Shown here: one piece after another, positions 1-64,000 of the stretch
Numbering within the stretch: position 1 is the stretch's first letter
How the letters are laid out: each line of letters begins with the position of its first letter
Assembly (NCBI GenBank): GCA_020160935.1
Contig: JAIUPL010000005.1
Coordinates: 186,001-250,000 of the forward strand
DNA from: Bacteroidota bacterium
GTDB lineage: Bacteria > Bacteroidota > Bacteroidia > Chitinophagales > Saprospiraceae
DNA: 64,000 nt
Direction: 5' to 3'
Program-made: the position numbers and the translations under genes
Notes under the pieces: generated by a model
What the model was told of the DNA's origin: nothing
What the model saw: only the letters and a program-made list of their open reading frames with translations
Database searches by the model: none

Positions 1-2313
1 CGTGAGCACGAACACCACACTTCCCCAGCCTGCAAAGAGTCCGAGCGGCCGGATCGATTCCTGGCCGTATTCGATGCGTTTCAAAAGACCTGTAAGGGCA
101 TTTTCTGCCAAGGTCCGGTACTTTTCTGCGCCGGTAACCCGGTGGAGGTAGGCGAGAAACAATATTTCTCCCATTGCGCCGCTGAACAGGTCGTAGTACA
201 TTGGCATCAGTCGAAGGGTATTGTCATCCTCTGTTTTCAGGGCCATCCACTGTGCGTCGTTGGCGCCTTTGAACGCCTGTTCGTACAGGTAATCGCCTAC
301 GCGTATGGCTTCTGCCAACAGCATTTCATTAGAAGCAGGGGCCAAATCAGTGGCAAGCGCTTGTTTTCCAGCAGCCGCAGCCGTTTGATCTTCCTGTGCT
401 CTTGGTATTTGCAGGGAGGCCGTAAGCGACGCTTCTATCAACCAGAGTTGGCGTTGCATATCCTGGGTGCTGAGGAGTGACAGGCGCTGACGTACCAGTT
501 CGAGGCCGGTTTGTGAGAAAAAGTTTTCTACACAGGCATGGTCGGCATACCACAGATGGCGCGAATTCACGCGGGTGCTGAACAAGGGTACATCGCCGTT
601 GCGGAGGTCCTGTTTTTCAAATTTGATCAACTTTCGAATGAGTTGATAATCAGGGGCTACGGCCCAGAGCCAGTCGAAATGACGTTCCAGTTCGAGTGCA
701 TTTCGCTGAATTTGCGGGTGCCACGACTCATCGAGCAAATGGGAATACACAAATGTGTCGCGGAAAAGCACGCGCACGTCGTCGTTTCCAAAGCGGTTTA
801 ACAGGCCCGTTTGCGGGTCGGAAAGTTCATGGCCATGCAGCATCAATGCCTGGTAGGCCAGGGAAAAACCTTCCTGAATGGCTGAGATGTGTTCGGGGCG
901 CATTTTTATCCGTTGGCCATTCAGCATGGGGATATTGGCGCCGCCTTCCATGCGACCTGCCTGGCGTGTGATTTTTACCTCGTCGGTGCCGATGCCTTCC
1001 AGCGTACCTACTTTAAACAGGGTTGTCTGGCCTTCCGTATCCGACAACCCGCTGATGTCGAGCCCTTGATCTTCTTCCTTCAGGGAAATGCGCATGGGCA
1101 ATAAACCTGTACGCATCACGGATGCCTCGCCGGCCTGGTTAGTTTCGGTGCCGAGGGTAGGGAAGTAGGGGTGAAAGAACGATTCGAGGTCGATCAGCAC
1201 CGGATATTTGCCATTGGCTACGATGTTTTCGTAGTGGAAATCAGTGGCTTCCAGCGTGTACAACAGGGCAATGTAGGCGCCTGTCTGCTGGTAAAAATGT
1301 TGAACCTCGTTTTCAGAAGTGCAGGTAAGGTGCTCTATGAATTCTACCCAGCCGTGCGTGTCGGTGGTAAAAATCTGCATCGAGCGCAGGTCGAGGCCTG
1401 TCTTTTCATTGAGCCACTGCAATAATTCGCGGAAATGCACATCGATGTGCAAGGGGCGAGGCTTGTACACCACTTTCTGGCCGTTTTCAAAACGTACGAT
1501 CGCTACCGTACGGCCGCCACGGTGGGCATCGCCTTCGCCGAAGCGCACTTCGGTCAGCAGGCCGGGTTGGCCCAGCCAGGATGCGCTGATATGGGGAAAA
1601 TCGGCCACGAGGCGTTCGCAAAAAAGGCTGCTTTGTTCGATCCACTGATCGGTGACATGCGCTGCCTGGCGGATCAGCACCGGGTAATCGCGGTAAAAAT
1701 AATCGCGGATGCGCGGGGTGTTGAGTTGTGCAACGAAGTCGGCAAAACGCTCTTCTGATGTTGTTCCATGCAGTTTTTTGCGAAGTTTGAACACATTGAG
1801 TTCCAGCACCATGGTTTTGGTAACCATTTTGAGCAGGCGTTCCCAAAGGCTGGCCTGGAGCAGGCCTGCGGTGCGGCGCATATTGCCGAACAATTCCGGA
1901 TGGGCTTCTACCAGTGGTTCTATACGCGACTTCAGGCGTGCAGTAGCCTCGTGCAACAGGGGAATGAAAAGATTCAAAAAGCCGAGTTCCGGAAATTGGG
2001 GGCGATAAAAGTTGTGATCCGGAGCCGATCCATTGCCTTGCAAGCGAATGCGCAGAACGTCGTTTTTCCAGGCGAATGCTTTACCGGCATGTTTGCGCAG
2101 AAAATCCAGGTCGGGTTGGGCCACCATTTGCAGAAAATCTTCTGCAGACAGGCCTTCTTCCTGAAGTTTGATGGCAAACCATTCCGGTTTGCGGCGGAAA
2201 GGCGATTGCTGCTGCCAGCGTTCGAGCAGCCTCGATGCCTGGGCCGGCTGGTGTCCGGATTGGCGTATGGTTTCCAGGTGCCGGGTACGCTCGTGGATAA
2301 ACAAGGCGTTCAT
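1..2313 (-). CDS. lanM: Class II lanthipeptide synthetase LanM (3' end outside window)
   Basis: This bifunctional enzyme dehydrates Ser/Thr in a precursor core and then forms lanthionine rings with Cys. The frame is open from ATG at 2313 (in-frame TAA 24 nt upstream) to base 1, giving 771 residues; the rest lies outside. The dehydratase (DUF4135-type) domain has GDAHRGGR with Asp262/His264, VYKPR with Lys284, TDFHYEN with Asp358/His360/Asn363, IDLE with Asp375, and RVLFRDT with Arg514/Thr520. These match, with the same spacing, the CylM residues known for phosphorylation and phosphate elimination. From about residue 640 a LanC-like cyclase begins (DLFSGAMGEILFLAYLH, GLFAGWGS). Its zinc ligands would lie beyond base 1, so cyclase activity cannot be judged. 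It lies in line with three precursor genes and an ABC pump. It is read on the minus strand and is easily missed because it has no stop in the window. Identification is very secure. Confidence 0.95.
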   Translation of the reverse strand, partial: MNALFIHERTRHLETIRQSGHQPAQASRLLERWQQQSPFRRKPEWFAIKLQEEGLSAEDFLQMVAQPDLDFLRKHAGKAFAWKNDVLRIRLQGNGSAPDHNFYRPQFPELGFLNLFIPLLHEATARLKSRIEPLVEAHPELFGNMRRTAGLLQASLWERLLKMVTKTMVLELNVFKLRKKLHGTTSEERFADFVAQLNTPRIRDYFYRDYPVLIRQAAHVTDQWIEQSSLFCERLVADFPHISASWLGQPGLLTEVRFGEGDAHRGGRTVAIVRFENGQKVVYKPRPLHIDVHFRELLQWLNEKTGLDLRSMQIFTTDTHGWVEFIEHLTCTSENEVQHFYQQTGAYIALLYTLEATDFHYENIVANGKYPVLIDLESFFHPYFPTLGTETNQAGEASVMRTGLLPMRISLKEEDQGLDISGLSDTEGQTTLFKVGTLEGIGTDEVKITRQAGRMEGGANIPMLNGQRIKMRPEHISAIQEGFSLAYQALMLHGHELSDPQTGLLNRFGNDDVRVLFRDTFVYSHLLDESWHPQIQRNALELERHFDWLWAVAPDYQLIRKLIKFEKQDLRNGDVPLFSTRVNSRHLWYADHACVENFFSQTGLELVRQRLSLLSTQDMQRQLWLIEASLTASLQIPRAQEDQTAAAAGKQALATDLAPASNEMLLAEAIRVGDYLYEQAFKGANDAQWMALKTEDDNTLRLMPMYYDLFSGAMGEILFLAYLHRVTGAEKYRTLAENALTGLLKRIEYGQESIRPLGLFAGWGSVVFVLT

Positions 2314-2396
2314 AATTATATATTTAAATATGAATTATACTAATAATAAAAAGAGTACACTCTATCTGAATTAATAACGGCTACTATTACCATAGG

Positions 2397-3080
2397 TTAG
2401 TACCCGAATTTTTTTCCAAGGCCTGCTTCAAATTCTGCAAACGGCATTTCCGGGTATCCGCTGGGCGTTTCTTCGAAAGTGCCAGCATTGTCGGTGGTGA
2501 GTTCCCGGAGTGTGTACAACACTTCAGTGGTACCGTTTTTAATGGTGTATTCGAGTGGGAAACCTTTGAGGGATGACGGAATGCCGGCAATGGCGAAATT
2601 GGGAAGTTTGATTTCGTCCGTTACAAAAAGGTGGTATTCGCGTACGCTGCCATCTTCCCGCAGGGTTTCTACGATGGCTTTATGACAGGTAAAGCCATTG
2701 ATAACTTTGGTAGTAGCCGGCTCGTAGGTGATGTGGGTGTTTTCTTCACGGTCTTTCAGGCGGAGGCGTTGTATGGAGTCGGCCACAGCGACGTATATTT
2801 TTTTACCCATCAGGTCGAGGTAGAGCGCGGAGCCGTGGTTTTCAGTATTGGTAAAGCGTTGAAACTGAACGGCATTGTTCATCATGCTGGTCACACTTTT
2901 CACCACACCGTTGTGGGTTTGAACGAGCATGGTAGCGCCGGAGAGTTGTTGTGCGGCCTGTGGGTTTTCCGATTTTACATCTGTGACCTGAAAGAGGGCG
3001 CGGCCTTCATTTTGTGCGCTTGCAACATAGGTGCTCAGCGCAAAGAGGGTGAAAACAACAAGTACAAGAGACTTTTTCAT
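2397..3080 (-). CDS. Secreted protein of unknown role inside the lanthipeptide cluster (DUF4412-like)
   Basis: This is a 227-residue protein with a clear signal peptide (MKKSLVLVVFTLFALSTYVASA, cut near AQ). The rest is soluble and beta-rich, with the segments NGFTCHKAIVE and EYHLFVTDEIKLPNF. These resemble the small periplasmic DUF4412/GLPGLI-type proteins of Bacteroidota, whose function is unknown. There is no lipobox and only one Cys in the mature part. It lies 83 bp before lanM and about 110 bp after the permease on the same strand, so it probably belongs to the operon. By position it could be an accessory immunity or periplasmic chaperone protein, but nothing in the sequence proves that. 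Confidence 0.7.
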   Translation of the reverse strand: MKKSLVLVVFTLFALSTYVASAQNEGRALFQVTDVKSENPQAAQQLSGATMLVQTHNGVVKSVTSMMNNAVQFQRFTNTENHGSALYLDLMGKKIYVAVADSIQRLRLKDREENTHITYEPATTKVINGFTCHKAIVETLREDGSVREYHLFVTDEIKLPNFAIAGIPSSLKGFPLEYTIKNGTTEVLYTLRELTTDNAGTFEETPSGYPEMPFAEFEAGLGKKFGY

Positions 3081-3191
3081 GGTTGAATTTTTATTTTAAA
3101 TGACGATATGTTGTGATAGATAGAGGCATAGTCGGGGTGGCCCTGAAAGAGCAGTTTCATGGAGTTGGACAACATCAGGATCAGGATACGT

Positions 3192-3989
3192 TTACGCCTT
3201 GTCCTTTACATATGCGCTGTAATACATGACAAATACGCTGATAATCAGGAAGTAAAGCAGGCTATACCAGAGAAAAACCGGCCAGCCAGCCCAATCTGCT
3301 ACATTCAGATTGCCTCGGGAATAATGTACCCGCAGCATCGGATATGCATAGGGCACATACATACTTTTGCTCCATCCATCGGCCAGGGTAGAAAATACTA
3401 CGGTGGAAAACATGCCGATCAGAATAGGCAAGGTATAGTTCGGGAGCAGCCACGACAGCACAAATTGAACAGCGAAAATAGACGAGGTGGCGATCAGGGT
3501 TTCGAGGGTTGCCCGGGTCAGCGCACCCCAGTCGTAGCCATAGGCATAAAATTCCAGGGTGGGTTTTATCCATCCCAACAGCCAGCCATTGAGCACGGAA
3601 AGTGGCGCGATCAGCAGTAAAATAGATACAACGAGCGCCAGTGTGAACAGGTATTTGCCGGCTATCACCGTCCAGCGAGGCGCAGGGTAGGAGAGTAGTT
3701 GCTTCCAGGCGTTCGCTTTTTGCTCGATTTGCATCGACTGGCTGGTGATCATGATAATGGCCATGGGCAGGATTACAAAACAAAGAATATTGAAGGTGCG
3801 ACTAACCAGGGAGGGCCATGGGTTGGCGGGGGCTGCGCCCGATTCGGCGCCTACGGTGTAGTAGTACAAGAGGAAGACGATCGCGGTCACCAGCACAGGC
3901 AACAAGGCGGTAGTAAGCAACAGGCGCGACCCCCGGCTTTTCAGCCATTCCGCCACCACAGCGTTTTTGATATGGATCAGGTTGTTCAT
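3192..3989 (-). CDS. ABC-2 type permease, LanE/G-like (putative lantibiotic immunity)
   Basis: This 265-residue polytopic membrane protein has about six hydrophobic segments, e.g. LLLTTALLPVLVTAIVFLL, VISMPLF-like stretches around residues 60-80 and 105-130, and LYFLIISVFVMYYSAYV at the end. It has no ATPase motifs. Size and layout fit the membrane subunit of ABC-2 exporters such as the LanE/LanG, BcrB and MutE/G families. It starts 12 bp after the ATPase gene, so the two should be co-translated and form one pump. In Gram-positive lantibiotic producers such pumps remove the peptide from the producer membrane. Here that role is inferred from the context of three precursors and LanM. A general ABC-2 exporter is the alternative. 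Confidence 0.85.
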   Translation of the reverse strand: MNNLIHIKNAVVAEWLKSRGSRLLLTTALLPVLVTAIVFLLYYYTVGAESGAAPANPWPSLVSRTFNILCFVILPMAIIMITSQSMQIEQKANAWKQLLSYPAPRWTVIAGKYLFTLALVVSILLLIAPLSVLNGWLLGWIKPTLEFYAYGYDWGALTRATLETLIATSSIFAVQFVLSWLLPNYTLPILIGMFSTVVFSTLADGWSKSMYVPYAYPMLRVHYSRGNLNVADWAGWPVFLWYSLLYFLIISVFVMYYSAYVKDKA

Positions 3990-4001
3990 AGTGTGTGCCG
4001 C

Positions 4002-4904
4002 TTATTCGTTGATGTGAAGGAAAAGGTCTTCGAGGTTTTGGTGAACTACCTTGAGTTCGTAAATTTTTACCTGATTTTGAACCAGTTGTTGGGCTATTTC
4101 GGGGATGGTTTCTTTGTCGTTGAGGGTAACACGCACGGTTTTTCCATTGCGGTACACTTGTCGATGATGTTGTAGCAGGAGGGTGTTGGTTTTGTCGAGG
4201 TCGTTGGTTTCCAGTGTTACCTGAATGCCATTGTCCGTTTGTGCACGAAGCCCGTGGATGCTGCCTTCAAATAGTTTTTTCCCTTTTTTGATGATACCCA
4301 CCTGGGTGCAGATCAATTCTATTTCGCTGAGCAGGTGGCTGGAAAGGAAGATGGTTTTTCCAAAATCCTGGTGAAGGCGCTGAATGACGGTTCTGATTTC
4401 TACAATGCCTTGCGGGTCGAGGCCATTGGTGGGTTCGTCGAGGATCAGGAGTTCGGGGTCGTGCAGCAGCGCATTGGCGAGTCCGAGGCGTTGTTTCATA
4501 CCCGTGGAAAATGCCTTGGCCTGCTTGTTGTGTTCTTTTTCGAGGCCTACGATTTCGAGTACTTCCCCGATGCGGCTTTTCGAAATTTGCCTGTACACAG
4601 CAGCGATTCGCAGGTTCTCATACGCGCTGAGGTGTTCGTAAATGGAAGGGCTTTCGATGAGCGCGCCGCAGCGGCGGTATATTTCTGCGCGGTGTTCCTT
4701 CAAAGTTTTTCCGAACAGGTGTACATGCCCGGCGGTGGGATGAAGCAAACCAAGCAGCAGTCGGATGGTGGTGGATTTTCCGGCGCCGTTGTGCCCCAGA
4801 AAACCGTACACCGAACCTCGGGGTACTGACAACGAAAGATCGTGTATAGTGGCCGGGGCGTTTTTATAGCCGAATTGCAGTTGGGTTGTTTCGATGATAT
4901 TCAT
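4002..4904 (-). CDS. ABC transporter ATPase, LanF/BcrA-like (putative lantibiotic immunity)
   Basis: This 300-residue nucleotide-binding subunit has Walker A GHNGAGKST near residue 37, the signature FSTGMKQRLG near 138, Walker B LLILDEPTNGLDP near 155 and the switch His in SSHLL near 192. The C-terminal extension of about 90 residues after the ATPase fold is typical of the BcrA/LanF self-protection group and of ABC-2 drug exporters. It directly precedes the permease gene (12 bp). It follows the precursor genes, separated by a perfect 12-bp hairpin. Expected role: energising export or immunity to the lanthipeptides. It is not the C39-peptidase LanT type, because no peptidase domain is present; a LanT would have to be outside the window. 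Confidence 0.92.
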   Translation of the reverse strand: MNIIETTQLQFGYKNAPATIHDLSLSVPRGSVYGFLGHNGAGKSTTIRLLLGLLHPTAGHVHLFGKTLKEHRAEIYRRCGALIESPSIYEHLSAYENLRIAAVYRQISKSRIGEVLEIVGLEKEHNKQAKAFSTGMKQRLGLANALLHDPELLILDEPTNGLDPQGIVEIRTVIQRLHQDFGKTIFLSSHLLSEIELICTQVGIIKKGKKLFEGSIHGLRAQTDNGIQVTLETNDLDKTNTLLLQHHRQVYRNGKTVRVTLNDKETIPEIAQQLVQNQVKIYELKVVHQNLEDLFLHINE

Positions 4905-4920
4905 GGTTCAGTTCGTTTGT

Positions 4921-4962
4921 AAAAGCCGGGGCGCGGTTGTGGGGGACGTTGCCCCGGCTTTT
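4921..4962 (-). terminator. Hairpin between precursor genes and lanFE-like genes (leaky terminator or processing site)
   Basis: A perfect 12-bp inverted repeat (AAAAGCCGGGGC / GCCCCGGCTTTT) encloses an 18-nt loop. Read on the minus strand the stem is followed by TTTTAC, and on the plus strand by six T. It sits after the last precursor gene and just before the ABC ATPase start. In known lanthipeptide operons a partial terminator after lanA keeps precursor mRNA in excess; that role here is inference. Confidence 0.75.
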
Positions 4963-5101
4963 TTGCTCAAAATGATGTGCTGTTCCAAAGGTTGTTTATA
5001 CAGATTTGATACTATCCAATGATTTGTATATATTCCTTTTAATAAAGTCAACTTGAAGTATGCCTCGATAAGTGGCCTTCAGAACAGGTGTTTTGTCGGA
5101 A

Positions 5102-5314
5102 TCAGAAACTGAAGATGTCTTTCAGGATATCCCAGCAACTTTTGCCCGTGCCGTTGCATTCGCCGCTCAGAGTGCAAACATATCCTGCCGAATTGACGCC
5201 GCCTGTGATTTCGCTCATCGCGGTTTCGTTGACGTCTACATGGTTGGCAGGAGAATCGCTTTGCTGGGTAGCGTCGGCATTTTTCCAGGATTCGATCAGT
5301 TGATTTGTTTTCAT
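5102..5314 (-). CDS. Lanthipeptide precursor peptide 3 (LanA3)
   Basis: This 70-residue peptide starts with MKTNQLIESWKNAD. It has an acidic leader of 39 residues ending AMSEITGG and a 31-residue core, VNSAGYVCTLSGEC followed by NGTGKSCWDILKDIFSF. The core has Cys8, Cys14 and Cys21, and Ser/Thr at 3, 9, 11, 17 and 20. CTLSGEC closely matches the lipid II-binding CTLTxEC ring of mersacidin and the TxSxEC ring of the lacticin 481 group. It is the third of three aligned paralogues, 9 bp after precursor 2, and is followed by the hairpin. Leader length and the Gly-Gly site are identical in all three. Cleavage after GG would need a C39 protease, which is not seen here. The modification pattern is inferred. 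Confidence 0.93.
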   Translation of the reverse strand: MKTNQLIESWKNADATQQSDSPANHVDVNETAMSEITGGVNSAGYVCTLSGECNGTGKSCWDILKDIFSF

Positions 5315-5323
5315 TACTTGAAA

Positions 5324-5539
5324 TTAGATGAAGATTGCAAAGAAGGCATCGATGAGATTGCAACTTTTACCGGAAAGGTTGCATTCGCCACTTACAGAGC
5401 AAACGGCGCCTGCGGAATTTGCACCACCGATGATTTCGCTCATAGCGAATTCGTTCACATCTACGTTGCTGGCTGGGGAATTGCTTTGCTGTTGGGCGTC
5501 GGCATTTTTCCAGGATTCGATCAGTTGTTTTGTTTTCAT
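5324..5539 (-). CDS. Lanthipeptide precursor peptide 2 (LanA2)
   Basis: This is a 71-residue peptide. An upstream in-frame extension to 5608 runs through the hairpin and is rejected; the ATG at 5539 gives MKTKQLIESWKNAD, which aligns with its two paralogues. The leader is 39 residues ending AMSEIIGG. The 32-residue core begins ANSAGAVCSVSGEC and continues NLSGKSCNLIDAFFAIFI. It is the most divergent copy: Ser replaces Thr at core position 9, Asn replaces Trp at 22, and the tail is strongly hydrophobic. The three Cys positions (8, 14, 21) are kept. It could be a two-component partner of the others or simply a variant product. Confidence 0.92.
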   Translation of the reverse strand: MKTKQLIESWKNADAQQQSNSPASNVDVNEFAMSEIIGGANSAGAVCSVSGECNLSGKSCNLIDAFFAIFI

Positions 5540-5572
5540 AGCAAATAAAAATGTCAGGATGGCTTTCTGAAT

Positions 5573-5598
5573 GGAGGAAGGCACAGAGGCCTTCCTCC
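5573..5598 (-). terminator. Hairpin between precursor 1 and precursor 2
   Basis: A perfect 10-bp stem (GGAGGAAGGC / GCCTTCCTCC) with a 6-nt loop lies in the spacer between the first and second precursor genes. No long T-run follows on the minus strand, so it looks more like an mRNA-stability or processing structure than a full terminator. Confidence 0.6.
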
Positions 5599-5624
5599 TA
5601 TACAGCAAGTAATGTTGGATTCAA

Positions 5625-5843
5625 TTAGAACAGGTCCTTGATGAAGTCAGAAACGGCATCCCAGCAGTTTTTGCCCGAAGAAACGCATTCGCCGCTCACG
5701 GTGCAGATGTAGCCTGCAGAGTTGGCGCCGCCGGAGATTTGTTGCATAGCGGTTTCGTTTACGGCTACTTCGGCAACAGGTGCTTCAACTTGAGCGTTGA
5801 CGTCGGCGTTTTTCCATGCGTTGATCAGATTGTTCGATTTCAT
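5625..5843 (-). CDS. Lanthipeptide precursor peptide 1 (LanA1)
   Basis: This 72-residue peptide has leader MKSNNLINAWKNADVN... ending AMQQISGG at residue 39. The 33-residue core begins ANSAGYICTVSGEC and continues VSSGKNCWDAVSDFIKDLF. Cys are at core 8, 14 and 21. Ser/Thr at 3, 9, 11, 16 and 17 are candidates for dehydration. TVSGEC fits the TxSxEC lipid II-binding consensus exactly. It is first in the precursor array, directly after the outer-membrane protein gene. The leader is richer in Val/Ala/Glu than in copies 2 and 3, which are closer to each other, so copies 2 and 3 probably arose by a later duplication. Confidence 0.94.
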   Translation of the reverse strand: MKSNNLINAWKNADVNAQVEAPVAEVAVNETAMQQISGGANSAGYICTVSGECVSSGKNCWDAVSDFIKDLF

Positions 5844-5953
5844 GCTTAAAAAATTTAATTGTGAAAGTTTGATTTGCCTACTCGTGGATCAGGGCTTTTC
5901 GGCTTCCGCCCTTTTTATTGATGTGCGCACTCAATAAATATCTTTAGCAGTGT

Positions 5954-8419
5954 TCAAAATTGTTCTTTCTCCACTTCCTTCAAGTCATTGTTCTTCACCG
6001 ATTTTTTCTGCCCCTGTTTCAGCGGGCCCGCTTTCCCGAACCTGTAATTGAACCCCAGGTTGACCATTCTAAATGGCACATAAGTCGTTTTGGTCTGGCT
6101 GAATCCGGGGCCTTCCAGCGTTGTTCCGTAGGCTACCTCGTGTCGGAAGGGGTTGACAACGACCAGCGTGACGGCGCCATTTTTGTGCAAAACGGGCTGG
6201 CTGAAAGTGGTTTGCAGGGTGTAAAATGAGCGGGTCGTGCCTTGTATGCTCAGTTGCGGAGCGGCATAGGCGGCCAGCATTTCTGCCGAAAACCCGCTTT
6301 TGAATTCCAGTCCGCTCATCACGAACGTGTTAAATTGCAGGCCATGGTTGCCGACGCCGCTGATGTGCAGGCTGTTGTCGGTTTCAAAGTAGTTGAAGTT
6401 TCCGCCGCCCCTTACCGACCAGATACTGGTGAGTTGGTAGGTGAGGTATGCATTCGCGCCAGCCAGCCAACTGGAACCCAGATTGGAGTAGAGCGAAGTG
6501 GCGATGCCATCGGAGCCCGTGGTGGTCAGTTTTTCTATGACGTCATGGCTTCTGTAGTAAAAAGTGCTGCCATTCAGGAATCCGCCTTTAAAAGGCATGG
6601 CAAAACTCAGGTCGAAAATGTCGGTCAGTTCGGGGCGCAGGTACGGATTACCCAGGGTAACATTCAGCCGGTCGGCTGTATTGGCAAACGGATTCAGTTG
6701 TGCGATGCCCGGGCGCTGAATCCGCCGGGTATAACTCCCGGTCAGGGTGGCTGCGTTTTGAAAGGTGAATGACATCGAAGCGCCAGGATTCCAGGTGAAG
6801 TAATCGTCATGAATGTCAGCATGGTTTTGAATGCGGTTGAGTGTATGTTCCAGCCGATTCCCGATGCGGAAGGACCATTTTTTGCGCCACTGAAAACGCG
6901 TTTCGAGGTATGCCGCCGAGATATGCTGGGTGTAATCGAGTTGTTGCGTCCGTTCGGGGTTGGGGTAAAAACCGGATCGATCGTTTTCCCATTGCTCATA
7001 GGTTGCGTCAGAGCCGATCCATCGGATGATGTGTTTGGCGCCGGTTTCCATTTGTATATTCGGTCTGATGGGCTGCGAATAATCGGTTTGAGCGGTGAAT
7101 TCGTCATTCAAAGCCAGGTTGAGTGCATTTTCTGCAAAAAGGATTTCCTGCGATGACACGGGACGCTCGTACAGCGTATAGTCGAGGCGGTTGCGCAGGT
7201 GTGTCCACTGCATCGAGGCGCTCCACTGCTGCTGGGGTTTGCTGAAAGTACGCTTGTAGTCGTTGGTCCACTCGAAGTTCAGGTCGCGGCGATTATTGTC
7301 TATGGTTCGGTCAAAAACACTGGTTTCGGTGTTGGCTCCACTTTTTGTTTCTTGCATGATATGGATGAGTCCGTCGGCATACACCCGATTATTGCTCCAG
7401 CGCAGGCTGCTGGAAAAAGAGTGCCGAATATTGGGGTCGTAGTCGACACCGATCAGCGCAGTGGCTGCCATTCTGCCGGCAGTGGCGGCGCCTTGCTGGG
7501 TCAGCAGCGTACTTCCGGTTTCGGTTATGGTATTCCGGACGAGGCTGTTGTGCAAGTCCATGGGGAGCATGCCATTCAGACCGAGCATGGAATTGACGCC
7601 TACTTTGGCGGTACGGAGGTTGAGGCTGGCGCTGGCCGCATTCTGTATGTTGCTGCCCGCGGCATTCACCGTGCCGTTGTATCCTTCTATCTGTTTCTTT
7701 TTGGTAATAATATTGATGATACCGGCAGTGCCTTCCGCATCATATCGGGCCGAGGGCATGGTGATGACTTCCATACGGGCTACCTGTTCGGCGGGTATGC
7801 TGCGCAGGGCATCGGCCATGTTGGCGGCAAATACGCCCGAGGGCTTGCCATTGATTAATACCTGTATGTTTCTACTGCCTCTGAGCGACAGGTTGCCTTC
7901 TGCATCTACCTGCACCATGGGCACTTTGCGCATGAGTTCGTTGAGGGTTTGATTGGGGGCGCTTTTGTCGCGGTCGACATTGTACACCAGGCGGTCGATC
8001 TGCTGTTCGATCACTGTTTTTCGGGCGCTTATTTCTATTTCTTTGAGGACGGAACTGGAGGGTTTTAGCAGTACTTGTCCGATGTTTTGCACCTGGTTGC
8101 CGGGCAGCATTTCAATATTGTCGAGGATTTTGGTTTCGTAACCGACAAAGACAAATTTCAGGGTGTATTTTCCGGGTGGCAGCCCTTCGAGACTGAATTT
8201 TCCTTTGTCGTCGGTGATGGTGCCATTGATGATTTTCTGAAAGTTTTTTCTTTGCAAGGAGACGGATACATACCCCATCGTTTCAGCACTGAGCGAGTCG
8301 GCTGTGGCGCCTTTGATGCTGCCGCCGGAAGCGGGACCGGCGGCAGGCATCTGGGCGAAAAGAATACCCGGGGAAATCAGAATAAATATCGTTATCAAAT
8401 ATGAGTAAATATTTTTCAT
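5954..8419 (-). CDS. TonB-receptor-like outer-membrane beta-barrel protein
   Basis: This 821-residue protein has a signal peptide (first about 22 residues) and a CarboxypepD-regulatory-like domain at about residues 30-120 (GKFSLEGLPPGKYTLKFVFV). A plug-like domain follows at about 125-240 (LNELMRKVPMVQVDAEGNLSLRGS, IQVLINGKPSG, AGIINIITKKK). The rest, from about 250, is a long beta-barrel of the outer_membrane_beta-barrel_3 type (PF14905-like). Proteins of this group are common in Bacteroidota; most substrates are unknown. It is on the same strand, 110 bp upstream of the first precursor gene. It may therefore be part of the cluster as an outer-membrane export or uptake port, or just a neighbour. 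No convincing TonB box was identified. Confidence 0.88.
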   Translation of the reverse strand: MKNIYSYLITIFILISPGILFAQMPAAGPASGGSIKGATADSLSAETMGYVSVSLQRKNFQKIINGTITDDKGKFSLEGLPPGKYTLKFVFVGYETKILDNIEMLPGNQVQNIGQVLLKPSSSVLKEIEISARKTVIEQQIDRLVYNVDRDKSAPNQTLNELMRKVPMVQVDAEGNLSLRGSRNIQVLINGKPSGVFAANMADALRSIPAEQVARMEVITMPSARYDAEGTAGIINIITKKKQIEGYNGTVNAAGSNIQNAASASLNLRTAKVGVNSMLGLNGMLPMDLHNSLVRNTITETGSTLLTQQGAATAGRMAATALIGVDYDPNIRHSFSSSLRWSNNRVYADGLIHIMQETKSGANTETSVFDRTIDNNRRDLNFEWTNDYKRTFSKPQQQWSASMQWTHLRNRLDYTLYERPVSSQEILFAENALNLALNDEFTAQTDYSQPIRPNIQMETGAKHIIRWIGSDATYEQWENDRSGFYPNPERTQQLDYTQHISAAYLETRFQWRKKWSFRIGNRLEHTLNRIQNHADIHDDYFTWNPGASMSFTFQNAATLTGSYTRRIQRPGIAQLNPFANTADRLNVTLGNPYLRPELTDIFDLSFAMPFKGGFLNGSTFYYRSHDVIEKLTTTGSDGIATSLYSNLGSSWLAGANAYLTYQLTSIWSVRGGGNFNYFETDNSLHISGVGNHGLQFNTFVMSGLEFKSGFSAEMLAAYAAPQLSIQGTTRSFYTLQTTFSQPVLHKNGAVTLVVVNPFRHEVAYGTTLEGPGFSQTKTTYVPFRMVNLGFNYRFGKAGPLKQGQKKSVKNNDLKEVEKEQF

Positions 8420-8648
8420 AATTCGTATTCGTCTTGTAATGAGTTTGATAAATAAAGCGTGTTACATTATCTTGCTAACTAAACGGGTAATCTATCTTGT
8501 TAACTAACTCTGTTGCTTTCGTTTGATGTTACAAAGGTGGGGCGGTTTGCGGGGCTTCACAAGGACAGTTGACGCGGTTTGGAACGGGGTAAATTTTACA
8601 GTTTGAATTTGGCTTTTTGGAAGGGTAGTGGGTTGCATGTTATTAAAA

Positions 8649-8834
8649 TCAAGACAAGGTGCCGATTTCAAATACATCCGCTTGATCGTCAGAATCGGGC
8701 GCCATCCCAATCGCATCCATGTTGATGATGACGGAATTCAGGTTGTCCTTTTCCTCTTTGGACATATTGTCCCATTGTTGTGCAGATACTAAGTAACCTA
8801 AAGAAATGAGCAGTGTAATGATCCAGGCTTGCAT
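8649..8834 (-). CDS. Small secreted peptide of unknown function
   Basis: This is a 61-residue ORF. A longer frame reaches 8909, but ATG at 8834 places a good signal peptide at the start (MQAWIITLLISLGYLVSAQQ). The mature part, about 42 residues, is acidic (KEEKDN, DSDDQAD) and has no Cys. It is 229 bp upstream of the outer-membrane barrel gene on the same strand, so it may be the first gene of the lanthipeptide transcription unit. I do not recognise it. It has no Gly-Gly leader and is not a fourth precursor. Confidence 0.55.
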   Translation of the reverse strand: MQAWIITLLISLGYLVSAQQWDNMSKEEKDNLNSVIINMDAIGMAPDSDDQADVFEIGTLS

Positions 8835-9081
8835 AAATATTAAATTTTTTGAGTTATATAAATGATTGTCTTGAATTGCTTTCGCAGTACAAAAGTGTGG
8901 GCCTGGCAAGCGAAATGCACGGACAGGAGAAATACCGGGGAACAGGGTAAATAAATTTAAATATTAATAAATACAATATTTTAAGTGCTTGTATACAGTG
9001 TGTTATTTTTCGTCAGAAAAATAATTAGCCGCTTTTTTGCAGAATTTACGATTGGGACAACCTATCAAAGGAGGAACGGTG

Positions 9082-9089
9082 TAAATTTG
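9082..9089 (+). promoter_or_regulatory. Putative -7 box TAAATTTG upstream of the 506-residue protein pair
   Basis: TAAATTTG matches the Bacteroidota TAnnTTTG -7 consensus and lies 72 nt before the ATG at 9162. The only upstream TTG (9052) is spaced further away than is usual for a -33 element, so support is modest. Confidence 0.4.
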
Positions 9090-9161
9090 CTTGATTACCA
9101 TAACCCTTTTTTGACTAATTGCCTGACCATCAATTAGTTGCTGAGAAGCCCACGCTGTATT

Positions 9162-10682
9162 ATGGACACACTTCAGGAAATTGTACTCCTGCTTGACCGC
9201 TATAAAGTCAGGCAGATAGAGGTGCTTACCAATGCCTCTGATGGAAAAGAAAACCGTTATTTTGAGTGTTATTCCGGTATGCGAGATGGTCGCTGGAGTT
9301 CGGATGACGAGATGGCGGAGTTCTTCGGTTTCGAACCTGGAAGCAAAGCCTTCACCCGTTTCAGAAATGAGGTGAAGAAAAGACTTCAAAATTCTTTACT
9401 CTTTATCGATACCAGCCTGCCCGAGTTTAACGACTACAATCGGGCAGCCATAACGCTGACCCAGCAATGGGCCATTGCGAAGGTGCTGATGCACCGGGGC
9501 GCCAGAAAGGCATTTGTAGAAATGGCGGAACAAATCCTTAAAGTGGCCATCTACTTTGAATTCCTGGATATAATTGTCGAAGTATTGCAATCGCTTATTT
9601 CCTCCATTATGCCTTTCCCACAGTACAATAAAGACTTTCCACGCTACATGAAAATGTATGAAGAGTATAAAGATGCTCTCGATGCAGAAAAGGAGGTTTG
9701 GAAAACTGTCAATACCGTGATGTGGCCACTGGTGACTCAAAAAGGTGTACCAGCGCATCACCTCGAACCCATCGTTCAAGCAACGGAAAGACTCCGACCG
9801 CTGGCAGAAAAATATTCCTATATTATTCTTCAGTCCAATTTTCGGAACCTCGAATTATTTAGTTATATATTCAACAAAGACTGGGAAAAGGTGCTGGTGC
9901 TCTCCAGAGACGCAAAGAACTTTCTGGAAGCCAAGCCGGCCAATCCCGTTTTTCACATCCTGAAATTTGCCCAGCAGGAAGCCGCCAGCCTCGTCATGCT
10001 GGCCCGCTTTGATGAAGCACGTACCCTGTGCCGGGAATCTATGTCGCTGCTCACGGAAGGTATCTCCATGTGGTTTAAATTCTGGGAAATGGAAACCGTG
10101 GCAGCATTTCAGGCCGGATGTTATGAAGACGCCTGGCATGCGGTAAAGCAGGCCATGAAACACCGTCGCTTCGAAACCATTTCTGCTATGGATCAGGAGT
10201 CGTGGCGGGTGTTTTACGGGTACCTGTGCCTTATGTCGCGCTTGCAGATTTTACCCTTGTCGTCTCGAGAAAAAGGGGAGGCCGAAAAATTCAGGCTTTC
10301 TTCCTGGCTCAACGATCTGCCACTGCATAGCCAGGATAAAAGGGGCGCAAACATACCCGTGCTGATTCTGCAAACCTTGTTTCTGTTAACTGAAAAACGT
10401 TATGACGAATTCGAAAACCGCACAGAAGCATTGCGCAAATACCGGCAGCGAAACCTGGAAGCAGATTCCCAGCATGTGCGTACCGACTGTTTTATCCGTT
10501 TGATGGAATCCATACCCAAAAATGGTTACCAGTTAAAACGCATCTCACAAGAGGCTGAAAAATGGCTGGAAAAGATGCAAATGAGCACCACCAATATCCT
10601 CGACTACTCTTACGAACTGGAAATAGTACCCTATGAAAGGCAATGGGAATGGACCATCGATGTGCTAAAGTGCGTTAAATGA
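9162..10682 (+). CDS. Unrecognised 506-residue helical protein, tandem copy 1
   Basis: The start at 9162 (MDTLQEIVLLLDRYKVRQIEV) is chosen over 9138 because it matches the start of the next gene and gives both proteins exactly 506 residues. There is no signal peptide and no membrane segment, so it should be cytoplasmic. The first 95 residues contain GMRDGRWSSDDEMAEFFGF and FTRFRNEVKKRLQNSLLFID. The rest is rich in amphipathic helices with repeated Ala/Leu/Tyr/Glu patterns (MHRGARKAFVEMAEQILK, FDEARTLCRESMSLL), reminiscent of TPR-like solenoids. I cannot assign a family. It is followed after 19 bp by a close paralogue and is divergent from the lanthipeptide cluster. Confidence 0.85.
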   Translation: MDTLQEIVLLLDRYKVRQIEVLTNASDGKENRYFECYSGMRDGRWSSDDEMAEFFGFEPGSKAFTRFRNEVKKRLQNSLLFIDTSLPEFNDYNRAAITLTQQWAIAKVLMHRGARKAFVEMAEQILKVAIYFEFLDIIVEVLQSLISSIMPFPQYNKDFPRYMKMYEEYKDALDAEKEVWKTVNTVMWPLVTQKGVPAHHLEPIVQATERLRPLAEKYSYIILQSNFRNLELFSYIFNKDWEKVLVLSRDAKNFLEAKPANPVFHILKFAQQEAASLVMLARFDEARTLCRESMSLLTEGISMWFKFWEMETVAAFQAGCYEDAWHAVKQAMKHRRFETISAMDQESWRVFYGYLCLMSRLQILPLSSREKGEAEKFRLSSWLNDLPLHSQDKRGANIPVLILQTLFLLTEKRYDEFENRTEALRKYRQRNLEADSQHVRTDCFIRLMESIPKNGYQLKRISQEAEKWLEKMQMSTTNILDYSYELEIVPYERQWEWTIDVLKCVK

Positions 10683-10701
10683 CCATAAAAAACCTGCCAT
10701 T

Positions 10702-12222
10702 ATGGATACGCTTCATGAAATTGTACACTTGCTCGATCGGCATAAAGTCAGGCAGATAGAAGTGCTTACCAATAACGCCGGCGCTAAAGAAAATCGATAT
10801 TTCGAATGTTATGCCGGCATGCGCGACGGCCGCTGGAATACGGACGACGAGATGGCAGAACACTTTGGATTTCTGCCAGGAAGCAAAGCCTTCACTCGAT
10901 TTAAAAACGAGTTGAAAAAAAGGCTCCAAAATTCCTTGCTATTTATAGACACCAGCCTTCCCGAGTTTAACGACTACAATCGGGCCGCCGTAACACTTAC
11001 TCAGCAATGGGCCATCGCGAAGGTGCTGATGCACCGGGGCGCGCGAAGGGCTTATGTAGAAATGGCAGAACAAATCCTGAAAAGCGCTATCTATTTCGAA
11101 TTTGTTCCCCTGGTGGAAGAGGTATTGCGCACACTGATCACGGCTATTCTGCCTTTTCCGCAATACAACAGAGACTACCACCGCTATCTGGAAATGCTGG
11201 AAGAATACCAGGCGGCACATGATGCCGAAAAAACCGTTTGGCGGGCTGCCAATAGCCTGATCTGGCCTCTGGTGGCCAGAAAAGGCCAGGCTGCGGAGTT
11301 TATTGGGCCCATTCGCAAGCAGGTCGAATTATTGCGCCCCTTGGCACAACGATATCCCTACACAGTACTTCAATCCTACTTCCGTTCCATTGAAATGTAT
11401 GGATATATATTTTGCAACAACTGGGAATCAGCCCTGGCCCTTGCAGAGGATTCCAGAAACTTCTTTCATTCCAAATCGGGAAAACCGGTTTATTACGCCC
11501 TGAAATTTGCCCAGTTGGAGTCGGCATGCCTCGTCATGCTGAACCGTTGCGATGAAGCGCGGGCCTTGTGCCGGTCATCCATGGAGATGCTTACGGAGGG
11601 TATTGCCATGTGGTTCAAATTCTGGGAAATGGAAACGGTCGCGGCATTTCAGCAGGGTGCATACGAAGACGCGTGGCATTTTGTGAAAGATGCCAGGAAG
11701 CACCCCCGATTCGGAGGTATTCCCAGTATGGACCAGGAGTCGTGGCGCGTGTATTACGGTTACCTATGTCTTCTGGCGCGCCTGGATCTGCTGCACCTGC
11801 AAACCAGAGAAAAAGGAGAAACTGAAAAATTCAGGCTAAATTCCTGGTTGAATGACCTGCCGCTTTACAGTCAGGATAAACGAGGGGCTAATATTCCTGT
11901 ACTGATATTGCAAACGCTGTTTTTACTGACAGAGAAACGGTATTCGGAATTTGAAAAACGCACAGAAGCCCTTCGCAAATACCGGCAACGCAACCTGCAT
12001 GCCGAATCAACGCACGTGCGCACAGACTGCTTTATGCACTTGCTGGAATCTATTTCCAAAAACCGGTATCACTTGAAACGTATCCAGAAGGACGCCGAAA
12101 AATGGCTGGCCAAAATGCGCATGAGCCCTACCAATATTCTCGATTACAATTACGAACTGGAAATAGTACCCTATGAAAGGCAATGGGAATGGGTACTCGA
12201 GGTACTGCGAAAAAATGCCTGA
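10702..12222 (+). CDS. Unrecognised 506-residue helical protein, tandem copy 2
   Basis: This is a close paralogue of the preceding gene over its full length. Long identical blocks include NDYNRAA, TQQWAIAKVLMHRGAR, DKRGANIPVLILQTLFLLTE and YELEIVPYERQWEW. Divergence is highest in the middle, about residues 150-290. It is probably a TPR-like helical repeat protein acting in the cytoplasm. The two genes are 19 bp apart and likely co-transcribed. Retention of both copies at equal length argues that each is functional. No enzyme motif or DNA-binding motif is evident. The 3' end abuts the convergent deacetylase gene with no gap (stop codons at 12222 and 12223). Confidence 0.85.
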   Translation: MDTLHEIVHLLDRHKVRQIEVLTNNAGAKENRYFECYAGMRDGRWNTDDEMAEHFGFLPGSKAFTRFKNELKKRLQNSLLFIDTSLPEFNDYNRAAVTLTQQWAIAKVLMHRGARRAYVEMAEQILKSAIYFEFVPLVEEVLRTLITAILPFPQYNRDYHRYLEMLEEYQAAHDAEKTVWRAANSLIWPLVARKGQAAEFIGPIRKQVELLRPLAQRYPYTVLQSYFRSIEMYGYIFCNNWESALALAEDSRNFFHSKSGKPVYYALKFAQLESACLVMLNRCDEARALCRSSMEMLTEGIAMWFKFWEMETVAAFQQGAYEDAWHFVKDARKHPRFGGIPSMDQESWRVYYGYLCLLARLDLLHLQTREKGETEKFRLNSWLNDLPLYSQDKRGANIPVLILQTLFLLTEKRYSEFEKRTEALRKYRQRNLHAESTHVRTDCFMHLLESISKNRYHLKRIQKDAEKWLAKMRMSPTNILDYNYELEIVPYERQWEWVLEVLRKNA

Positions 12223-13155
12223 TCAGGGTTTCAGCAAATTACCGATCTGCTTCCAGGTAATCAACTGGATGTTTTGGTCTTTCAACACTTTTTTACACAG
12301 ATCGCTGCTGAAAAAATTGTAGTCGGCCTGTCTCCAGCCGGCATCCCAGGCGCCGGGAAAGCCCTCAGTCATCCTGCGCATATCGTCGGTTTCGTATGCC
12401 GTATGTATCAGAAGCACATTTACGCCTGGTTGAAGATGCCCCAGCACTTGTAGATAATATTGTTCCATGCCTTTGGTATAATCTTCCGGCGATGCCGTTA
12501 TTACCCTGTCCACAACAATATCGCGGTCGGTCACGGCCTTGCGGAAATCTTCCGAAACGGCATCCAGAAAATCGTGACTCACCATAGATGGCACGCCATA
12601 CATGCGTCCCATTTTCAGGTAAATGGAGAACAGTTCGGGCGACGAGTAAAAAAGGCAACCCATATGGCTGTCGAAATGGGTGGGTTCCAGCCCCATGGCT
12701 TTTGATTTTTCAATTTGTGCGCGCAGTTCCCGCTCCACTTCTTCCGGTTTGGCTTTCATGCCAAATGCCGCGCAATTGTGGTAAAAATAGCCATTGCTGT
12801 CGACCAGGCTGCTCACCTGGCCGCGGGGCGCTACAGGGCCCCATTTGTATGGCCACCACTCGCTGGTAAGCGTCAGGTGCAAGCCCATATCGTGACCGGG
12901 ATGTTTGCGGGCATAATCGGCTACTTCCGGCAGCCAGGGGCAGGGCACCATGACACTGGCCGAACGTACACTGCCTGTTTCCATCGCTTCCATACTGGCC
13001 TGGTTTTCAGCATGCGACACGGCCAGGTCGTCCGAATGAATAATCAGGAGTTTGGAGCCGGCCGGGTACCCCAGTCGTTCGACGAGGTTGCCGGATTTCT
13101 GGGAAAAAACACTCAGGGAAAATAAAAGACAGGCAAATACGGACAAGTATCTCAT
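12223..13155 (-). CDS. Secreted ChbG/YdjC-family carbohydrate deacetylase
   Basis: This 310-residue protein uses the ATG at 13155 (MRYLSVFACLLFSLSVFSQ signal peptide). The longer reading frame to 13335 is only translated repeat and is rejected. Metal and substrate motifs of the YdjC fold are visible: HSDDLAVSHAEN near residue 40 (metal Asp), GLHLTLTSEWW near 95 and THFDSHMGC near 165 (His-Asp-His). The family removes acetyl groups from small N-acetylated sugars such as diacetylchitobiose. Here it would act in the periplasm. The substrate is not evident from the neighbours (MarC, UbiA). Confidence 0.85.
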   Translation of the reverse strand: MRYLSVFACLLFSLSVFSQKSGNLVERLGYPAGSKLLIIHSDDLAVSHAENQASMEAMETGSVRSASVMVPCPWLPEVADYARKHPGHDMGLHLTLTSEWWPYKWGPVAPRGQVSSLVDSNGYFYHNCAAFGMKAKPEEVERELRAQIEKSKAMGLEPTHFDSHMGCLFYSSPELFSIYLKMGRMYGVPSMVSHDFLDAVSEDFRKAVTDRDIVVDRVITASPEDYTKGMEQYYLQVLGHLQPGVNVLLIHTAYETDDMRRMTEGFPGAWDAGWRQADYNFFSSDLCKKVLKDQNIQLITWKQIGNLLKP

Positions 13156-13177
13156 GGTGGGTGTTTTGTGTGTGCGG

Positions 13178-13185
13178 TAAAGATA
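13178..13185 (-). promoter_or_regulatory. Putative -7 box of the deacetylase gene
   Basis: On the minus strand the sequence reads TATCTTTA, close to TAnnTTTG, 22 nt before the ATG at 13155. It mirrors the marC box at the other edge of the palindrome. Confidence 0.5.
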
Positions 13186-13451
13186 GGGAAATGTTGAGAT
13201 GGTTGAGGGGTTGAGTTGGTTGAGTTGGTTGAGGGGTTGAGTTGGTTGAGGGGTTGAGTTGGTTGAGGGGTTGAGTTGGGCATTAGCCAAGGAGTGTTGC
13301 CTTATGACCCTCAACCAACTCAACCCCTCAACCAACTCAACCCCTCAACCAACTCAACCCCTCAACCAACTCAACCCCTCAACCAACTCAACCAACTCAA
13401 CCCCTCAACCAACTCAACCAACTCAACCCCTCAACCAACTCAACATTTCCC

Positions 13452-13459
13452 TACCTTTG
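13452..13459 (+). promoter_or_regulatory. Putative -7 box TACCTTTG of marC
   Basis: TACCTTTG is an exact TAnnTTTG match, 22 nt before the marC ATG, and lies at the outer edge of palindrome 1. Confidence 0.65.
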
Positions 13460-13481
13460 CCAGCACATACAAAACCCAATC

Positions 13482-14111
13482 ATGGAATTCTTCTTCGCCA
13501 TTTTGTTTTCCCTGTTTTCCATCGTCGATCCGCCGGGCGCCATTCCGGTGTATGTAGCCCTGACGGCCGGGCGGCCGCGGCCCGAGCGCAACAAAATTGC
13601 GCTGATGACGAGTGTGTATTTTATGCTCATTCTGGTCAGTTTTTTCCTTGCTGGAACCTACATTCTTGGATTTTTTGGCCTCACAGTGCATTCCTTGCGC
13701 ATTGCAGGCGGCATGACCTTGCTGATCAGCGGTTTTGGCCTCATGTCGGGTCGTTTTACCAAGGAGCGTGGCTATGACAAGGATGCGGAGAAGCAGTCGC
13801 AGGATCGTACGGATATTGCTTTTTCGCCGATGGCCATGCCTATGTTGTCGGGGCCGGGTTCCATTTCCTATCTGATTACCCAATTCAGTCAGCACCAGAC
13901 CTGGGCAGAACGCGTGACAATTGTAGCCGCTATCGTAGCGGTGGCGTTTCTGGTGTGGGTATGTTTACGGGTAGCGCCTTTTCTGTTCAAGGTGTTTGGC
14001 ACGGGTGGTCTGAATGCCATAGCCCGCATCATGGGATTTATTGTAATTGCCATCGGGGTGCAGTTTATTGTCGATGGGCTGGTGCACCTGGTTCAGGAAA
14101 TGAATGGATAG
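13482..14111 (+). CDS. MarC family integral membrane protein
   Basis: This 209-residue protein has six predicted membrane helices. The first segment (FFFAILFSLFSIVDPPGAIPVYVAL) carries the family motif around the DPPGAIP sequence. A second half repeats the pattern with FSPMAMPMLSGPGSI near residue 118. The length is normal for MarC/UPF0056. The molecular function of the family is not established; the old link to multiple antibiotic resistance has not held up. It is preceded by a good promoter box and followed 72 bp later by the prenyltransferase gene. Confidence 0.92.
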   Translation: MEFFFAILFSLFSIVDPPGAIPVYVALTAGRPRPERNKIALMTSVYFMLILVSFFLAGTYILGFFGLTVHSLRIAGGMTLLISGFGLMSGRFTKERGYDKDAEKQSQDRTDIAFSPMAMPMLSGPGSISYLITQFSQHQTWAERVTIVAAIVAVAFLVWVCLRVAPFLFKVFGTGGLNAIARIMGFIVIAIGVQFIVDGLVHLVQEMNG

Positions 14112-14183
14112 GAAATAACGGAACTGCCTATCAAATCCTTTGTTTATCAACCTATCCTGAAAGCCGCTACATCTTTTTCAAAT

Positions 14184-15047
14184 ATGAAAAACTACCTGTC
14201 GCTCGTCAAGTTTAGCCACACCATTTTTGCGCTGCCTTTTGCCCTTACTGGATTTTTTATTGCATTGAGTGTGCAGGGTACCGGTATCGACTGGTGGAAA
14301 TTGCTACTGGTGTTGCTTTGTATGGTTTTCGCTCGAAGTGCTGCCATGGCTTTCAATCGCTACCTCGACCGCGATGTGGATGCCGAAAACCCGCGTACCA
14401 AAGTGCGTGAAATTCCTGCCGGAGTGATTACGCCACAAGCGGCACGCATGTTTGTGATTGTCAACTGTGTGTTGTTTGTAGCGACCACCTGGTTTATCAA
14501 TCGCCTGTGCTTTTTCCTGTCGCCGGTGGCCCTGGCTGTGGTGCTGGGTTACAGTTACACCAAACGTTTTACCTGGCTGTGTCATGTGGTACTGGGGCTT
14601 GGCCTGAGCCTGGCGCCCATTGGCGCTTACCTGGCCGTGCTGGGGCGTTTCGACTGGATTCCGGTGCTGTATAGCCTGGCCGTGTTGCTTTGGGTAGCCG
14701 GTTTCGACGTGATTTATGCTTTGCAGGATGAGGAATTCGACCGCGAAAACCGCCTGTATTCCATGCCTTCCTTTTTCGGCAAAAAACAGGCTCTGCGCAT
14801 TTCTGAGTGGATGCACCTCGGCACAGCCTTCATGATGGTGCTTGGTACCAAAGCCCTGCTGGCTACAGTGCCGCAAACCGGCTGGCTGCTGTGGATTGGC
14901 ACGGGGGTATTTCTGCTCCTTCTGCTCTATCAACACCTGCTGGTGAAACCCAACGACCTGAGCCGGGTAAACATCGCTTTTTTCACCACCAATGGAATCG
15001 CCAGCCTGCTGTTCGGCACGATGGCCATTGCAGATTTGCTGACATAA
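14184..15047 (+). CDS. UbiA-family prenyltransferase (menaquinone-type, UbiA/MqnP-like)
   Basis: This 287-residue polytopic protein carries both Asp-rich motifs of the superfamily. NRYLDRDVDAENPRT near residue 56 binds prenyl diphosphate through Mg2+. DVIYALQDEEFDREN near 175 is the second site. The close N-terminal match to 4-hydroxybenzoate polyprenyltransferases (FSHTIFALPFALTGFF) suggests a quinone-pathway aromatic prenyltransferase. In Bacteroidota the likely pathway is menaquinone synthesis, because ubiquinone is absent; MqnP of the futalosine route is a good candidate. It is followed after 15 bp by purN. Confidence 0.9.
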   Translation: MKNYLSLVKFSHTIFALPFALTGFFIALSVQGTGIDWWKLLLVLLCMVFARSAAMAFNRYLDRDVDAENPRTKVREIPAGVITPQAARMFVIVNCVLFVATTWFINRLCFFLSPVALAVVLGYSYTKRFTWLCHVVLGLGLSLAPIGAYLAVLGRFDWIPVLYSLAVLLWVAGFDVIYALQDEEFDRENRLYSMPSFFGKKQALRISEWMHLGTAFMMVLGTKALLATVPQTGWLLWIGTGVFLLLLLYQHLLVKPNDLSRVNIAFFTTNGIASLLFGTMAIADLLT

Positions 15048-15062
15048 GTTTCGAGCCAGGAC

Positions 15063-15635
15063 ATGAAAAACATCGCCATCTTCGCTTCCGGCGGCGGCTC
15101 CAATGCCCGCAAAATCATCGAATATTTTAAAGATTCAGACCTTGCACAGGTGGTGCTGGTGGTTTCCAATAAAAAAGATGCCGGCGTACTCGATATTGCC
15201 CGGGCGCATCATATACCGACACACCTGATCCACCGTGCCGATTTTTATGATACCAAAGAAATATTAGCAGTTTTAGATGAACGAGAGATCGATCTGATCG
15301 TATTGGCCGGTTTTTTGTGGTTGGTACCTGGCTATCTGATCGAAGCGTTCCCCCGAAAAATTGTCAACATTCATCCGGCACTGTTGCCGCTGTTTGGAGG
15401 CAAGGGAATGTACGGCGCTCATGTGCATGCAGCGGTTAAAGCGGCTGGGATGAAAGAGTCGGGCATCACCATTCATTATGCGAATGAACAGTACGATGCC
15501 GGTGATATTATTTTTCAGGCTACCTGCGCATTGAATGAAGAAGATACCCCCGAAACCATCGCCCAAAAAGTGTTGGCCCTCGAACATGAATATTTCCCGA
15601 GGGTCATAGAGAGGGTTATGAGTTATGAGTTATGA
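15063..15635 (+). CDS. purN: Phosphoribosylglycinamide formyltransferase PurN
   Basis: This 190-residue enzyme transfers a formyl group from 10-formyl-THF to GAR in purine synthesis. The N-terminal glycine-rich loop ASGGGSNARKI binds the phosphate. The catalytic triad appears as Asn102 and His104 in NIHPALLP and Asp145 in YDAGDII. Length is normal. The last codons (MSYEL, stop TGA) are already written in the ATGAGTT words of the following repeat, so the repeat has replaced or extended the native C-terminus and supplies the stop codon. Confidence 0.95.
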   Translation: MKNIAIFASGGGSNARKIIEYFKDSDLAQVVLVVSNKKDAGVLDIARAHHIPTHLIHRADFYDTKEILAVLDEREIDLIVLAGFLWLVPGYLIEAFPRKIVNIHPALLPLFGGKGMYGAHVHAAVKAAGMKESGITIHYANEQYDAGDIIFQATCALNEEDTPETIAQKVLALEHEYFPRVIERVMSYEL

Positions 15636-15727
15636 GTTATGATGCTGTACTCTTGGCTTTATGAATAGAGAAGCCAAAAGCAAAGTGAGTAAAACTCATC
15701 ACTCATAACTCATAACTCATAACTCAT
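15614..15727. repeat. Intergenic word-repeat palindrome 2 (GAGTTAT heptamers)
   Basis: Four GAGTTAT heptamers (15614-15641) are mirrored by ATAACTC heptamers (15703-15727). The central hairpin CTTGGCTT...AAGCCAA at 15652-15677 has an AATAG loop and is shared with palindrome 12. The arm overlaps the end of purN. The element separates purN from the co-directional PD40 gene. Confidence 0.92.
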
Positions 15728-15784
15728 CAACCACCCAGTTCCCCGTCATTAATCCGTTGGCTAACGACCAACACAACCGATAGT

Positions 15785-17416
15785 ATGCATTCTAATAAAT
15801 TACTCCTGTTGTGCGCTGTCTGCGCACTTTTTGCCTTCGGCGCTCCTGTTGCCACCGCTCAAACCTATTCCTCACTTCTTAAAAATGCCAATGAGTCCTA
15901 CGACAAAGGACTGCTGCCGGAAGCCGCCGACTTGTATGAAAAAGCGGCCCGACTCAAGGAAAACAAGCCTGAAACCATGTACAAGGCGGCTGAGTGTTAC
16001 TATCTCACCCGCAATTATGCCAAGGCAGTAGCCTGCTACGAACTGTCGAAAGACGAATTTAGAAAACACGAACTGGCGGGACTGCGCTATGCGCGTTCGC
16101 TCAAACAAACGCAGCAGTATGAACCTGCCATAGAGGCGTTTAAAAATTTTGGCCGCAAATACCGTGGCGCCCGCAAGGCACAGGTCATTGCAGTGGTGCA
16201 AAACGACATCAAAGGCTGCGAACTGGCCATCCAGAAAGGCGCTATGGCCGCCGACAACGGCGACCAGGTGAAGGTGCTGCCTGATGGCATCAATACCCGC
16301 GCCAATGATTTTGCGCCGTTGCCCTGGTCTTCCGATCTCTTGTATTATTCCAGGTATGTAGGAAAAAAAGCATCGCTGATGCGCTCCCTGCACGATGGGG
16401 CGGGGTGGCAGCCGTCCGACTCGGCCCGAGGGTTGCCGGAGTCAGTAACGAGCCGTTTCGGCAATGGCGTTTTCTCCTCAGATGGAAAACGTTTTTATTG
16501 CACGCAATGCGATGAGGCGCCCGCCTACGAGCGTGCCGGGAATGGACTTCGCACGCGTTGCGCCATTTTCGGACTCCGTTATGAAAACGGCCGCTGGAGC
16601 GAGCCGGAACGCCTCCGCAGTTATATCAATATGTCCAATCACACCAGTATGCACCCTTGTGTGGCTTCGGAAGGCGGACGAGAATTGTTGTTTTTTGCCA
16701 GCGACCGCGAAGGAGGACTGGGGGGACTGGATTTGTATGCCTGCGCCCGGCCGCTGGAATCGGGTGAATTCGATTTTTCATTTCCCCAAAACCTGGGAGA
16801 AATGATCAATACCGGCGGCGATGAAATCAGCCCTTTTTATGATCCCCGGTCGCAAACACTCTGGTTCAGCAGCAACGGCCATATTTCGCTGGGCGGTCTT
16901 GATATTTTCAAAACCACCCGTGGTGGAGGAAAATGGACAAAACCCGAAAATCCGGGCGCCCCACTCAATTCGTCGGCAGATGATGTGTTCTTTTACAAGA
17001 CCCTTCATGACAAAAAGGGCCATGCTTTTTTTGTTTCCAACCGCCAGGTAGAAGGCCAGAAACCGGCCACTTCCGATGAAGACATTTTTGAATACATACC
17101 GGGAATGGCCAACTCGGATGTGTCTTATTCAGAACCCGAGCGTGGCGGCCCCGACAGCCTCGACGCAGCCGAAAGCCCAATGGTGTACAAGGTACATTTG
17201 GAAATTCGCCCCGATTTTGAACCGGAAAGTCCGCGCTACAGTGGTTTGCATGCCCTGGGTACGCTATCGGCCCAGCCACTACCCGAACAAGGTATGCAGC
17301 GCATTCTCCTGGGCGATTTTACAGATATGTCCAAAGCAGAGGCTGCTGTGCAGGCTTTGCGGGAAAGCGGTGCGTTTCCACAAGCGTTTGTTATTCCGTT
17401 GAAAGATGAAAGATGA
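15785..17416 (+). CDS. PorE-like TPR/PD40 envelope protein with SPOR-like C-terminus
   Basis: This 543-residue exported protein has a signal peptide (about 26 residues, cut near TAQ). TPR-type repeats follow at about 28-140 (AADLYEKAARLKENKPETMYKAAECYYL). A PD40/WD40-like propeller spans about 165-430, with repeated LLFFASDREGGLGGLDLYA and LWFSSNGHISLGGLDIF blades. The C-terminus, residues 500-543, has a SPOR-like signature (QRILLGDFTDMSKAEAAVQAL). The layout resembles T9SS-associated PorE proteins without the OmpA domain. It probably lies in the periplasm, bound to the outer membrane or peptidoglycan. It has a larger paralogue at 22924-25914. Confidence 0.8.
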   Translation: MHSNKLLLLCAVCALFAFGAPVATAQTYSSLLKNANESYDKGLLPEAADLYEKAARLKENKPETMYKAAECYYLTRNYAKAVACYELSKDEFRKHELAGLRYARSLKQTQQYEPAIEAFKNFGRKYRGARKAQVIAVVQNDIKGCELAIQKGAMAADNGDQVKVLPDGINTRANDFAPLPWSSDLLYYSRYVGKKASLMRSLHDGAGWQPSDSARGLPESVTSRFGNGVFSSDGKRFYCTQCDEAPAYERAGNGLRTRCAIFGLRYENGRWSEPERLRSYINMSNHTSMHPCVASEGGRELLFFASDREGGLGGLDLYACARPLESGEFDFSFPQNLGEMINTGGDEISPFYDPRSQTLWFSSNGHISLGGLDIFKTTRGGGKWTKPENPGAPLNSSADDVFFYKTLHDKKGHAFFVSNRQVEGQKPATSDEDIFEYIPGMANSDVSYSEPERGGPDSLDAAESPMVYKVHLEIRPDFEPESPRYSGLHALGTLSAQPLPEQGMQRILLGDFTDMSKAEAAVQALRESGAFPQAFVIPLKDER

Positions 17417-17420
17417 GCGA

Positions 17421-17556
17421 TTGAATGAGGATTTTGGGGATTTAAAAGATTAGAAGAATGGCCTCTTTAGAGTTGACAATTTTTCAAATTTCATACATTG
17501 TCAACTCTAAAGAGGCCATTCTTCTAATCTTTTAAATCCCCAAAATCCTTATTCAA
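17421..17556. repeat. Intergenic palindrome 3, 60-bp arms between convergent genes
   Basis: Two 60-nt arms (17421-17480 and 17497-17556) are complementary with one visible mismatch and enclose a 16-nt AT-rich loop. The right arm contains the stop codon of the subtilase gene (TCA at 17553-17555). The left arm starts 4 nt after the TGA of the PD40 gene. It should form a very strong bidirectional transcript hairpin. Confidence 0.95.
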
Positions 17557-19322
17557 TCTTCTCTAATTACTTTCCCCGCCAATTCCCCTTTCTCAAAAGT
17601 TATCTGCCAGAAATAAACGCCTTTGGGCTCTTTTTCGAGCGAAACAGGCAGCAGTTCATGTTGTTGGAAAGTGTGTTCCGATGAGCGAACCAGTTTGCCG
17701 GCGGCATCAAAAATGCGCAGTTGTGCAGGTCCTTCGATTCGGTTCAAGTCGAATACAAGTGTGCCGCTGGTTGGATTGGGCCAAACGCTGGCAGATACAG
17801 CGTCAGGCTCGCTGGTGCCCGAAGCCTGTTCGAGCGCCATATTCAGGGCTCTCCATGCATCCACCCTTCCCCAGCCAAAACCGTTGTTGGGGCGCAGGGA
17901 ACCGTCGATGCCACAATTGTCGGGGTCGGCCATGTAAATGGAGGTTTGCTCCACGATGTCTTCAATCAGATCGACATTGCCGGCCAGATCGGGCCGTGCC
18001 GACAGTATCAGCGCTACCAGTCCTGCTACATGCGGACCCGCCATGCTGGTGCCACTCAGCCAGTTGTATCCGTCGATCGGTGTGGAGGAGCGCACAAAAA
18101 CACCCGGAGCGGCCACATTGGGTTTGATGCGGTTGCTGCCATCGATGAGCACCGGGCCACGGCTGCTGAAGTTGGCCAGCGTATCGTCGGAGCGGGTAGC
18201 ACCTACGCTGAAACTCTCTTCAAAATAGGCAGGTGGGCCATATGTGCTGGCGCAGCCCTGATTGCCGAAATTACCATTGCTTACTACTACTACCACACCC
18301 GAAGCGCGCAGGCCAATAACGGCCTGGTGAAGCAACTCATTGACTGTCAGGTCGATACATCCTTCCTGTACCGCACAATACCAGGAGTTATTGATCACAT
18401 GTGGCGCCAGGGCAGGGTCGGCGTTCTGGCCGTTCAGGTCGGTAGGCGCCAGAAACCATTGCAGGCACTCAATATAGGTAGATGGTTTTCCATAGCCGCG
18501 TTCCATGTTGCGGCAGCCGATCCATTTGGCGCCGGGTGCTACACCGATCTGGTTGCCCTGCCCGTCATCGCCGGTCATAGTACCCATGGTATGGGTACCG
18601 TGCTGGTTGTCGTCGCAGGGTTCGGTCGCATCCAGCCCACAGAAATTGACCATCGTGGTATCATTTTGCGGATTCACTTCATGGATGGCGTCGTGCCAGT
18701 TGTGGTTGTGGTCGGCCGTATTTCCATTCCAGCCGCGGTAGTGATCTTTCAAAGCCGGATGATCCCATTGATACCCGGTATCCGAACCGCCGATGGTAAT
18801 GCCCTGTCCGGTATATCCCATCGACCAGACGAGCGGGGCATTGATCTTGTCGACGCCCCATTCGATGGCGTTGCGTTCGACGATGTCGGGATGTTCGATT
18901 TGGGGCATTTGAAATGCGACCCAGGGGTCGGCACAGATGCTCGTCACTTCCGGCAAGGCAGCCAGCAAAGGCAGCAGCGCAGGGTCGGCCGATTCTACGG
19001 CAAGGGCATTGACCAGGTAAAAACTGTTGATATTGGCCTGGTATTGGCGCAGCAGGCGGATGGCGTTGGCTTGCGATTCGGCAGCGTTGGCTTGCAGTTG
19101 TCGGTTCACCCACTGCGCTTTTTGCAATTTGGTCTTCAACAACTTTGCATCGCGCAAATCTGTTTGTTTTTCAAAAACAACCAATACATCCATCTTTGCA
19201 CCAGTGTCGAACGCGGCTCTTATTTCAGGCGCCAGTTTGTCGCGCCAACTTTGAGTCGACTGGCTGTTTGCAGTGAAAATGAAAGAAAAAATGCAGAGGA
19301 AAAGGAGCGGAAATCGATTCAT
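17553..19322 (-). CDS. Secreted subtilisin-like serine protease (S8) with T9SS sorting domain
   Basis: This 589-residue protein starts with signal peptide MNRFPLLFLCIFSFIFTANS. An inhibitor-like pro-region spans about 25-140. The S8 catalytic domain follows, with Asp in SDTGYQWDHP (about 190), His in QHGTHTMG (about 242), the oxyanion Asn in INNSW and the nucleophile Ser in SGTSMAGPHVAG (about 437). The last 80 residues are a type IX secretion C-terminal domain (VWPNPTSGTLVFDL, GVYFWQITFEKGELAGKVI). It should be exported through the outer membrane and attached or released. All catalytic residues are present. It is convergent with the PD40 gene across palindrome 3. Confidence 0.95.
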   Translation of the reverse strand: MNRFPLLFLCIFSFIFTANSQSTQSWRDKLAPEIRAAFDTGAKMDVLVVFEKQTDLRDAKLLKTKLQKAQWVNRQLQANAAESQANAIRLLRQYQANINSFYLVNALAVESADPALLPLLAALPEVTSICADPWVAFQMPQIEHPDIVERNAIEWGVDKINAPLVWSMGYTGQGITIGGSDTGYQWDHPALKDHYRGWNGNTADHNHNWHDAIHEVNPQNDTTMVNFCGLDATEPCDDNQHGTHTMGTMTGDDGQGNQIGVAPGAKWIGCRNMERGYGKPSTYIECLQWFLAPTDLNGQNADPALAPHVINNSWYCAVQEGCIDLTVNELLHQAVIGLRASGVVVVVSNGNFGNQGCASTYGPPAYFEESFSVGATRSDDTLANFSSRGPVLIDGSNRIKPNVAAPGVFVRSSTPIDGYNWLSGTSMAGPHVAGLVALILSARPDLAGNVDLIEDIVEQTSIYMADPDNCGIDGSLRPNNGFGWGRVDAWRALNMALEQASGTSEPDAVSASVWPNPTSGTLVFDLNRIEGPAQLRIFDAAGKLVRSSEHTFQQHELLPVSLEKEPKGVYFWQITFEKGELAGKVIRED

Positions 19323-19409
19323 TTATTTCAAAAATTAGATCGTCTGTATAAAAGAAGTTCAAAAGTACGTTCGTACGCCAAACGAGTCGGGCTAAAATCA
19401 GCAAACCCG

Positions 19410-19417
19410 TATCTTTG
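19410..19417 (+). promoter_or_regulatory. Putative -7 box TATCTTTG of rpiB
   Basis: An exact TAnnTTTG match in the spacer between the divergent subtilase and rpiB genes, 73 nt before the rpiB ATG at 19491. Confidence 0.6.
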
Positions 19418-19490
19418 CCGCCAATTTTATGTACAAGACCAAAATAAAACCTCAATTGTTCACCCTCACCACCTTTACAAATTCATACTC

Positions 19491-19922
19491 ATGAAGATAG
19501 CAATTGGCTGCGATCATGCCGGATTTCCTTTTAAAGACGGCATCGTAGCGATGCTGCAGGCACAAGGGCATATGGTACTCGATTTTGGTACCAATTCCAC
19601 AGAATCCGTTGATTATCCTGACTTTGCACATGCCGTGGCAGAAGCCGTCGCCACCCAGCAGGCCGACCGCGGCGTACTGCTGTGCGGCACAGGAAATGGA
19701 GTAGCCATGTCGGCCAACAAACACCAGGGCATCCGATGCGCCCTGTGCTGGTCGGAAGAAATAGCCATGCTCACCCGTCAGCACAATGATGCCAATATCA
19801 TTGCCCTGCCGGCCCGCTTCGTTCCCGAAATTCTGGCACAGGCCATGGTTCGAATTTTCCTGACGACGGAATTTGAAGGCGGCCGACACGCCCGAAGAGT
19901 AGACAAAATTGCATGTAGTTAA
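19491..19922 (+). CDS. rpiB: Ribose 5-phosphate isomerase B
   Basis: This 143-residue enzyme interconverts ribose 5-phosphate and ribulose 5-phosphate in the pentose phosphate pathway. The motifs are GCDHAGF at the N-terminus, the catalytic Cys in VLLCGTGNG (about residue 65), ANKHQGIRCALCW near 78 and HNDANIIALPARF near 100. Length is normal. The start at 19491 is right although the same frame stays open back to 17721 through the antisense of the protease gene. The stop TAA at 19920-19922 directly abuts the GTGAGTG heptamers of palindrome 4. Confidence 0.95.
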   Translation: MKIAIGCDHAGFPFKDGIVAMLQAQGHMVLDFGTNSTESVDYPDFAHAVAEAVATQQADRGVLLCGTGNGVAMSANKHQGIRCALCWSEEIAMLTRQHNDANIIALPARFVPEILAQAMVRIFLTTEFEGGRHARRVDKIACS

Positions 19923-20121
19923 GTGAGTGGTGAGTAGTGAGTGGTGAGTAGTGAGTAGTGAGTAGTGAGTGGTGAGTAGTGAATTACGTTAGAATATTCA
20001 GAAGTAATAAGAATATACTCACCACTCACCACTCACCACTCACCACTCACCACTCACCACTCACTACTCACTACTCACTACTCACCACTCACCACTCACC
20101 ACTCACCACTCACCACTCACT
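19923..20121. repeat. Intergenic word-repeat palindrome 4 (GTGAGTA/GTGAGTG heptamers)
   Basis: The left arm (19923-19981) has about eight heptamers that alternate GTGAGTA and GTGAGTG. The right arm (about 20022-20121) has about fourteen CACTCAC/TACTCAC heptamers. The arms flank a unique centre with AGAATAT...AGAATAT. It lies between rpiB and the co-directional M28 peptidase gene, and the repeat starts immediately at the rpiB stop. Confidence 0.92.
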
Positions 20122-20135
20122 ATCTGAATAATAGC

Positions 20136-21773
20136 ATGAAACTACCATTATCATTGTGTGCAATGTTGATTGCCACACTTGTTCAGTCACAATCGGCTGC
20201 CGACTCCATCGCGAGGTCTATTGCGGCCAGAACAAGCCATAATTACGAATTACCCGATGCCACCCCATATGCTGCCGGTATTCGTGCCGACGATGCCAGA
20301 ATCCTGGTCGAGGCACTTGCTTCCAAGGAAATGCAGGGCCGCGAAACAGGCGAAGAAGGCCAGCGTAAAGCCGCACAGTACATTGCCGAACAGTTTAAAT
20401 CTGCCGGATTGCCTGCCAAAGGCGACCGAAATACCTACATGCAGGATATTCACCTGCGCAATACTTCCTGGAACGACATCAGCCTGAAAGTAAATGATCA
20501 GGAGTTTAAAAATCGCACCGATTTTTATGTGTATCCGGCATACAATCCGGACAAGCCCCTGATCACTTTTAAGGAAGTTGTATTTGTTGGTTTCGGTATC
20601 GACGATCCCAAATACAGCGACTACGACAAAGCAGATGTGGAAGGCAAAGCGGTTGTTTTTTATGAAGGAGAACCTCAAATGGCCGATGGGAAATATACCA
20701 TTACGGGAGAATCGCGCCGTTCGGGCTGGTCGATGGACTGGAAAAGAAAAGTACAGGTAGCCAAGGAAAAAGGCGCTGTACTGGTATTTATCATCGATAC
20801 AAGATTTGAAGAAAACCTCAAAAACAACAAAAAACTGCTGTCCACCTATGGCTGGCGGACCGTCAATGTAGATGAAGACAAAACGGCAGAATCCTTGCTG
20901 AACAATATTTTTATTTCACCCGACCTGGCAAAGGTCATCCTGGGTAATAAATCCGACAAGGCAGATGCGGTTATTGCTGAATTGCGGGAAGGAAAAAAAG
21001 GAAAGGCTGTAAAGGTCAAAACAAAAATTGAGGTTCACCTCGACAAGGAAAGCAAGGAACTGCATGGCAGCAATGTGATCGGATTTATCGAAGGTTCCGA
21101 TCCGACCTTAAAAAACGAGTATGTGATGGTGACAGCCCATTATGATCACCTGGGCTCGCCGGATAGTACTGTTATCTATTATGGTGCCGATGACAATGCA
21201 TCCGGAACGGCGGGAGTCATCGAAATTGCCCGCGCATTTGCCGATGCCAAAAGCAAGGGTCAGGGGCCCAAGCGCAGCGTGGTTTGTATGCTGGTAAGCG
21301 GCGAGGAAAAAGGACTGCTGGGGTCGAAATTCTATGTGGATTTCCCCATGTTTTCACTCAAACAGACCGTTGTAGATATCAATATCGATATGATTGGCCG
21401 AATCGACGATCGCCATCCCGGTAATCCTAACTACGTGTATGTGATCGGTTCCGACCGATTGAGCCTTGATCTGCACGAAATCAACGAACTGGCCAATCGT
21501 AACCACACCAAAATGGAACTCGATTACAAGTACAACGCAAAAGACGATCCCAACCATTACTACGAACGCAGCGACCACTACAACTTTGCCGAAAAGGGTA
21601 TTCCTGCCATTTTCTATTTCAATGGTACACACCCCGACTATCACCGCCCGACGGACACGGCAGACAAGATTGATTATGAAGCACTTGCAAAACGCGCCCA
21701 ACTGGCTTTCTATACAGCCTGGGATGTGGCCAATCGTCCGACCCGCCTGGCAATCACTGGCAAGAACAAATAA
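20136..21773 (+). CDS. Secreted M28-family zinc aminopeptidase with PA domain
   Basis: This 545-residue exported protein has a signal peptide of about 18 residues. A protease-associated region covers about 130-290, followed by the M28 domain. The zinc ligands and catalytic residues are visible in order: His/Asp in AHYDHLG (about 331), Asp in GADDNASGTAG (about 352), Glu-Glu in SGEEKGLLGS (about 390), Asp in NIDMIGR (about 417) and His in PDYHRPTDTAD (about 499). It should cleave N-terminal residues from peptides in the periplasm or outside the cell. It ends just before a strong terminator. Confidence 0.93.
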   Translation: MKLPLSLCAMLIATLVQSQSAADSIARSIAARTSHNYELPDATPYAAGIRADDARILVEALASKEMQGRETGEEGQRKAAQYIAEQFKSAGLPAKGDRNTYMQDIHLRNTSWNDISLKVNDQEFKNRTDFYVYPAYNPDKPLITFKEVVFVGFGIDDPKYSDYDKADVEGKAVVFYEGEPQMADGKYTITGESRRSGWSMDWKRKVQVAKEKGAVLVFIIDTRFEENLKNNKKLLSTYGWRTVNVDEDKTAESLLNNIFISPDLAKVILGNKSDKADAVIAELREGKKGKAVKVKTKIEVHLDKESKELHGSNVIGFIEGSDPTLKNEYVMVTAHYDHLGSPDSTVIYYGADDNASGTAGVIEIARAFADAKSKGQGPKRSVVCMLVSGEEKGLLGSKFYVDFPMFSLKQTVVDINIDMIGRIDDRHPGNPNYVYVIGSDRLSLDLHEINELANRNHTKMELDYKYNAKDDPNHYYERSDHYNFAEKGIPAIFYFNGTHPDYHRPTDTADKIDYEALAKRAQLAFYTAWDVANRPTRLAITGKNK

Positions 21774-21775
21774 TG

Positions 21776-21817
21776 TTATCGGAGCATGGGCTATCCTCCC
21801 GTGCTCCGATAAAATTT
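21776..21817 (+). terminator. Rho-independent terminator after the M28 peptidase gene
   Basis: A 15-bp stem (TTATCGGAGCATGGG / CCCGTGCTCCGATAA, one G-U pair) with a 7-nt loop is followed by AATTT, starting 3 nt after the stop codon. Confidence 0.85.
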
Positions 21818-21860
21818 GAACAATTTTTCAAAATAGACCTTCCTTAAACGAAACTTTGTC

Positions 21861-21868
21861 TACTTTTG
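21861..21868 (+). promoter_or_regulatory. Putative -7 box TACTTTTG of the TPR protein gene
   Basis: An exact TAnnTTTG match, 44 nt before the ATG at 21913 and downstream of the previous gene's terminator. Confidence 0.6.
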
Positions 21869-21912
21869 CGGTCATTTTTGAAAAATGCTCATCTAATTTT
21901 TGAATTAACGCC

Positions 21913-22605
21913 ATGGCAAAACGTAAAGTCGCCCAAAATACAGATACGATAGAAGTACAGGAAGTGCAAACGGTTTCTGCACCCTTCTGGGAAAAATACC
22001 AGAAACAATTGCTTTATGCACTCGGCGCTGTTGTCGTATTGATAGCCGGCTGGTGGCTGTACAAAACCCTCATTGTGGCACCCAAACAGCAGGAAGCCGT
22101 TGCTTCCATGTGGCAGGCACAAAATATGTTTGAGCGCGACTCCTTCCGCCTTGCACTCGATGGCCCGGGCGGCGGTTTCGATGGTTTCGTAGCATTGGCC
22201 GACAAATACAGCGGCACACCTGCCGGAAACCTCGCCAACTACTATGCCGGTGTTTCTTACCTGCACCTCGGCGAATTTGACAATGCCATTCAATACCTGG
22301 AAAAATACGATGCAGAAGGCGAATTGCTGCCTGCTATGAAATACGGCGCCCTCGGCGACGCCTATTCCGAGAAAAAAGACTTTTCAAAAGCGCTCGATCT
22401 GTACAAAAAAGCAACGGATGCTACCGACAATGAACTGCTGTCGTCCGTGTATCTGAAGCGCCTCGGTCTTCTGTACCAGCATGAAGGCAACAAGGAAGAA
22501 GCCGTGAAAGTGTTTGAACGCCTGCGTCGCGACTATCCGAACCAGCAATCACAAGACTGGCGCGAGATTGAAAAATACATCTACCGCGACGGCGGAGCAA
22601 AATAA
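21913..22605 (+). CDS. YfgM-like membrane-anchored TPR protein
   Basis: This 230-residue protein has a charged cytoplasmic N-terminus and one membrane helix at about 33-52 (LLYALGAVVVLIAGWWLY). A periplasmic part follows with tetratricopeptide repeats (GNLANYYAGVSYLHLGEFDNAIQYLEKY, LGDAYSEKKDFSKALDLYKKA, LLYQHEGNKEEAVKVFERL). The layout matches YfgM of proteobacteria, an ancillary partner of the Sec translocon, and the equivalent Bacteroidota family. The role here is inferred from this architecture. It has its own promoter and terminator. Confidence 0.82.
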   Translation: MAKRKVAQNTDTIEVQEVQTVSAPFWEKYQKQLLYALGAVVVLIAGWWLYKTLIVAPKQQEAVASMWQAQNMFERDSFRLALDGPGGGFDGFVALADKYSGTPAGNLANYYAGVSYLHLGEFDNAIQYLEKYDAEGELLPAMKYGALGDAYSEKKDFSKALDLYKKATDATDNELLSSVYLKRLGLLYQHEGNKEEAVKVFERLRRDYPNQQSQDWREIEKYIYRDGGAK

Positions 22606-22640
22606 ACCGTTAAGGTTAGTTTAAAGTTTGCTGCTCAAAT

Positions 22641-22674
22641 CCCGTGTGTACCCTGTTGGTACATACGGGATTTT
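22641..22674 (+). terminator. Rho-independent terminator in the 22606-22923 spacer
   Basis: The 12-bp stem CCCGTGTGTACC / GGTACATACGGG (one mismatch) has a 5-nt loop and is followed by ATTTTGATTTG. The rest of the 318-bp spacer holds no supported gene. Confidence 0.8.
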
Positions 22675-22923
22675 GATTTGATAGCCCCTCCGACTTACCC
22701 ATTTTGAAAAAAAACTGGCGCGGTATTGATCCTGCGCGTACTTTTGCACCAACCTGAGTTCAAAAGGTAGTCTCTCCTCTATCCTCCATCGTTCGCAATA
22801 ACGAAGTTCATCATTCGTTTTTGCCACAGTATGAGGGTGTTTCGCCATGTTCATTGCTGAAATTTGGCCGAAGCACTATGCTTTCGAAACCAAAAAGTTG
22901 ATTTTTAAAACCATTTCTGCTTT

Positions 22924-25914
22924 ATGAACACGACTTCCCGTGCCGGGTGGTTGTTGGCGGCCTGGCTCCTGGCTACCAGCTGTCTCACTGCTCAGAGTTC
23001 AGTGCAAGATGACTTGCAACGCGCTGACAAACAATTTGACCTGTATGCATACAACCTCGCCCTGCGCACCTACGAGCAAGTTCTACAGAAAGACCCCAAT
23101 AATGCCCGTGCCCTGTCACGCACTGCCGATTCCTATTTTCAACTCAATCGAATTGAAGAATCGCTTCCCTGGTACGAACGCGCCGCACAGCAGTACAATG
23201 TCGAACCCATTACTTTTCTGAATTATGGCAAAGCGCTGATGCAAACCGGCGACTACGTGGGCGCCAAAAAATGGTTCCGGGTGTACGGCGAAAACAACTC
23301 CGCTGCTGCACAGCAATACATCAATATGTGCGACTATGCCATCGATGTATCCAAAAAAGAAGCCATTTACACGGTTAAAAATGAACCGATGAACACGGAA
23401 GTGGCCGATTTTTGTGCCACCTTCATGGCTGGCAAAGTAGTGTTCAGTTCGGCCCGCACCGACATTGCCCGTAAAACACAATCCAAAACCAACAGCGACT
23501 GGTCGGGCGGCGCCTACAACCAGTTGTTTGTCACACAGCGCAGCGCTGAAACCGGATTTCTGCAAAAACCGGCCTTCCTGCGCAGCGACCTGCAAAACAC
23601 CTTCAACGAAGGACCTGTGAGTTTCTCTGCCGATGGGAAAAAAGTGGCTTTTTGCCGTAATAACTTCATCGATGGCACTCGCCAGATCGCCGATAAAGGG
23701 ATCAATATGAGCCTGTACATTGCCGATGTGGTGGATGGCAACTGGCTGAATATCAAAGCATTCCCTTTTAATGGCTCGGACTATGCGACGGGTTTTCCTG
23801 CTTTATCCCCCGATGGCAATACCCTCATTTTCTCTTCCAACCAACCAGGCGGAAGTGGTGGCTGGGATATCTATGTGTCGAACTGGAGCGGCAATTCCTG
23901 GAGCACCCCGCGCAATATCGGCGAACCCCTGAATACGCCCGGAAACGAAGTGACGCCATTTTATGACGGAAAAGACCTGTACTTTTCTTCCGACTGGCAT
24001 CGCGGACTGGGTGGCCTCGACGTTTTCCGCGCCGAACTCGGCCGCGATAAAGTGAGCAATATTTTTCACCTCGGCCCCGGCATCAACTCCTCCCGCGACG
24101 ATTACGGGTTCGTGTTCGACGCCAATCAGAATATCGGATATGTAACCAGCACCCGCCCTACGGGCCGCGGACATGAAGACATCTGGCAGGTGACGAAAAA
24201 AGGCGGCGCCACCTCTCCTGTTGCGTATTCCAATACCCCTTCGACGCCTTTCAATCAGGGTAAAACATCCCCTTCGACTACTACACCGGTAGAATACAGC
24301 ACCACCACCACCGTAACCAACTATGGCTCGGGCAGTGGCACTTTGTACCTGCTGGTAACCGACAAAGTAGGCAACCCGGTAGCCAATGCCGACCTCGATT
24401 TTTCCGACTGCAATGCCGGTTTCGGCCAGACGGATTACGAGGGCAAATACTATTTTTCTTCCCTTACCTGGCCCCTGCGCTGCAATGTGGTGATCAAAAA
24501 ACAGGGCTACTTTGAAGAATCCGTATTGCTGGAAAACTATGGGAAAGGCAACCTGATGATTGCCATTACGCCCGACGATCGCAAAGAGTATATCGGCGCC
24601 GTGCGAGATGCACAATCCCGCATCCTGCTCGATGGCGTAAACATCGAAATCCAGAAAAACGAAACCGGACAGTCTATCTTCACCAATACCGACTACGATG
24701 GCCGCTATTCTTTGTTCCTGACGCCATACAGTGCATATGATGTGACATATGCCAAGTCGGGGTACAAGAGCCGTACGGTGCGCATCAATACCGGTGCTGC
24801 CGGAACCGGTATATCCGACATCGGTATGGAACCGATTGTAAGCACAGTGGCAGCAAGCAATCGCCCTGCGGAATACAGCACGCCGACACTCATAGCCTCC
24901 AAGAAAGCGGATGAGCCGACCCCTGCACAAGGCGAATTTAACGGATATGCAGTGCAGGTAGCCGCCTATCCGGATGAACTTACAGAAGCAAAACTCAAGA
25001 AATACGAAGAACTGTCGCAGTACGGCAACCTGTACGCCAAATCGGAAGGCGGCCGCAACAAGGTGCGACTCGGTATTTTCCCGAATAAATCCGATGCACA
25101 AGACGCTTTGAAGAAGGTGCTGAAAAACCCGAAATTCAAAGGTTCTTTTGTAACGGAAGAGTATGGCGCCGATCCGGGACTTGTGCTGGGCAACAACAAC
25201 AACCCTTCCCTGCGCCCTACGGAGTACAGCACCGTATCCAAAGGCATAAGCCCGGCTGCACCGGTTATCCGTTATTCGGTTCAATTGGGTTCATTTGCTG
25301 CCGACAAGCCTATTGAAATCGGAGATTTTACCAAAGCCAGTGGCATCGGACACATTTATACCAAACTGGAAAATGGTATGAATAAAGTCCGCCTGGGCGT
25401 TTTCCCGACCCATGAGGCTGCCGAACAGGCGCAGACCGAGGCTGTAGCAAGAGGTTATCGCGATGCTATTATCGTGACGGAAAAATCGACCGACGAATCC
25501 TTGAAAGATTTCCTGCTGAGTAATGCTTCGCCCATTCAGCCAGTAGAAGCCGGTACGCAACCCGCTCAATATTCCACACCTGCTACCAAACCACAAAAGG
25601 CGAAATCTGCCACGGAAAATGTGCTGCGCCCCACGGAGTACTCGACGCCTTCGACCGTCAAGCCAAAGTACGCGCCATATTACGTTCGTATCGCTACGCT
25701 TTCCAACCCGGAACGCTTCGACAGCACTCCATTTGCCGATCTGGGCAATATCGAACGCAAAAAATCGGAAACAGGCTCTACTATCATCCTGCTGGGAGCG
25801 TATGAAAAAATTGAAGAGGTAACTTCCGCTCTCAATGCAGTCAGAACCCGCGGCTTTGAAGAAGCCTATGCCGTGCGGAAAGATGACAAAGGGAATTTGA
25901 CGAGAATTAAGTAA
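22924..25914 (+). CDS. PorE-like TPR/PD40/CRD protein with three SPOR domains
   Basis: This 996-residue exported protein has a signal peptide to about residue 24 and TPR repeats at 30-150. A PD40 propeller spans about 155-420 (LIFSSNQPGGSGGWDIYVS, LYFSSDWHRGLGGLDVFRA). Two carboxypeptidase-regulatory-like domains lie at about 475-545 and 555-635. Three SPOR domains lie at about 672-750, 780-855 and 918-990 (YAVQVAAYPDE, YSVQLGSFAAD, YYVRIATLSNP). PorE of T9SS has the same TPR-propeller-CRD order but ends in an OmpA domain. Here SPOR domains, which bind denuded peptidoglycan glycans, stand in its place. A linker motif like RPTEYSTPS recurs at domain borders (residues about 431, 454, 647, 763, 877, 900). 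Confidence 0.85.
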   Translation: MNTTSRAGWLLAAWLLATSCLTAQSSVQDDLQRADKQFDLYAYNLALRTYEQVLQKDPNNARALSRTADSYFQLNRIEESLPWYERAAQQYNVEPITFLNYGKALMQTGDYVGAKKWFRVYGENNSAAAQQYINMCDYAIDVSKKEAIYTVKNEPMNTEVADFCATFMAGKVVFSSARTDIARKTQSKTNSDWSGGAYNQLFVTQRSAETGFLQKPAFLRSDLQNTFNEGPVSFSADGKKVAFCRNNFIDGTRQIADKGINMSLYIADVVDGNWLNIKAFPFNGSDYATGFPALSPDGNTLIFSSNQPGGSGGWDIYVSNWSGNSWSTPRNIGEPLNTPGNEVTPFYDGKDLYFSSDWHRGLGGLDVFRAELGRDKVSNIFHLGPGINSSRDDYGFVFDANQNIGYVTSTRPTGRGHEDIWQVTKKGGATSPVAYSNTPSTPFNQGKTSPSTTTPVEYSTTTTVTNYGSGSGTLYLLVTDKVGNPVANADLDFSDCNAGFGQTDYEGKYYFSSLTWPLRCNVVIKKQGYFEESVLLENYGKGNLMIAITPDDRKEYIGAVRDAQSRILLDGVNIEIQKNETGQSIFTNTDYDGRYSLFLTPYSAYDVTYAKSGYKSRTVRINTGAAGTGISDIGMEPIVSTVAASNRPAEYSTPTLIASKKADEPTPAQGEFNGYAVQVAAYPDELTEAKLKKYEELSQYGNLYAKSEGGRNKVRLGIFPNKSDAQDALKKVLKNPKFKGSFVTEEYGADPGLVLGNNNNPSLRPTEYSTVSKGISPAAPVIRYSVQLGSFAADKPIEIGDFTKASGIGHIYTKLENGMNKVRLGVFPTHEAAEQAQTEAVARGYRDAIIVTEKSTDESLKDFLLSNASPIQPVEAGTQPAQYSTPATKPQKAKSATENVLRPTEYSTPSTVKPKYAPYYVRIATLSNPERFDSTPFADLGNIERKKSETGSTIILLGAYEKIEEVTSALNAVRTRGFEEAYAVRKDDKGNLTRIK

Positions 25915-26158
25915 AAGAGGCAAGAGGCAAGAGGCAAGGGGCAAGAGGCAAAGGGCAAAAGGCAAAGGGCAAATAGCAAGAGGCAAAAAGTAGGCGGCAT
26001 TAAATTTGCCCCTTGCCCTTTGCCTTTTGCCCCTTGCCTCTTGCCCCTTGCCCCTTGCCCCTTGCCCTTTGCCTCTTGCCCTTTGCCCTTTGCCCCTTGC
26101 CTCTTGCCCCTTGCCTCTTGCCTCTTGCCCCTTGCCTCTCGCCTCTCGCCCCTTGCTC
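25915..26158. repeat. Intergenic word-repeat palindrome 5 (AGGCAAG heptamers)
   Basis: The left part (25917-25990) has heptamers of the form GGCAAGA/GGCAAAG/GGCAAAA. The right part (about 26008-26158) has the complement, CTTGCCC/CTTGCCT/TTTGCCC, about twice as long. The unique centre is AGTAGGCGGCATTAAA. It begins at the stop of the SPOR gene and lies before that gene's terminator, so it should be transcribed. Confidence 0.92.
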
Positions 26159-26188
26159 TCCCCTTCAAAAATTTTTTTTCAGACAACT

Positions 26189-26218
26189 GGCAGCGTTTTC
26201 CAAAGCGCTGCCGTTTTT
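26189..26218 (+). terminator. Rho-independent terminator downstream of palindrome 5
   Basis: The 7-bp stem GGCAGCG / CGCTGCC with a 10-nt loop is followed by GTTTTTATTTTG. Confidence 0.8.
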
Positions 26219-26304
26219 ATTTTGTTCTTATGACAACAGGATTGCATGGCAATCTTCAAGAATATTAAAGCAGGTTTTTTTAGTTGGTTTTGTTTGTTGC
26301 AATG

Positions 26305-26328
26305 GGCACGCTGAGAGCGTGCCTTTTG
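26305..26328 (+). terminator. Second Rho-independent terminator before ribF
   Basis: A perfect 8-bp stem GGCACGCT / AGCGTGCC with a 3-nt loop is followed by TTTTGTATTTTTTG. It is a tight classical terminator. Confidence 0.88.
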
Positions 26329-26392
26329 TATTTTTTGTCAAACCGCCGACTGTAGACTTTTGACTGTTGGCTGTTGACTATAATCAGTTGAC

Positions 26393-26400
26393 TATCTTTG
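26393..26400 (+). promoter_or_regulatory. Putative -7 box TATCTTTG very close to the ribF start
   Basis: An exact TAnnTTTG match ends only 7 nt before the ATG at 26408. TTG triplets at about 26368-26375 could serve as the -33 element. The spacing predicts a leaderless or nearly leaderless mRNA. Confidence 0.65.
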
Positions 26401-26407
26401 CGCCCCT

Positions 26408-28414
26408 ATGCGGGTTTTTACCGACTTACAGCAACTTCCGGATTTTCAAAAAACCGTCGTCACGATTGGTTCGTTCGACGGTGTACACCTCGGCCACCGG
26501 CGCATTCTCGAACAGGTTGGTGCGCTGGCGCGCTCCTGTGGCGGCGAAAGCGTGGTCATCACCTTCGATCCGCACCCGCGTACGGTGCTACAACCAGACG
26601 ACCCGCATTTCAAACTGCTAAGTACTACTGCCGAAAAAATTGCCTTATTGGAGTCTTCCGGTGTGGATAATGTAGTGGTGGTACCTTTTTCACAGGAATT
26701 CGCCCGACAAAGCGCCAGCGAATACGTGGAGGATTTTCTGGTGCACAAATTTCACCCTCGCTACATTGTCATAGGTTACGACCATCGTTTCGGGGCCAAT
26801 CGCGAAGGAAATATCGGTTTTTTGAAAAAATACGAACCTGTTGCCGGGTTTGAAGTAGTTGAAATTTCGGCACAGGAGGTAGATGAAATCGCCGTCAGTT
26901 CCTCCAAAATCCGAAAAGCGCTGGAAGCCTCCGATGTGCAATTAGCCAATCGATTGCTGGGGCACCCATTTTCATTTTCCGGCGAAGTGGTGTATGGTAA
27001 ACAGATCGGTCGAACGATCTCTTTCCCAACTGCCAATGTTGCCATTGCCGACCCGCACAAACTCGTTTTGCCACAAGGCATTTATGCAGCGCGCGTGAGC
27101 AGTGGGCTACCCGAAGGCCGCCACAGCGCCGACGCGATGTTGTACATCGGCAACCGCCCGACAGTAGACGAAGAAGGCGCGCAGCAAACCATCGAAGTCA
27201 ATATCATCGATTTTGACGGCGATCTGTACGGCCGTCAACTTCAAGTAGACGTGATCGATTTTATCCGCCCCGATAAAAAACTGGACAACCTCGAAGCCCT
27301 TCAGGCACAAATTGAAGCCGATAAACTGGAAATACTGAAAAAACTCGAACAGGAAAAAAGGCAGTCCTTTGCACCCAGCAGCGCATCCGTTGCTGTCGTC
27401 ATCCTCAACTACAATACACGCCGCCACCTCGAAGAATACCTGCCTTCCGTGATTGAATACAGTCCCGGCGCGCATATTGTAGTGGCGGACAACGGTTCGC
27501 CCGACGATTCGGTTGCGTTTCTGCGTACACACTACCCACAGGTAGAAGTGATTGATTTACAGCAGAATTATGGTTTTGCACAAGGATATAATGAAGCGCT
27601 CCAACACGTCTCGGCTGATATTTATGTCATCCTGAATTCCGATGTGGAGGTGACGAAAGGCTGGATAGAACCCATTGTGGAAGCCATGCAGCGCGACCCG
27701 GCCATAGCGATTGTGCAGCCTAAAATACTGGCCTGGTCAGAAAAATCGCGTTTCGAATACGCCGGAGCCGCGGGTGGCTGGATCGATTACCTGGGCTACC
27801 CTTTTTGTCGGGGCCGCATTTTTCACCACAGAGAGGAAGACCGCGGCCAATATGACGAGGCACAAACTTGTTTCTGGGCTTCCGGGGCGGCATTTTTTAT
27901 CCGTTCGGAGGTGTACCATGCTTTTGGCGGTTTCGATGGCGATTATTTTGCCCACAACGAAGAAATCGACCTGTGCTGGCGCGTTCAGCGGGCGGGTTAT
28001 TCCGTTTGGTGTATCCCGCAGTCTGTGGTGTATCACCTGGGTGGGGGCACACTCCAATATGAAAGCCCGCGCAAGGTGTTTCTCAATTTCAGAAACAGCA
28101 TGTACAGCCTGCTGAAAAACGAATCGTGGGCCAAACTGTGCTGGCTGTTGCCTGCCCGCCTGGTGCTCGACGGACTGGCCGGTGCGCGATTTGCCGCTAA
28201 ACGCCAGTTTGGAGCCATTTGGGCCATTGTACAGGCGCATTTTTCATTTTATGGTAATTTGCCAGCCCTCCTTCGAAAAAGAAAACAGGTAGCAGCCACC
28301 ATCGAACAACAGCGCGTGCGTCCGCAAAACCTGCAAGGCGTTTTCCGTGGCAGCGTTATCGTCGCCCATTACCTGCGCCGCATCAAACAATTTTCAAAAC
28401 TGATGAACACGTGA
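26408..28414 (+). CDS. ribF: RibF (riboflavin kinase/FAD synthetase) fused to a GT2 glycosyltransferase
   Basis: This is one continuous 668-residue frame. Residues 1 to about 318 are a complete RibF. The FMN adenylyltransferase part has GSFDGVHLGHRRIL near residue 21, TFDPHPR near 57 and SSSKIRKAL near 164. The flavokinase part has GRTISFPTANV near 205 and PQGIYAARV near 223. A short charged helix (KKLEQEKRQ) links to a family 2 glycosyltransferase from about residue 327, with VVILNYN, VADNGSPDDS, the DxD-like NSDVEVTKGW and NEEIDLCWR motifs. Both halves are complete, so FAD synthesis and sugar transfer may both be active. Bifunctional RibF usually ends near residue 310, so this is a fusion. 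A missed frameshift or missed stop at the junction is the main alternative. Confidence 0.9.
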   Translation: MRVFTDLQQLPDFQKTVVTIGSFDGVHLGHRRILEQVGALARSCGGESVVITFDPHPRTVLQPDDPHFKLLSTTAEKIALLESSGVDNVVVVPFSQEFARQSASEYVEDFLVHKFHPRYIVIGYDHRFGANREGNIGFLKKYEPVAGFEVVEISAQEVDEIAVSSSKIRKALEASDVQLANRLLGHPFSFSGEVVYGKQIGRTISFPTANVAIADPHKLVLPQGIYAARVSSGLPEGRHSADAMLYIGNRPTVDEEGAQQTIEVNIIDFDGDLYGRQLQVDVIDFIRPDKKLDNLEALQAQIEADKLEILKKLEQEKRQSFAPSSASVAVVILNYNTRRHLEEYLPSVIEYSPGAHIVVADNGSPDDSVAFLRTHYPQVEVIDLQQNYGFAQGYNEALQHVSADIYVILNSDVEVTKGWIEPIVEAMQRDPAIAIVQPKILAWSEKSRFEYAGAAGGWIDYLGYPFCRGRIFHHREEDRGQYDEAQTCFWASGAAFFIRSEVYHAFGGFDGDYFAHNEEIDLCWRVQRAGYSVWCIPQSVVYHLGGGTLQYESPRKVFLNFRNSMYSLLKNESWAKLCWLLPARLVLDGLAGARFAAKRQFGAIWAIVQAHFSFYGNLPALLRKRKQVAATIEQQRVRPQNLQGVFRGSVIVAHYLRRIKQFSKLMNT

Positions 28415-29130
28415 CCTACGAATTGCTGCATGAAGACGAGCACCTGCTGGTGGTCAACAAACCGGCCGGATTGCTCACCATTCCCGACCGCGCTGGTACA
28501 AAAGAAAGCCTGCTGGGCCTGCTTGAACGCCGATATGGCAAGGTGTTCGTGGTACATCGCCTCGACCGCGAAACGAGTGGGATTCTGTGTTTTGCACGCA
28601 CAGCAGAAGCACACCGCCACCTGTCGATGCAATTTGAGCACCATACCGCCGACAAGTATTACTACGCGCTGCTCGACGGCGAACTACACCACGAGGAGGG
28701 TGAAATTGACAAACCCATCGGCGAACATCCTGTGGTGCCCGGCAAAATGGCCATCGTGCGCAATGGCAAGCCCTCCCTTACTTTTTACCGCCTGGCTGAA
28801 CGGTTTCCTCGTTTCACCCTGGTAGAAGTGTTGATCAAAACCGGCCGTACCCACCAGATTCGCGTGCATTTTCAAAGCATTGGCTACTCGCTGGCCGTCG
28901 ATGCGCTGTACGGCCGCCGCGCCGCTTTTTACCTGTCAGAAATCAAAGGTAAAACCTATAAAACCGGCAAACATACCGAAGAAGAGCGCCCGCTCATGGA
29001 GCGTACTTCGCTGCACGCCGCCCGCCTGCGCCTCGACCATCCGGCCACCGGCGAACGCATGGAATTCAAAACCGAACTACCCAAGGATTTTGCCGCGCTG
29101 CTGAAGCAGTTGAGAAGGTGGGGAGGGTAG
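28411..29130 (+). CDS. RluA-family 23S rRNA/tRNA pseudouridine synthase
   Basis: This 239-residue protein starts with GTG at 28411 in the overlap GTGA with the stop of the previous gene, so translation is coupled. Catalytic Asp52 lies in HRLDRETSG, the RluA-group motif. LIKTGRTHQIRVH near residue 150 is the second conserved motif. It lacks the N-terminal S4 domain of RluC/RluD, so it resembles RluA, TruC or RsuA-like short members. The exact target uridine cannot be told from the sequence. It is convergent with the GH42 gene across palindrome 6. Confidence 0.92.
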   Translation: MTYELLHEDEHLLVVNKPAGLLTIPDRAGTKESLLGLLERRYGKVFVVHRLDRETSGILCFARTAEAHRHLSMQFEHHTADKYYYALLDGELHHEEGEIDKPIGEHPVVPGKMAIVRNGKPSLTFYRLAERFPRFTLVEVLIKTGRTHQIRVHFQSIGYSLAVDALYGRRAAFYLSEIKGKTYKTGKHTEEERPLMERTSLHAARLRLDHPATGERMEFKTELPKDFAALLKQLRRWGG

Positions 29131-29138
29131 GTTGCGGT

Positions 29139-29283
29139 ATTTACGATTTACGATTACATGATTTAAGATTTAAGATTGGATTTTAGAATGAAGATTTTTG
29201 ATTAAAAGCAACGCGGTCAATCAAAAATCTTCATTCTAAAATCCAATCTTAAATCTTAAATCATGTAATCGTAAATCGTAAAT
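29139..29283. repeat. Intergenic palindrome 6, perfect 65-bp arms
   Basis: The left arm (29139-29203) and right arm (29219-29283) are perfectly complementary over 65 nt, with a 15-nt loop (AAAAGCAACGCGGTC). The arm ends are built of TTTACGA and TTTAAGA heptamers. The right arm touches the stop codon of the convergent GH42 gene. Confidence 0.97.
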
Positions 29284-31361
29284 CACCCCCCTTCTTCCAC
29301 TACCAACACACCCCAGGCATCCAGCCGCAAGATACTGCCCGAAGGGACGGCCTTTCCCGACAGCAATTCCAGGCCGCTTTTGTGCGGATAGGTGAGCGTT
29401 TTCGATGTGGCGCTGTAATTCAGGTAGTAGTGGATCTTTCTACCGTCGCTGTTGACACCCGATTGGGTAATAAGCGGGAAATGCAAGGCCTGATCAGTGC
29501 CCCAGAGCCCGGCTTCTTTCAGGGCTTGTTGCACAATTTTTTCTGTGAGCGCTGGCGTTGTCATACATCCAATGTAGGTAGCGAGGCCTTTCCCGTAGCG
29601 ATTTTGAGTAATAGCAGCGTATTTTCCCCACACAGGATGCTCGTAGTAGGCCAGTACCCGGGCAGTGCTGGGCGTGAGCAGTTCCATCCAGGTGTGTACC
29701 CTGTTTTGCTCCGAGCCTACCTGATACGGGTCGTTTTTCAGGGAAACGCCGTTGGGAATGGTAAACTGGCTATAGGAAATGCCACAGGCTTCGCCAATGA
29801 TGCCCGGCTGAACGCGGCTTCTGACTTTTACAAATTCGTCGGAAAAGCCGCTTTTGAACGTGTACACAACATGCCCGCCATTTTTCACAAAGTCATTGAG
29901 CCGCTGAAGCAATTCATCGGATGCTGCGTATAAAGCGGGCACTATCAACAGTTTATATCGGCTGAAATCTGAAACCGAAGGGTCAATAAAGTCCGTTCCC
30001 ACGTTCATATTATACAGCGCATCGTACAGCGGGCGCAGCACATCGTTGTAGTTTTCGCGGGCGCCCCAGCCAAAACTGAAGGCATTGAAACCCGTCAGGG
30101 CCTCATTGCTGAACAGGATGGCGACGTCATTGGTCTTTTTCAAATGTACCAGTTGTTTGCTCAGTCGGGCAAAGTCTTTACCGATGGTTTGTGCTTCCTC
30201 GTAGGTTGGATTGGGCTCGAAATCGTGGCTGAGCAGCCCCTTCCAGTACGTTTCGGCCGAATTATGGATCGAGTGCCAGTGCCAGTACGACAACATATCG
30301 GCGCCCGAGGCTAGGTGGCTGAATGCTTGCAGGCGCAACTGACCGGGGTAGGGCGTCCATTGCGGAAAACCCTGTGCTTCGGTTTCGATGACGAAGTAGT
30401 TTTTGCCGCCTTTCATGGATCGGGCCAGGTCGCCGCCGAATGAAATTTCCACGCCCGTCAGGTTGTCCTGGGTCGGGTGGTATATGTCGATACCGGCCAC
30501 ATCCATAGCCTTGCTGGCGGCAAAATGATCCACATCTGGCTGAATACCAAAGGAATAGCCGCGCCATTCGAGGTCGAAATTTTGTGTGACAAATTGACCC
30601 GGGCGCGCATATTCCCGCACAATTGCTGCCTGCCAGGCCAGATAATCCGTCACGAGTTGGCGCTGGAAACGGGCGAATTCCGCGCTCAGGCTGGCATTGA
30701 TCGAGCCGTTGACGGACGGAAAATCGTCCCAGTTGTTGATGCGGTTGCTCCAGTAATCGAGCCCGAAAGCCTGGTTCAGTGCATCCAGGGTTTTGAACTT
30801 GTTTTTCATGTAGGCCACGAATGAACGCTGCACGTTGTCGCCCGAAGTGCCGTAGTGTTTGGTTTCGTTGTCGACCTGGTACCCAATGACGGCCGGGTGG
30901 TCTTTCACGTGTTCCATGATTTTGCGGATGACGCGTTCGGCATGGAAACGAAAGTGTTCGTTGGTGATGTCCATGTTCTGGCGGGCGCCGTACTGTCGCT
31001 GGCCTTGCGGCGTGACAGCCAGGATGGATGGATATTTTTTTGCCAGCCAATTCGGAATGGCGTACGTAGGCGTACCGATAATGACCTGGATGCCGCCTTT
31101 GTGCATGGCATCGAGCACGCGGTCGATGTGCGAAAAATCGAATACGCCGTCTTGCGGCTCCACGGTACTCCAGGTCGATTCAGCGATGCGCACCACGTTG
31201 ATGCCGGTTTCCTGCATCATTTTCACGTCTTTTTCAAGTCGCTCGTATGGCATGTATTCGTCGTAGTAGGCCACGCCGAACAGCAGGTGGTTGGTTGGGT
31301 TTTGGGCGATAAAAGTGGTTGAAAGGAGGAGAAAGAAGAGGAGGGCAGTGTTATTTTTCAT
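29283..31361 (-). CDS. Secreted GH42 family beta-galactosidase
   Basis: This 692-residue protein starts at ATG 31361 (MKNNTALLFFLLLSTTFIAQ signal peptide); a TTG 12 nt upstream is less likely. The GH42 TIM barrel begins LFGVAYYDEYMPYERLEKD. The acid/base Glu is in GYQVDNET (about residue 150) and the nucleophile Glu in VIETEAQGFPQW (about 310). A trimerisation-like domain (about 385-590) and a small C-terminal beta domain follow. It should release galactose from beta-galactosides in the periplasm. It stands alone, with no SusCD or other CAZymes beside it. Confidence 0.95.
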   Translation of the reverse strand: MKNNTALLFFLLLSTTFIAQNPTNHLLFGVAYYDEYMPYERLEKDVKMMQETGINVVRIAESTWSTVEPQDGVFDFSHIDRVLDAMHKGGIQVIIGTPTYAIPNWLAKKYPSILAVTPQGQRQYGARQNMDITNEHFRFHAERVIRKIMEHVKDHPAVIGYQVDNETKHYGTSGDNVQRSFVAYMKNKFKTLDALNQAFGLDYWSNRINNWDDFPSVNGSINASLSAEFARFQRQLVTDYLAWQAAIVREYARPGQFVTQNFDLEWRGYSFGIQPDVDHFAASKAMDVAGIDIYHPTQDNLTGVEISFGGDLARSMKGGKNYFVIETEAQGFPQWTPYPGQLRLQAFSHLASGADMLSYWHWHSIHNSAETYWKGLLSHDFEPNPTYEEAQTIGKDFARLSKQLVHLKKTNDVAILFSNEALTGFNAFSFGWGARENYNDVLRPLYDALYNMNVGTDFIDPSVSDFSRYKLLIVPALYAASDELLQRLNDFVKNGGHVVYTFKSGFSDEFVKVRSRVQPGIIGEACGISYSQFTIPNGVSLKNDPYQVGSEQNRVHTWMELLTPSTARVLAYYEHPVWGKYAAITQNRYGKGLATYIGCMTTPALTEKIVQQALKEAGLWGTDQALHFPLITQSGVNSDGRKIHYYLNYSATSKTLTYPHKSGLELLSGKAVPSGSILRLDAWGVLVVEEGG

Positions 31362-31514
31362 CTTCGGCAGCAAAATGACAAATTTTTATTTTTCAATCGT
31401 CCACCTGATTTTTTCGGCTTATGCCGCATTTTTTGACAGGCCTACAGGATGAGCGATGTCATTTTCTTTTTCAAGATTGATCGATTCTGCATAGATACGC
31501 CTATAGGTATTTCC

Positions 31515-31765
31515 AAAGAGGATTTTCCCGCAGAGTATTTTTCTGTAGAGTATTCACCCGTAGAGTATTTTCCCGCAGATCTCGCAGATTTTCCCGCAGA
31601 TCTCGCAGAATGTAGAGTACGCCTATTTTTTTCAAAGCGATCAAAATGTGTACTCTAAGTGTACTCTACATTCTGCGAGATCTGCGGGAAAATCTGCGAG
31701 ATCTGCGGGAAATTACTCTACGGGAGAATATGCCGCAGGAAAATACGCTACAGAAATACTACCCC
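31515..31765. repeat. Intergenic palindrome 7, perfect 51-bp arms, upstream of ffh
   Basis: Arms 31570-31620 and 31661-31711 are perfectly complementary over 51 nt and carry CCCGCAGATCTCGCAGA words. Outer, looser copies of GTAGAGTATTTTCCCG-type words extend to 31515 and 31765. The inner edge carries the word GTAGAGTAC, which recurs in palindromes 8, 9 and 13. The whole 31362-31997 spacer (636 bp) holds this element and the ffh promoter; no gene is supported. Confidence 0.95.
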
Positions 31766-31949
31766 GATCCTCGTTTCGACCAAAATACCGGACAAGCCCT
31801 GTTCACCTGACTGTAAATGACGCATTTGTGCTACCTAAAAAAGGACATCGTTCAAGATTATTTACGAAAAAGCAAACCAACACAAAGCCTGCTTCCATAA
31901 ACTTTTCAACCTTTTTCTCAACCCTCAACCACCAATACATGTTTCACGC

Positions 31950-31957
31950 TACCTTTG
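31950..31957 (+). promoter_or_regulatory. Putative -7 box TACCTTTG of ffh
   Basis: An exact TAnnTTTG match, 40 nt before the ffh ATG at 31998. Confidence 0.65.
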
Positions 31958-31997
31958 CGGCTTCGAAATTTCGACCGATTTATCCATCATTTGACAC

Positions 31998-33353
31998 ATG
32001 TTTGAAAGTTTAAGTGATCGCCTGGAAGGCGCGTTCAAAGTCCTCAGCGGCAACAACAAAATTACCGAACTCAACGTAGCGGAAAGTATCAAGGAAATCC
32101 GCCGCGCACTGGTCGGCGCCGACGTGAACTACAAGATTGCCAAGGATTTTACCGACCGCATCAAAGACAAGGCGTTGGGTACGGAAAACGTACTGAAAAA
32201 TGTGAACCCCGGCCAGTTGATGGTCAAAATCGTGATGGACGAACTCACCGAACTCATGGGCGGTCAGAGTGTCGGCATCAATGTAAAAGGCAATCCCGGC
32301 GTGGTGCTGGTAGCCGGTTTGCAGGGTTCGGGTAAAACGACGTTCTCCGGCAAACTCGCCAAATACCTCAAAGAGCAGCGCAAAATGAACCCGCTGCTCG
32401 TGGCTTGCGACGTGTATCGCCCGGCCGCTATCGATCAGTTGACCGTACTCGGCGACAGCATCAAAGTGGCCGTGTACAAGGAGGTGGAAAATAAAAACCC
32501 TATCGAAATTGCGGAAAATGCCCTGAAATACGCAAAGGCCAACAGCCACAACGTGGTGATCGTGGATACCGCCGGCCGCCTGGCCGTCGACGAAGCGATG
32601 ATGGCCGAGGTGGAAGCCGTTAAAAAAGCCATCAACCCGACAGAAACGCTGTTCGTGGTCGACTCCATGACGGGACAAGATGCCGTAAACACGGCTGAAT
32701 CCTTCAACCAGCGCATCAATTTCGACGGCGTTGTGCTCACCAAACTCGATGGCGATACGCGCGGTGGCGCCGCCCTGACCATCAAATACACGGTTGGCAA
32801 ACCCATCAAATTCGTGTCGAGGGGTGAAAAACTCGATGCGCTCGATGTGTTCTACCCCGACCGTATGGCGCAGCGTATCCTCGGCATGGGTGATATCGTG
32901 TCGCTGGTGGAAAAAGCGCAAATGGATTTCGACGAGGAGGAAGCCAAGCGCATGGAAAAGCGTATCAAACAAAACAAGTTTGATTTCAACGACTTCCTCG
33001 GCCAGATGCAGCAAATCAAAAAAATGGGCGACCTGAAAAGCCTCATTTCCATGATTCCCGGCGTAGGCAAAGCCCTGAAAGACGCACCCATCGACGACAA
33101 AGCCATTCACCGTGTGGAGGCCATCATTCAAAGTATGACGCCCGACGAGCGCGGCAATCCCGATCTGATCAACCTCAGCCGCAAAAAACGCATCGCCCGG
33201 GGCTGCGGCCAGACGCTCGATCAGATCAACATGTTTATCAAAAATTTCCACGACATGCGCAAAATGATGCACCAGATGGCGAATATGCCCATGGGCAAAA
33301 TGGGTATGCCTCCGGGAATGGGCGGTATGCCGAAGGGCGGTTTCCGGAAATAG
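31998..33353 (+). CDS. ffh: Signal recognition particle protein Ffh
   Basis: This 451-residue SRP GTPase has an N-terminal helical bundle at 1-95. The NG GTPase domain has GLQGSGKTT (about 105), DTAGRLAVDE (about 188) and TKLDGDTRGGAAL (about 245). The Met-rich M domain starts at about 300 and ends MGKMGMPPGMGGMPKGGF. It binds signal sequences and 4.5S RNA and delivers ribosomes to FtsY. Length is normal and all G motifs are intact. It is followed by convergent palindrome 8. Confidence 0.98.
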   Translation: MFESLSDRLEGAFKVLSGNNKITELNVAESIKEIRRALVGADVNYKIAKDFTDRIKDKALGTENVLKNVNPGQLMVKIVMDELTELMGGQSVGINVKGNPGVVLVAGLQGSGKTTFSGKLAKYLKEQRKMNPLLVACDVYRPAAIDQLTVLGDSIKVAVYKEVENKNPIEIAENALKYAKANSHNVVIVDTAGRLAVDEAMMAEVEAVKKAINPTETLFVVDSMTGQDAVNTAESFNQRINFDGVVLTKLDGDTRGGAALTIKYTVGKPIKFVSRGEKLDALDVFYPDRMAQRILGMGDIVSLVEKAQMDFDEEEAKRMEKRIKQNKFDFNDFLGQMQQIKKMGDLKSLISMIPGVGKALKDAPIDDKAIHRVEAIIQSMTPDERGNPDLINLSRKKRIARGCGQTLDQINMFIKNFHDMRKMMHQMANMPMGKMGMPPGMGGMPKGGFRK

Positions 33354-33368
33354 GATGTTTGGGGGTTT

Positions 33369-33645
33369 GGCTTCGGCTTCGCCTCGCTTTTGCCTGGGAT
33401 TGGGCGGATTTAAATTGATTTTTTTCTCATTAGTAACTACTTGATAAGGTGTACTCTACGCTTTGTGTCCTTGGTGCCATCCTTTGTGTACTTGGTGGTT
33501 AATTTTTTTTACCACAAGGGACACAAAGGATGGCACAAAGGGCACAAAGCGTAGAGTACACCTTATTATAGGTAGGAAAATCAATTTAAATCCGCATAAT
33601 CCGCCAAATCCTTTTCCACGCTGCCGGTGAGGCGAAGCCGAACCG
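33369..33645. repeat. Intergenic palindrome 8 (CACAAAG words, nested arms)
   Basis: Nested inverted repeats lie between the convergent ffh and M20 genes. The outer arms carry GGCTTCGGCTTCGCC (33370) and GGCGAAGCCGAA (33630). A middle pair carries AAATTGATTTT / AAAATCAATTT. The inner arms (about 33452-33509 and 33516-33567) begin GTGTACTCTACGC and consist of CTTTGTG/CACAAAG words. The inner element is homologous to that in palindrome 9. Confidence 0.93.
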
Positions 33646-33651
33646 AGCAGA

Positions 33652-34848
33652 TCAATCCAACTCCGACACAGCCAGCCAGGCCAGCAACCCCGCCCCCGTT
33701 TTCAGCGCATTTTCATCAATATCCATCGTGTCGGTGTGCAGGCCGCTGGTGATGCCGCGATCTTCATTGCGCACACCCAGCCAGTAGAAACAAGCCGGCA
33801 TTTGCTGCGAATACACCGCAAAATCCTCGCCCGTCATGTAGGCATCGATGGGCAGTACATTTTCCGCGCCGAGGTAATCGATGGCCGCCTGTTGCACCCG
33901 TTCGGTGAGCGGCGCATCATTTTGCAAAAAAGGAATACCCACCTCGATGCGGCAGTCGATTCGGGTGTCGAAGGCCGCTGCGATGCCCTGGCACATCCGC
34001 GTGATATGGCGGTGCACTTCCTTGCGCCAGTTTTCATTATAGGCGCGCAGGGTACCCAGCAGATTTATTTCGCTCGACAACACATTGAACGCCGTCGAAT
34101 CCGAATGGATGGAGGAAATGGACAGCACCATCGGATTGACAGGATTGTTGTAGCGCGAAGCGATCAATTGCAGGGCTTGTTGAAGCAGGCCGGCGATGGG
34201 CAGCGGGTCGGTGCCCAAATGCGGGCTCGCGGCGTGGCCGCCGGTACCGCATACTTTTATCTTGATGGTATCGACAGAAGCCATGGTTTTACCGGATTTG
34301 AGGGCAATTTTTCCGCAGGGGACAGACGGGTTCACGTGTTGCGCCACAATGGAGCGGGGCGTCGGATTGGAGAGTGCTCCGTCGTCGATCATGAGTTGTG
34401 CGCCGGTGGTACCATCGGACTTTACGTATTCTTCTCCGGGCTGAAACAGGCAATTTACCGTGCCTTCAAATTCACTGCGCAATTCATATAATATTCTGGT
34501 AGCCAGCAGGTTGCAAGCAGTGTGTGCATCGTGCCCGCAGGCGTGTTGTTTGCCGGGTCGGGTGCTTTTGTACGGCTGGTTGTTTTTTTCATCGATGGGG
34601 AGCGCGTCGTGGTCGCTCCGAATGGCAGTAGCCGCCTTGTCGGGGTTGTTGTCGGAGCGAATTTGAGCCAGCACACCTGTTTTGGCTACGGTACGATGCG
34701 GAATACCCCATTCAGTGAGTTTTTGGGAAATGAAGGCCTGGGTTTCATATTCCTCGTAGGAAAGTTCGGGATGCATGTGCAGGTGCCTGCGAATAGCGAC
34801 AGCCTCTTCGAAGTATTGAGCAGCAAGTTCCCGGATTTTGTCTTTCAT
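33652..34848 (-). CDS. M20D-family amidohydrolase (N-acyl-amino acid/hippurate hydrolase-like)
   Basis: This 398-residue cytoplasmic metallopeptidase-like enzyme shows the motif order RSDHDALPI (about 77), HACGHDAHTA (about 102), the catalytic Glu pair in QPGEEY (about 140), His in IVAQHVNP (about 168) and a last His in SGLHTDTMD near 371. The dimerisation domain is at about 188-305. The family removes acyl groups from amino acids or aminobenzoyl conjugates; the substrate here is unknown. It starts 9 bp after the mutS stop, so the two are one operon. Confidence 0.93.
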   Translation of the reverse strand: MKDKIRELAAQYFEEAVAIRRHLHMHPELSYEEYETQAFISQKLTEWGIPHRTVAKTGVLAQIRSDNNPDKAATAIRSDHDALPIDEKNNQPYKSTRPGKQHACGHDAHTACNLLATRILYELRSEFEGTVNCLFQPGEEYVKSDGTTGAQLMIDDGALSNPTPRSIVAQHVNPSVPCGKIALKSGKTMASVDTIKIKVCGTGGHAASPHLGTDPLPIAGLLQQALQLIASRYNNPVNPMVLSISSIHSDSTAFNVLSSEINLLGTLRAYNENWRKEVHRHITRMCQGIAAAFDTRIDCRIEVGIPFLQNDAPLTERVQQAAIDYLGAENVLPIDAYMTGEDFAVYSQQMPACFYWLGVRNEDRGITSGLHTDTMDIDENALKTGAGLLAWLAVSELD

Positions 34849-34857
34849 GATTCCCCG

Positions 34858-37542
34858 TTATTTCTTCCCGGCAATCTTCACCAATTCATTCAGTTTCCAC
34901 AACGCATCCATCGGCGTCATGGTATTCAGATCGAGGCTGAGCAGTTCTTCCTTTATTTTCATGGTGTAGTCGTCTACATCGAAAATGTGCAACTGAAGTG
35001 GCGAACCGATGTTTTTCACCTTTTTCCGCATTTGAGCCTGCGTCACACCCTGTTCCGGCTGATTGTCTTCGATGGGGCGCGGGCCTTCCACCGTTTTGTC
35101 TTCCAGTGTTTTCAGGATTTCATTGGCGCGTTCGACGATGGAAGAGGGCATGCCCGCCATGCGCGCCACATGGATACCGAAGGAGTGGTTGGAGCCTCCA
35201 TGCACGAGTTTGCGCAGGAAAATGACCTTGTGGCCTACTTCTTTCGTGCTGACATGAAAATTGTGGATGCGTTCGTGTGTTTCCGACAGTTCGTTGAGTT
35301 CGTGGTAGTGGGTGGCAAACAGCGTTTTGGGTCGTCCGCGGCCATTGTCGTGCAGGTATTCCGCCAGGCTCCAGGCAATGCTGATGCCGTCGTAGGTACT
35401 GGTGCCGCGCCCGATTTCGTCGAGCAGAATGAGTGAGCGGTCGCTGATATTGTTCATAATCAGCGCCGTTTCGTTCATCTCCACCATAAATGTGCTTTCT
35501 CCGCCGCTGATATTGTCGCTGGCGCCCACGCGGGTAAACACCTTGTCGACCCACCCGATACGGGCGCTGGCAGCGGGCACAAAACTGCCCATTTGAGCCA
35601 TGAGCGCGATGAGCGCTGTTTGACGCAGCAGTGCCGATTTGCCTGCCATATTGGGGCCGGTGATGAGCATAATCTGCACCGCCTCGTTGTCGAGGTACAC
35701 ATCATTGGGTATAAATGGCTCGCCTACAGGCAATTGTGTTTCGATGACCGGGTGGCGGCCATCGCGTATGTCGAGCGTGGTGCTGTCGTCGAGTTCGGGG
35801 CGGTTGTAATGGTTTTTCACCGCTACTTTGGCAAATGACAGCAGGCAGTCGATGCGCGCAATGGCCTGGGCGTTTTGCTGAACCGGCTGAATATACGCGC
35901 CGATTTCTTCCACCAGGGCACGGAAAATGCGGTCTTCCAGTTCCAGAATCTTTTCCTCGGCGCCCAGGATTTTGGCTTCCAGCACCTTCAGTTCTTCGGT
36001 GATGTAGCGTTCGCCATTGGCGATGGTTTGTTTGCGCGTCCATTCGGGCGGCACCAGGTCTTTCCATTTGGACGTGACCTCGATGTAGTACCCGAAAACG
36101 TTGTTGAAAGCGATTTTCAGGGTACTGATGCCGGTGCGTTGTATTTCGCGTTGCTGGATATCGAGCAGCAGGTCGCGGCTGTTGCGCACGATATGGCGCA
36201 GTTCGTCGAGCGTTTCATCAGCACCGTCAGCAATGGCGCCGCCTTTGCGCACATCGACGGGCGGGTCGGGCGCGAGGTCGTTTTCGATGCGTTCGCGCAG
36301 GGTGAGGCAGGGGTGGAGCGCCTCGGATATTTTGCGCAGGGGCAATAGGTCGGTTTCGTTGCGAAGCAGGAGTTTTTTTAATTGTTCGATGGCCATCAGC
36401 GCCCGGCGCAGTTGCATGACTTCGCGGGGATTGATTTTGCCGACGGCTGTTTTGCTCATGAGGCGTTCGAGGTCGCCCATTTGACGAATCAGCGGCTCCA
36501 GTTCTTGTGTAAATTCCTCATTTCCAACAAAAAACGAAACTATATCGTGGCGTTCTCCGATTTGTGTCAGGCTGGTAAGCGGCAGCAACACCCATTTGCG
36601 GAGCAGGCGAGCGCCCATGGGGCTGACGGTTTTGTCGAGCACCTGCAGCAATGGAATGCCGTTTTCGTGGTTGCTCGATATTAGTTCGAGGTTGCGGATC
36701 GTGAAGCGGTCGAGCCACACGTATTTATCCGTCTGAAACCTGCTCAGCGAAGCGATGTGCGACAGTTTGTTATTTTCCGTTGCCGCCAGGTAATGCAATG
36801 CAGCGCCGGCTGCGGCCTGGCCGAGTTCCATTTCTTCCACGCCGAAGCCCTTCAGGCTTTGTGTCTGGAAATGCTGGAGCAGTTTTTCCCGGGCAAAATC
36901 GTAGGTAAAAATCCAGTCTTCCAGCGTATTGGAGTAAAACTTGTCGCCGTATGTGGCAGAAAACTCCCGCAGGCGGCTTTTGGGCAGCACGACTTCGGCG
37001 GGTTTAAAACTTTGCAGAAGTTTGTCGATGGTCGCCGCGTCGCCTTCGCTCACAAAAAATTCGCCGGTGGAAATATCCAGAAATGCCGCGCCGAAATAGT
37101 CGTTTTTGCCATAGGTCAGCGTCGCCAGAAAGTTGTTGGTATTGTGATCGAGCAGGGCGTCGTCGGTTGTTACGCCGGGCGTCACCACTTCCGTTACGGC
37201 GCGGCGCACCACTTTGCCGGGCACAGGTTTTTCCATTTGTTCGCAAATGGCCACGCGGTAGCCGGCGCGAACGAGGCGCGGCATATACATATCCATGGCA
37301 TGGTAGGGGAAGCCCGCCAGTTCGATATCGCTGCCGCCATTGTTGCGGCTGGTGAGGGTGATGCCCAATGCGCGAGAGGCTTTTACGGCATCTTCTCCGA
37401 AGGTTTCATAGAAGTCGCCGACGCGAAACAGGAGGATCGCGTCGGGGTATTTCCCTTTCACCTGGGTGTATTGCTGCATGAGCGGTGTAGTGCCCCCGCT
37501 TGCCGAATTGCTTTTTGCGCCGTCTTTGGTCGGTCGTGCCAT
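34858..37542 (-). CDS. mutS: DNA mismatch repair protein MutS
   Basis: This 894-residue protein uses the ATG at 37542 (MARPTKDGAKSNSAS); a 12-residue longer frame is less likely. The N-terminal mismatch-binding domain includes the Phe-x-Glu wedge in GDFYETFGEDA (about residue 46). Connector, lever and clamp domains follow. The ATPase has Walker A ITGPNMAGKSALL (about 630), Walker B SLILLDEIGRGTSTYDG and the switch FATHYHEL. The C-terminal helical region has the MutS tail. It recognises mismatches and recruits MutL. It is co-transcribed with the M20 gene downstream. Confidence 0.98.
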   Translation of the reverse strand: MARPTKDGAKSNSASGGTTPLMQQYTQVKGKYPDAILLFRVGDFYETFGEDAVKASRALGITLTSRNNGGSDIELAGFPYHAMDMYMPRLVRAGYRVAICEQMEKPVPGKVVRRAVTEVVTPGVTTDDALLDHNTNNFLATLTYGKNDYFGAAFLDISTGEFFVSEGDAATIDKLLQSFKPAEVVLPKSRLREFSATYGDKFYSNTLEDWIFTYDFAREKLLQHFQTQSLKGFGVEEMELGQAAAGAALHYLAATENNKLSHIASLSRFQTDKYVWLDRFTIRNLELISSNHENGIPLLQVLDKTVSPMGARLLRKWVLLPLTSLTQIGERHDIVSFFVGNEEFTQELEPLIRQMGDLERLMSKTAVGKINPREVMQLRRALMAIEQLKKLLLRNETDLLPLRKISEALHPCLTLRERIENDLAPDPPVDVRKGGAIADGADETLDELRHIVRNSRDLLLDIQQREIQRTGISTLKIAFNNVFGYYIEVTSKWKDLVPPEWTRKQTIANGERYITEELKVLEAKILGAEEKILELEDRIFRALVEEIGAYIQPVQQNAQAIARIDCLLSFAKVAVKNHYNRPELDDSTTLDIRDGRHPVIETQLPVGEPFIPNDVYLDNEAVQIMLITGPNMAGKSALLRQTALIALMAQMGSFVPAASARIGWVDKVFTRVGASDNISGGESTFMVEMNETALIMNNISDRSLILLDEIGRGTSTYDGISIAWSLAEYLHDNGRGRPKTLFATHYHELNELSETHERIHNFHVSTKEVGHKVIFLRKLVHGGSNHSFGIHVARMAGMPSSIVERANEILKTLEDKTVEGPRPIEDNQPEQGVTQAQMRKKVKNIGSPLQLHIFDVDDYTMKIKEELLSLDLNTMTPMDALWKLNELVKIAGKK

Positions 37543-37760
37543 TGTGGTATTTCGTAGTCGTCCGGTTTTGTCCGGCACGCTAAAGGTAGGGCGCTGCGTT
37601 TCTTTCCACGGTTTTTTTTGAAAAAAAATGCGGATGCATGAAAGCGGGTTGTTATCTGGAGATAGTTTGTTTGACTTTGAAAATCAATAAGTTAGAAACG
37701 GTTTGCTTTATTTTGGACATTATTAACAGGCCGAATAGCAGCATGCAATCTTTCCCCCCA

Positions 37761-37768
37761 TACTTTTG
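37761..37768 (+). promoter_or_regulatory. Putative -7 box TACTTTTG of the DUF1573 gene
   Basis: An exact TAnnTTTG match, 52 nt before the ATG at 37821. Confidence 0.6.
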
Positions 37769-37820
37769 TAGCATCATTTGACAAAGAAACTCAATTTCTC
37801 ATCTAAAACGGTATTATCCG

Positions 37821-38249
37821 ATGAAACAAGTTCTCTCTATTCTCGCTTTCGTTGTGGTTGGTTCTTTCTACGCGTCTGCACAGACTACTAACGGTGCTGT
37901 TATGACTTTCGACGTAACGACCATCGACTACGGTACTATCGAAAAAGGTGGCGACCCAATCCGCAAATTCAAATTTACGAACACCGGTAACGAGCCGCTG
38001 ATCGTGAAAGCAGCAAAAGGTTCTTGCGGTTGCACCGTTCCAACCTACCCGAAAGAGCCAATCATGCCCGGCGAGAGCAATGTAATCGAAGTACGCTACG
38101 ACACCCAGCGCGTAGGTGCTTTCACCAAAACGGTTACGCTGACGACCAACGAAGCATCTGACACCCACACCCTGACAATCAAAGGCGAAGTAAAAGCCCC
38201 TGCTTCTCAGGAAAGCGTTCCGGCCAGCAACGGCGGTCTGAACCACTAA
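37821..38249 (+). CDS. Secreted DUF1573 protein
   Basis: This 142-residue protein has a signal peptide MKQVLSILAFVVVGSFYASA. One DUF1573 Ig-like domain follows (TIDYGTIEKGGDPIRKFKFT, GSCGCTVPTYPKEPIMPGE, with the conserved CGC pair). The domain is widespread in Bacteroidota and related to ASH/MSP-like folds; its function is unknown, and a periplasmic or surface role is likely. It has its own promoter and a strong terminator, so it is a single-gene unit and may be highly expressed. Confidence 0.93.
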   Translation: MKQVLSILAFVVVGSFYASAQTTNGAVMTFDVTTIDYGTIEKGGDPIRKFKFTNTGNEPLIVKAAKGSCGCTVPTYPKEPIMPGESNVIEVRYDTQRVGAFTKTVTLTTNEASDTHTLTIKGEVKAPASQESVPASNGGLNH

Positions 38250-38281
38250 TTTGAACTGATTGATTTTTGGTTTGACGATAC

Positions 38282-38319
38282 GAACCCGGCTGGTGATGAA
38301 CTGGTCGGGTTCTTTTTTT
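38282..38319 (+). terminator. Rho-independent terminator of the DUF1573 gene
   Basis: The stem GAACCCG / CGGGTTC is followed directly by TTTTTTT. It lies 32 nt after the stop and before palindrome 9. Confidence 0.9.
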
Positions 38320-38332
38320 GTGCGGTGATTTT

Positions 38333-38692
38333 CATGTTGTTCGGCTTCGCCTATTGGATGTTGTTCGGCTTCGCCTCACTCCATTGGGGACTTGGGATCA
38401 TGCGGATGATGCGGATAAAGCGGATTTTTTCTCCTTGATCTGTATGCTGATGTGTACTCTACGCATTGTGACCTTTGTGAAACCTTTGTGTTCTTCGTGG
38501 TAAAAAATTTAAACACCAAGAACACAAAGGTTTCACAAAGGTCACAATGCGTAGAGTACACATGGTTTCAGTTGTATATCCCAAAGTGGCCGCCAGGCCA
38601 CAAAAATCTGTTTTATCCGCATCATCCGCATGATCCCAAGTCCCCAATGGAGTGAGGCGAAGCCGAACAACATCCAATAGGCGAAGCCGAAC
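38333..38692. repeat. Intergenic palindrome 9 (nested GGCTTCGCC and CACAAAG arms)
   Basis: The outer arms (38333-38418 and 38612-38692) share GTTCGGCTTCGCC words, ACTCCATTGGGGACTTGGG and GCGGATGATGCGGATAAA. The inner arms (38451-38501 and 38515-38562) share TGTGTACTCTACGCATTGTG and CCTTTGTG words. It lies between the convergent DUF1573 and queD genes and ends 9 nt from the queD stop codon. The inner part is homologous to palindrome 8. Confidence 0.94.
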
Positions 38693-38700
38693 TTCCTATC

Positions 38701-39147
38701 TCACTCATTATCCTCCGCCCACCAACTCGCATACGAACTCGCCGTTTCCGACAACTGGATATGCCAGAGTTCCACACCCGGCGGCAAATGAGGCCCTACG
38801 GCCTGTACACAAAGATGTATAAGGTATTCGCAGGTGGGTTGGGCAGGCAGGACGACCACACGTCCGAATTCGGATTCCAGCGCCGCCAGCACTTCGGGCG
38901 CCACGGTATCGGGCAGCGAGAGCGCATGGTCGAAGGTGTCGACAAAGTGCTTTTTCACGACAGATTTCAGGTCTTTAAAATCCATCACCATTCCGTTTTT
39001 GGGGTGGCCGGATTGTTCGAGGGGGCGGCCGCGTACGGTCACTTCCAGGGTGAAGGTATGCCCGTGAATATGGCGACATGCCCCGTCGTATCCCGGCAGA
39101 GCATGTGCCATTTCAAATTGAAAAATTTTGGTCAGCCGAAGCAGCAT
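38701..39147 (-). CDS. queD: 6-carboxy-5,6,7,8-tetrahydropterin synthase family protein (QueD/PTPS)
   Basis: This 148-residue T-fold enzyme has the zinc His in FEMAHALPG, the catalytic Cys and two zinc His in CRHIHGHTF (CxxxHGH, the PTPS-I/QueD signature), the Asp/His pair in DTFDHALSL and the substrate-binding Glu in LSETASSYASW. It would convert dihydroneopterin triphosphate to carboxytetrahydropterin for queuosine synthesis. A 6-pyruvoyl-tetrahydropterin synthase role cannot be excluded. The membrane protein gene ends 1 bp upstream of its start region. Confidence 0.92.
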   Translation of the reverse strand: MLLRLTKIFQFEMAHALPGYDGACRHIHGHTFTLEVTVRGRPLEQSGHPKNGMVMDFKDLKSVVKKHFVDTFDHALSLPDTVAPEVLAALESEFGRVVVLPAQPTCEYLIHLCVQAVGPHLPPGVELWHIQLSETASSYASWWAEDNE

Positions 39148-39148
39148 T

Positions 39149-39511
39149 TTATTCTGAATGGGAAAAAATAAACAGCATCCCGCACACGAACAAAGGCATC
39201 GAGATGATCATAAAACTGTCGGTCGACGTATGCGTATGGTAGTAAATGGTAAAGACCATACCTATTATCATAAACGCTACGCCTCCGATGAGCCGGTAAT
39301 GCCAGGCTAGTAGCAGGATCATGCCTACCCAAAAAGCGGGCAGCAGGTGTACCAGAAAACCGACCAGGTTGTTAAATATGCTGCTGCCCTCAAAAGAGTC
39401 GAGTGACAGGAGGGCCAAAAAGGCGACATATAGCAGCGCCAACACCCTGGGCGCCCATATTTTCAGCGACCTGAAGGTGATGCGGCTGCTCTGGCTTTGC
39501 TGATTTTCCAT
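39149..39511 (-). CDS. Small four-helix membrane protein of unknown function
   Basis: This 120-residue protein has four hydrophobic segments at about 20-40 (VLALLYVAFLALLSL), 44-70, 73-90 (GGVAFMIIGMVFTIYY) and 98-116 (FMIISMPLFVCGMLFIF). It has no catalytic motif. It resembles small conserved integral membrane proteins of Bacteroidota (DUF7670-like), with no known role. It lies between hpd (14 bp upstream) and queD (1 bp downstream) and is probably co-transcribed with both. Confidence 0.8.
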   Translation of the reverse strand: MENQQSQSSRITFRSLKIWAPRVLALLYVAFLALLSLDSFEGSSIFNNLVGFLVHLLPAFWVGMILLLAWHYRLIGGVAFMIIGMVFTIYYHTHTSTDSFMIISMPLFVCGMLFIFSHSE

Positions 39512-39525
39512 GATTTCAATCCTTT

Positions 39526-40656
39526 TTACAAAGTGCCCCGGCGCTCCTGTTCGGCTTCGATGCTTTCAAAAAGCGCCTGGAAATTGCCTTTGCCGAACGA
39601 CTTGGCGCCGCAACGTTGTATGATTTCAAAAAACATGGTGGGGCGGTCTTCCACCGGTTTGGTGAAAATTTGCAACAGGTAACCGTCTTCGTCGCGGTCG
39701 ACCATTATGCCCAGACTTTTCAGCGTTTTCAGGTCTTCCTGTATCTCGCCTACACGATCGGTAACGGTGTCGTAGTAATTGCCCGGCACGTACAGAAATT
39801 CCACGCCACGTTTGCGCAATTCGCTGACAGTGAAGATGATATCATCCGTAGCGACAGCCAGGTGCTGGGTGCCCGGACCTTCGTTGAAATCGTAAAATTC
39901 CTCTACTTGCGATTTCTTTTTGCCATGCGCCGGTTCGTTGATGGGAAACTTGATACGCATATTGTCGTTGGCCATCACCTTCGACATCAGGGCGGTATAC
40001 TCGGTGGAAATGTCCTTGTCGTCGAAGGTAATCAGGTTTTTGAAGCCCATCACTTCTTCGTAGAATTTGGCCCAGGTATTCATTTCACCCCAGCCCACGG
40101 AGCCCACGCAGTGGTCTATGTATTGAAGGCCGATTTCGGTTGGGTTGTAATCCGACAGCCAGGGTTCGTAACCGGGAAGGAACACGCCGGAGTAGTTTTT
40201 TCTTTCCACAAAAATGTGCACCACATCGCCATACGCATGAATGCCCGAACGCACTACTTCGCCGGCTTCATCGCGGTCGACGGTGGGTTGTAAACAGGGT
40301 TTGGCGCCGCGCTTGACGGTTTCCTCGAAGGCCCGGGTAGCGTCTTCCACCCAGAATGCAATGGTTTTTACCCCATCACCGTGGCGCCGAAGGAATTCGG
40401 AAATGTCCGAGTTCGAGTTGTAGGGTGTGGTAAGAACGAGCCGAATTTTTCCCTGCTGCAATACATAACTCACTTTGTCGCGCACGCCGGTTTCGAGTCC
40501 GGCATAAGCCAGCGACTGAAAACCGAATGCCGTTTTGTAGAAATGCGCTGCCTGTTTGGCATTGCCTACATACAATTCGATATAATCGGTGCCTTGTAGC
40601 GGCAGGAATTCTTCGGAAGCAGGGGCGTTTGTTTCGGGTGCAGGTTGTACGAGCAT
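39526..40656 (-). CDS. hpd: 4-Hydroxyphenylpyruvate dioxygenase
   Basis: This 376-residue protein starts at ATG 40656 (MLVQPAPETNAPASEE). A frame open to 40893 only translates the upstream repeat and is rejected. Two vicinal-oxygen-chelate halves are present. The Fe(II) ligands are visible as His in YIDHCVGSV (about 180), His in GTQHLAVATDD (about 264) and Glu in MFFEIIQRCG (about 347). It converts 4-hydroxyphenylpyruvate to homogentisate in tyrosine breakdown. The next enzyme of the pathway, HmgA, is encoded just upstream on the same strand, separated by repeat 10. Confidence 0.97.
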   Translation of the reverse strand: MLVQPAPETNAPASEEFLPLQGTDYIELYVGNAKQAAHFYKTAFGFQSLAYAGLETGVRDKVSYVLQQGKIRLVLTTPYNSNSDISEFLRRHGDGVKTIAFWVEDATRAFEETVKRGAKPCLQPTVDRDEAGEVVRSGIHAYGDVVHIFVERKNYSGVFLPGYEPWLSDYNPTEIGLQYIDHCVGSVGWGEMNTWAKFYEEVMGFKNLITFDDKDISTEYTALMSKVMANDNMRIKFPINEPAHGKKKSQVEEFYDFNEGPGTQHLAVATDDIIFTVSELRKRGVEFLYVPGNYYDTVTDRVGEIQEDLKTLKSLGIMVDRDEDGYLLQIFTKPVEDRPTMFFEIIQRCGAKSFGKGNFQALFESIEAEQERRGTL

Positions 40657-40661
40657 GGATG

Positions 40662-40905
40662 GTTGGGTTGATATGTGTTGATGAGGTTGATGGGGTTGAT
40701 TGGGTTGATAAGGTTGATAGGGTTGATGAGGGTTGATAAATGTTGATGAGGGTTGATAGTTGAGGGGTTGAGGTGGGGCGGGGCTTTGCCTCTTGCCTCT
40801 TGCCCTTTGCCTCTTGCCTCTTGCCTTTTGCCTCTTGCCCTTTGCCTTTTGCCTCTTGCCCTTTGCCTCTTGCCTTTTACTCTCACCTCTCACCTCTCAC
40901 CTCTA
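40662..40905. repeat. Intergenic word-repeat block 10 (GGTTGAT and CTTGCCT words)
   Basis: Two low-complexity blocks are joined without an inverted partner. Block 1 (40662-40770) has GGTTGAT/GGGTTGAT/TGTTGATGAG words. Block 2 (40785-40880) has CTTGCCT/CTTTGCC heptamers like palindrome 5. CTCACCT words (to about 40905) run into the hmgA 3' end. The hmgA stop codon and last residues (VEVRGER) are made of this repeat. Confidence 0.85.
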
Positions 40906-42061
40906 CTTCCTCCAGCCACACCCGGTAATAATCTTCCACCTCCAGTGCCACCGCGTGTTCGGTAATGCTGAGCGGGTTGAAAGGATCGATCATGACGGCC
41001 AGTTCTTCGGTCTCTTTTTTGCCGATACTGCGTTCGATGGCGCCGGGGTGCGGGCCGTGTGGAATGCCGGCAGGGTGGAGTGTGATTTGGCCTTGACGGG
41101 TGTTGTTGCGCGACATAAAATCGCCGTCCACGTAGTACAGAATTTCGTCGGAGTCGATATTGGAGTGGTGGTAAGGCGCAGGGATGGCGTCGGGGTGATA
41201 ATCGTACAGTCGAGGCACAAAAGAGCAAACCACAAAATTGCGGCCTTCAAAAGTCTGGTGAATGGGCGGTGGCATGTGAATACGGCCTGTCAGCGGTTCA
41301 AAATCGCGAATATTGAACGCATAGGGGTAGTGGTAGCCGTCCCAGCCCGCCACATCGAACGGATGAAAAGGGTATTCGAACGGGAAAATGGCCTCGCGTT
41401 TTTTGATGCGCACCTCGAAAGCGCCCTGCTCGTCGTGCGTTTCCAGAAATTCCGGTCGTTTGATGTCGCGTTCACAAAAGGGGGAGTGCTCCAGCAACTG
41501 GCCGAATTCGTTGCGGTAGCGTTTGGGCGTCACAATCGGCCCCCTGCTTTCCACAAAAAGCATGCGGTTGTCCTGCGTGAGCCATTCGAGTTGGTAAATG
41601 GTGCCGCGTGGAATAATCAGGTAGTCGCCAGGCTCGAAAGCGACGTCGCCAAACATGGTTTGCAACTCGCCGCTGCCCTTGTGTATGAACAGCATTTCAT
41701 CGGCATCGGCATTTTTGAAAAAATAATCGGGCGTAGCGGTCGGCGCTGCCAGGCCGATGTTCATATCGGCATTGGTAAACAGCACCTTGCGACTGTCGAT
41801 ATAATCTGTATTCGCAGGCAGGTCAAAACCTTCGAATTTGAGCGGCCGAATGTTGTTTTCCACCACTGTTCTGGGTTTGATCGAATATGGCTCGCCAATG
41901 GCCCTGATCTGGGTAGGCGTGTGTAAGTGATATACCAGCGATGCCATGCCGCTGAATCCCTGTGTGCCTACCAGTTCTTCCTGGTACAGACTGCCGTCTT
42001 CCTGGCGGGCAACGACGTGGCGCTTTCGGGGAACTTTCCCCAGTTTGTGGTAAAAAGGCAT
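40883..42061 (-). CDS. hmgA: Homogentisate 1,2-dioxygenase
   Basis: This 392-residue cupin-type Fe dioxygenase opens the ring of homogentisate to maleylacetoacetate. Motifs include FEPGDYLIIPRGTIYQLEW (cupin core, about 140), AGWDGYHYPYAFN (about 240), PPPIHQTFEG (about 262), YHHSNIDSDEILYYVDG (about 295) and GIPHGPHPGAIE (about 335), which hold the metal His/Glu/His set. The short C-terminal tail (about 7 residues) is encoded by repeat 10. It belongs to the tyrosine-catabolism block with hpd downstream. Confidence 0.96.
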   Translation of the reverse strand: MPFYHKLGKVPRKRHVVARQEDGSLYQEELVGTQGFSGMASLVYHLHTPTQIRAIGEPYSIKPRTVVENNIRPLKFEGFDLPANTDYIDSRKVLFTNADMNIGLAAPTATPDYFFKNADADEMLFIHKGSGELQTMFGDVAFEPGDYLIIPRGTIYQLEWLTQDNRMLFVESRGPIVTPKRYRNEFGQLLEHSPFCERDIKRPEFLETHDEQGAFEVRIKKREAIFPFEYPFHPFDVAGWDGYHYPYAFNIRDFEPLTGRIHMPPPIHQTFEGRNFVVCSFVPRLYDYHPDAIPAPYHHSNIDSDEILYYVDGDFMSRNNTRQGQITLHPAGIPHGPHPGAIERSIGKKETEELAVMIDPFNPLSITEHAVALEVEDYYRVWLEEVEVRGER

Positions 42062-42121
42062 GGGTGGGTGTTTTTTTGTGTTTTTGTGTTTGGGTGTTTT
42101 TGTGGGCTTCGCGCTGGGTAT

Positions 42122-42325
42122 TGAGTGGAAGTTGAGGGGTTGAGTAGTTGAGGGTTGAGTAGTTGAGGGGTTGAGAAGTTGAGGGGTTGAGAAGTTGAGT
42201 AGTTGAGGGTTGAGTAGTTGAGGGTTGAGAAGTTTACGACTGGCGTTGGCCGGAAAGTTGCCCTTTGAGGCTCAATCCCTCAACCCTCCACTACTCAACT
42301 TCTCAACCCCTCAACTTCAACTCAA
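42122..42325. repeat. Intergenic word-repeat palindrome 11 (GTTGAG words)
   Basis: The left arm (42128-42232) has TTGAGGG/GTTGAGTA/GTTGAGAA words. The right arm (about 42271-42325) has CTCAACC/CTCAACTT words. The core GGCGTTGGCCGGAAAG at 42242, followed by TTGCC, matches the core of palindrome 1. It lies in the 316-bp spacer between hmgA and paaC. Further out, AACACCAAAACACC words (42349-42368) mirror GTGTTTTTGTGTTTGGGTG (42069-42096). Confidence 0.92.
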
Positions 42326-42377
42326 CACCGGGCGCGAAGCCCCTCAAAAACACCAAAACACCAAAACACTAGTCTTC

Positions 42378-43121
42378 TCAAGAAAGCATCAATTCATATC
42401 CATAATTCATCTCGCTGATGATGTGCCCCAGCGCTTCGGTGTGTACACCATTGCGGCCGCCGCGGTGCATGTACCCGTCTTCGGGCAGGGTGAGTCCGGC
42501 GTTGGAAATAACCTCACTCACATCCTTTTTCCAGATTTCGCGCAGGGTATGCAGGTCGCAGCCGATACCTTCTTCGATCAGCACGCGCTCGGTATCGTCC
42601 ATGTCGAACATTTCATCTGTAAAGGGCCAAATGGTATGAAGCGCACGTTGTACACGGCGGCGACTTTCATCGGTGCCTTTGCCAAGCCGCCAGATCCAGT
42701 CGGCTGCATGGCGGCGGTGGTAGCGGCTTTCTTTCACCCCTTTTTGGGCAATACCAGCCAGCATTTCGTCATGCGAAGTGCTGAGTTCTTCGAGGCGAAG
42801 CACGTCGAAGGCTGAGAAAATGAACATTCGCACCATGGTAACGGCAAAGTCACCATTGGGCACTTCAGTAATCAGCAGGTTGTAATAATGGCGTTCGTCG
42901 CGCCCGAAAGCGAGGTCGTCGGCACTGTGGCCCATGGCTTCGAAAGAAGCGGCGTATTCCAGCAGCATTTTGGCCCGGCCGATGTGGTCGAGCGCCATAT
43001 TGGCGAGGGCCAGGTCTTCTTCCAGCATAGGTGCGCGGCTGCACCATTCGGACAGGCGGTGGCCCAGGATCAGGGAGTCGTCGCCGAGGCGAAACAGGTA
43101 TTGTAGCAAGGGTGATTCCAT
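42378..43121 (-). CDS. paaC: Phenylacetyl-CoA epoxidase structural subunit PaaC
   Basis: This 247-residue helical ferritin-like protein starts at ATG 43121 (MESPLLQYLFRLGDDSLILGHRLSEWCSRAP), 26 bp after paaB. It pairs with PaaA in the ring 1,2-epoxidase of the aerobic phenylacetate pathway. PaaC keeps the four-helix fold (LANMALDHIGRAKMLLEYA) but not the full di-iron site. No paaD gene follows in the window; a word-repeat palindrome lies downstream instead. Confidence 0.95.
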   Translation of the reverse strand: MESPLLQYLFRLGDDSLILGHRLSEWCSRAPMLEEDLALANMALDHIGRAKMLLEYAASFEAMGHSADDLAFGRDERHYYNLLITEVPNGDFAVTMVRMFIFSAFDVLRLEELSTSHDEMLAGIAQKGVKESRYHRRHAADWIWRLGKGTDESRRRVQRALHTIWPFTDEMFDMDDTERVLIEEGIGCDLHTLREIWKKDVSEVISNAGLTLPEDGYMHRGGRNGVHTEALGHIISEMNYGYELMLS

Positions 43122-43147
43122 ATGCAGTAAAATCTTGGCAGCCCTGT

Positions 43148-43432
43148 TCAAATGTTTTTTGCCCCTTCCGGCATGGTGTAGAAGGAAGGAAGGCGATAAA
43201 TTTTGTCGTCATTCGGGTCGAAAAACGAAGGATTGTCTTCAATGGTCGTAGCGGCAATGTCTTCGGCGCGCACCACCCACAGACCGCTGGTTTCGCCGCG
43301 GCGGGTGTAGGAATCACGGGCGTTTTGCAGGGCCATTTGCCGGTCGGAGGCATGCACGCTGCCTGCGTGGCGATAAGGTTGGCCGGGTTTGCTTTGGGTA
43401 AAAACTTCCCAGATATTGAGTTGATTGTCCAT
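43148..43432 (-). CDS. paaB: Phenylacetyl-CoA epoxidase subunit PaaB
   Basis: This 94-residue protein matches the PaaB family in size and pattern (NIWEVFTQSKPGQPYRHAGS, ARDSYTRRGETSGLWVVRAE). PaaB bridges PaaAC dimers in the epoxidase complex. It is between paaA (13 bp upstream) and paaC (26 bp downstream), in the usual order. Confidence 0.95.
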   Translation of the reverse strand: MDNQLNIWEVFTQSKPGQPYRHAGSVHASDRQMALQNARDSYTRRGETSGLWVVRAEDIAATTIEDNPSFFDPNDDKIYRLPSFYTMPEGAKNI

Positions 43433-43445
43433 TTTTTACGTCGTT

Positions 43446-44384
43446 TTATGCTGGTTTTTGTCCGTTTAATGCGGCTTTTTGGGCGGCTTCCCGTACCCAG
43501 GCGCCGTCTTCGTGCACCTGCATGTGGTGCTCCATACGTTGGCGGTTACAGGGGCCATTGCCTTTGATGACGTCGTAAAATTCTTTCCAGTTGAGCGGCC
43601 CGATTTCGTAATGTTTGGTCGCTTCATTGAATTTCAGATCAGGGTCAGGGATCGTGAGCCCGATCACTTCGGCTTGTTGCACCGTTTTGTCGATAAAGCG
43701 CTGACGAAGGGTGTCATTGCTTTCGCGTTTGATTTTCCAGTTGAACGCGTCGTGGCTGCGGGGAGAGTCGTTGTCGGGCGGGCCGAACATCATCAGCGCG
43801 GGTGCCCACCAGCGGTTCATGGCATCCTGTGCCATGGCGCGTTGTTTACGGGTGCCGGCCATCATCTGTGCCATGATTTCGTAGCCCTGGCGCTGGTGAA
43901 AACTCTCTTCCTTGCAAATGCGCACCATAGCGCGGGAGTAGGGGCCGTAACTGGTGCGCTGGAGGCTCACCTGATTGACAATAGCAGCGCCGTCGACGAG
44001 CCAGCCGATGGCGCCGATGTCGGCCCAGGTGAGGGTAGGGTAGTTGAAAATGCTGGAATACTTGGCCTTTCCGGCGTGCAATTGAGCCAGCATTTCATCG
44101 CGGCTGATGCCCAGTGTTTCGGCGGCGGAATACAGGTAGAGGCCGTGGCCGCATTCGTCCTGTATTTTGGCCAGCAGGATCAGTTTGGCGCGCAAGGATG
44201 ACGCGCGCGTCACCCAGTTGCCTTCGGGTTGCATCCCGATTACTTCCGAGTGGGCATGTTGGCTGATTTGTCGGATGAGGTGTGCCCGGTAGCCATCGGG
44301 CATGGGGTCACGCGGTTCGATTTTCTCGTCGCGGGCAATTTTGGCTTCAAAAAATTCGGTTTGGGCTTCGGTAAGCACTGCCAT
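43446..44384 (-). CDS. paaA: Phenylacetyl-CoA epoxidase catalytic subunit PaaA
   Basis: This 312-residue catalytic di-iron subunit has metal-ligand helices [17 protein letters not shown] (about 90) and [15 protein letters not shown] (about 175). It inserts one oxygen atom into the ring of phenylacetyl-CoA. Electrons normally come from PaaE; only a PaaE-like ferredoxin domain is seen nearby, on the other strand (44600). First gene of paaABC. Confidence 0.96.
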
Positions 44385-44599
44385 AACGCTTCGGTGTGGT
44401 GTATTTCACCCAAAGGTCTGCCGAACTTGAAAAAACCATGATGATGAATGTTATGGAAGGATTTGATATTTATCAGCAAGTAAAATGCATTATTGCAGGA
44501 TTTTTGCCCTTAAAATCTGCTGAAAACCAAATTTTATTGTGTTTTGAAAACAGTAGCTTTCAGAAACCACCACCACACCGATCACTCGGCCTATAACCT

Positions 44600-44926
44600 A
44601 TGCACCAGGAACAAACAATTTTGCATACCCTCACCAACACCCCCGTACAATGCCAGGTAACTGTTATTTTCGATGGAGAACGCACCCTGTTTGAACTTTC
44701 CTCTGATGGAAAAGCGCTGGTTGATGCTGCTATCGATGCAGGAGTGGACGCCCCTTGGTCGTGCCATGCTGGCGTTTGTTGCACCTGCAAGGCAAAGGTG
44801 CTTGAAGGACAGGTACACATGAAACACCGATATGGCCTGCTCGACGAAGAAATTGAACAGGGTTATATTCTGACTTGCCAAAGCCACCCGACCAGCGAAA
44901 CACTGGTGGTGGATTATGATGTTTAA
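44600..44926 (+). CDS. Stand-alone plant-type 2Fe-2S ferredoxin (PaaE ferredoxin-domain-like)
   Basis: This 108-residue protein has the cluster ligands in SCHAGVCCTCKAKV (C-x4-C-x2-C) and a fourth Cys in YILTCQSHP. Its strands (VTVIFDGERTLFEL, ALVDAAIDAGVDAPWSC) and the segment YGLLDEEIEQGYILTC match the C-terminal ferredoxin domain of PaaE-type oxidoreductases. The FAD/NAD(P)H reductase part is absent. It is divergent from paaA across 215 bp, so it may donate electrons to the PaaABC epoxidase together with a separate reductase. A general ferredoxin role is the alternative. Confidence 0.88.
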   Translation: MHQEQTILHTLTNTPVQCQVTVIFDGERTLFELSSDGKALVDAAIDAGVDAPWSCHAGVCCTCKAKVLEGQVHMKHRYGLLDEEIEQGYILTCQSHPTSETLVVDYDV

Positions 44927-44947
44927 CCTGTAATACGCAGGTCTTTC

Positions 44948-45376
44948 TTACCCTTGTTTTCCTGCTTTCAGCACGACCTTGACAGCAGGGTTGAGTGCTT
45001 GTATTTCCCTGATGAACGCCTGTTTTTCTTTCGGCGAAATCAGCACCATACCAGACTGTCCATATCTTATTTCCAGCCTGTCGATCGAAGTAGCCGGGGA
45101 ACTGAGCGGGTTGTTTGTTTCGGAAATTTGTTGAATGCTGCTGATGTCGATGCGGTCATTGTACAGGAAGCCGCATTGAATGCGCAGCGTATTCCCTTCC
45201 ACTGTATAACAAGTAGTAATAAACAGGTGTACGATAAATGCTGCTGTACACAACAAAATGATGCCCCCTATCAGACTGGCCGGGGTAGACATGATGATCA
45301 TGCCAGTAATGCCAAATACCAACACCAGCGGAATGGCCAGTTCAAGTCCGATTTTTGATCTGAATATCTTTTTCAT
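44948..45376 (-). CDS. Small membrane protein with bacterial PH-like domain
   Basis: This 142-residue protein has two adjacent membrane helices at about 12-60 (LAIPLVLVFGITGMIIM, LIGGIILLCTAAFIVHLFI). A cytoplasmic bacterial PH-like domain follows (YTVEGNTLRIQCGFLYND, ISSIQQISETNNPLSSPATS, LEIRYGQSGMVLISPKEKQAF). Similar small YdbS/DUF304-type proteins are common and of unknown role. It is convergent with the ferredoxin gene. Confidence 0.8.
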   Translation of the reverse strand: MKKIFRSKIGLELAIPLVLVFGITGMIIMSTPASLIGGIILLCTAAFIVHLFITTCYTVEGNTLRIQCGFLYNDRIDISSIQQISETNNPLSSPATSIDRLEIRYGQSGMVLISPKEKQAFIREIQALNPAVKVVLKAGKQG

Positions 45377-45462
45377 GCGGTCAACATATTGTCACAATGC
45401 GCTCGACAACGAAGATAGGTTTTCTACTGGATGGCAATCAAAGAAACAAAGGAAAAAACGGT

Positions 45463-45499
45463 AAAAAAAACGGCCAGGTCACCTAAGCAACCCGGCCGT
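45463..45499 (-). terminator. Rho-independent terminator of the DUF4397 gene
   Basis: On the minus strand the stem ACGGCC / GGCCGT with a loop of about 18 nt is followed by eight T. It begins about 23 nt after the stop of the gene that ends at 45522. Confidence 0.85.
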
Positions 45500-45521
45500 G
45501 CACATCAAATTAAGACCAAAA

Positions 45522-48500
45522 CTAGTTTTGAACGATAAATTTTGCCGTTTTCACCCCTGCATCGGAGCGAATTTCGAGTTGATACATGCCTGAAAGCAGT
45601 TCGCCCGTGTTCAGTTCGAAATTGAACGAACCACTTACATTGCCCATATCGCCTTCCATCAACAAACGGCCGGCAATGTCTCGTACTGCATAGCGCAGGT
45701 TTTCGGCAGTGCTGAGGTCGAACTGCACACGCAGGCGATCTTTCACCGGGTTAGGAGCCAGTTGGAGGTCATTCAGGCTGTTTTCCAGTTCGTTGTTGCT
45801 CACAGCCTGCTCCAGCGGGAACGTAACACCATTTGGCAAGGCAGCCCAAACCTCAAAAGCAGGCGCTGCACCACTGCGGAATCCGGATGCAAACAGCGTA
45901 GCCGCTACACCGGCTGTTCCATTCAGGTCGGCGCGGTATTCAGCAAACGGGTTGTTCGTGTCATCGGCAGGTGTCACATCTACAAAATATTCGGCTGGCG
46001 GCACGCTCAGGTAGACGGTAAAGTCGCCAAAAGCCAGGTTGTCAAACAGCGTCGGGCCATTCGACAGGCGAATATCTACCGGGCCTGCATCGGGCGAGCC
46101 GTGGAATACGGCAAACTCCACATTGGCCGGATTTACAGCCGCCTCACGGGCATTTTCGTTGATAAACAGATCGAAACCAGGGCTGCCGGCCAAAACGCCA
46201 CCGGCTACTACTACATATGTACGGCCCGATTCGAGGTTGAGCGGGAAATTAGCCAGTGCATCTTCCGAACTACTGCTGTTGCCTGCGGCTACGCCGATAT
46301 TGACCGGGCGTTCTGCCGGAACATTTACAAATGGCGTAGCGGTACGGAATTCGAAGTTGTCGACCAGCAGCGTATTTTCAGCATACACATCAACCGTGGG
46401 TGCAATGGCATTGTGAATGATCTGTACACGAGCAGGCGCCGGCGACAGCGACAGCGGGAATACTGTGCCGTCCGGCAGGGCTACATACAAGCCAAAAGCG
46501 GGCGCACCTCCCAGCAATCCGCTGGCAAATACCTGCGCTGCACCGCCAGCCAGGCCGCTGATGTCGGCGCGGAAAGTAGCCACTACATTAGGGTCGTCAT
46601 GTGCGCGAATGGCCAGGTCGTACACCGCCGGAGCCAGTGCAACATAACCGGTGGCATTGCCGTACGCCAGGTTGTCGATCAGGTCATTGGCTACCAGCAC
46701 GGCATCCACGTCTACGGCCGGCGCATCAGGCGAACCGTGGAAAACATTTACATCTACATTGTCAGGATCAATAGCGCTTTCCTGTCCGGCTACCGGGATG
46801 AGCGTGAAGGCAGGCGATTGGCCTACGATGCCGCTGGCATACACCACCGAAGTGCTACCGGCTGGCAGGCTGACGGGGAACGTGGCAATGGCATCGGCAG
46901 CGCTGGTGCTGTTGCTCAGCGCAATACCGATATTGATGTTTCTGTCGGCCAGTACATCTACAAAAGGCGTAGCAGTGCGGAATTCAAAGTCATCGATCAG
47001 GCGGGTATTGCCCAGGTACACGTCTACAGTGGGGGACGGCGAGTTGTGAATTACCTGCACGCGGGCTTTTGGCGAAGCAGGCAGGGCTGCTACGGTACCA
47101 TCAGGGAACACTGCGTACAAACCAAATGCCGGCGTGCCACCCAGCAAGCCGCTGGCAAATACATAGGCTGCACCGCCACCGGCGCCCGTAAGGTCGGCGC
47201 GGAAGGTAGCCAGTACTGCCGGGTTGTCGTGCGCGCGCACAGCCAGGTCATACAAACCAATTGGAAGGCTGTTGTAGTCCGTGGCGGAACGATAAGCCAG
47301 GTTGTCGATCAGATCGTCGGCTACATACACGGCATCTACATCTACGGCAGGTGCATCCGGTGCGCCATGCAGCACGGCCACATCAACAAGCAGTGGCTGC
47401 GTGCCCGATTCGCGGCCCGGGAAAGCCAGCAGTTCGAAACCTGGGTTGCCGGCAAAAATGCCGGAAGCAAATACAACATACGTCTGGCCGCTCTGGAACG
47501 TCACCGGAATATTGGCCAGTGCATCGGCTGCAGAAGTGCTGTTGGCCAGTGCAATGCCTACACTCAAGGGGCGGTCTGCTGCTACATTTACGTAAGGTGT
47601 AGCCGAACGGAATTCAAAATCATCCGCCAACAGGGTATTTCCAACATATACATCCACTGTAGGCGCTACGGCATTGTGTACGATCTGCACGCGTGCCGGC
47701 GCCGGGGCCACAGGCAAAGCAATCACTGTGCCATTGGGCAGGGCTGCGTACAGCCCGAAAGCAGGCCCACCGCCCAGCAAACCGCTGGCAAATACATAGG
47801 CAGCGCCACCGGCCAGACCGCTCAGATCGGCGCGGAAAGTAGCCACCACTGCCGGGTTGCCGCTTGCGCGGACAGCCAGGTCGTAAATAGCAGGCGGCAC
47901 ACTCAGATAGCCGGTCGAAGAACCGTATGCCAGGTTGGAAATCAGGTTGTTGGCAACATACACGGCATCTACGTCGACAGCCGGCGCATCGGGCGAACCA
48001 TGCAGCACAGCCAGGTCCACTTGTGCCGGATTGGAAGCGGTTTCGCGGCCCAGATCATTGATATTCAGGGCAAGTGGGGTAGAAGTGCTGCTGGTAAGGC
48101 CGATTACAGACACCACATAGGTTTTGCCATTTTCAAAAGTGTAGGTAAAATTCTTAATCGTATCATTTACAGAAGTGCTGTTGGCAGGAGCAATACCGAT
48201 GTTCATCGGGCTGCCTGCCGGGATAAAATCAAATGCTTTGGCGCCACGGAAGGGTACGTTGTCGGCATACAGGTTGCCATTTTTGTACACGTCTACCACT
48301 GCCGCAGCCGGGTCGGGAGAGTTGTGAATCAGTTGAACGCGGGCAGTCGGACTTAATGGAAGTGCCGACACCGTACCATCAGCAAAAACAGCGTACAGAC
48401 CGAATGTATTAGAGCCCAACAAGCCGCTGGCCATCACCTTCAGAGCCTGGCCTGCTGCGCCTGTCAGGTTGGCGCGGTAGGTAGCCAGAATCGTGTTGCT

Positions 48501-49040
48501 GCCTGCGGGTTTTACATCCAGGAAGTAGTCGCCGGGTTGAATGCTCAGGTATGGCGTAAACTGCCCATACGCCAGATTGGTCACTACATCGCCAACCGTG
48601 CGTACAGATACATCCACCGCAGGTGCATCCGGTGCGCCATGCAGCACAGAAAGGTCAACCAGGTTTGGGGTAGTGGCTGCTTCCCGGGCATTAGGGTCGG
48701 TAATCAGGGTGAAAGGCGTGTCCTGGTTGAACGCCACTCCGGAAGCCGTTACCACATAGGTTTTTCCATCTTCGAAAGTCACGTCGAAATTGAACAAAAC
48801 ATCGCTGGCTGATGTGCTGTTGGCCAGCGCAACACCGATAGAAAGTTGTATGCCTGCCGGAAGGGTCAGAAAACCTGTAGCACTGCGAAAGGCAAAATCG
48901 TCAAACGTATTTACACCATTTACATACACATCCACCGTTGGGTCGGGGGAATTGTGCACAATCTGTACGCGCGCTGTCTGGGCAAGGGCAACGACCACTG
49001 CGAACAGCGTAAACACCGAAGTGACTAGTAGTTTTTTCAT
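45522..49040 (-). CDS. Secreted five-fold DUF4397 repeat protein with T9SS sorting domain
   Basis: This 1172-residue protein has a signal peptide (MKKLLVTSVFTLFAVVVALAQ). Five tandem modules of about 215 residues follow. Each module begins ARVQ(I/V/L)(I/V)HN(S/A) and has a second half beginning HG(A/S)PDAPAVDV, so there are ten half-units of the DUF4397 fold. The last half-unit is degenerate (HGSPDAGPVDIRLS). The final 80 residues are a type IX C-terminal domain (LQLAPNPVKDRLRVQFDLS, SGMYQLEIRSDAGVKTAKFIV). It is likely a surface-attached or released adhesive or structural protein. The function of DUF4397 is unknown. Confidence 0.93.
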   Translation of the reverse strand: MKKLLVTSVFTLFAVVVALAQTARVQIVHNSPDPTVDVYVNGVNTFDDFAFRSATGFLTLPAGIQLSIGVALANSTSASDVLFNFDVTFEDGKTYVVTASGVAFNQDTPFTLITDPNAREAATTPNLVDLSVLHGAPDAPAVDVSVRTVGDVVTNLAYGQFTPYLSIQPGDYFLDVKPAGSNTILATYRANLTGAAGQALKVMASGLLGSNTFGLYAVFADGTVSALPLSPTARVQLIHNSPDPAAAVVDVYKNGNLYADNVPFRGAKAFDFIPAGSPMNIGIAPANSTSVNDTIKNFTYTFENGKTYVVSVIGLTSSTSTPLALNINDLGRETASNPAQVDLAVLHGSPDAPAVDVDAVYVANNLISNLAYGSSTGYLSVPPAIYDLAVRASGNPAVVATFRADLSGLAGGAAYVFASGLLGGGPAFGLYAALPNGTVIALPVAPAPARVQIVHNAVAPTVDVYVGNTLLADDFEFRSATPYVNVAADRPLSVGIALANSTSAADALANIPVTFQSGQTYVVFASGIFAGNPGFELLAFPGRESGTQPLLVDVAVLHGAPDAPAVDVDAVYVADDLIDNLAYRSATDYNSLPIGLYDLAVRAHDNPAVLATFRADLTGAGGGAAYVFASGLLGGTPAFGLYAVFPDGTVAALPASPKARVQVIHNSPSPTVDVYLGNTRLIDDFEFRTATPFVDVLADRNINIGIALSNSTSAADAIATFPVSLPAGSTSVVYASGIVGQSPAFTLIPVAGQESAIDPDNVDVNVFHGSPDAPAVDVDAVLVANDLIDNLAYGNATGYVALAPAVYDLAIRAHDDPNVVATFRADISGLAGGAAQVFASGLLGGAPAFGLYVALPDGTVFPLSLSPAPARVQIIHNAIAPTVDVYAENTLLVDNFEFRTATPFVNVPAERPVNIGVAAGNSSSSEDALANFPLNLESGRTYVVVAGGVLAGSPGFDLFINENAREAAVNPANVEFAVFHGSPDAGPVDIRLSNGPTLFDNLAFGDFTVYLSVPPAEYFVDVTPADDTNNPFAEYRADLNGTAGVAATLFASGFRSGAAPAFEVWAALPNGVTFPLEQAVSNNELENSLNDLQLAPNPVKDRLRVQFDLSTAENLRYAVRDIAGRLLMEGDMGNVSGSFNFELNTGELLSGMYQLEIRSDAGVKTAKFIVQN

Positions 49041-49223
49041 GTTAAAAAAAGGAATTGGTTTGTGATAATTGGTTTAAATGTGCCCTTATCAACCCATAGT
49101 GTTTAATGTTGTTCACGTTAGCCGATACAAACGTTAAACAAAATGAATTTTTGCCTAAATTAAACAAACCCCTTACCTCGTTTTGCATAAAACTCAAAAA
49201 CGTATAGTAAACAACAGCGGAGC

Positions 49224-49262
49224 AAAAAAATCCCGAATCCTGGCCTTGACCAAAATTCGGGA
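49224..49262 (-). terminator. Rho-independent terminator of the Omp28-like gene
   Basis: On the minus strand the stem TCCCGAAT / ATTCGGGA with a 16-nt loop is followed by seven T. It lies in the spacer 49041-49298, which otherwise holds only the upstream region of the DUF4397 gene. Confidence 0.88.
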
Positions 49263-49298
49263 CGACGCATCTAAAATATGCTACAGGAACACCCGCTG

Positions 49299-50294
49299 CT
49301 ACTCTTTCACCACCTTTCCGGTGTACACTTTTTCTTGTCCAGTAATTTTCACCACATAAATGCCGCGTGGCAAATGTGCCAGCGAAAACGAAACCGCTCC
49401 TGCCTGCTGATTTTCCAAAGAGATAGAAATGCGCTGGCCACTCAAATCGAACACTTCCAGTGATTCCGCCCGATCGTCGGCAATAAAGGCCGTGGCTGTT
49501 TCAGAAACAGGGTTGGGCTGCACGCTCAGCGACTGCACGGCAGGCTCCTGACTCGACACGGTGAGCGGGTCGAATTTGGTGCCACTGTTCAGCACTTCTT
49601 TGGTATCGGCATTCTGAAGAAAAGCCACCACGTAAATTTGGTCGGCATTCCAGCCCGCAGCAACGGAATAGTTGAACGATTGTGTGATACTTCCACCCGG
49701 TGCTGCCAGCGTAACCGGCGTGCCGTTGATGGAGGGCAACATGCTGCGGAACACATCGTAGTGTTCCGTAGCACCGGTATTGGGCGAGGTATAGTCCACG
49801 TCTTTTTCCACGACGGCTACGTACAGGTTGTAGTTGCCTGCTGGCACTTCGGTATGGGTAAAAATCTGAACGGTAGCCGTGCGGTTGGTGCCCGATGTCT
49901 CCGTCACCCGCAAATGGATTGGGCTGGTGTAGCCGATGGCGGTGGTGAGCGTGGCAGATGGCAACAACTGGCTTCCGCCATTTACCAGGGTGCCATTGAG
50001 TGCTACGCGCGGCGTGGCGTTCACACCGTAAAAATTAGTACGCGTGGTATTTTCCGTCGTATTACCCAGGTAAAAAATACAAGAGTTGTACGGGATCGGC
50101 GGGTGATAGGCGATGTGGTGTACATCGGCTGTATATCCGCTGATGAGGCTGTAAAATGCCGGGTTTTTACTGGCACAAATGCTGCATCGGGAGTTGGTAA
50201 AGTGTTCGAGCAATACGTACCGTTTTACAGCATTTTGCGCTCCGCCGAACACACTGTAGATGCCAAATACCAGAATGAAGAGTAGTTTTTTCAT
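49299..50294 (-). CDS. Omp28-like secreted thioredoxin-fold protein with T9SS sorting domain
   Basis: This 331-residue protein uses ATG 50294 (MKKLLFILVFGIYSVFGGAQ). A CxxC-like motif in HFTNSRCSICASKNPAFY starts a thioredoxin-like domain, as in the Omp28 family. An Ig-like region follows (HLRVTETSGTNRTATVQIF). The type IX C-terminal domain starts near residue 255 (LSVQPNPVSETATAFI, GIYVVKITGQEKVYTGKVV). It is probably exported to the cell surface. A redox role is possible because both Cys of CSIC are kept, but it is not shown. Confidence 0.88.
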   Translation of the reverse strand: MKKLLFILVFGIYSVFGGAQNAVKRYVLLEHFTNSRCSICASKNPAFYSLISGYTADVHHIAYHPPIPYNSCIFYLGNTTENTTRTNFYGVNATPRVALNGTLVNGGSQLLPSATLTTAIGYTSPIHLRVTETSGTNRTATVQIFTHTEVPAGNYNLYVAVVEKDVDYTSPNTGATEHYDVFRSMLPSINGTPVTLAAPGGSITQSFNYSVAAGWNADQIYVVAFLQNADTKEVLNSGTKFDPLTVSSQEPAVQSLSVQPNPVSETATAFIADDRAESLEVFDLSGQRISISLENQQAGAVSFSLAHLPRGIYVVKITGQEKVYTGKVVKE

Positions 50295-50631
50295 GTTTGA
50301 TTGTTTCAAATGTGTGAAAATGAGCATCGAATACCTTCCTGATGGGCAGGAAGTTCAGAAGAAGGCGCCAGCGGATGTCCTGCAAATGTAACCTCCTTTG
50401 ATTCGAATGCTTTCATCCTTTGGTCGTGAACCTGCACAAATGTCGCCTATAGAACGCTTTGCTTTGTCGATCAAGGGCGCGGCCAATTGAGCGGAAAACT
50501 GTATTCTTGCCCCGATTTTGTTTCTGCAAGTGCAAAAACGGTATTCATTTGATGTGATATTTTGATCCAAGTGATTGACACACAAGTATTTTTACCTTTT
50601 TTGCCTGCTTTCTTAACCAACCCGTATATCC
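50295..50631. other. Intergenic region between divergent omp28-like and terC genes
   Basis: This 337-bp spacer holds no ORF I can support and no word-repeat palindrome. It must contain both divergent promoters. AT-rich stretches at 50570-50605 (TATTTTTACCTTTTTTG) could be the terC promoter, but no exact TAnnTTTG box was found. Confidence 0.5.
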
Positions 50632-51477
50632 ATGTTTCTTCTTACAATGCCCGATTTTACCTCCGGTGAGGTATGGATGAGTTTGCTGACGCTGACATTC
50701 CTGGAAATTGTTTTGGGCGTCGATAATATTATTTTTCTTTCTATCGTGTCGGCCAAACTGCCAGCACACGAGCAGCCCAAAGCCCGAAACATCGGCTTGT
50801 TGCTGGCCATGGGCTTGCGCATTGTACTGTTGTTCGGCCTGACCTGGATTATCGGCATGAAAGAACCTTTCTTCCATATCGATTTTCTTGGACTGCATGG
50901 CGGTGTGACAGGCCAGGGCCTGATTCTTTTTCTGGGCGGCATTTTCCTGTTGTACAAGGCTACTTCTGAAATACACCACAAACTCGAAAGCCCGAATGAA
51001 GGTGACGACCCGGGTGGTAAAGGAAAATCGGCACTCAGTGCCGTTATCCTGCAAATTACCCTGATCAACGTTGTTTTCTCCTTCGATTCCATCCTGACGG
51101 CCGTGGGATTGTCCAATGACCTGGTTGTTATGATCGTGGCTATTGTTGCGTCCGTCCTGGTGATGATGCTGTTCTCCGGCCCGGTCAGTTCCTTTGTCAA
51201 CAAACACCCGACGGTGCAAATGCTGGGCCTCTCATTCCTCATTCTCATCGGCTTTTCGCTGATCGCGGAGGCTGCACACATCGGACATTTTATCGAAGGC
51301 TCAGTACCGAAAGGCTACCTGTATTTTGCTATTTTCTTCTCCCTCTTTGTAGAATTTCTAAACATCCGCATGCGCAAAGCGCAAAGCCCTGTGCAACTGC
51401 ACGGCTACAGCGAAACTGCTACCAAACGTGGTTTGCTGGACGAGGATTTGCTGGATCAGGAGGAGCAACAGAAATAA
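50632..51477 (+). CDS. TerC family integral membrane protein
   Basis: This 281-residue protein has seven or more membrane helices. The family-defining acidic motifs are LEIVLGVDNIIF near residue 23 and INVVFSFDSILTAVG near 142, which carry the intramembrane Asp residues thought to bind metal ions. SKL-type loops follow. TerC proteins are linked to manganese export and metal homeostasis near the Sec machinery in other bacteria. The C-terminal tail is acidic (LLDEDLLDQEEQQK). Palindrome 12 begins 3 nt after its stop. Confidence 0.93.
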   Translation: MFLLTMPDFTSGEVWMSLLTLTFLEIVLGVDNIIFLSIVSAKLPAHEQPKARNIGLLLAMGLRIVLLFGLTWIIGMKEPFFHIDFLGLHGGVTGQGLILFLGGIFLLYKATSEIHHKLESPNEGDDPGGKGKSALSAVILQITLINVVFSFDSILTAVGLSNDLVVMIVAIVASVLVMMLFSGPVSSFVNKHPTVQMLGLSFLILIGFSLIAEAAHIGHFIEGSVPKGYLYFAIFFSLFVEFLNIRMRKAQSPVQLHGYSETATKRGLLDEDLLDQEEQQK

Positions 51478-51480
51478 AAG

Positions 51481-51610
51481 TGCAGGCCTCACCCCCCGGC
51501 CCCCTCTCCAACGGAGAGGGGGGGCGAGTACCCTTGGCTTTTTCAATAGTGAAGCCAAGCGGGAAGTCACCCCCTCTCCCTTGGAGAGGGGGCCGGGGGG
51601 TGAGGCCTGC
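51481..51610. repeat. Intergenic palindrome 12 (GC-rich arms, CTTGGCTT core)
   Basis: The outer arms TGCAGGCCTCACCCCCCGG (51481) and CCGGGGGGTGAGGCCTGCA (51592) are perfectly complementary and continue inward with CCCCCTCTCC / GGAGAGGGGG. The central hairpin CTTGGCTT...GAAGCCAAG at 51533-51559 has an AATAG loop and matches the core of palindrome 2. It lies between the co-directional terC and exonuclease genes. Confidence 0.94.
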
Positions 51611-51615
51611 AAAAC

Positions 51616-52464
51616 ATGCGAAACACCAACTTACAACCCTTATCCATGCAAGATCTCCAACTCAATCTCACCCGCGACCTCGTGTTTTTCGATGTAGAAA
51701 CCACGGGCCTGAACGTCATCCGCGACCGCATTGTGCAGATTGCGCTGGTGAAGTTATTTAAAAACGGGCAGCCACCGGAAGAACTGACCATGTTGATCAA
51801 TCCCGGAATCCCCATTTCGGAAGAGTCGATGCAAATACATGGCATTACGCCGAAAGACCTGGCCAACAAACCCGTTTTTGCGCAAGTGGCCCAGAAAATT
51901 TGGGATTTTATCGGTACTTCTGACCTCGCAGGTTACAATTCCAATCGATTCGATGTGCCCATGCTCATGGAGGAATTTGCCCGGGTAGGCATGGAATTCG
52001 ACATCAGCAAGCGGCGTTTGATCGATGTTCAGCGTATCTTTTACAAAATGGAACCACGTACGCTCAAGGCAGCGTACCGGCTGTATTGCCAGCGCGAACT
52101 GGAAGACGCCCACGATGCCCTGGCCGATGTAAAAGCCACCATCGATGTGTTTAAAGGGCAGTTGCGTGCATATGAGGGCAAGGACCTGTGGGATGAAGAC
52201 GGCAGTACCATTCCGGCGCCCATCAAAAACGATATGCAGGCGTTGCATGATTTTACCAACGACCTGCATTTCCTCGATGCCACCCAAAAACTGCGCGTTC
52301 AACCCGATGGCGTCGTGGTGTTCAATTTTGGAAAATACATGGGGCAACCCGTGAAGGAAGTGCTTAAAAAAGAGCGCAATTACGGCATCTGGATACAGGA
52401 ACGGGAATTTTCCTCGCAGGTGAAACAAATCATCCGCCAGATGATGAAGGAGATTGGCGCATGA
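51616..52464 (+). CDS. DnaQ-like 3'-5' exonuclease (DEDDh)
   Basis: This protein has 282 residues from ATG 51616, or 272 from ATG 51646. The second start (MQDLQLNLTRDLVFFDVET) is close to the exonuclease fold and may be the true one. The catalytic motifs are DVETTGL (Exo I), AGYNSNRFDVPML (Exo II) and AHDALADVKAT (Exo III, DEDDh type). The C-terminal part (about 205-280) includes VVFNFGKYMGQPVKEVLKKE, a segment often found after such exonucleases in Bacteroidota. It is a likely proofreading or repair exonuclease not bound to a polymerase chain. Confidence 0.93.
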   Translation: MRNTNLQPLSMQDLQLNLTRDLVFFDVETTGLNVIRDRIVQIALVKLFKNGQPPEELTMLINPGIPISEESMQIHGITPKDLANKPVFAQVAQKIWDFIGTSDLAGYNSNRFDVPMLMEEFARVGMEFDISKRRLIDVQRIFYKMEPRTLKAAYRLYCQRELEDAHDALADVKATIDVFKGQLRAYEGKDLWDEDGSTIPAPIKNDMQALHDFTNDLHFLDATQKLRVQPDGVVVFNFGKYMGQPVKEVLKKERNYGIWIQEREFSSQVKQIIRQMMKEIGA

Positions 52465-52518
52465 GCGCGTGTTCGACGAACACGCAACCCGACAATGTGA
52501 ACACAAAAATCCGGCACC

Positions 52519-53415
52519 ATGCATAAACTGTTGTGCAACAGCGTTTTTAGAAAAACTGCCAGGCGCAGAACCGGCGCATTCCAGCCGGCAAGCCTTTTGC
52601 TTTTCGGCTTAGCCATGTCCTTTTTGTGCTGTGTTGTTGCCTGTTACGAACCGCAGGAAGGTTGCCAGGATATTTCGGCTACCAATTTTGATGCCTCGGC
52701 CGATAAAGACTGTGCGTGCTGTACTTATCCGAAATTGCGCATCGGCGTGTCGCAGTTCTATGGCGATGACCTGTTTATTGAAAACAGCCGGTATATCGCA
52801 TCCGACGGACATCCGTTTGTACTCAAAAATGTTTCCTTTTATCTGTCTGATTTTCAATTGTTTCGAAATGGCGAAACATTCACAGTGAGCGATACCGTAG
52901 GCTTGTACACCCTGCCTGCCACAGGAAACGACACGATGCGGGAGGTATTTACCGACGATTTTGTGCTGGTACGCCGCACCCCGATCATCAACGAAGCAGG
53001 CACCTTCCGGTACGACGGCAGTTTTGATCAGATGAAATTTCGCCTGGGCCTCGACGACCAGGCACAGCGCGTGGTGCCATCCCGCGCACCGGCCGGGCAT
53101 CCGCTGCGCACCCAATCGGACAGCCTGTGGCACGGGCGCAACGAAGGTTTCGTTTTTATGCAGGTGGTCGTGGCACGCGATACCCTGGCAGGCACCAAAC
53201 CGGATACCATTTCGCTCAAAAAAGCCGACCTCCCCGATTTTATCTTTAGCGCCACCGGCCCATTCGTGCATAAAACAGGCTATAACTTCGATATTGTGCT
53301 GGAAATTGACCACCGGGAACTGCTGAACGGAATCGATTGGACAACTGGCGACATTTCTGCATGGAAACTTCAAATAGTATCCAACTTGCCAGGCGCTTTG
53401 AGCGTTTATCAGTAA
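52519..53415 (+). CDS. MbnP-like lipoprotein 1
   Basis: This 298-residue protein has an N-terminal hydrophobic stretch ending in a lipobox-like VVACYEP (Cys at about residue 42). A Cys-rich segment follows (GCQDISATNFD, KDCACCTYP), then an MbnP-like domain: LRIGVSQFYGDDLFIENS, FYLSDFQLFRNGE and the Trp-containing SLWHGRNEGFVFMQVVV. MbnP proteins are periplasmic copper-binding partners of the di-heme enzyme MbnH, which oxidises a Trp to kynurenine. It is first in a three-gene operon (30 bp to the next gene). Sequence match to MbnP is moderate; copper binding is inferred. Confidence 0.78.
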   Translation: MHKLLCNSVFRKTARRRTGAFQPASLLLFGLAMSFLCCVVACYEPQEGCQDISATNFDASADKDCACCTYPKLRIGVSQFYGDDLFIENSRYIASDGHPFVLKNVSFYLSDFQLFRNGETFTVSDTVGLYTLPATGNDTMREVFTDDFVLVRRTPIINEAGTFRYDGSFDQMKFRLGLDDQAQRVVPSRAPAGHPLRTQSDSLWHGRNEGFVFMQVVVARDTLAGTKPDTISLKKADLPDFIFSATGPFVHKTGYNFDIVLEIDHRELLNGIDWTTGDISAWKLQIVSNLPGALSVYQ

Positions 53416-53445
53416 CATTGACCCGGTTTTTTATCCACCTCTGTT

Positions 53446-54204
53446 ATGAAAAAAATTGCCCTGTTTCTGGTCGGCGCAGCGCTTGTTATGCTTGCTTCCT
53501 GTGGCAAAGACGAGCCGCAAACCGACAATAATTTTACCCTGACCTTCAAAGCCACTTACGACGGCGTGGCCCTGGAGAAGTACAAAAATTATCCGTACGG
53601 TGCCCGCACGGTTCAAATGAACAAGTTCAATACGTTTTTGTCCGATCTGATTCTGGTAAAAAAAGACGGCGGCGAACAACGCCTGTCCGATATCGAGTGG
53701 GTGGATTTTACGCCCGATCTCGCGCCGGACAACAAAGCCGTGGAAGTCAAATTTCAGTACACCTTACCTGCCGGCGATTACACGGCCCTCAAAATCGGTT
53801 ATGGCGTACGGGCCGACCTCAATGCCAAAAAGCCGAGCGATTTTGCGCCTTCACACCCCTTGTATCTGGAAAACGAATACTGGTCGGGCTGGCAGAGTTA
53901 CATCTTTACCAAAGTACAAGGCCTGTACGACCTTGATGGCGTAGGCGATCCGGAAAGTACACTCACCTATCACTGCGGCTCGGATGCCGTGTATCGCACG
54001 GGCGTTTTCAACACCGATGTGAATGTAACGGAAAAAAGCGGCGCACTGACGGTAGAATTTGACCTGAAAAAACTGCTGACCGTGAATGGTACGTTGCTCG
54101 ATTTGAGCAACCCGGACAACCGAAATACCTCCCACAGCGCCAGTAATATCGTATTGGGAACCAAGGTCATGGATAATTTCGCCAATGCTACTTCCGTAAA
54201 ATGA
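53446..54204 (+). CDS. MbnP-like lipoprotein 2
   Basis: This 252-residue lipoprotein has signal peptide and lipobox ...MLASCGKDEP (Cys21). The domain begins FTLTFKATYDGVALE. The FNTFLSDLILVKKDGGE strand and the motif NEYWSGWQSYIFTKVQGLYD match the conserved Trp region of MbnP. A C-terminal half of beta strands follows (LTVEFDLKKLLTVNG). It overlaps the MbnH-like gene by 4 bp (ATGA), so the two proteins are made together. Possible target Trp residues for MbnH are those in YWSGW. Confidence 0.8.
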   Translation: MKKIALFLVGAALVMLASCGKDEPQTDNNFTLTFKATYDGVALEKYKNYPYGARTVQMNKFNTFLSDLILVKKDGGEQRLSDIEWVDFTPDLAPDNKAVEVKFQYTLPAGDYTALKIGYGVRADLNAKKPSDFAPSHPLYLENEYWSGWQSYIFTKVQGLYDLDGVGDPESTLTYHCGSDAVYRTGVFNTDVNVTEKSGALTVEFDLKKLLTVNGTLLDLSNPDNRNTSHSASNIVLGTKVMDNFANATSVK

Positions 54205-55373
54205 CACACGACAGGGGAAAAACAGTTTTGGTGATGGCAGCGCTGCTGGCCACCACGCTGTTGTTATCGCAATGCGGTAAAAACCCGCCCGGCTCCAGTT
54301 GCAAAGATGGCTGCGACCTGACGGGAATACCGTACAATCCAACGACATACACCATTCAAAAACCTGCGCATTTCCCGCAAATTGCCGTTCCCGCCGACAA
54401 CCCCATGACGCTGGAGGGCGTGCAATTGGGGCGTCGATTGTTCTACGACCCCATTCTTTCGGCCGACAGCACCATGTCGTGCAGTTCGTGCCATTTGCCT
54501 GAAATGAGTTTTACCGATGGCAAAGCAGTTTCTACCGGCATCGACGGCATGGCTGGTCGACGCAGCGCCATGTCGCTCCTCAATGTGGCTTATGCTACCA
54601 ACGGACTGTTTTGGGACGGGCGCGCCAGAACGCTCGAAGACCAGGCGCTGCGTCCCGTGGAAGACCCCATCGAACTGCATCACACCTGGCCCAATGTAGT
54701 GGAGCAGTTGAAACAACATCCGCAATACCCCGAACTGTTCAGAAAAGCATTCGGCATTCAAAATTGTTGCGAAATCACCAAAGAACTGGCTGCCAAGGCT
54801 ATTTCACAGTTCGAACGCATCCTGATCAGCAGCGGTACTTCCCGCTACGATCAGTACGTGCTGGGCAACCCGGACGCCCTCGACGACGAGGAACTAGACG
54901 GCAAACTCATGTTTTTTGATGAAGGCCAGGATGTAAACCTGCCCGATGCCCAGTGTTTCCATTGCCATGGTGGCATTACGCTTACCGGCAATTTTTACTT
55001 CAACAACGGCCTCGACAGTGTGGCCACACTCAACGACTTCGTAGATAAAGGCCGCGGCGAAGTGAGCGGCAACCCGACCGACAACGGAAAATTCCGGGCG
55101 CCCACACTGCGCAACATTGAACTCACGGCGCCCTACATGCACGACGGCCGTTTTGCTACCCTGGAAGCAGTGCTCGAGCACTACAATGGCAACGGCAAAG
55201 GCGTGTCCAATGAAGACCCTTTCGTGCGGCAAATCGGATTCCCGCTGGGTGGAAGTGTGCTGACGTATTCGGGGCTGACGCCTTATCAGCGCAAAGCGGT
55301 GGTAAAATTTTTGAAAACACTGACGGATACGACGTTTATCAACAATCCGGATATCCAAAATCCTTTCAGATAG
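54201..55373 (+). CDS. Di-heme cytochrome c peroxidase/MauG family protein (MbnH-like)
   Basis: This 390-residue lipoprotein (LLLSQCGKNPPG, lipobox Cys) has two c-type heme sites: CSSCHLPEMSF near residue 93 and CFHCHGGI near 252. Other family features are RRLFYDPILSADSTMSC, GRRSAMSLLNVAY and the C-terminal LRNIELTAPYMHDGRFATLEAVLEHY. It is either a bacterial di-heme peroxidase or an MbnH-type enzyme. The two MbnP-like genes directly upstream favour MbnH: it would modify Trp in a partner protein to create a copper site. Export is periplasmic. Confidence 0.85.
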   Translation: MTHDRGKTVLVMAALLATTLLLSQCGKNPPGSSCKDGCDLTGIPYNPTTYTIQKPAHFPQIAVPADNPMTLEGVQLGRRLFYDPILSADSTMSCSSCHLPEMSFTDGKAVSTGIDGMAGRRSAMSLLNVAYATNGLFWDGRARTLEDQALRPVEDPIELHHTWPNVVEQLKQHPQYPELFRKAFGIQNCCEITKELAAKAISQFERILISSGTSRYDQYVLGNPDALDDEELDGKLMFFDEGQDVNLPDAQCFHCHGGITLTGNFYFNNGLDSVATLNDFVDKGRGEVSGNPTDNGKFRAPTLRNIELTAPYMHDGRFATLEAVLEHYNGNGKGVSNEDPFVRQIGFPLGGSVLTYSGLTPYQRKAVVKFLKTLTDTTFINNPDIQNPFR

Positions 55374-55409
55374 CCCGGCCGACTTCTTGCATACTCTTTT
55401 GACGGGTTG

Positions 55410-55428
55410 GCCCTTGAAAAGGGCTTTT
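55410..55428 (+). terminator. Weak Rho-independent terminator after the MbnH-like gene
   Basis: The short stem GCCCTT / AAGGGC has a 3-nt loop followed by TTTT, 37 nt after the stop. Confidence 0.55.
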
Positions 55429-55508
55429 CCATACATTTCCGCGCACATTTTTGTCCGCATAACCCTATTATTGTGGATGTAAGTTAACATCCCACCAATT
55501 GCGCAACC

Positions 55509-58500
55509 ATGAAAAAACCAACCCTGTTCATCCTTCTGTTTTTGCTGTTGTCCTGTTCGCTTTTTGCCCAAAATACCAATTCCTTTGGCAGATTCAGCGA
55601 ATACTACCAACTCAGTCCGCGCGAAGCACATTCCATTTTAGTAGATCAAGCGCCATTTGATTCCTCCTGGCTACACAGTCCCGTAGGCATGAGCGATACC
55701 ATGCCGGTTCAACGATTGCCCTTTGGGTACTACCTGGCCGTATCGGCCCGGACCGAAGGCATCGACATCGAGGTGATAACGCGCGCGCCCGTTCAAATGA
55801 CCGTGTTCCCTTCGCGGCGGCGCTCGCTGGAATTTGTTCTGACCGACACCCTGGGTCGGCGTATTTCCGATGCAAAAGCCAGCATACAGGGTAAAAAAAT
55901 CAGGTTCGACACCAGGATGCAGGTATACCGCATTCCACGCCCCAGACAGGGTCGCATGCTGCAAATAAAAACGGGCGGCCACACCTGGTACTACGAAATA
56001 GACGTAAACGATCCGGAAGACCTCCGCCAGTATCGCTGGGAACGCTTTACTGCCCACCCGGTCGGCAGGGTGTTGGGTTTGTCCTGGTTGTATGTCAAGG
56101 ACATTCCCCGTTTTCCCCGTCAGTTGATTCAAAAAATCCGGTATCACAACTTCAACAATTACCGCCGCCAGGCAAAATGGGATAAAAAAGAAGCATGGAA
56201 TGGCTATGTGGCATTTTCCCAACCCAAATACCGCCCTGGCGACAGCCTGCATGTGAAAGCATGGGTTGCCGACTACAAAGGGAAACCCTGGAACAAACCC
56301 GTAGAATTGAAGGTGTACTCGACCTATACAGGGAAAGTGACTATTAACCGAATCCTGCAACCCTCCAGCCCCGGCGTTTTTACCTGGCAGACCAGGTTGA
56401 ATGATTCGATGGAAATTGACCGTCCCTACAATTTCTTTTTTTCCAACCCACACCCCCGAAAACGGGGCTGGTTTCACCAGTATAGAACATCGGCGGGAAG
56501 TGTGACGGGTTCGATGTATTACGAAGACTATGTGCTGGATGAAGTTAAATACAGTTTTACACAGGACAAATCGGAATACGCACAAGGCGACAGCGTGGTG
56601 TTTCACATCAGCGGCAAGGATGCTACGGGGCAGGCGCTGAACGATGGTCGTTACAGCCTGGTTGTGAAATCTGTTTCAACCGCTTATTTCTATTCGGAGA
56701 AAGTAGCCATTCCCGACACCATCTGGCAGTCGTCGGGCCCCTTGCAGGCTTCCGGCACCCTCGATTTGAGGCTCCCCGACCGTTTTTTACCCAATGCCCA
56801 ATGCAACATGACGGCAATGCTGTACGCCACCAACAGCGCAGGGGAATTGCAACAACTCAACCTGTCCTTTCTGGTCGATCAACGCAGTATCCCGCTGAAA
56901 CCGCTGAAAGTGTGGATCGACCGGGGCTGGCTCTATGCCGACTGGAAAGGGCAACCGAGTGCCGGCAAGCAGGTAAAGTTGCAGGAATTTACCAATGAGG
57001 ATACTCCTCGCACTTCCTTCATAGTCTTGCCATATCGTGTACCCGTCAGGCAGGATGTAAGAATGTATCAATTCATGGCAGATAATGAGAGTATTAGCCT
57101 CTCGCCCGACGATAGCCGGTACGGTGGTCATCGGGTAAGTGAACTGGCATTCAGAGCAGGCGATACGGCTGTATTTACCCTTGTCAATCCGCACCGAATT
57201 CCTGTTCAATATCGAATCCGGCGCGGAAAAGAGGAATGGGAAAGAGGTGTGTTGACCGATTCTACCCTGGAACTTCGTTATCCGCAGGCCGACAAATACG
57301 ACTGGGGCGCTTATTACACATTTATGTGGGGCGGACAGGACCGGCAACTGGACAATACCATTCCCTTGTATAAAAACCGCCTCGATGTGACCATCGACCA
57401 GCCGGAAACCATCACCCCCGGCGAGCAGGTGCAGGTAAAAGTGCAGGTGAAAGATTACCGCGACAGGCCCGTGGCAGGTGCCGACCTTACTGCGGGCGCT
57501 TTCAATGCCTTGTTTAAAGGATCAAAACCGTACAATGCGCCCTCCATTTCCTATTCCCAGCGACGAACACCTCCCGAAAACCCTTTCCAGATAGCCCGGT
57601 TGGAATGCAGCGGATTTAGCCAGCCTGTTTCGGACCACTGGTACAAACGGCTGCACCTGGATACCATACCGTATTACCAAATGCGACATACGGGTGCGAC
57701 AGGGAATGCGCCCGCAACCTACCTGCTTGCCACCGACATATACCCGCGTGCTTTTCAAAACGCCTCGTTTCCCGGCGCCGACACGCTTTTGCCAGGCCTT
57801 CCGGCGCCCACCGATTCCCTGTATTTTCAGAAACCGCAGGTGGCGCCTTTTGTCGTCGATCAGTTGAATGCACAACCCATTTACCTGATCTGGCTAAACC
57901 GGCAATTAGTGTATTACCACGGCGCCACCGACAATGCGCCGTACAGTTTTATCGCTGAACCGGGTTATAATTTCCTGAAAATCAGAACGCGTATGGGGGA
58001 ATACTCCATCGACAGCATTTACCTGGAAAAAGGGAAAAAATACACCATCGCCTTGAGCCAGTCGGGCTGGAAAGCAAAATGGGAACCTGTGCCCTCCCCG
58101 GGCAACACCTGGGCGCATGCCCGTGTGCGCCTGGATGCACGGCCCGACAGCCTCGAAGTGTTCGAACGCAGGGTGGTGCAACAATCCATGCTGCTGCTGC
58201 GCAATCAATACAGCAACGCCAACCTGTTTTTCTGGCAGGATGCAGGCAGTGTACATGCCTTGAAATCTAATTACAATCAGGTGCAGATCGTCGGGCCTTT
58301 CAGTCCCGGGTACCTCATCAATGGCGTACTGCCGGGCGGCGTGCTGTGCCAGTTTCCTTTCGAGTACGGATACGAATACGAAGTAATGGAACACAGGGAG
58401 CGCCTGTACGATACCCAATGGATGAAACACAGCGCCGGCCGACTGCCCCGAAAACTGCCGGTACGATCGATGTTCGACTGGGCACTGGGGCGGCACCACG

Positions 58501-61271
58501 TCACATTCCCGCCGCCTGTTTACCATTTTTCGCCACCCGGGCCCGATGCGCAGGGAAAGGCTTCGCTTCGTGTACAGTACTACAAAAAAGACAGCGTGTT
58601 GCTCGGTTATGCTGTGCGCAATGATTCTTTGTGTCGCCTGTATCGCCCCGAAAACTATGTTTCGAATGACTTGCCGCCGGGCCGTTATCGGGTGACGCTG
58701 TACACCTCGCGCGGTGCGCTGTGCGAGCAGGAAGTGGAATTAAAACGGGATACCTTGCTATGCATTAATTTTTCCGGGCGGCCGTTTCGTCCTTGCACGG
58801 CGGAAGAGCGCTTTGAGCGGGTATTCAAATTTTTATTGGTGAAAACCCCTTCTGTTTCTACAACACAGCCCTTGCGCAACAACTACCAACAATTGTCGGG
58901 ATATGGCTCCGTTTTGCAAGGCCGCATAACGGATAGTTCGGGTGAGGAACTGATCGGCGCTTCCGTTTATATTTATCAGAATGGCGTTTTGATAAGAGGC
59001 GCGGTTACAGACGTAAATGGCAATTATCGCATCCAATTACCCCCGGGCTTGTACACAGTGTCCGTTTCATACACGGGTTACAACACGCGCAGTTTGCCCG
59101 ACATGGTGCTACCTGGAGGGGCTTCCAGCAACATGGATGTGATGCTGGAAGACGGTGGCGCGTTGCAAGAGGTCGTGGTATCTGCGGGTAGTGTTTCTAC
59201 ACGTTCATGGGCTTCCGCCACGCTTGCCGGGAAAGTCAGCGGCATTTCCAGCATCGACGGCGGTGCCATCAATATAAGAGGCTACAGGAGCCCTGGAACG
59301 GTCTACTACATCGACGGCATTCGGGTGCCACCTGCACCGCCGCCGGTGCAGGATGTGGAGGCATTTGCCGCGCCTGTGGAGGTACGCAGTGCTTTCCGCG
59401 ACCACGCTTACTGGCAACCTCGCCTGCAAACGGATGCACAGGGAACGGCCGTTTTTCAGGCGCGTTTTCCCGACGACCTGACCACCTGGGAAGCCTTTGC
59501 TGTGGCTGCCGACACCCGAAAGCGGGCCGGAACGGGCACCACGATGACCAGGTCGTTCAAACCCGTGACCGCACAGTTGACCACGCCGAGGTTTGCCGTT
59601 GCCGGCGATCAGTTTGAAGCCTCGGGCAGAATCGTGCAGCGTGGAAAAGACTCCGTGTCGGTAACTACCCGTTTTTTACTCAACAAACAGGTGACCGACA
59701 CGCACCAATGGCGCGTACTGGAAGGTATGGCCGAGTATTTTCCGGTAAACATTCCGACCGGCCCAGATTCCGTCACCTTTACCTACGAAATGGTAAGCGG
59801 CCGGAATACGGATGGCGAACAACGCAGCATACCCGTTTTGCCGGTAGGCACTGTTACGACAGAAGGGCAGTTCTGGGTGCTGGAAAATGATACCACTTTG
59901 TTGCTTTCCTATCCTGCCGGAGCGGGTGCAGTGACCCTACATGCAGAAAACAACCCCATCGAACTTATGCTGGCGGATGTGGATTATTTATACACCTATC
60001 CCTACGGCTGCAACGAACATACGTCCAGCCGCCTGATTGCCCTGCTGCATTTGAAAAAACTGAAGGCCATACGCAAACAGCCGTTCACCCACGAAAAAGA
60101 TATTCAGGCTTGCCTGAAACGCCTTGCCAATGCCCAATTGCCAAATGGTACCTGGGGTTGGTGGGCAGAGGGCAGTACCAACGACTGGATGACAAAATAT
60201 GTGACCGGCGCACTGTGGGCAGCCAAACAGGCGGGCTACACTGTGCAAGGCCTCGATCGCGCACTCTCGGCGCTTCGCTTGCGCTTGCCGGCCATGAATC
60301 CGTACGATCAATGCGCAACGCTGACCTTGCTGCGGCAGTGCGAGGTCAATATCGACTGTTTGCCTTATTTGATTTTTTATGATACGCTGAAAAAGCCGAG
60401 CCTTGCAAATCGTTTGAACGCCATGAAAATCAATCAGTTGTGCGGAAATAAGGTGCAGAAAGATTCTCTGGTCGCATACATGCACCGCACCACAATGGGC
60501 GGCCTGTATTTCGGCAAGGGTGAAACGGACTGGTACAATCGCCGGGCCGTGCAGACGATTCAGGCTTATGATATTGCGCTGGCAGCAGGCTGGAATGATA
60601 TTGCCCGGGGCATAGAACGCTATTGGCTGCAAAGCCGACCTGTGCGCCGCAATACAATCGAAACGGCCCAGATACTGGAGCGACTCTTGCCTGCACTGCT
60701 GGCCGGTCAGGATACCTTGCGGCCCTCGCGCTTGCATATCAATGAGAAAACGTTGAAACTGTTTCCGGTTACTGAAAGGATCGACCCCGCGCAGGGAGCC
60801 ACGGTGTCGGTGACAAAAACAGGCAGTGGTCCGGTGTTTTTTACGGCCTATCGCCAGTTTCAGGAAACGGCGCCTGCTGCGCGCAGCGACCTGTTTGAGG
60901 TGTCGAGCCGACTGTTGCTGGCCAATGGTACGCCGGCCACGCAACTGAAATATGGCGAATCGGCCATGCTGGAAGTGCGCGTTGAGGTGAAAGAAGCCGC
61001 CGACTATGTGATGATCGAGGTGCCCATTCCTGCAGGTTGTGGCTACGGGCCCAAGATGCAGCCAGGTGGGCCGGAGGTACACCGCGAATATTTTAAAGAC
61101 AAAACCGCCATTTTCTGCGAGCGGCTTCCGGTAGGTAAATACGTTTTTCAGGTACTGTTGGAACCTCGTTTTACGGGGCGTTTCACGCTCAATCCGGTGC
61201 GGGTGGAGCAGATGTATTTCCCGGTATTTTATGGGAGAAATGAGGTGAAAAAGGTGGAAATAGATCGATAA
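55509..61271 (+). CDS. Alpha-2-macroglobulin-like giant protein with TonB-plug-like insertion
   Basis: This 1920-residue exported protein has signal peptide MKKPTLFILLFLLLSCSLFA. Macroglobulin-type beta domains occupy about 200-1100, including an MG2-like segment AFSQPKYRPGDSLHVKAWVA near 235. At about 1130-1275 an inserted CarboxypepD-regulatory domain (LQGRITDSSGEELIGASVYI) is followed by a plug-like stretch (INIRGYRSPGTVYYIDGIRV). The A2M region then resumes (FPDDLTTWEAFAVAADTRKR). The thioester site reads YPYGCNEHTSS, with Cys1501 but His1504 in place of the Gln needed to form the thioester. A helical thioester-domain-like part and a final receptor-binding-like domain follow. It is likely an outer-membrane or periplasmic protease trap or structural protein without a covalent trap. 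Confidence 0.88.
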   Translation: MKKPTLFILLFLLLSCSLFAQNTNSFGRFSEYYQLSPREAHSILVDQAPFDSSWLHSPVGMSDTMPVQRLPFGYYLAVSARTEGIDIEVITRAPVQMTVFPSRRRSLEFVLTDTLGRRISDAKASIQGKKIRFDTRMQVYRIPRPRQGRMLQIKTGGHTWYYEIDVNDPEDLRQYRWERFTAHPVGRVLGLSWLYVKDIPRFPRQLIQKIRYHNFNNYRRQAKWDKKEAWNGYVAFSQPKYRPGDSLHVKAWVADYKGKPWNKPVELKVYSTYTGKVTINRILQPSSPGVFTWQTRLNDSMEIDRPYNFFFSNPHPRKRGWFHQYRTSAGSVTGSMYYEDYVLDEVKYSFTQDKSEYAQGDSVVFHISGKDATGQALNDGRYSLVVKSVSTAYFYSEKVAIPDTIWQSSGPLQASGTLDLRLPDRFLPNAQCNMTAMLYATNSAGELQQLNLSFLVDQRSIPLKPLKVWIDRGWLYADWKGQPSAGKQVKLQEFTNEDTPRTSFIVLPYRVPVRQDVRMYQFMADNESISLSPDDSRYGGHRVSELAFRAGDTAVFTLVNPHRIPVQYRIRRGKEEWERGVLTDSTLELRYPQADKYDWGAYYTFMWGGQDRQLDNTIPLYKNRLDVTIDQPETITPGEQVQVKVQVKDYRDRPVAGADLTAGAFNALFKGSKPYNAPSISYSQRRTPPENPFQIARLECSGFSQPVSDHWYKRLHLDTIPYYQMRHTGATGNAPATYLLATDIYPRAFQNASFPGADTLLPGLPAPTDSLYFQKPQVAPFVVDQLNAQPIYLIWLNRQLVYYHGATDNAPYSFIAEPGYNFLKIRTRMGEYSIDSIYLEKGKKYTIALSQSGWKAKWEPVPSPGNTWAHARVRLDARPDSLEVFERRVVQQSMLLLRNQYSNANLFFWQDAGSVHALKSNYNQVQIVGPFSPGYLINGVLPGGVLCQFPFEYGYEYEVMEHRERLYDTQWMKHSAGRLPRKLPVRSMFDWALGRHHVTFPPPVYHFSPPGPDAQGKASLRVQYYKKDSVLLGYAVRNDSLCRLYRPENYVSNDLPPGRYRVTLYTSRGALCEQEVELKRDTLLCINFSGRPFRPCTAEERFERVFKFLLVKTPSVSTTQPLRNNYQQLSGYGSVLQGRITDSSGEELIGASVYIYQNGVLIRGAVTDVNGNYRIQLPPGLYTVSVSYTGYNTRSLPDMVLPGGASSNMDVMLEDGGALQEVVVSAGSVSTRSWASATLAGKVSGISSIDGGAINIRGYRSPGTVYYIDGIRVPPAPPPVQDVEAFAAPVEVRSAFRDHAYWQPRLQTDAQGTAVFQARFPDDLTTWEAFAVAADTRKRAGTGTTMTRSFKPVTAQLTTPRFAVAGDQFEASGRIVQRGKDSVSVTTRFLLNKQVTDTHQWRVLEGMAEYFPVNIPTGPDSVTFTYEMVSGRNTDGEQRSIPVLPVGTVTTEGQFWVLENDTTLLLSYPAGAGAVTLHAENNPIELMLADVDYLYTYPYGCNEHTSSRLIALLHLKKLKAIRKQPFTHEKDIQACLKRLANAQLPNGTWGWWAEGSTNDWMTKYVTGALWAAKQAGYTVQGLDRALSALRLRLPAMNPYDQCATLTLLRQCEVNIDCLPYLIFYDTLKKPSLANRLNAMKINQLCGNKVQKDSLVAYMHRTTMGGLYFGKGETDWYNRRAVQTIQAYDIALAAGWNDIARGIERYWLQSRPVRRNTIETAQILERLLPALLAGQDTLRPSRLHINEKTLKLFPVTERIDPAQGATVSVTKTGSGPVFFTAYRQFQETAPAARSDLFEVSSRLLLANGTPATQLKYGESAMLEVRVEVKEAADYVMIEVPIPAGCGYGPKMQPGGPEVHREYFKDKTAIFCERLPVGKYVFQVLLEPRFTGRFTLNPVRVEQMYFPVFYGRNEVKKVEIDR

Positions 61272-61307
61272 TTATAAACCACTTCTATAAACGCAATCAC
61301 GATTTTT

Positions 61308-62465
61308 ATGAAAAAAACATTCTTTTTCTTCTTGTTAAGTATGCTTTTCGGGATTTCTTCCGGCTATTCGCAAGGGTACAATGTTGTCAACGGATTCCTG
61401 GTACTCAACAACGGCGACACCCTGCGCGGGTCGTTGAAAGAACGTGCCAACCTTGGCAACACAGTGTCGATTCAAACAAATGGCGCGGCGGGTTTTAGCG
61501 ATTTTACCATCGATCAGGTGCGGGCCATTTCCTATGAAAATGGCTCTTACTTCAAGCCCATGCCCAGCGAAGGTCGTTTTTTGCTTTGCCTGGTGGAAGG
61601 CCCGATGGATTTGTATAAATTTCAGGATTATTACTTCGTTCAAAAAAAAGGAGAAGCGCCGGTCAAACTGGATAAAGTGAGTGCCAAAGAGGCGGCTTCC
61701 AATAAAGGCAGGGAAGACCAGCGGTTTCGGGCCCTGCTGAAATACCTCATGTCGGATTGCCCGAAAGTGCAGCAACAAGCCGAAAATGTCGAATTTGGTG
61801 ACTATGCACTTATCCGTCTGATAGAGAAATACAACGCCTGCAAAGACCCTGCATTCAAGTCGACCAGTCATCGTAAGTCACTCAAATTGACCGTCCACAA
61901 AGGCATCCGTGGCGGGGTCGCTTTTCACCATTCCCGCCTCAACGATCAGAATAATTCACTGGCCAGTGGTGGCCGTACCGTCGACCTCAGCGCCCAGACA
62001 ACTTTTTCAGCAGGTATCTGGCTTAACCTGGCTTTTCGCAACCAATTGTCTTTTCAACCTGAATTGTTGTTTATTCGGAAAAAGGGTTCATTCAGCGGTA
62101 AAATCTCCGGGATTTACGATCTTTCCTATGATGTAGATCAAACCTGGTTACAACTGCCCCTGTGTGTGTACTATACTTTCCCACTGGGAAAAACGCGCCC
62201 GTTCCTGTCTGCCGGGTTGCCCTTCGGGTGGGCCATGAAAAGCGAAGGCAGCAAAAATTTTATCGGAAACATCAACCCGATTCCGCTCAAAAACTGGGAA
62301 TATGGAATTCGTGGCAGCGCCGGATTGGAATTCAAAATGACGCCCAAACGCTCTTTTTACCTGGAATACTTGTACGAAAGCACCTACGTGGGATTTAAAA
62401 TTTACGGCCCGGCCGGCCACGTCAAGAATTTTACACACCATGTGTCGGCGAGGGTATCTTTTTAG
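61308..62465 (+). CDS. Outer-membrane beta-barrel protein (PorT-like)
   Basis: This 385-residue protein has a signal peptide (about 22 residues). The N-terminal half, about 25-185, is not a barrel (VNGFLVLNNGDTLRGSLKE, YKFQDYYFVQKKGEAPVKL). The C-terminal half, about 190-385, is a small beta-barrel (FRNQLSFQPELLFIRKKGSF, LQLPLCVYYTFPLG, SFYLEYLYESTYVGFKIYGP) ending in Phe. This layout is common for outer_membrane_beta-barrel proteins of Bacteroidota whose role is unknown. It starts 36 bp after the A2M-like gene and may be in the same operon. Its stop is followed at once by palindrome 13. Confidence 0.83.
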   Translation: MKKTFFFFLLSMLFGISSGYSQGYNVVNGFLVLNNGDTLRGSLKERANLGNTVSIQTNGAAGFSDFTIDQVRAISYENGSYFKPMPSEGRFLLCLVEGPMDLYKFQDYYFVQKKGEAPVKLDKVSAKEAASNKGREDQRFRALLKYLMSDCPKVQQQAENVEFGDYALIRLIEKYNACKDPAFKSTSHRKSLKLTVHKGIRGGVAFHHSRLNDQNNSLASGGRTVDLSAQTTFSAGIWLNLAFRNQLSFQPELLFIRKKGSFSGKISGIYDLSYDVDQTWLQLPLCVYYTFPLGKTRPFLSAGLPFGWAMKSEGSKNFIGNINPIPLKNWEYGIRGSAGLEFKMTPKRSFYLEYLYESTYVGFKIYGPAGHVKNFTHHVSARVSF

Positions 62466-62753
<288 letters not shown>

Positions 62754-62760
<7 letters not shown>

Positions 62761-63776
62761 CTATTTCCCGTCATCATTTTCGACTGCCTAAACACCCCGT
62801 TATCATTCTTCACCACCAGTTGATATGCATAGGAGGCTTGTGCGAGCCCGAGGCTGCTCAGGTTGATCGGCACCTTGTATTGCCCGGGCGACAGGCGGCC
62901 TTGCGGCAGGCTGGCCACTTTTTTACCCTGTAAATCCCAGATGTCGATTTCCACATCGGAAGCGTTGTGCAGGGTGAAAGGAATGGTGGTGTCGCCTGCG
63001 TAGGGATTGGGGAAATTTTGGCCCAGGGAGAACTGTCCGCCTGTTTTGGGTTCCAGACTGCCCAGCCCGGTAGTGCCCGAGCCATTTACAGTTACCTCCA
63101 GGTAGGCATCGTATCCGCCCGAGGCATTGGCCGTGAGTGTTGCCAGTTGGAAGGAATAACCATCTGAGAAGATATTGTCCTGGTTGAAACCGAGCGGGTC
63201 AGCGCCTTTGGTATACAGGGCCGAATTAGCGGCATAAATCGCATTTTTTTCCGCAATCGGAAACGTCAATTGCGAAATAGCGGCATATACCGAACTTACA
63301 TACACCTGAAAGTGGATGTGGCAAATACGGCCGGTATACCAGCCCGGGAAGATGGTGACGAAATTGACCTCCCCATTGGCATCCGTAATCTGGTAGCCGC
63401 GCAGATAAGTCAGTCCAGCCTGGCCCTGGTTGTTTTGCTGGCTGTAACCCGAGTACAGCCCGTCTTTGTCGCAATGCCAGATGTTGACGCGCACATTGGG
63501 CATGGGGGCGCAATTGCTGAGCCCGAAAATTTTCAGTTTCAGGTTCAGGGGCACCCCTGTTTTGTTTTCCCGGATATCCTGGCGGAAAAACACCGTATTT
63601 TCCGTCAGATCGAGGGGAAAAGGGCCGGCCGTTTCGCTCGGAATAAGCGCGCAGTTGGGAGGGAGTGCTCCCCGTTGTTTCTGGTGAATGTTGCGCACGG
63701 TTTGTGCGGTTTCTGCGGGCAGCATGGTCGACATCCCGGCCAGGCCAATGCCTTTGAGAAAGTCTTTTCTATTCAT
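62754..63776 (-). CDS. Secreted intradiol ring-cleavage dioxygenase-like protein with T9SS sorting domain
   Basis: This 340-residue protein starts MNRKDFLKGIGLAGMSTMLP, a Tat-like or Sec-like signal with an Arg-Lys pair. The dioxygenase domain (about 40-230) has NVRVNIWHCDKDGLYSGYS and FPGWYTGRICHIHFQVY. The latter holds the Tyr and two His expected to bind Fe(III); the first Tyr ligand is in GLYSGY. The family opens catechol rings between the hydroxyls. The last 85 residues are a type IX sorting domain (FSLGQNFPNPYAGDTTIPF, ASYAYQLVVKNDNGVFRQSKM). The last codons lie at the edge of palindrome 13, and the stop codon is one of its GGGTGAGAG words. Confidence 0.9.
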
Positions 63777-64000
63777 AACTATGCAAGGGTTGGAGTGAAA
63801 TAAATAAATACGGGCAATCGCAATGCAGGGTTGCGCCAGCGCCGTGTATCCACCTTACAATAAAATTTATGTTGCGTTAAATGCTTGAAAGAGAAATAGT
63901 TGCAATAATGTTATTGTTTATTTTTGAAAAAAACAAGCGTCCTGAAAACCGAATTCAGTGTACCTGCCGTAAGTGTGTGTGTCCCGGAAAACAAATTTTT
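63777..64000. other. Intergenic end region
   Basis: This 224-bp stretch lies upstream of the dioxygenase gene. It is AT-rich and must hold that gene's promoter on the minus strand. I see no gene, terminator or word repeat in it. Confidence 0.5.

Follow-up and report, generated by a model that had tools for sequence, protein, structure and literature searches.

The left end of the 64,000-nt window (the whole stretch of DNA analysed, G000:C21:186001-250000) carries a class II-type lanthipeptide cluster whose LanM synthetase appears, from its sequence, to come from a lineage without a cyclase zinc site that probably still closes rings. The first-pass annotation had placed all of the named genes in order on one strand, and they were indeed found so at positions 1-5843 of the minus strand: three related double-glycine precursors, a LanFE-like ABC pair, a GLPGLI-like secreted protein and a partial LanM (Table 1). 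Following the sequence left of base 1, as it had proposed, completes LanM, which runs to G000:C21:185110; a C39-ABC exporter, a short HlyD-like adaptor and a fourth precursor also lie there. Two Bacteroidota MAGs, L019 and L020, have the genes in the same order, which is therefore not a chance arrangement. Taken together, the LanM dehydratase, the C39 exporter and the double-Gly precursors, which bear a lipid II-type TxSxEC motif, support the reading of the locus as a complete class II-type cluster.

Table 1. Features of the cluster and its surroundings, in window coordinates.
Feature	Position	Strand	Size	Remarks
lanM, N-terminal part	1..2313	-	771 of 1067 codons	dehydratase domain and start of LanC domain
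Secreted GLPGLI-like protein	2397..3080	-	227 aa	conserved in L019/L020
ABC-2 permease, LanE/LanG-like	3192..3989	-	265 aa	PF12730
ABC ATPase, LanF-like	4002..4904	-	300 aa	PF00005
GC-rich hairpin	4921..4962	-		3' arm ending TTTT; between precursors and ABC genes
Precursor A3	5102..5314	-	70 aa	core VNSAGYVCTLSGECNGTGKSCWDILKDIFSF
Precursor A2	5324..5539	-	71 aa from ATG	core ANSAGAVCSVSGECNLSGKSCNLIDAFFAIFI; ORF list also allows a longer TTG start
Precursor A1	5625..5843	-	72 aa	leader ends GG, core ANSAGYICTVSGECVSSGKNCWDAVSDFIKDLF; weak TIGR03898 and plantaricin C matches
TonB-dependent-receptor-like outer-membrane protein	5954..8419	-	821 aa	PF14905

The window part of LanM matches TIGR03897 with 620 bits (cut-off 304) and PF13575 with 387 bits, and the full-length protein matches PF13575 with 386 and PF05147 with 195 bits. 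Its dehydratase catalytic residues, compared with the roles assigned in CylM, are intact, and the two LanC catalytic histidines, H867 and H933, are retained. The Cys/Cys/His (or Cys) cyclase zinc site characteristic of class II enzymes is absent: all three ligands are replaced, by A932, T979 and M980, which lie outside the window. The first-pass annotation had tacitly assumed a canonical zinc LanM, which fails here, and had named a truncated LanM without zinc ligands as evidence against its proposal; the ligands are indeed missing, and the truncation did not materialise, the protein being complete at 1067 aa. Since the dehydratase residues, both LanC histidines and the ring residues of the precursors are conserved, the loss of the ligands does not, in our view, refute a lanthipeptide product, although it alters the nature of the finding. 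A truncated or frame-shifted gene is ruled out by the single 1067-codon open frame on a 254-kb contig, and a sequencing error or assembly slip at the zinc site by 11 further records that have also lost ligands.

A class III cyclase fused to a LanM dehydratase was likewise rejected, as the isolated LanC domain fits the LanM model best (289 bits, against 84 for LanKC and 72 for LanL); four zinc-bearing controls gave 307-340, 54-100 and 73-113 bits, so that the margin of LanM over LanKC and LanL is somewhat smaller here, although of the same kind. LanKC scores exceed LanL scores in 4/4 zinc-less LanC domains scored, and the reverse holds in 4/4 zinc controls. Both the sequence and the predicted fold are LanM-like overall, which could be taken to indicate a canonical zinc-dependent class II lantibiotic synthetase with other residues holding the metal; we consider this very improbable, because 11 of the 12 members of the clade described below have neither Cys nor His in any of the ligand positions, the remaining one (L027) retaining a single Cys.

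Eleven related LanMs, ten of them from Bacteroidota and one from Lysobacter, have lost two or three of the zinc ligands, which all 30 aligned control LanMs keep. The enolate acid and enolate stabiliser histidines are invariant across the zinc-less clade, and positions 979 and 980 are variable (T/S/L/C/I and M/F/A/S, respectively). Three residues occur in 11/11 aligned zinc-less rows and are rare among the 30 controls: H525 (0/30), E529 (3/30) and Q1044 (2/30). In a first LanM tree (45 of 51 rows, leaving out six fragments or very divergent rows) three Weeksellaceae sequences stood apart on a long branch; on that set, an AU test did not reject the grouping of all 12 as one clade (p 0.483). A second tree of 39 rows, from which six more long or short rows including L012 and L013 had been dropped, recovered the 12 zinc-less LanMs as one clade (SH-aLRT 98). 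The second-tree clade and the AU non-rejection, with which H525, E529 and Q1044 agree, favour a single origin without proving it. L013 and L082 also miss the zinc ligands; their dehydratase motifs are altered and they were kept out of the clade count. A literature search, made mostly among papers outside subscription, yielded no description of this lineage in print. The lineage is a variant, as zinc-less LanM-like proteins are already known elsewhere (CcaM/LanMbC, CA_C0082, the 'D-Unk' tally). That published tally counts 47 predicted peptides beside 'D-Unk' synthetases, consisting of DUF4135 and an undefined cyclase triad, and may include relatives of the lineage.

The loss of metal ligands might also suggest that the cluster is decaying and non-functional. 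This is extremely improbable, given that the reading frames are open, that dN/dS is at most 0.19 in all nine genes when compared with L019 and L020, and that Kordia and Chryseobacterium isolates display the same zinc-less state.

The precursors, whose homologues occur in L019/L020, combine a double-Gly leader with a core containing Ser/Thr and Cys, as expected for class II. The lipid II-binding-type cores of the first-pass annotation are borne out as a motif, TxT/SxEC, present as TVSGEC, SVSGEC (Ser, not Thr, in first place) and TLSGEC; lipid II binding itself is putative. Matches of the three to the plantaricin C family (E 4e-5, 1e-4 and 1e-3) each lie under the cut-off, as do the best precursor scores for curated models (NF000539, 24.1 of 29 bits required; TIGR03898, 17.7 of 23.5; NF040664, 15.7 of 46). 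Among the precursors upstream of zinc-less LanMs, the window's included, [ST]xS[GA][ED]C...C is kept in 20/20. These were retrieved by a profile built on the window's own three, which favours look-alikes; this circularity is answered by a profile-free motif scan, which placed 18 of its 20 matches in zinc-less loci (17 precursors and a 31-aa ORF on the opposite strand of L021), the other two being one zinc-bearing record entered twice (L008 = L028).

On this sequence basis, the lineage probably dehydrates normally and needs no zinc for ring closure, in which it would resemble class III enzymes. LanM would phosphorylate core Ser/Thr residues and then eliminate phosphate to give Dha/Dhb, after which the core would shift into the metal-free LanC barrel; there the enolate would be stabilised and protonated by H933 and H867, and addition of the Cys thiol would need no zinc, in the manner of class III LanKC. 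One (Me)Lan ring would span [ST]xSxEC and a second would join the motif Ser to the last Cys, with an additional N-terminal ring where the first Cys is present. From what is known of the respective families, the C39-ABC exporter would cleave after GG, with export via the HlyD-like adaptor, the TxSxEC ring would bind competitors' lipid II, and the producer would be protected by the LanFE-like pump, perhaps together with the GLPGLI-like protein. Whether one LanM lineage, reaching from Bacteroidota to Lysobacter, lost its zinc site once and still uses Michael addition, now metal-free, to make lipid II-binding lanthipeptides of the mersacidin type is a broader proposition on which we are evenly balanced.

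Several observations count against zinc-free closure. No replacement thiol-activating residue is evident, and positions 979/980 vary, unlike the Phe/Asp pair of ThurKC; L027, with its single remaining zinc Cys, has also exchanged K284 for Ser. Zinc-ligand mutants of lacticin 481 synthetase reportedly keep dehydration and are impaired in cyclisation. LanM could be a dehydratase only, its barrel holding the substrate, with rings forming spontaneously, or Cys left free or as disulphide after export, so that the product would be a dehydropeptide or a mixture of isomers. Besides the absence of all three thiol-activating ligands, this would fit CcaM, a LanM-type protein with a zinc-less cyclase domain that, according to the accessible part of its report, was reconstituted as a dehydratase requiring that domain for activity (PMC10676384), and the possibility of Michael addition without an enzyme, at least as the part consulted of PMC2843593 has it. 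We nevertheless regard it as rather unlikely, since no clade member has exchanged the enolate acid or stabiliser known from Michael addition, purifying selection on the LanC domain is about as strong as on the dehydratase, and ring donors and acceptors persist in all 20 upstream precursors. Further LanC-like domains in the genomes of 7 of the 11 relatives also speak against zinc-free closure. They point to a separate cyclase acting in trans, as does the LanB plus LanC directly behind the zinc-less LanM of Epilithonimonas bovis L048. For the window's cluster such a helper seems highly unlikely: its genome (97.9% complete) has a single PF05147 match, LanM itself, and no other LanC-like domain, and none was found in the genomes of L019, L020, L024 and L027, the completeness figure applying to the window's genome only.

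The exporter combines a C39 domain (PF03412, 107 bits) with ABC domains, as in bifunctional LanT, and contains the DCG Cys, HFVV and DPAHG, which we take to be motifs with roles in the C39-ABC protein. The ATPase has its best NCBIfam match in TIGR03740 (lantibiotic protection; 233 bits, cut-off 310), the permease scores 34 bits with MutG (cut-off 117), and the secreted protein, for which the Pfam scan gave no family, reaches 21 bits with TIGR01200 (cut-off 50, E 2.6e-4); as these scores lie under the cut-offs, 'LanFE-like' and 'GLPGLI-like' denote resemblances. The hairpin (RNA fold -22.6 kcal/mol, z -4.5), whose inverted repeat is conserved in L019 and L020, is a putative attenuator. It was absent from the minus-strand sites of a consensus terminator scan, and terminator-like sites are not enriched in the region (11 versus 8.2 in shuffles). 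The TonB-dependent-receptor-like protein possibly belongs to the same island: among 41 genomes of the genus, its orthologue occurs in the window's own and two others (86 and 88% identity), exactly the three that carry the full LanM, and a fourth has a 34% match. As to mobile origin, precursor A3 had no plasmid match, and one viral-collection contig encodes a LanM at 29% with the zinc motifs kept.

Class II clusters are, as the first-pass annotation stated, uncommon in Bacteroidota: of 395 sampled genomes, 9 match PF13575, that of the window among them. Zinc-ligand-bearing LanMs also occur in the phylum, such as L028 of Chitinophaga tropicalis, and LanM genes of two Prevotella strains are in print, going by the available part of PMC10352776. 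The accessible portions of PMC7268733 and PMC10604976 describe the zinc residues as a conserved feature of the cyclases that class III alone lacks, CcaM and CA_C0082 being special cases. A lineage that lost the metal ligands only, keeping the remainder of the active site and the ring residues of its substrates, represents a natural experiment on the role of zinc in lanthionine formation and, if our reading is true, a second zinc-free route beside class III. The lineage further directs attention to Gram-negative bacteria as producers of mersacidin-type peptides, among them named strains such as Kordia periserrulae and Chryseobacterium sp. JM1; cluster mining that filters on the CHG motif would presumably overlook loci of this kind.

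Among known systems, the class II LanMs LicM2 (6st5) and CylM (5dzt) share domain order, dehydratase residues, predicted fold, leader type and the LanC acid histidine with the window's LanM, which differs in lacking all three cyclase zinc ligands. The T-x-S/T-x-E-C motif and a double-Gly type leader are features of the mersacidin/plantaricin C/lacticin 481 family, shared by the precursors described here; the latter differ in their Gram-negative host, the Gly within the motif (SGEC), other C-terminal tails and sub-cut-off scores. The metal-independent class III cyclase ThurKC likewise has a LanC barrel without zinc, and the first ligand position is small in both (Ala/Ser in the zinc-less LanMs, Ser726 in ThurKC). 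ThurKC differs in its dehydration machinery and in a Phe770/Asp771 pair (PMC10604976) that is not reproduced here, and the window's LanC domain scores as LanM rather than LanKC; the lyase and Ser/Thr kinase domains of LanKC were absent from the Pfam scan of LanM, its N-terminal half being DUF4135. LanMbC/CcaM of the dehydrazole pathways also fuse a DUF4135 dehydratase to a zinc-less cyclase domain; CcaM acts independently of a leader on YcaO-made azole peptides (PMC10676384), whereas mersacidin/plantaricin C-like precursors with ring Cys are found here. YcaO (PF02624) had no match in the whole genome of the window, and control genomes gave matches. Finally, CA_C0082 of Clostridium acetobutylicum is LanM-like and misses the zinc motif as well, but is shorter, has a degenerate dehydratase and is tied to agr quorum sensing (PMC10301443).

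All of the genes that the first-pass annotation had placed in order on one strand, namely the precursors, an ABC pair, a secreted protein and the LanM synthetase, were located on the minus strand within 1-5843, running from right to left as A1, A2, A3, ATPase, permease, secreted protein and LanM. It had also proposed looking left of base 1 for the remainder of LanM and for LanT or a C39 protease; extension beyond the window (G000:C21:186001-250000) within the source genome (5.84 Mb, 51 contigs, completeness 97.9%) completed the former and located a C39-ABC exporter. The fourth precursor, A4, has the same start context as A1, AAATTTTTTAAGC-ATG. The A4 core is proline-rich, holds two Cys and is unrelated to the other cores, the leader type being the same; an A4-type precursor likewise lies behind HlyD in L019 and L020, two MAGs with the same gene order. 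A second C39-peptidase protein in the genome (G000:C25:96842-97201, open frame 738 aa) outscores the cluster's own. The hairpin between A3 and the ATPase gene is absent from the minus-strand list of a consensus terminator scan. Its inverted repeat is preserved in L019 and L020, and it may therefore be a putative attenuator that raises precursor transcript abundance.

Features of the lanthipeptide cluster (C21, contig positions; otherwise window positions)
Feature	Position	Strand	Remarks
Precursor A1	5625-5843	-	
Precursor A2	5324-5539	-	
Precursor A3	5102-5314	-	
GC-rich hairpin	between A3 and ATPase		3' arm ending TTTT; -22.6 kcal/mol, z -4.5
ABC ATPase	4002-4904	-	
ABC-2 permease	3192-3989	-	
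GLPGLI-like secreted protein	2397-3080	-	
LanM	2313, past left edge, to C21:185110	-	
C39-ABC exporter	C21:182901-185099		
HlyD-like protein	C21:182020-182817		265 aa
Precursor A4	C21:181741-181965 (= L004:1241-1465)	-	74 aa; core IGTPVYQTGCIPDPFPFPKKTTTSIWCPPDDILF; recognised via leader

LanM is complete, an open frame of 1067 aa that continues past base 1, but the zinc ligands expected of its LanC domain are gone: the WCHGAPG and LCHG of LicM2 read WAHGAPG and LTMG, which leaves A932, T979 and M980 at the ligand positions. The protein matches LicM2 (6st5) with 345 bits and CylM (5dzt) with 225 bits; the alignment retains the dehydration residues K284, D358, H360, N363, D375, R514 and T520, with roles as given for CylM in the accessible text of PMC4550811, and the P-loop GDxH pair is alignable too.

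A search of genome contigs with this LanM returned 36 loci, and 51 LanM-like rows were aligned (the query, 44 from the loci and six from an order-level search). In 12 of them the zinc site is lost, with two or three ligands missing, and the dehydratase is intact or, in one, nearly so. Besides the query, these are L019 and L020 (Bacteroidota and Saprospiraceae MAGs, 91 and 93% identical), L021 (Flavobacteriia MAG), L022, L023 and L045 (Kordia), L024 (Lysobacter telluris), L047 and L053 (Chryseobacterium), L048 (Epilithonimonas) and L027 (Bacteroidota MAG), which has lost 2/3 ligands and is only nearly intact in its dehydratase (K284 to Ser). The 12 form a clade in a tree of 39 rows (SH-aLRT 98); they were not one clade in an earlier tree of 45 rows, and an AU test did not reject their single clade (p 0.483). 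Two further LanM-like proteins, L013 and L082, lie outside this clade and combine lost zinc ligands with altered dehydratase motifs (DLIADN, DLISDN). Residues were counted in 41 of the 44 locus rows. The 30 controls all retain Cys, Cys and His or Cys, while the 11 zinc-less rows carry Ala/Ser at 932, T/S/L/C/I at 979 and M/F/A/S at 980. H867 and H933 persist in 11/11 zinc-less rows, and in 29/30 and 27/30 controls, respectively.

These histidines are the counterparts of LanCL1 His219 and His277, whose role in LanC catalysis is on the enolate. In the canonical reaction zinc brings down the pKa of the thiol, and the enolate is handled by a residue that stabilises it and a His that supplies its proton (accessible text of PMC9934072). 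Judged from the alignment, the window LanM has lost zinc alone of these three elements. In codon comparisons with L019 and L020, dN/dS is 0.05-0.07 for the LanC domain, beside 0.06-0.09 for the dehydratase, which argues that the cyclase domain is constrained and not decaying. The main rival explanation is that the zinc-less LanM acts as a dehydratase only; zinc-ligand mutants of lacticin 481 synthetase are reportedly impaired in cyclisation, which counts against a metal-free reaction. Metal-free cyclisation by a LanC barrel is described for class III ThurKC, where Phe770 and Asp771 occupy two ligand positions (available portion of PMC10604976). Unlike ThurKC, the lineage has no Asp at the corresponding positions, and if it cyclises, either some other means would have to activate the thiol, or the site would have to be ordered well enough for the thiol to react without help.

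For the window genome, a trans-acting LanC is unlikely, since LanM is its single PF05147 match, with no second LanC-like domain. One match each was also found in 4/11 relatives' genomes (L019, L020, L024, L027); the other seven have extra matches including free-standing LanC-like proteins, and in these a LanC may act in trans. In Epilithonimonas bovis (L048:8435-16245), the genes directly after the zinc-less LanM encode a LanB of class I (1015 aa) and a LanC (397 aa), possibly making this a class II/class I hybrid. Small proteins that look membrane-like by eye lie behind LanM (L021:11815-12483, L022:11811-12455) or LanT (L047:14010-14570); the L047 protein has a weak DoxX_2 match below cut-off, a Pfam scan of the other two gave no family, and all three are possible immunity proteins.

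At least one precursor lies upstream of LanM in all 11 related zinc-less loci, and [ST]xS[GA][ED]C...C is present in 20/20 precursors of these loci and A1-A3. The motif is missing from the distal A4-type precursors found in the window genome and in L019 and L020, and these are not part of the count. Because related precursors had been located by a profile of the window's own, a second scan used the bare motif and covered every short ORF in the loci (11,443); 18 of its 20 matches fall in zinc-less loci, and the remaining two are one Chitinophaga tropicalis record present twice, whose LanM retains zinc. The residue preceding the motif varies (N or F in L047, H in L027, P in L024, Y in L048 and L053), and in L048 and L053 a Cys sits slightly further upstream. 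The first Cys of the window cores is not universal, so the constant part is two Cys with two hydroxyl partners. Mersacidin-type peptides have a two-ring pattern, with which these constant residues would be consistent. The mersacidin TxTxEC motif is cited as lipid II-binding in the accessible text of PMC7268733. Three consecutive precursors occur in Chryseobacterium sp. JM1 (L047:7777-8474), one with a tandem duplication inside its core (SGYINTVSGECNSSGRSCWKALKD twice).

PF13575 was found in 10/396 genomes sampled from the order and 9/395 from the phylum, own genome included in each. Within the genus, 3/41 genomes carry a full LanM, and three more have 27-30% matches to the LanC part only. Orthologues (86-100%) of the outer-membrane beta-barrel receptor gene at 5954-8419 occur in exactly the three LanM-bearing genomes, with a 34% match in a fourth, whereas the flanking histidine kinase is matched throughout (at least 65% identity in 38/41, weaker in the other three). 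The lan unit and outer-membrane protein may thus form an island that was acquired, or lost elsewhere. Further along the window, adjacent plus-strand ORFs at 9138-10682 and 10702-12222 (514 and 506 aa) look like paralogues by eye. Other Bacteroidota have LanMs with the zinc motif (L028, L059, L062, L070).

Literature searches found no report joining Saprospiraceae with lanthipeptides and, in the texts accessible for Kordia, no LanM mention. Zinc-less LanM-like proteins are already in print, namely CA_C0082 (PMC10301443) and LanMbC/CcaM (PMC10676384), and a published tally lists 47 peptides adjoining 'D-Unk' synthetases, all as far as the available text of these sources goes. LanMbC/CcaM is accompanied by YcaO, whereas a YcaO search of the window genome gave no match. 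As no zinc-less LanM with mersacidin-type precursors was found in the accessible parts of the literature reached, we count the variant as new: within that literature, its mersacidin-type precursors set the window cluster apart from the published zinc-less LanM-like proteins.
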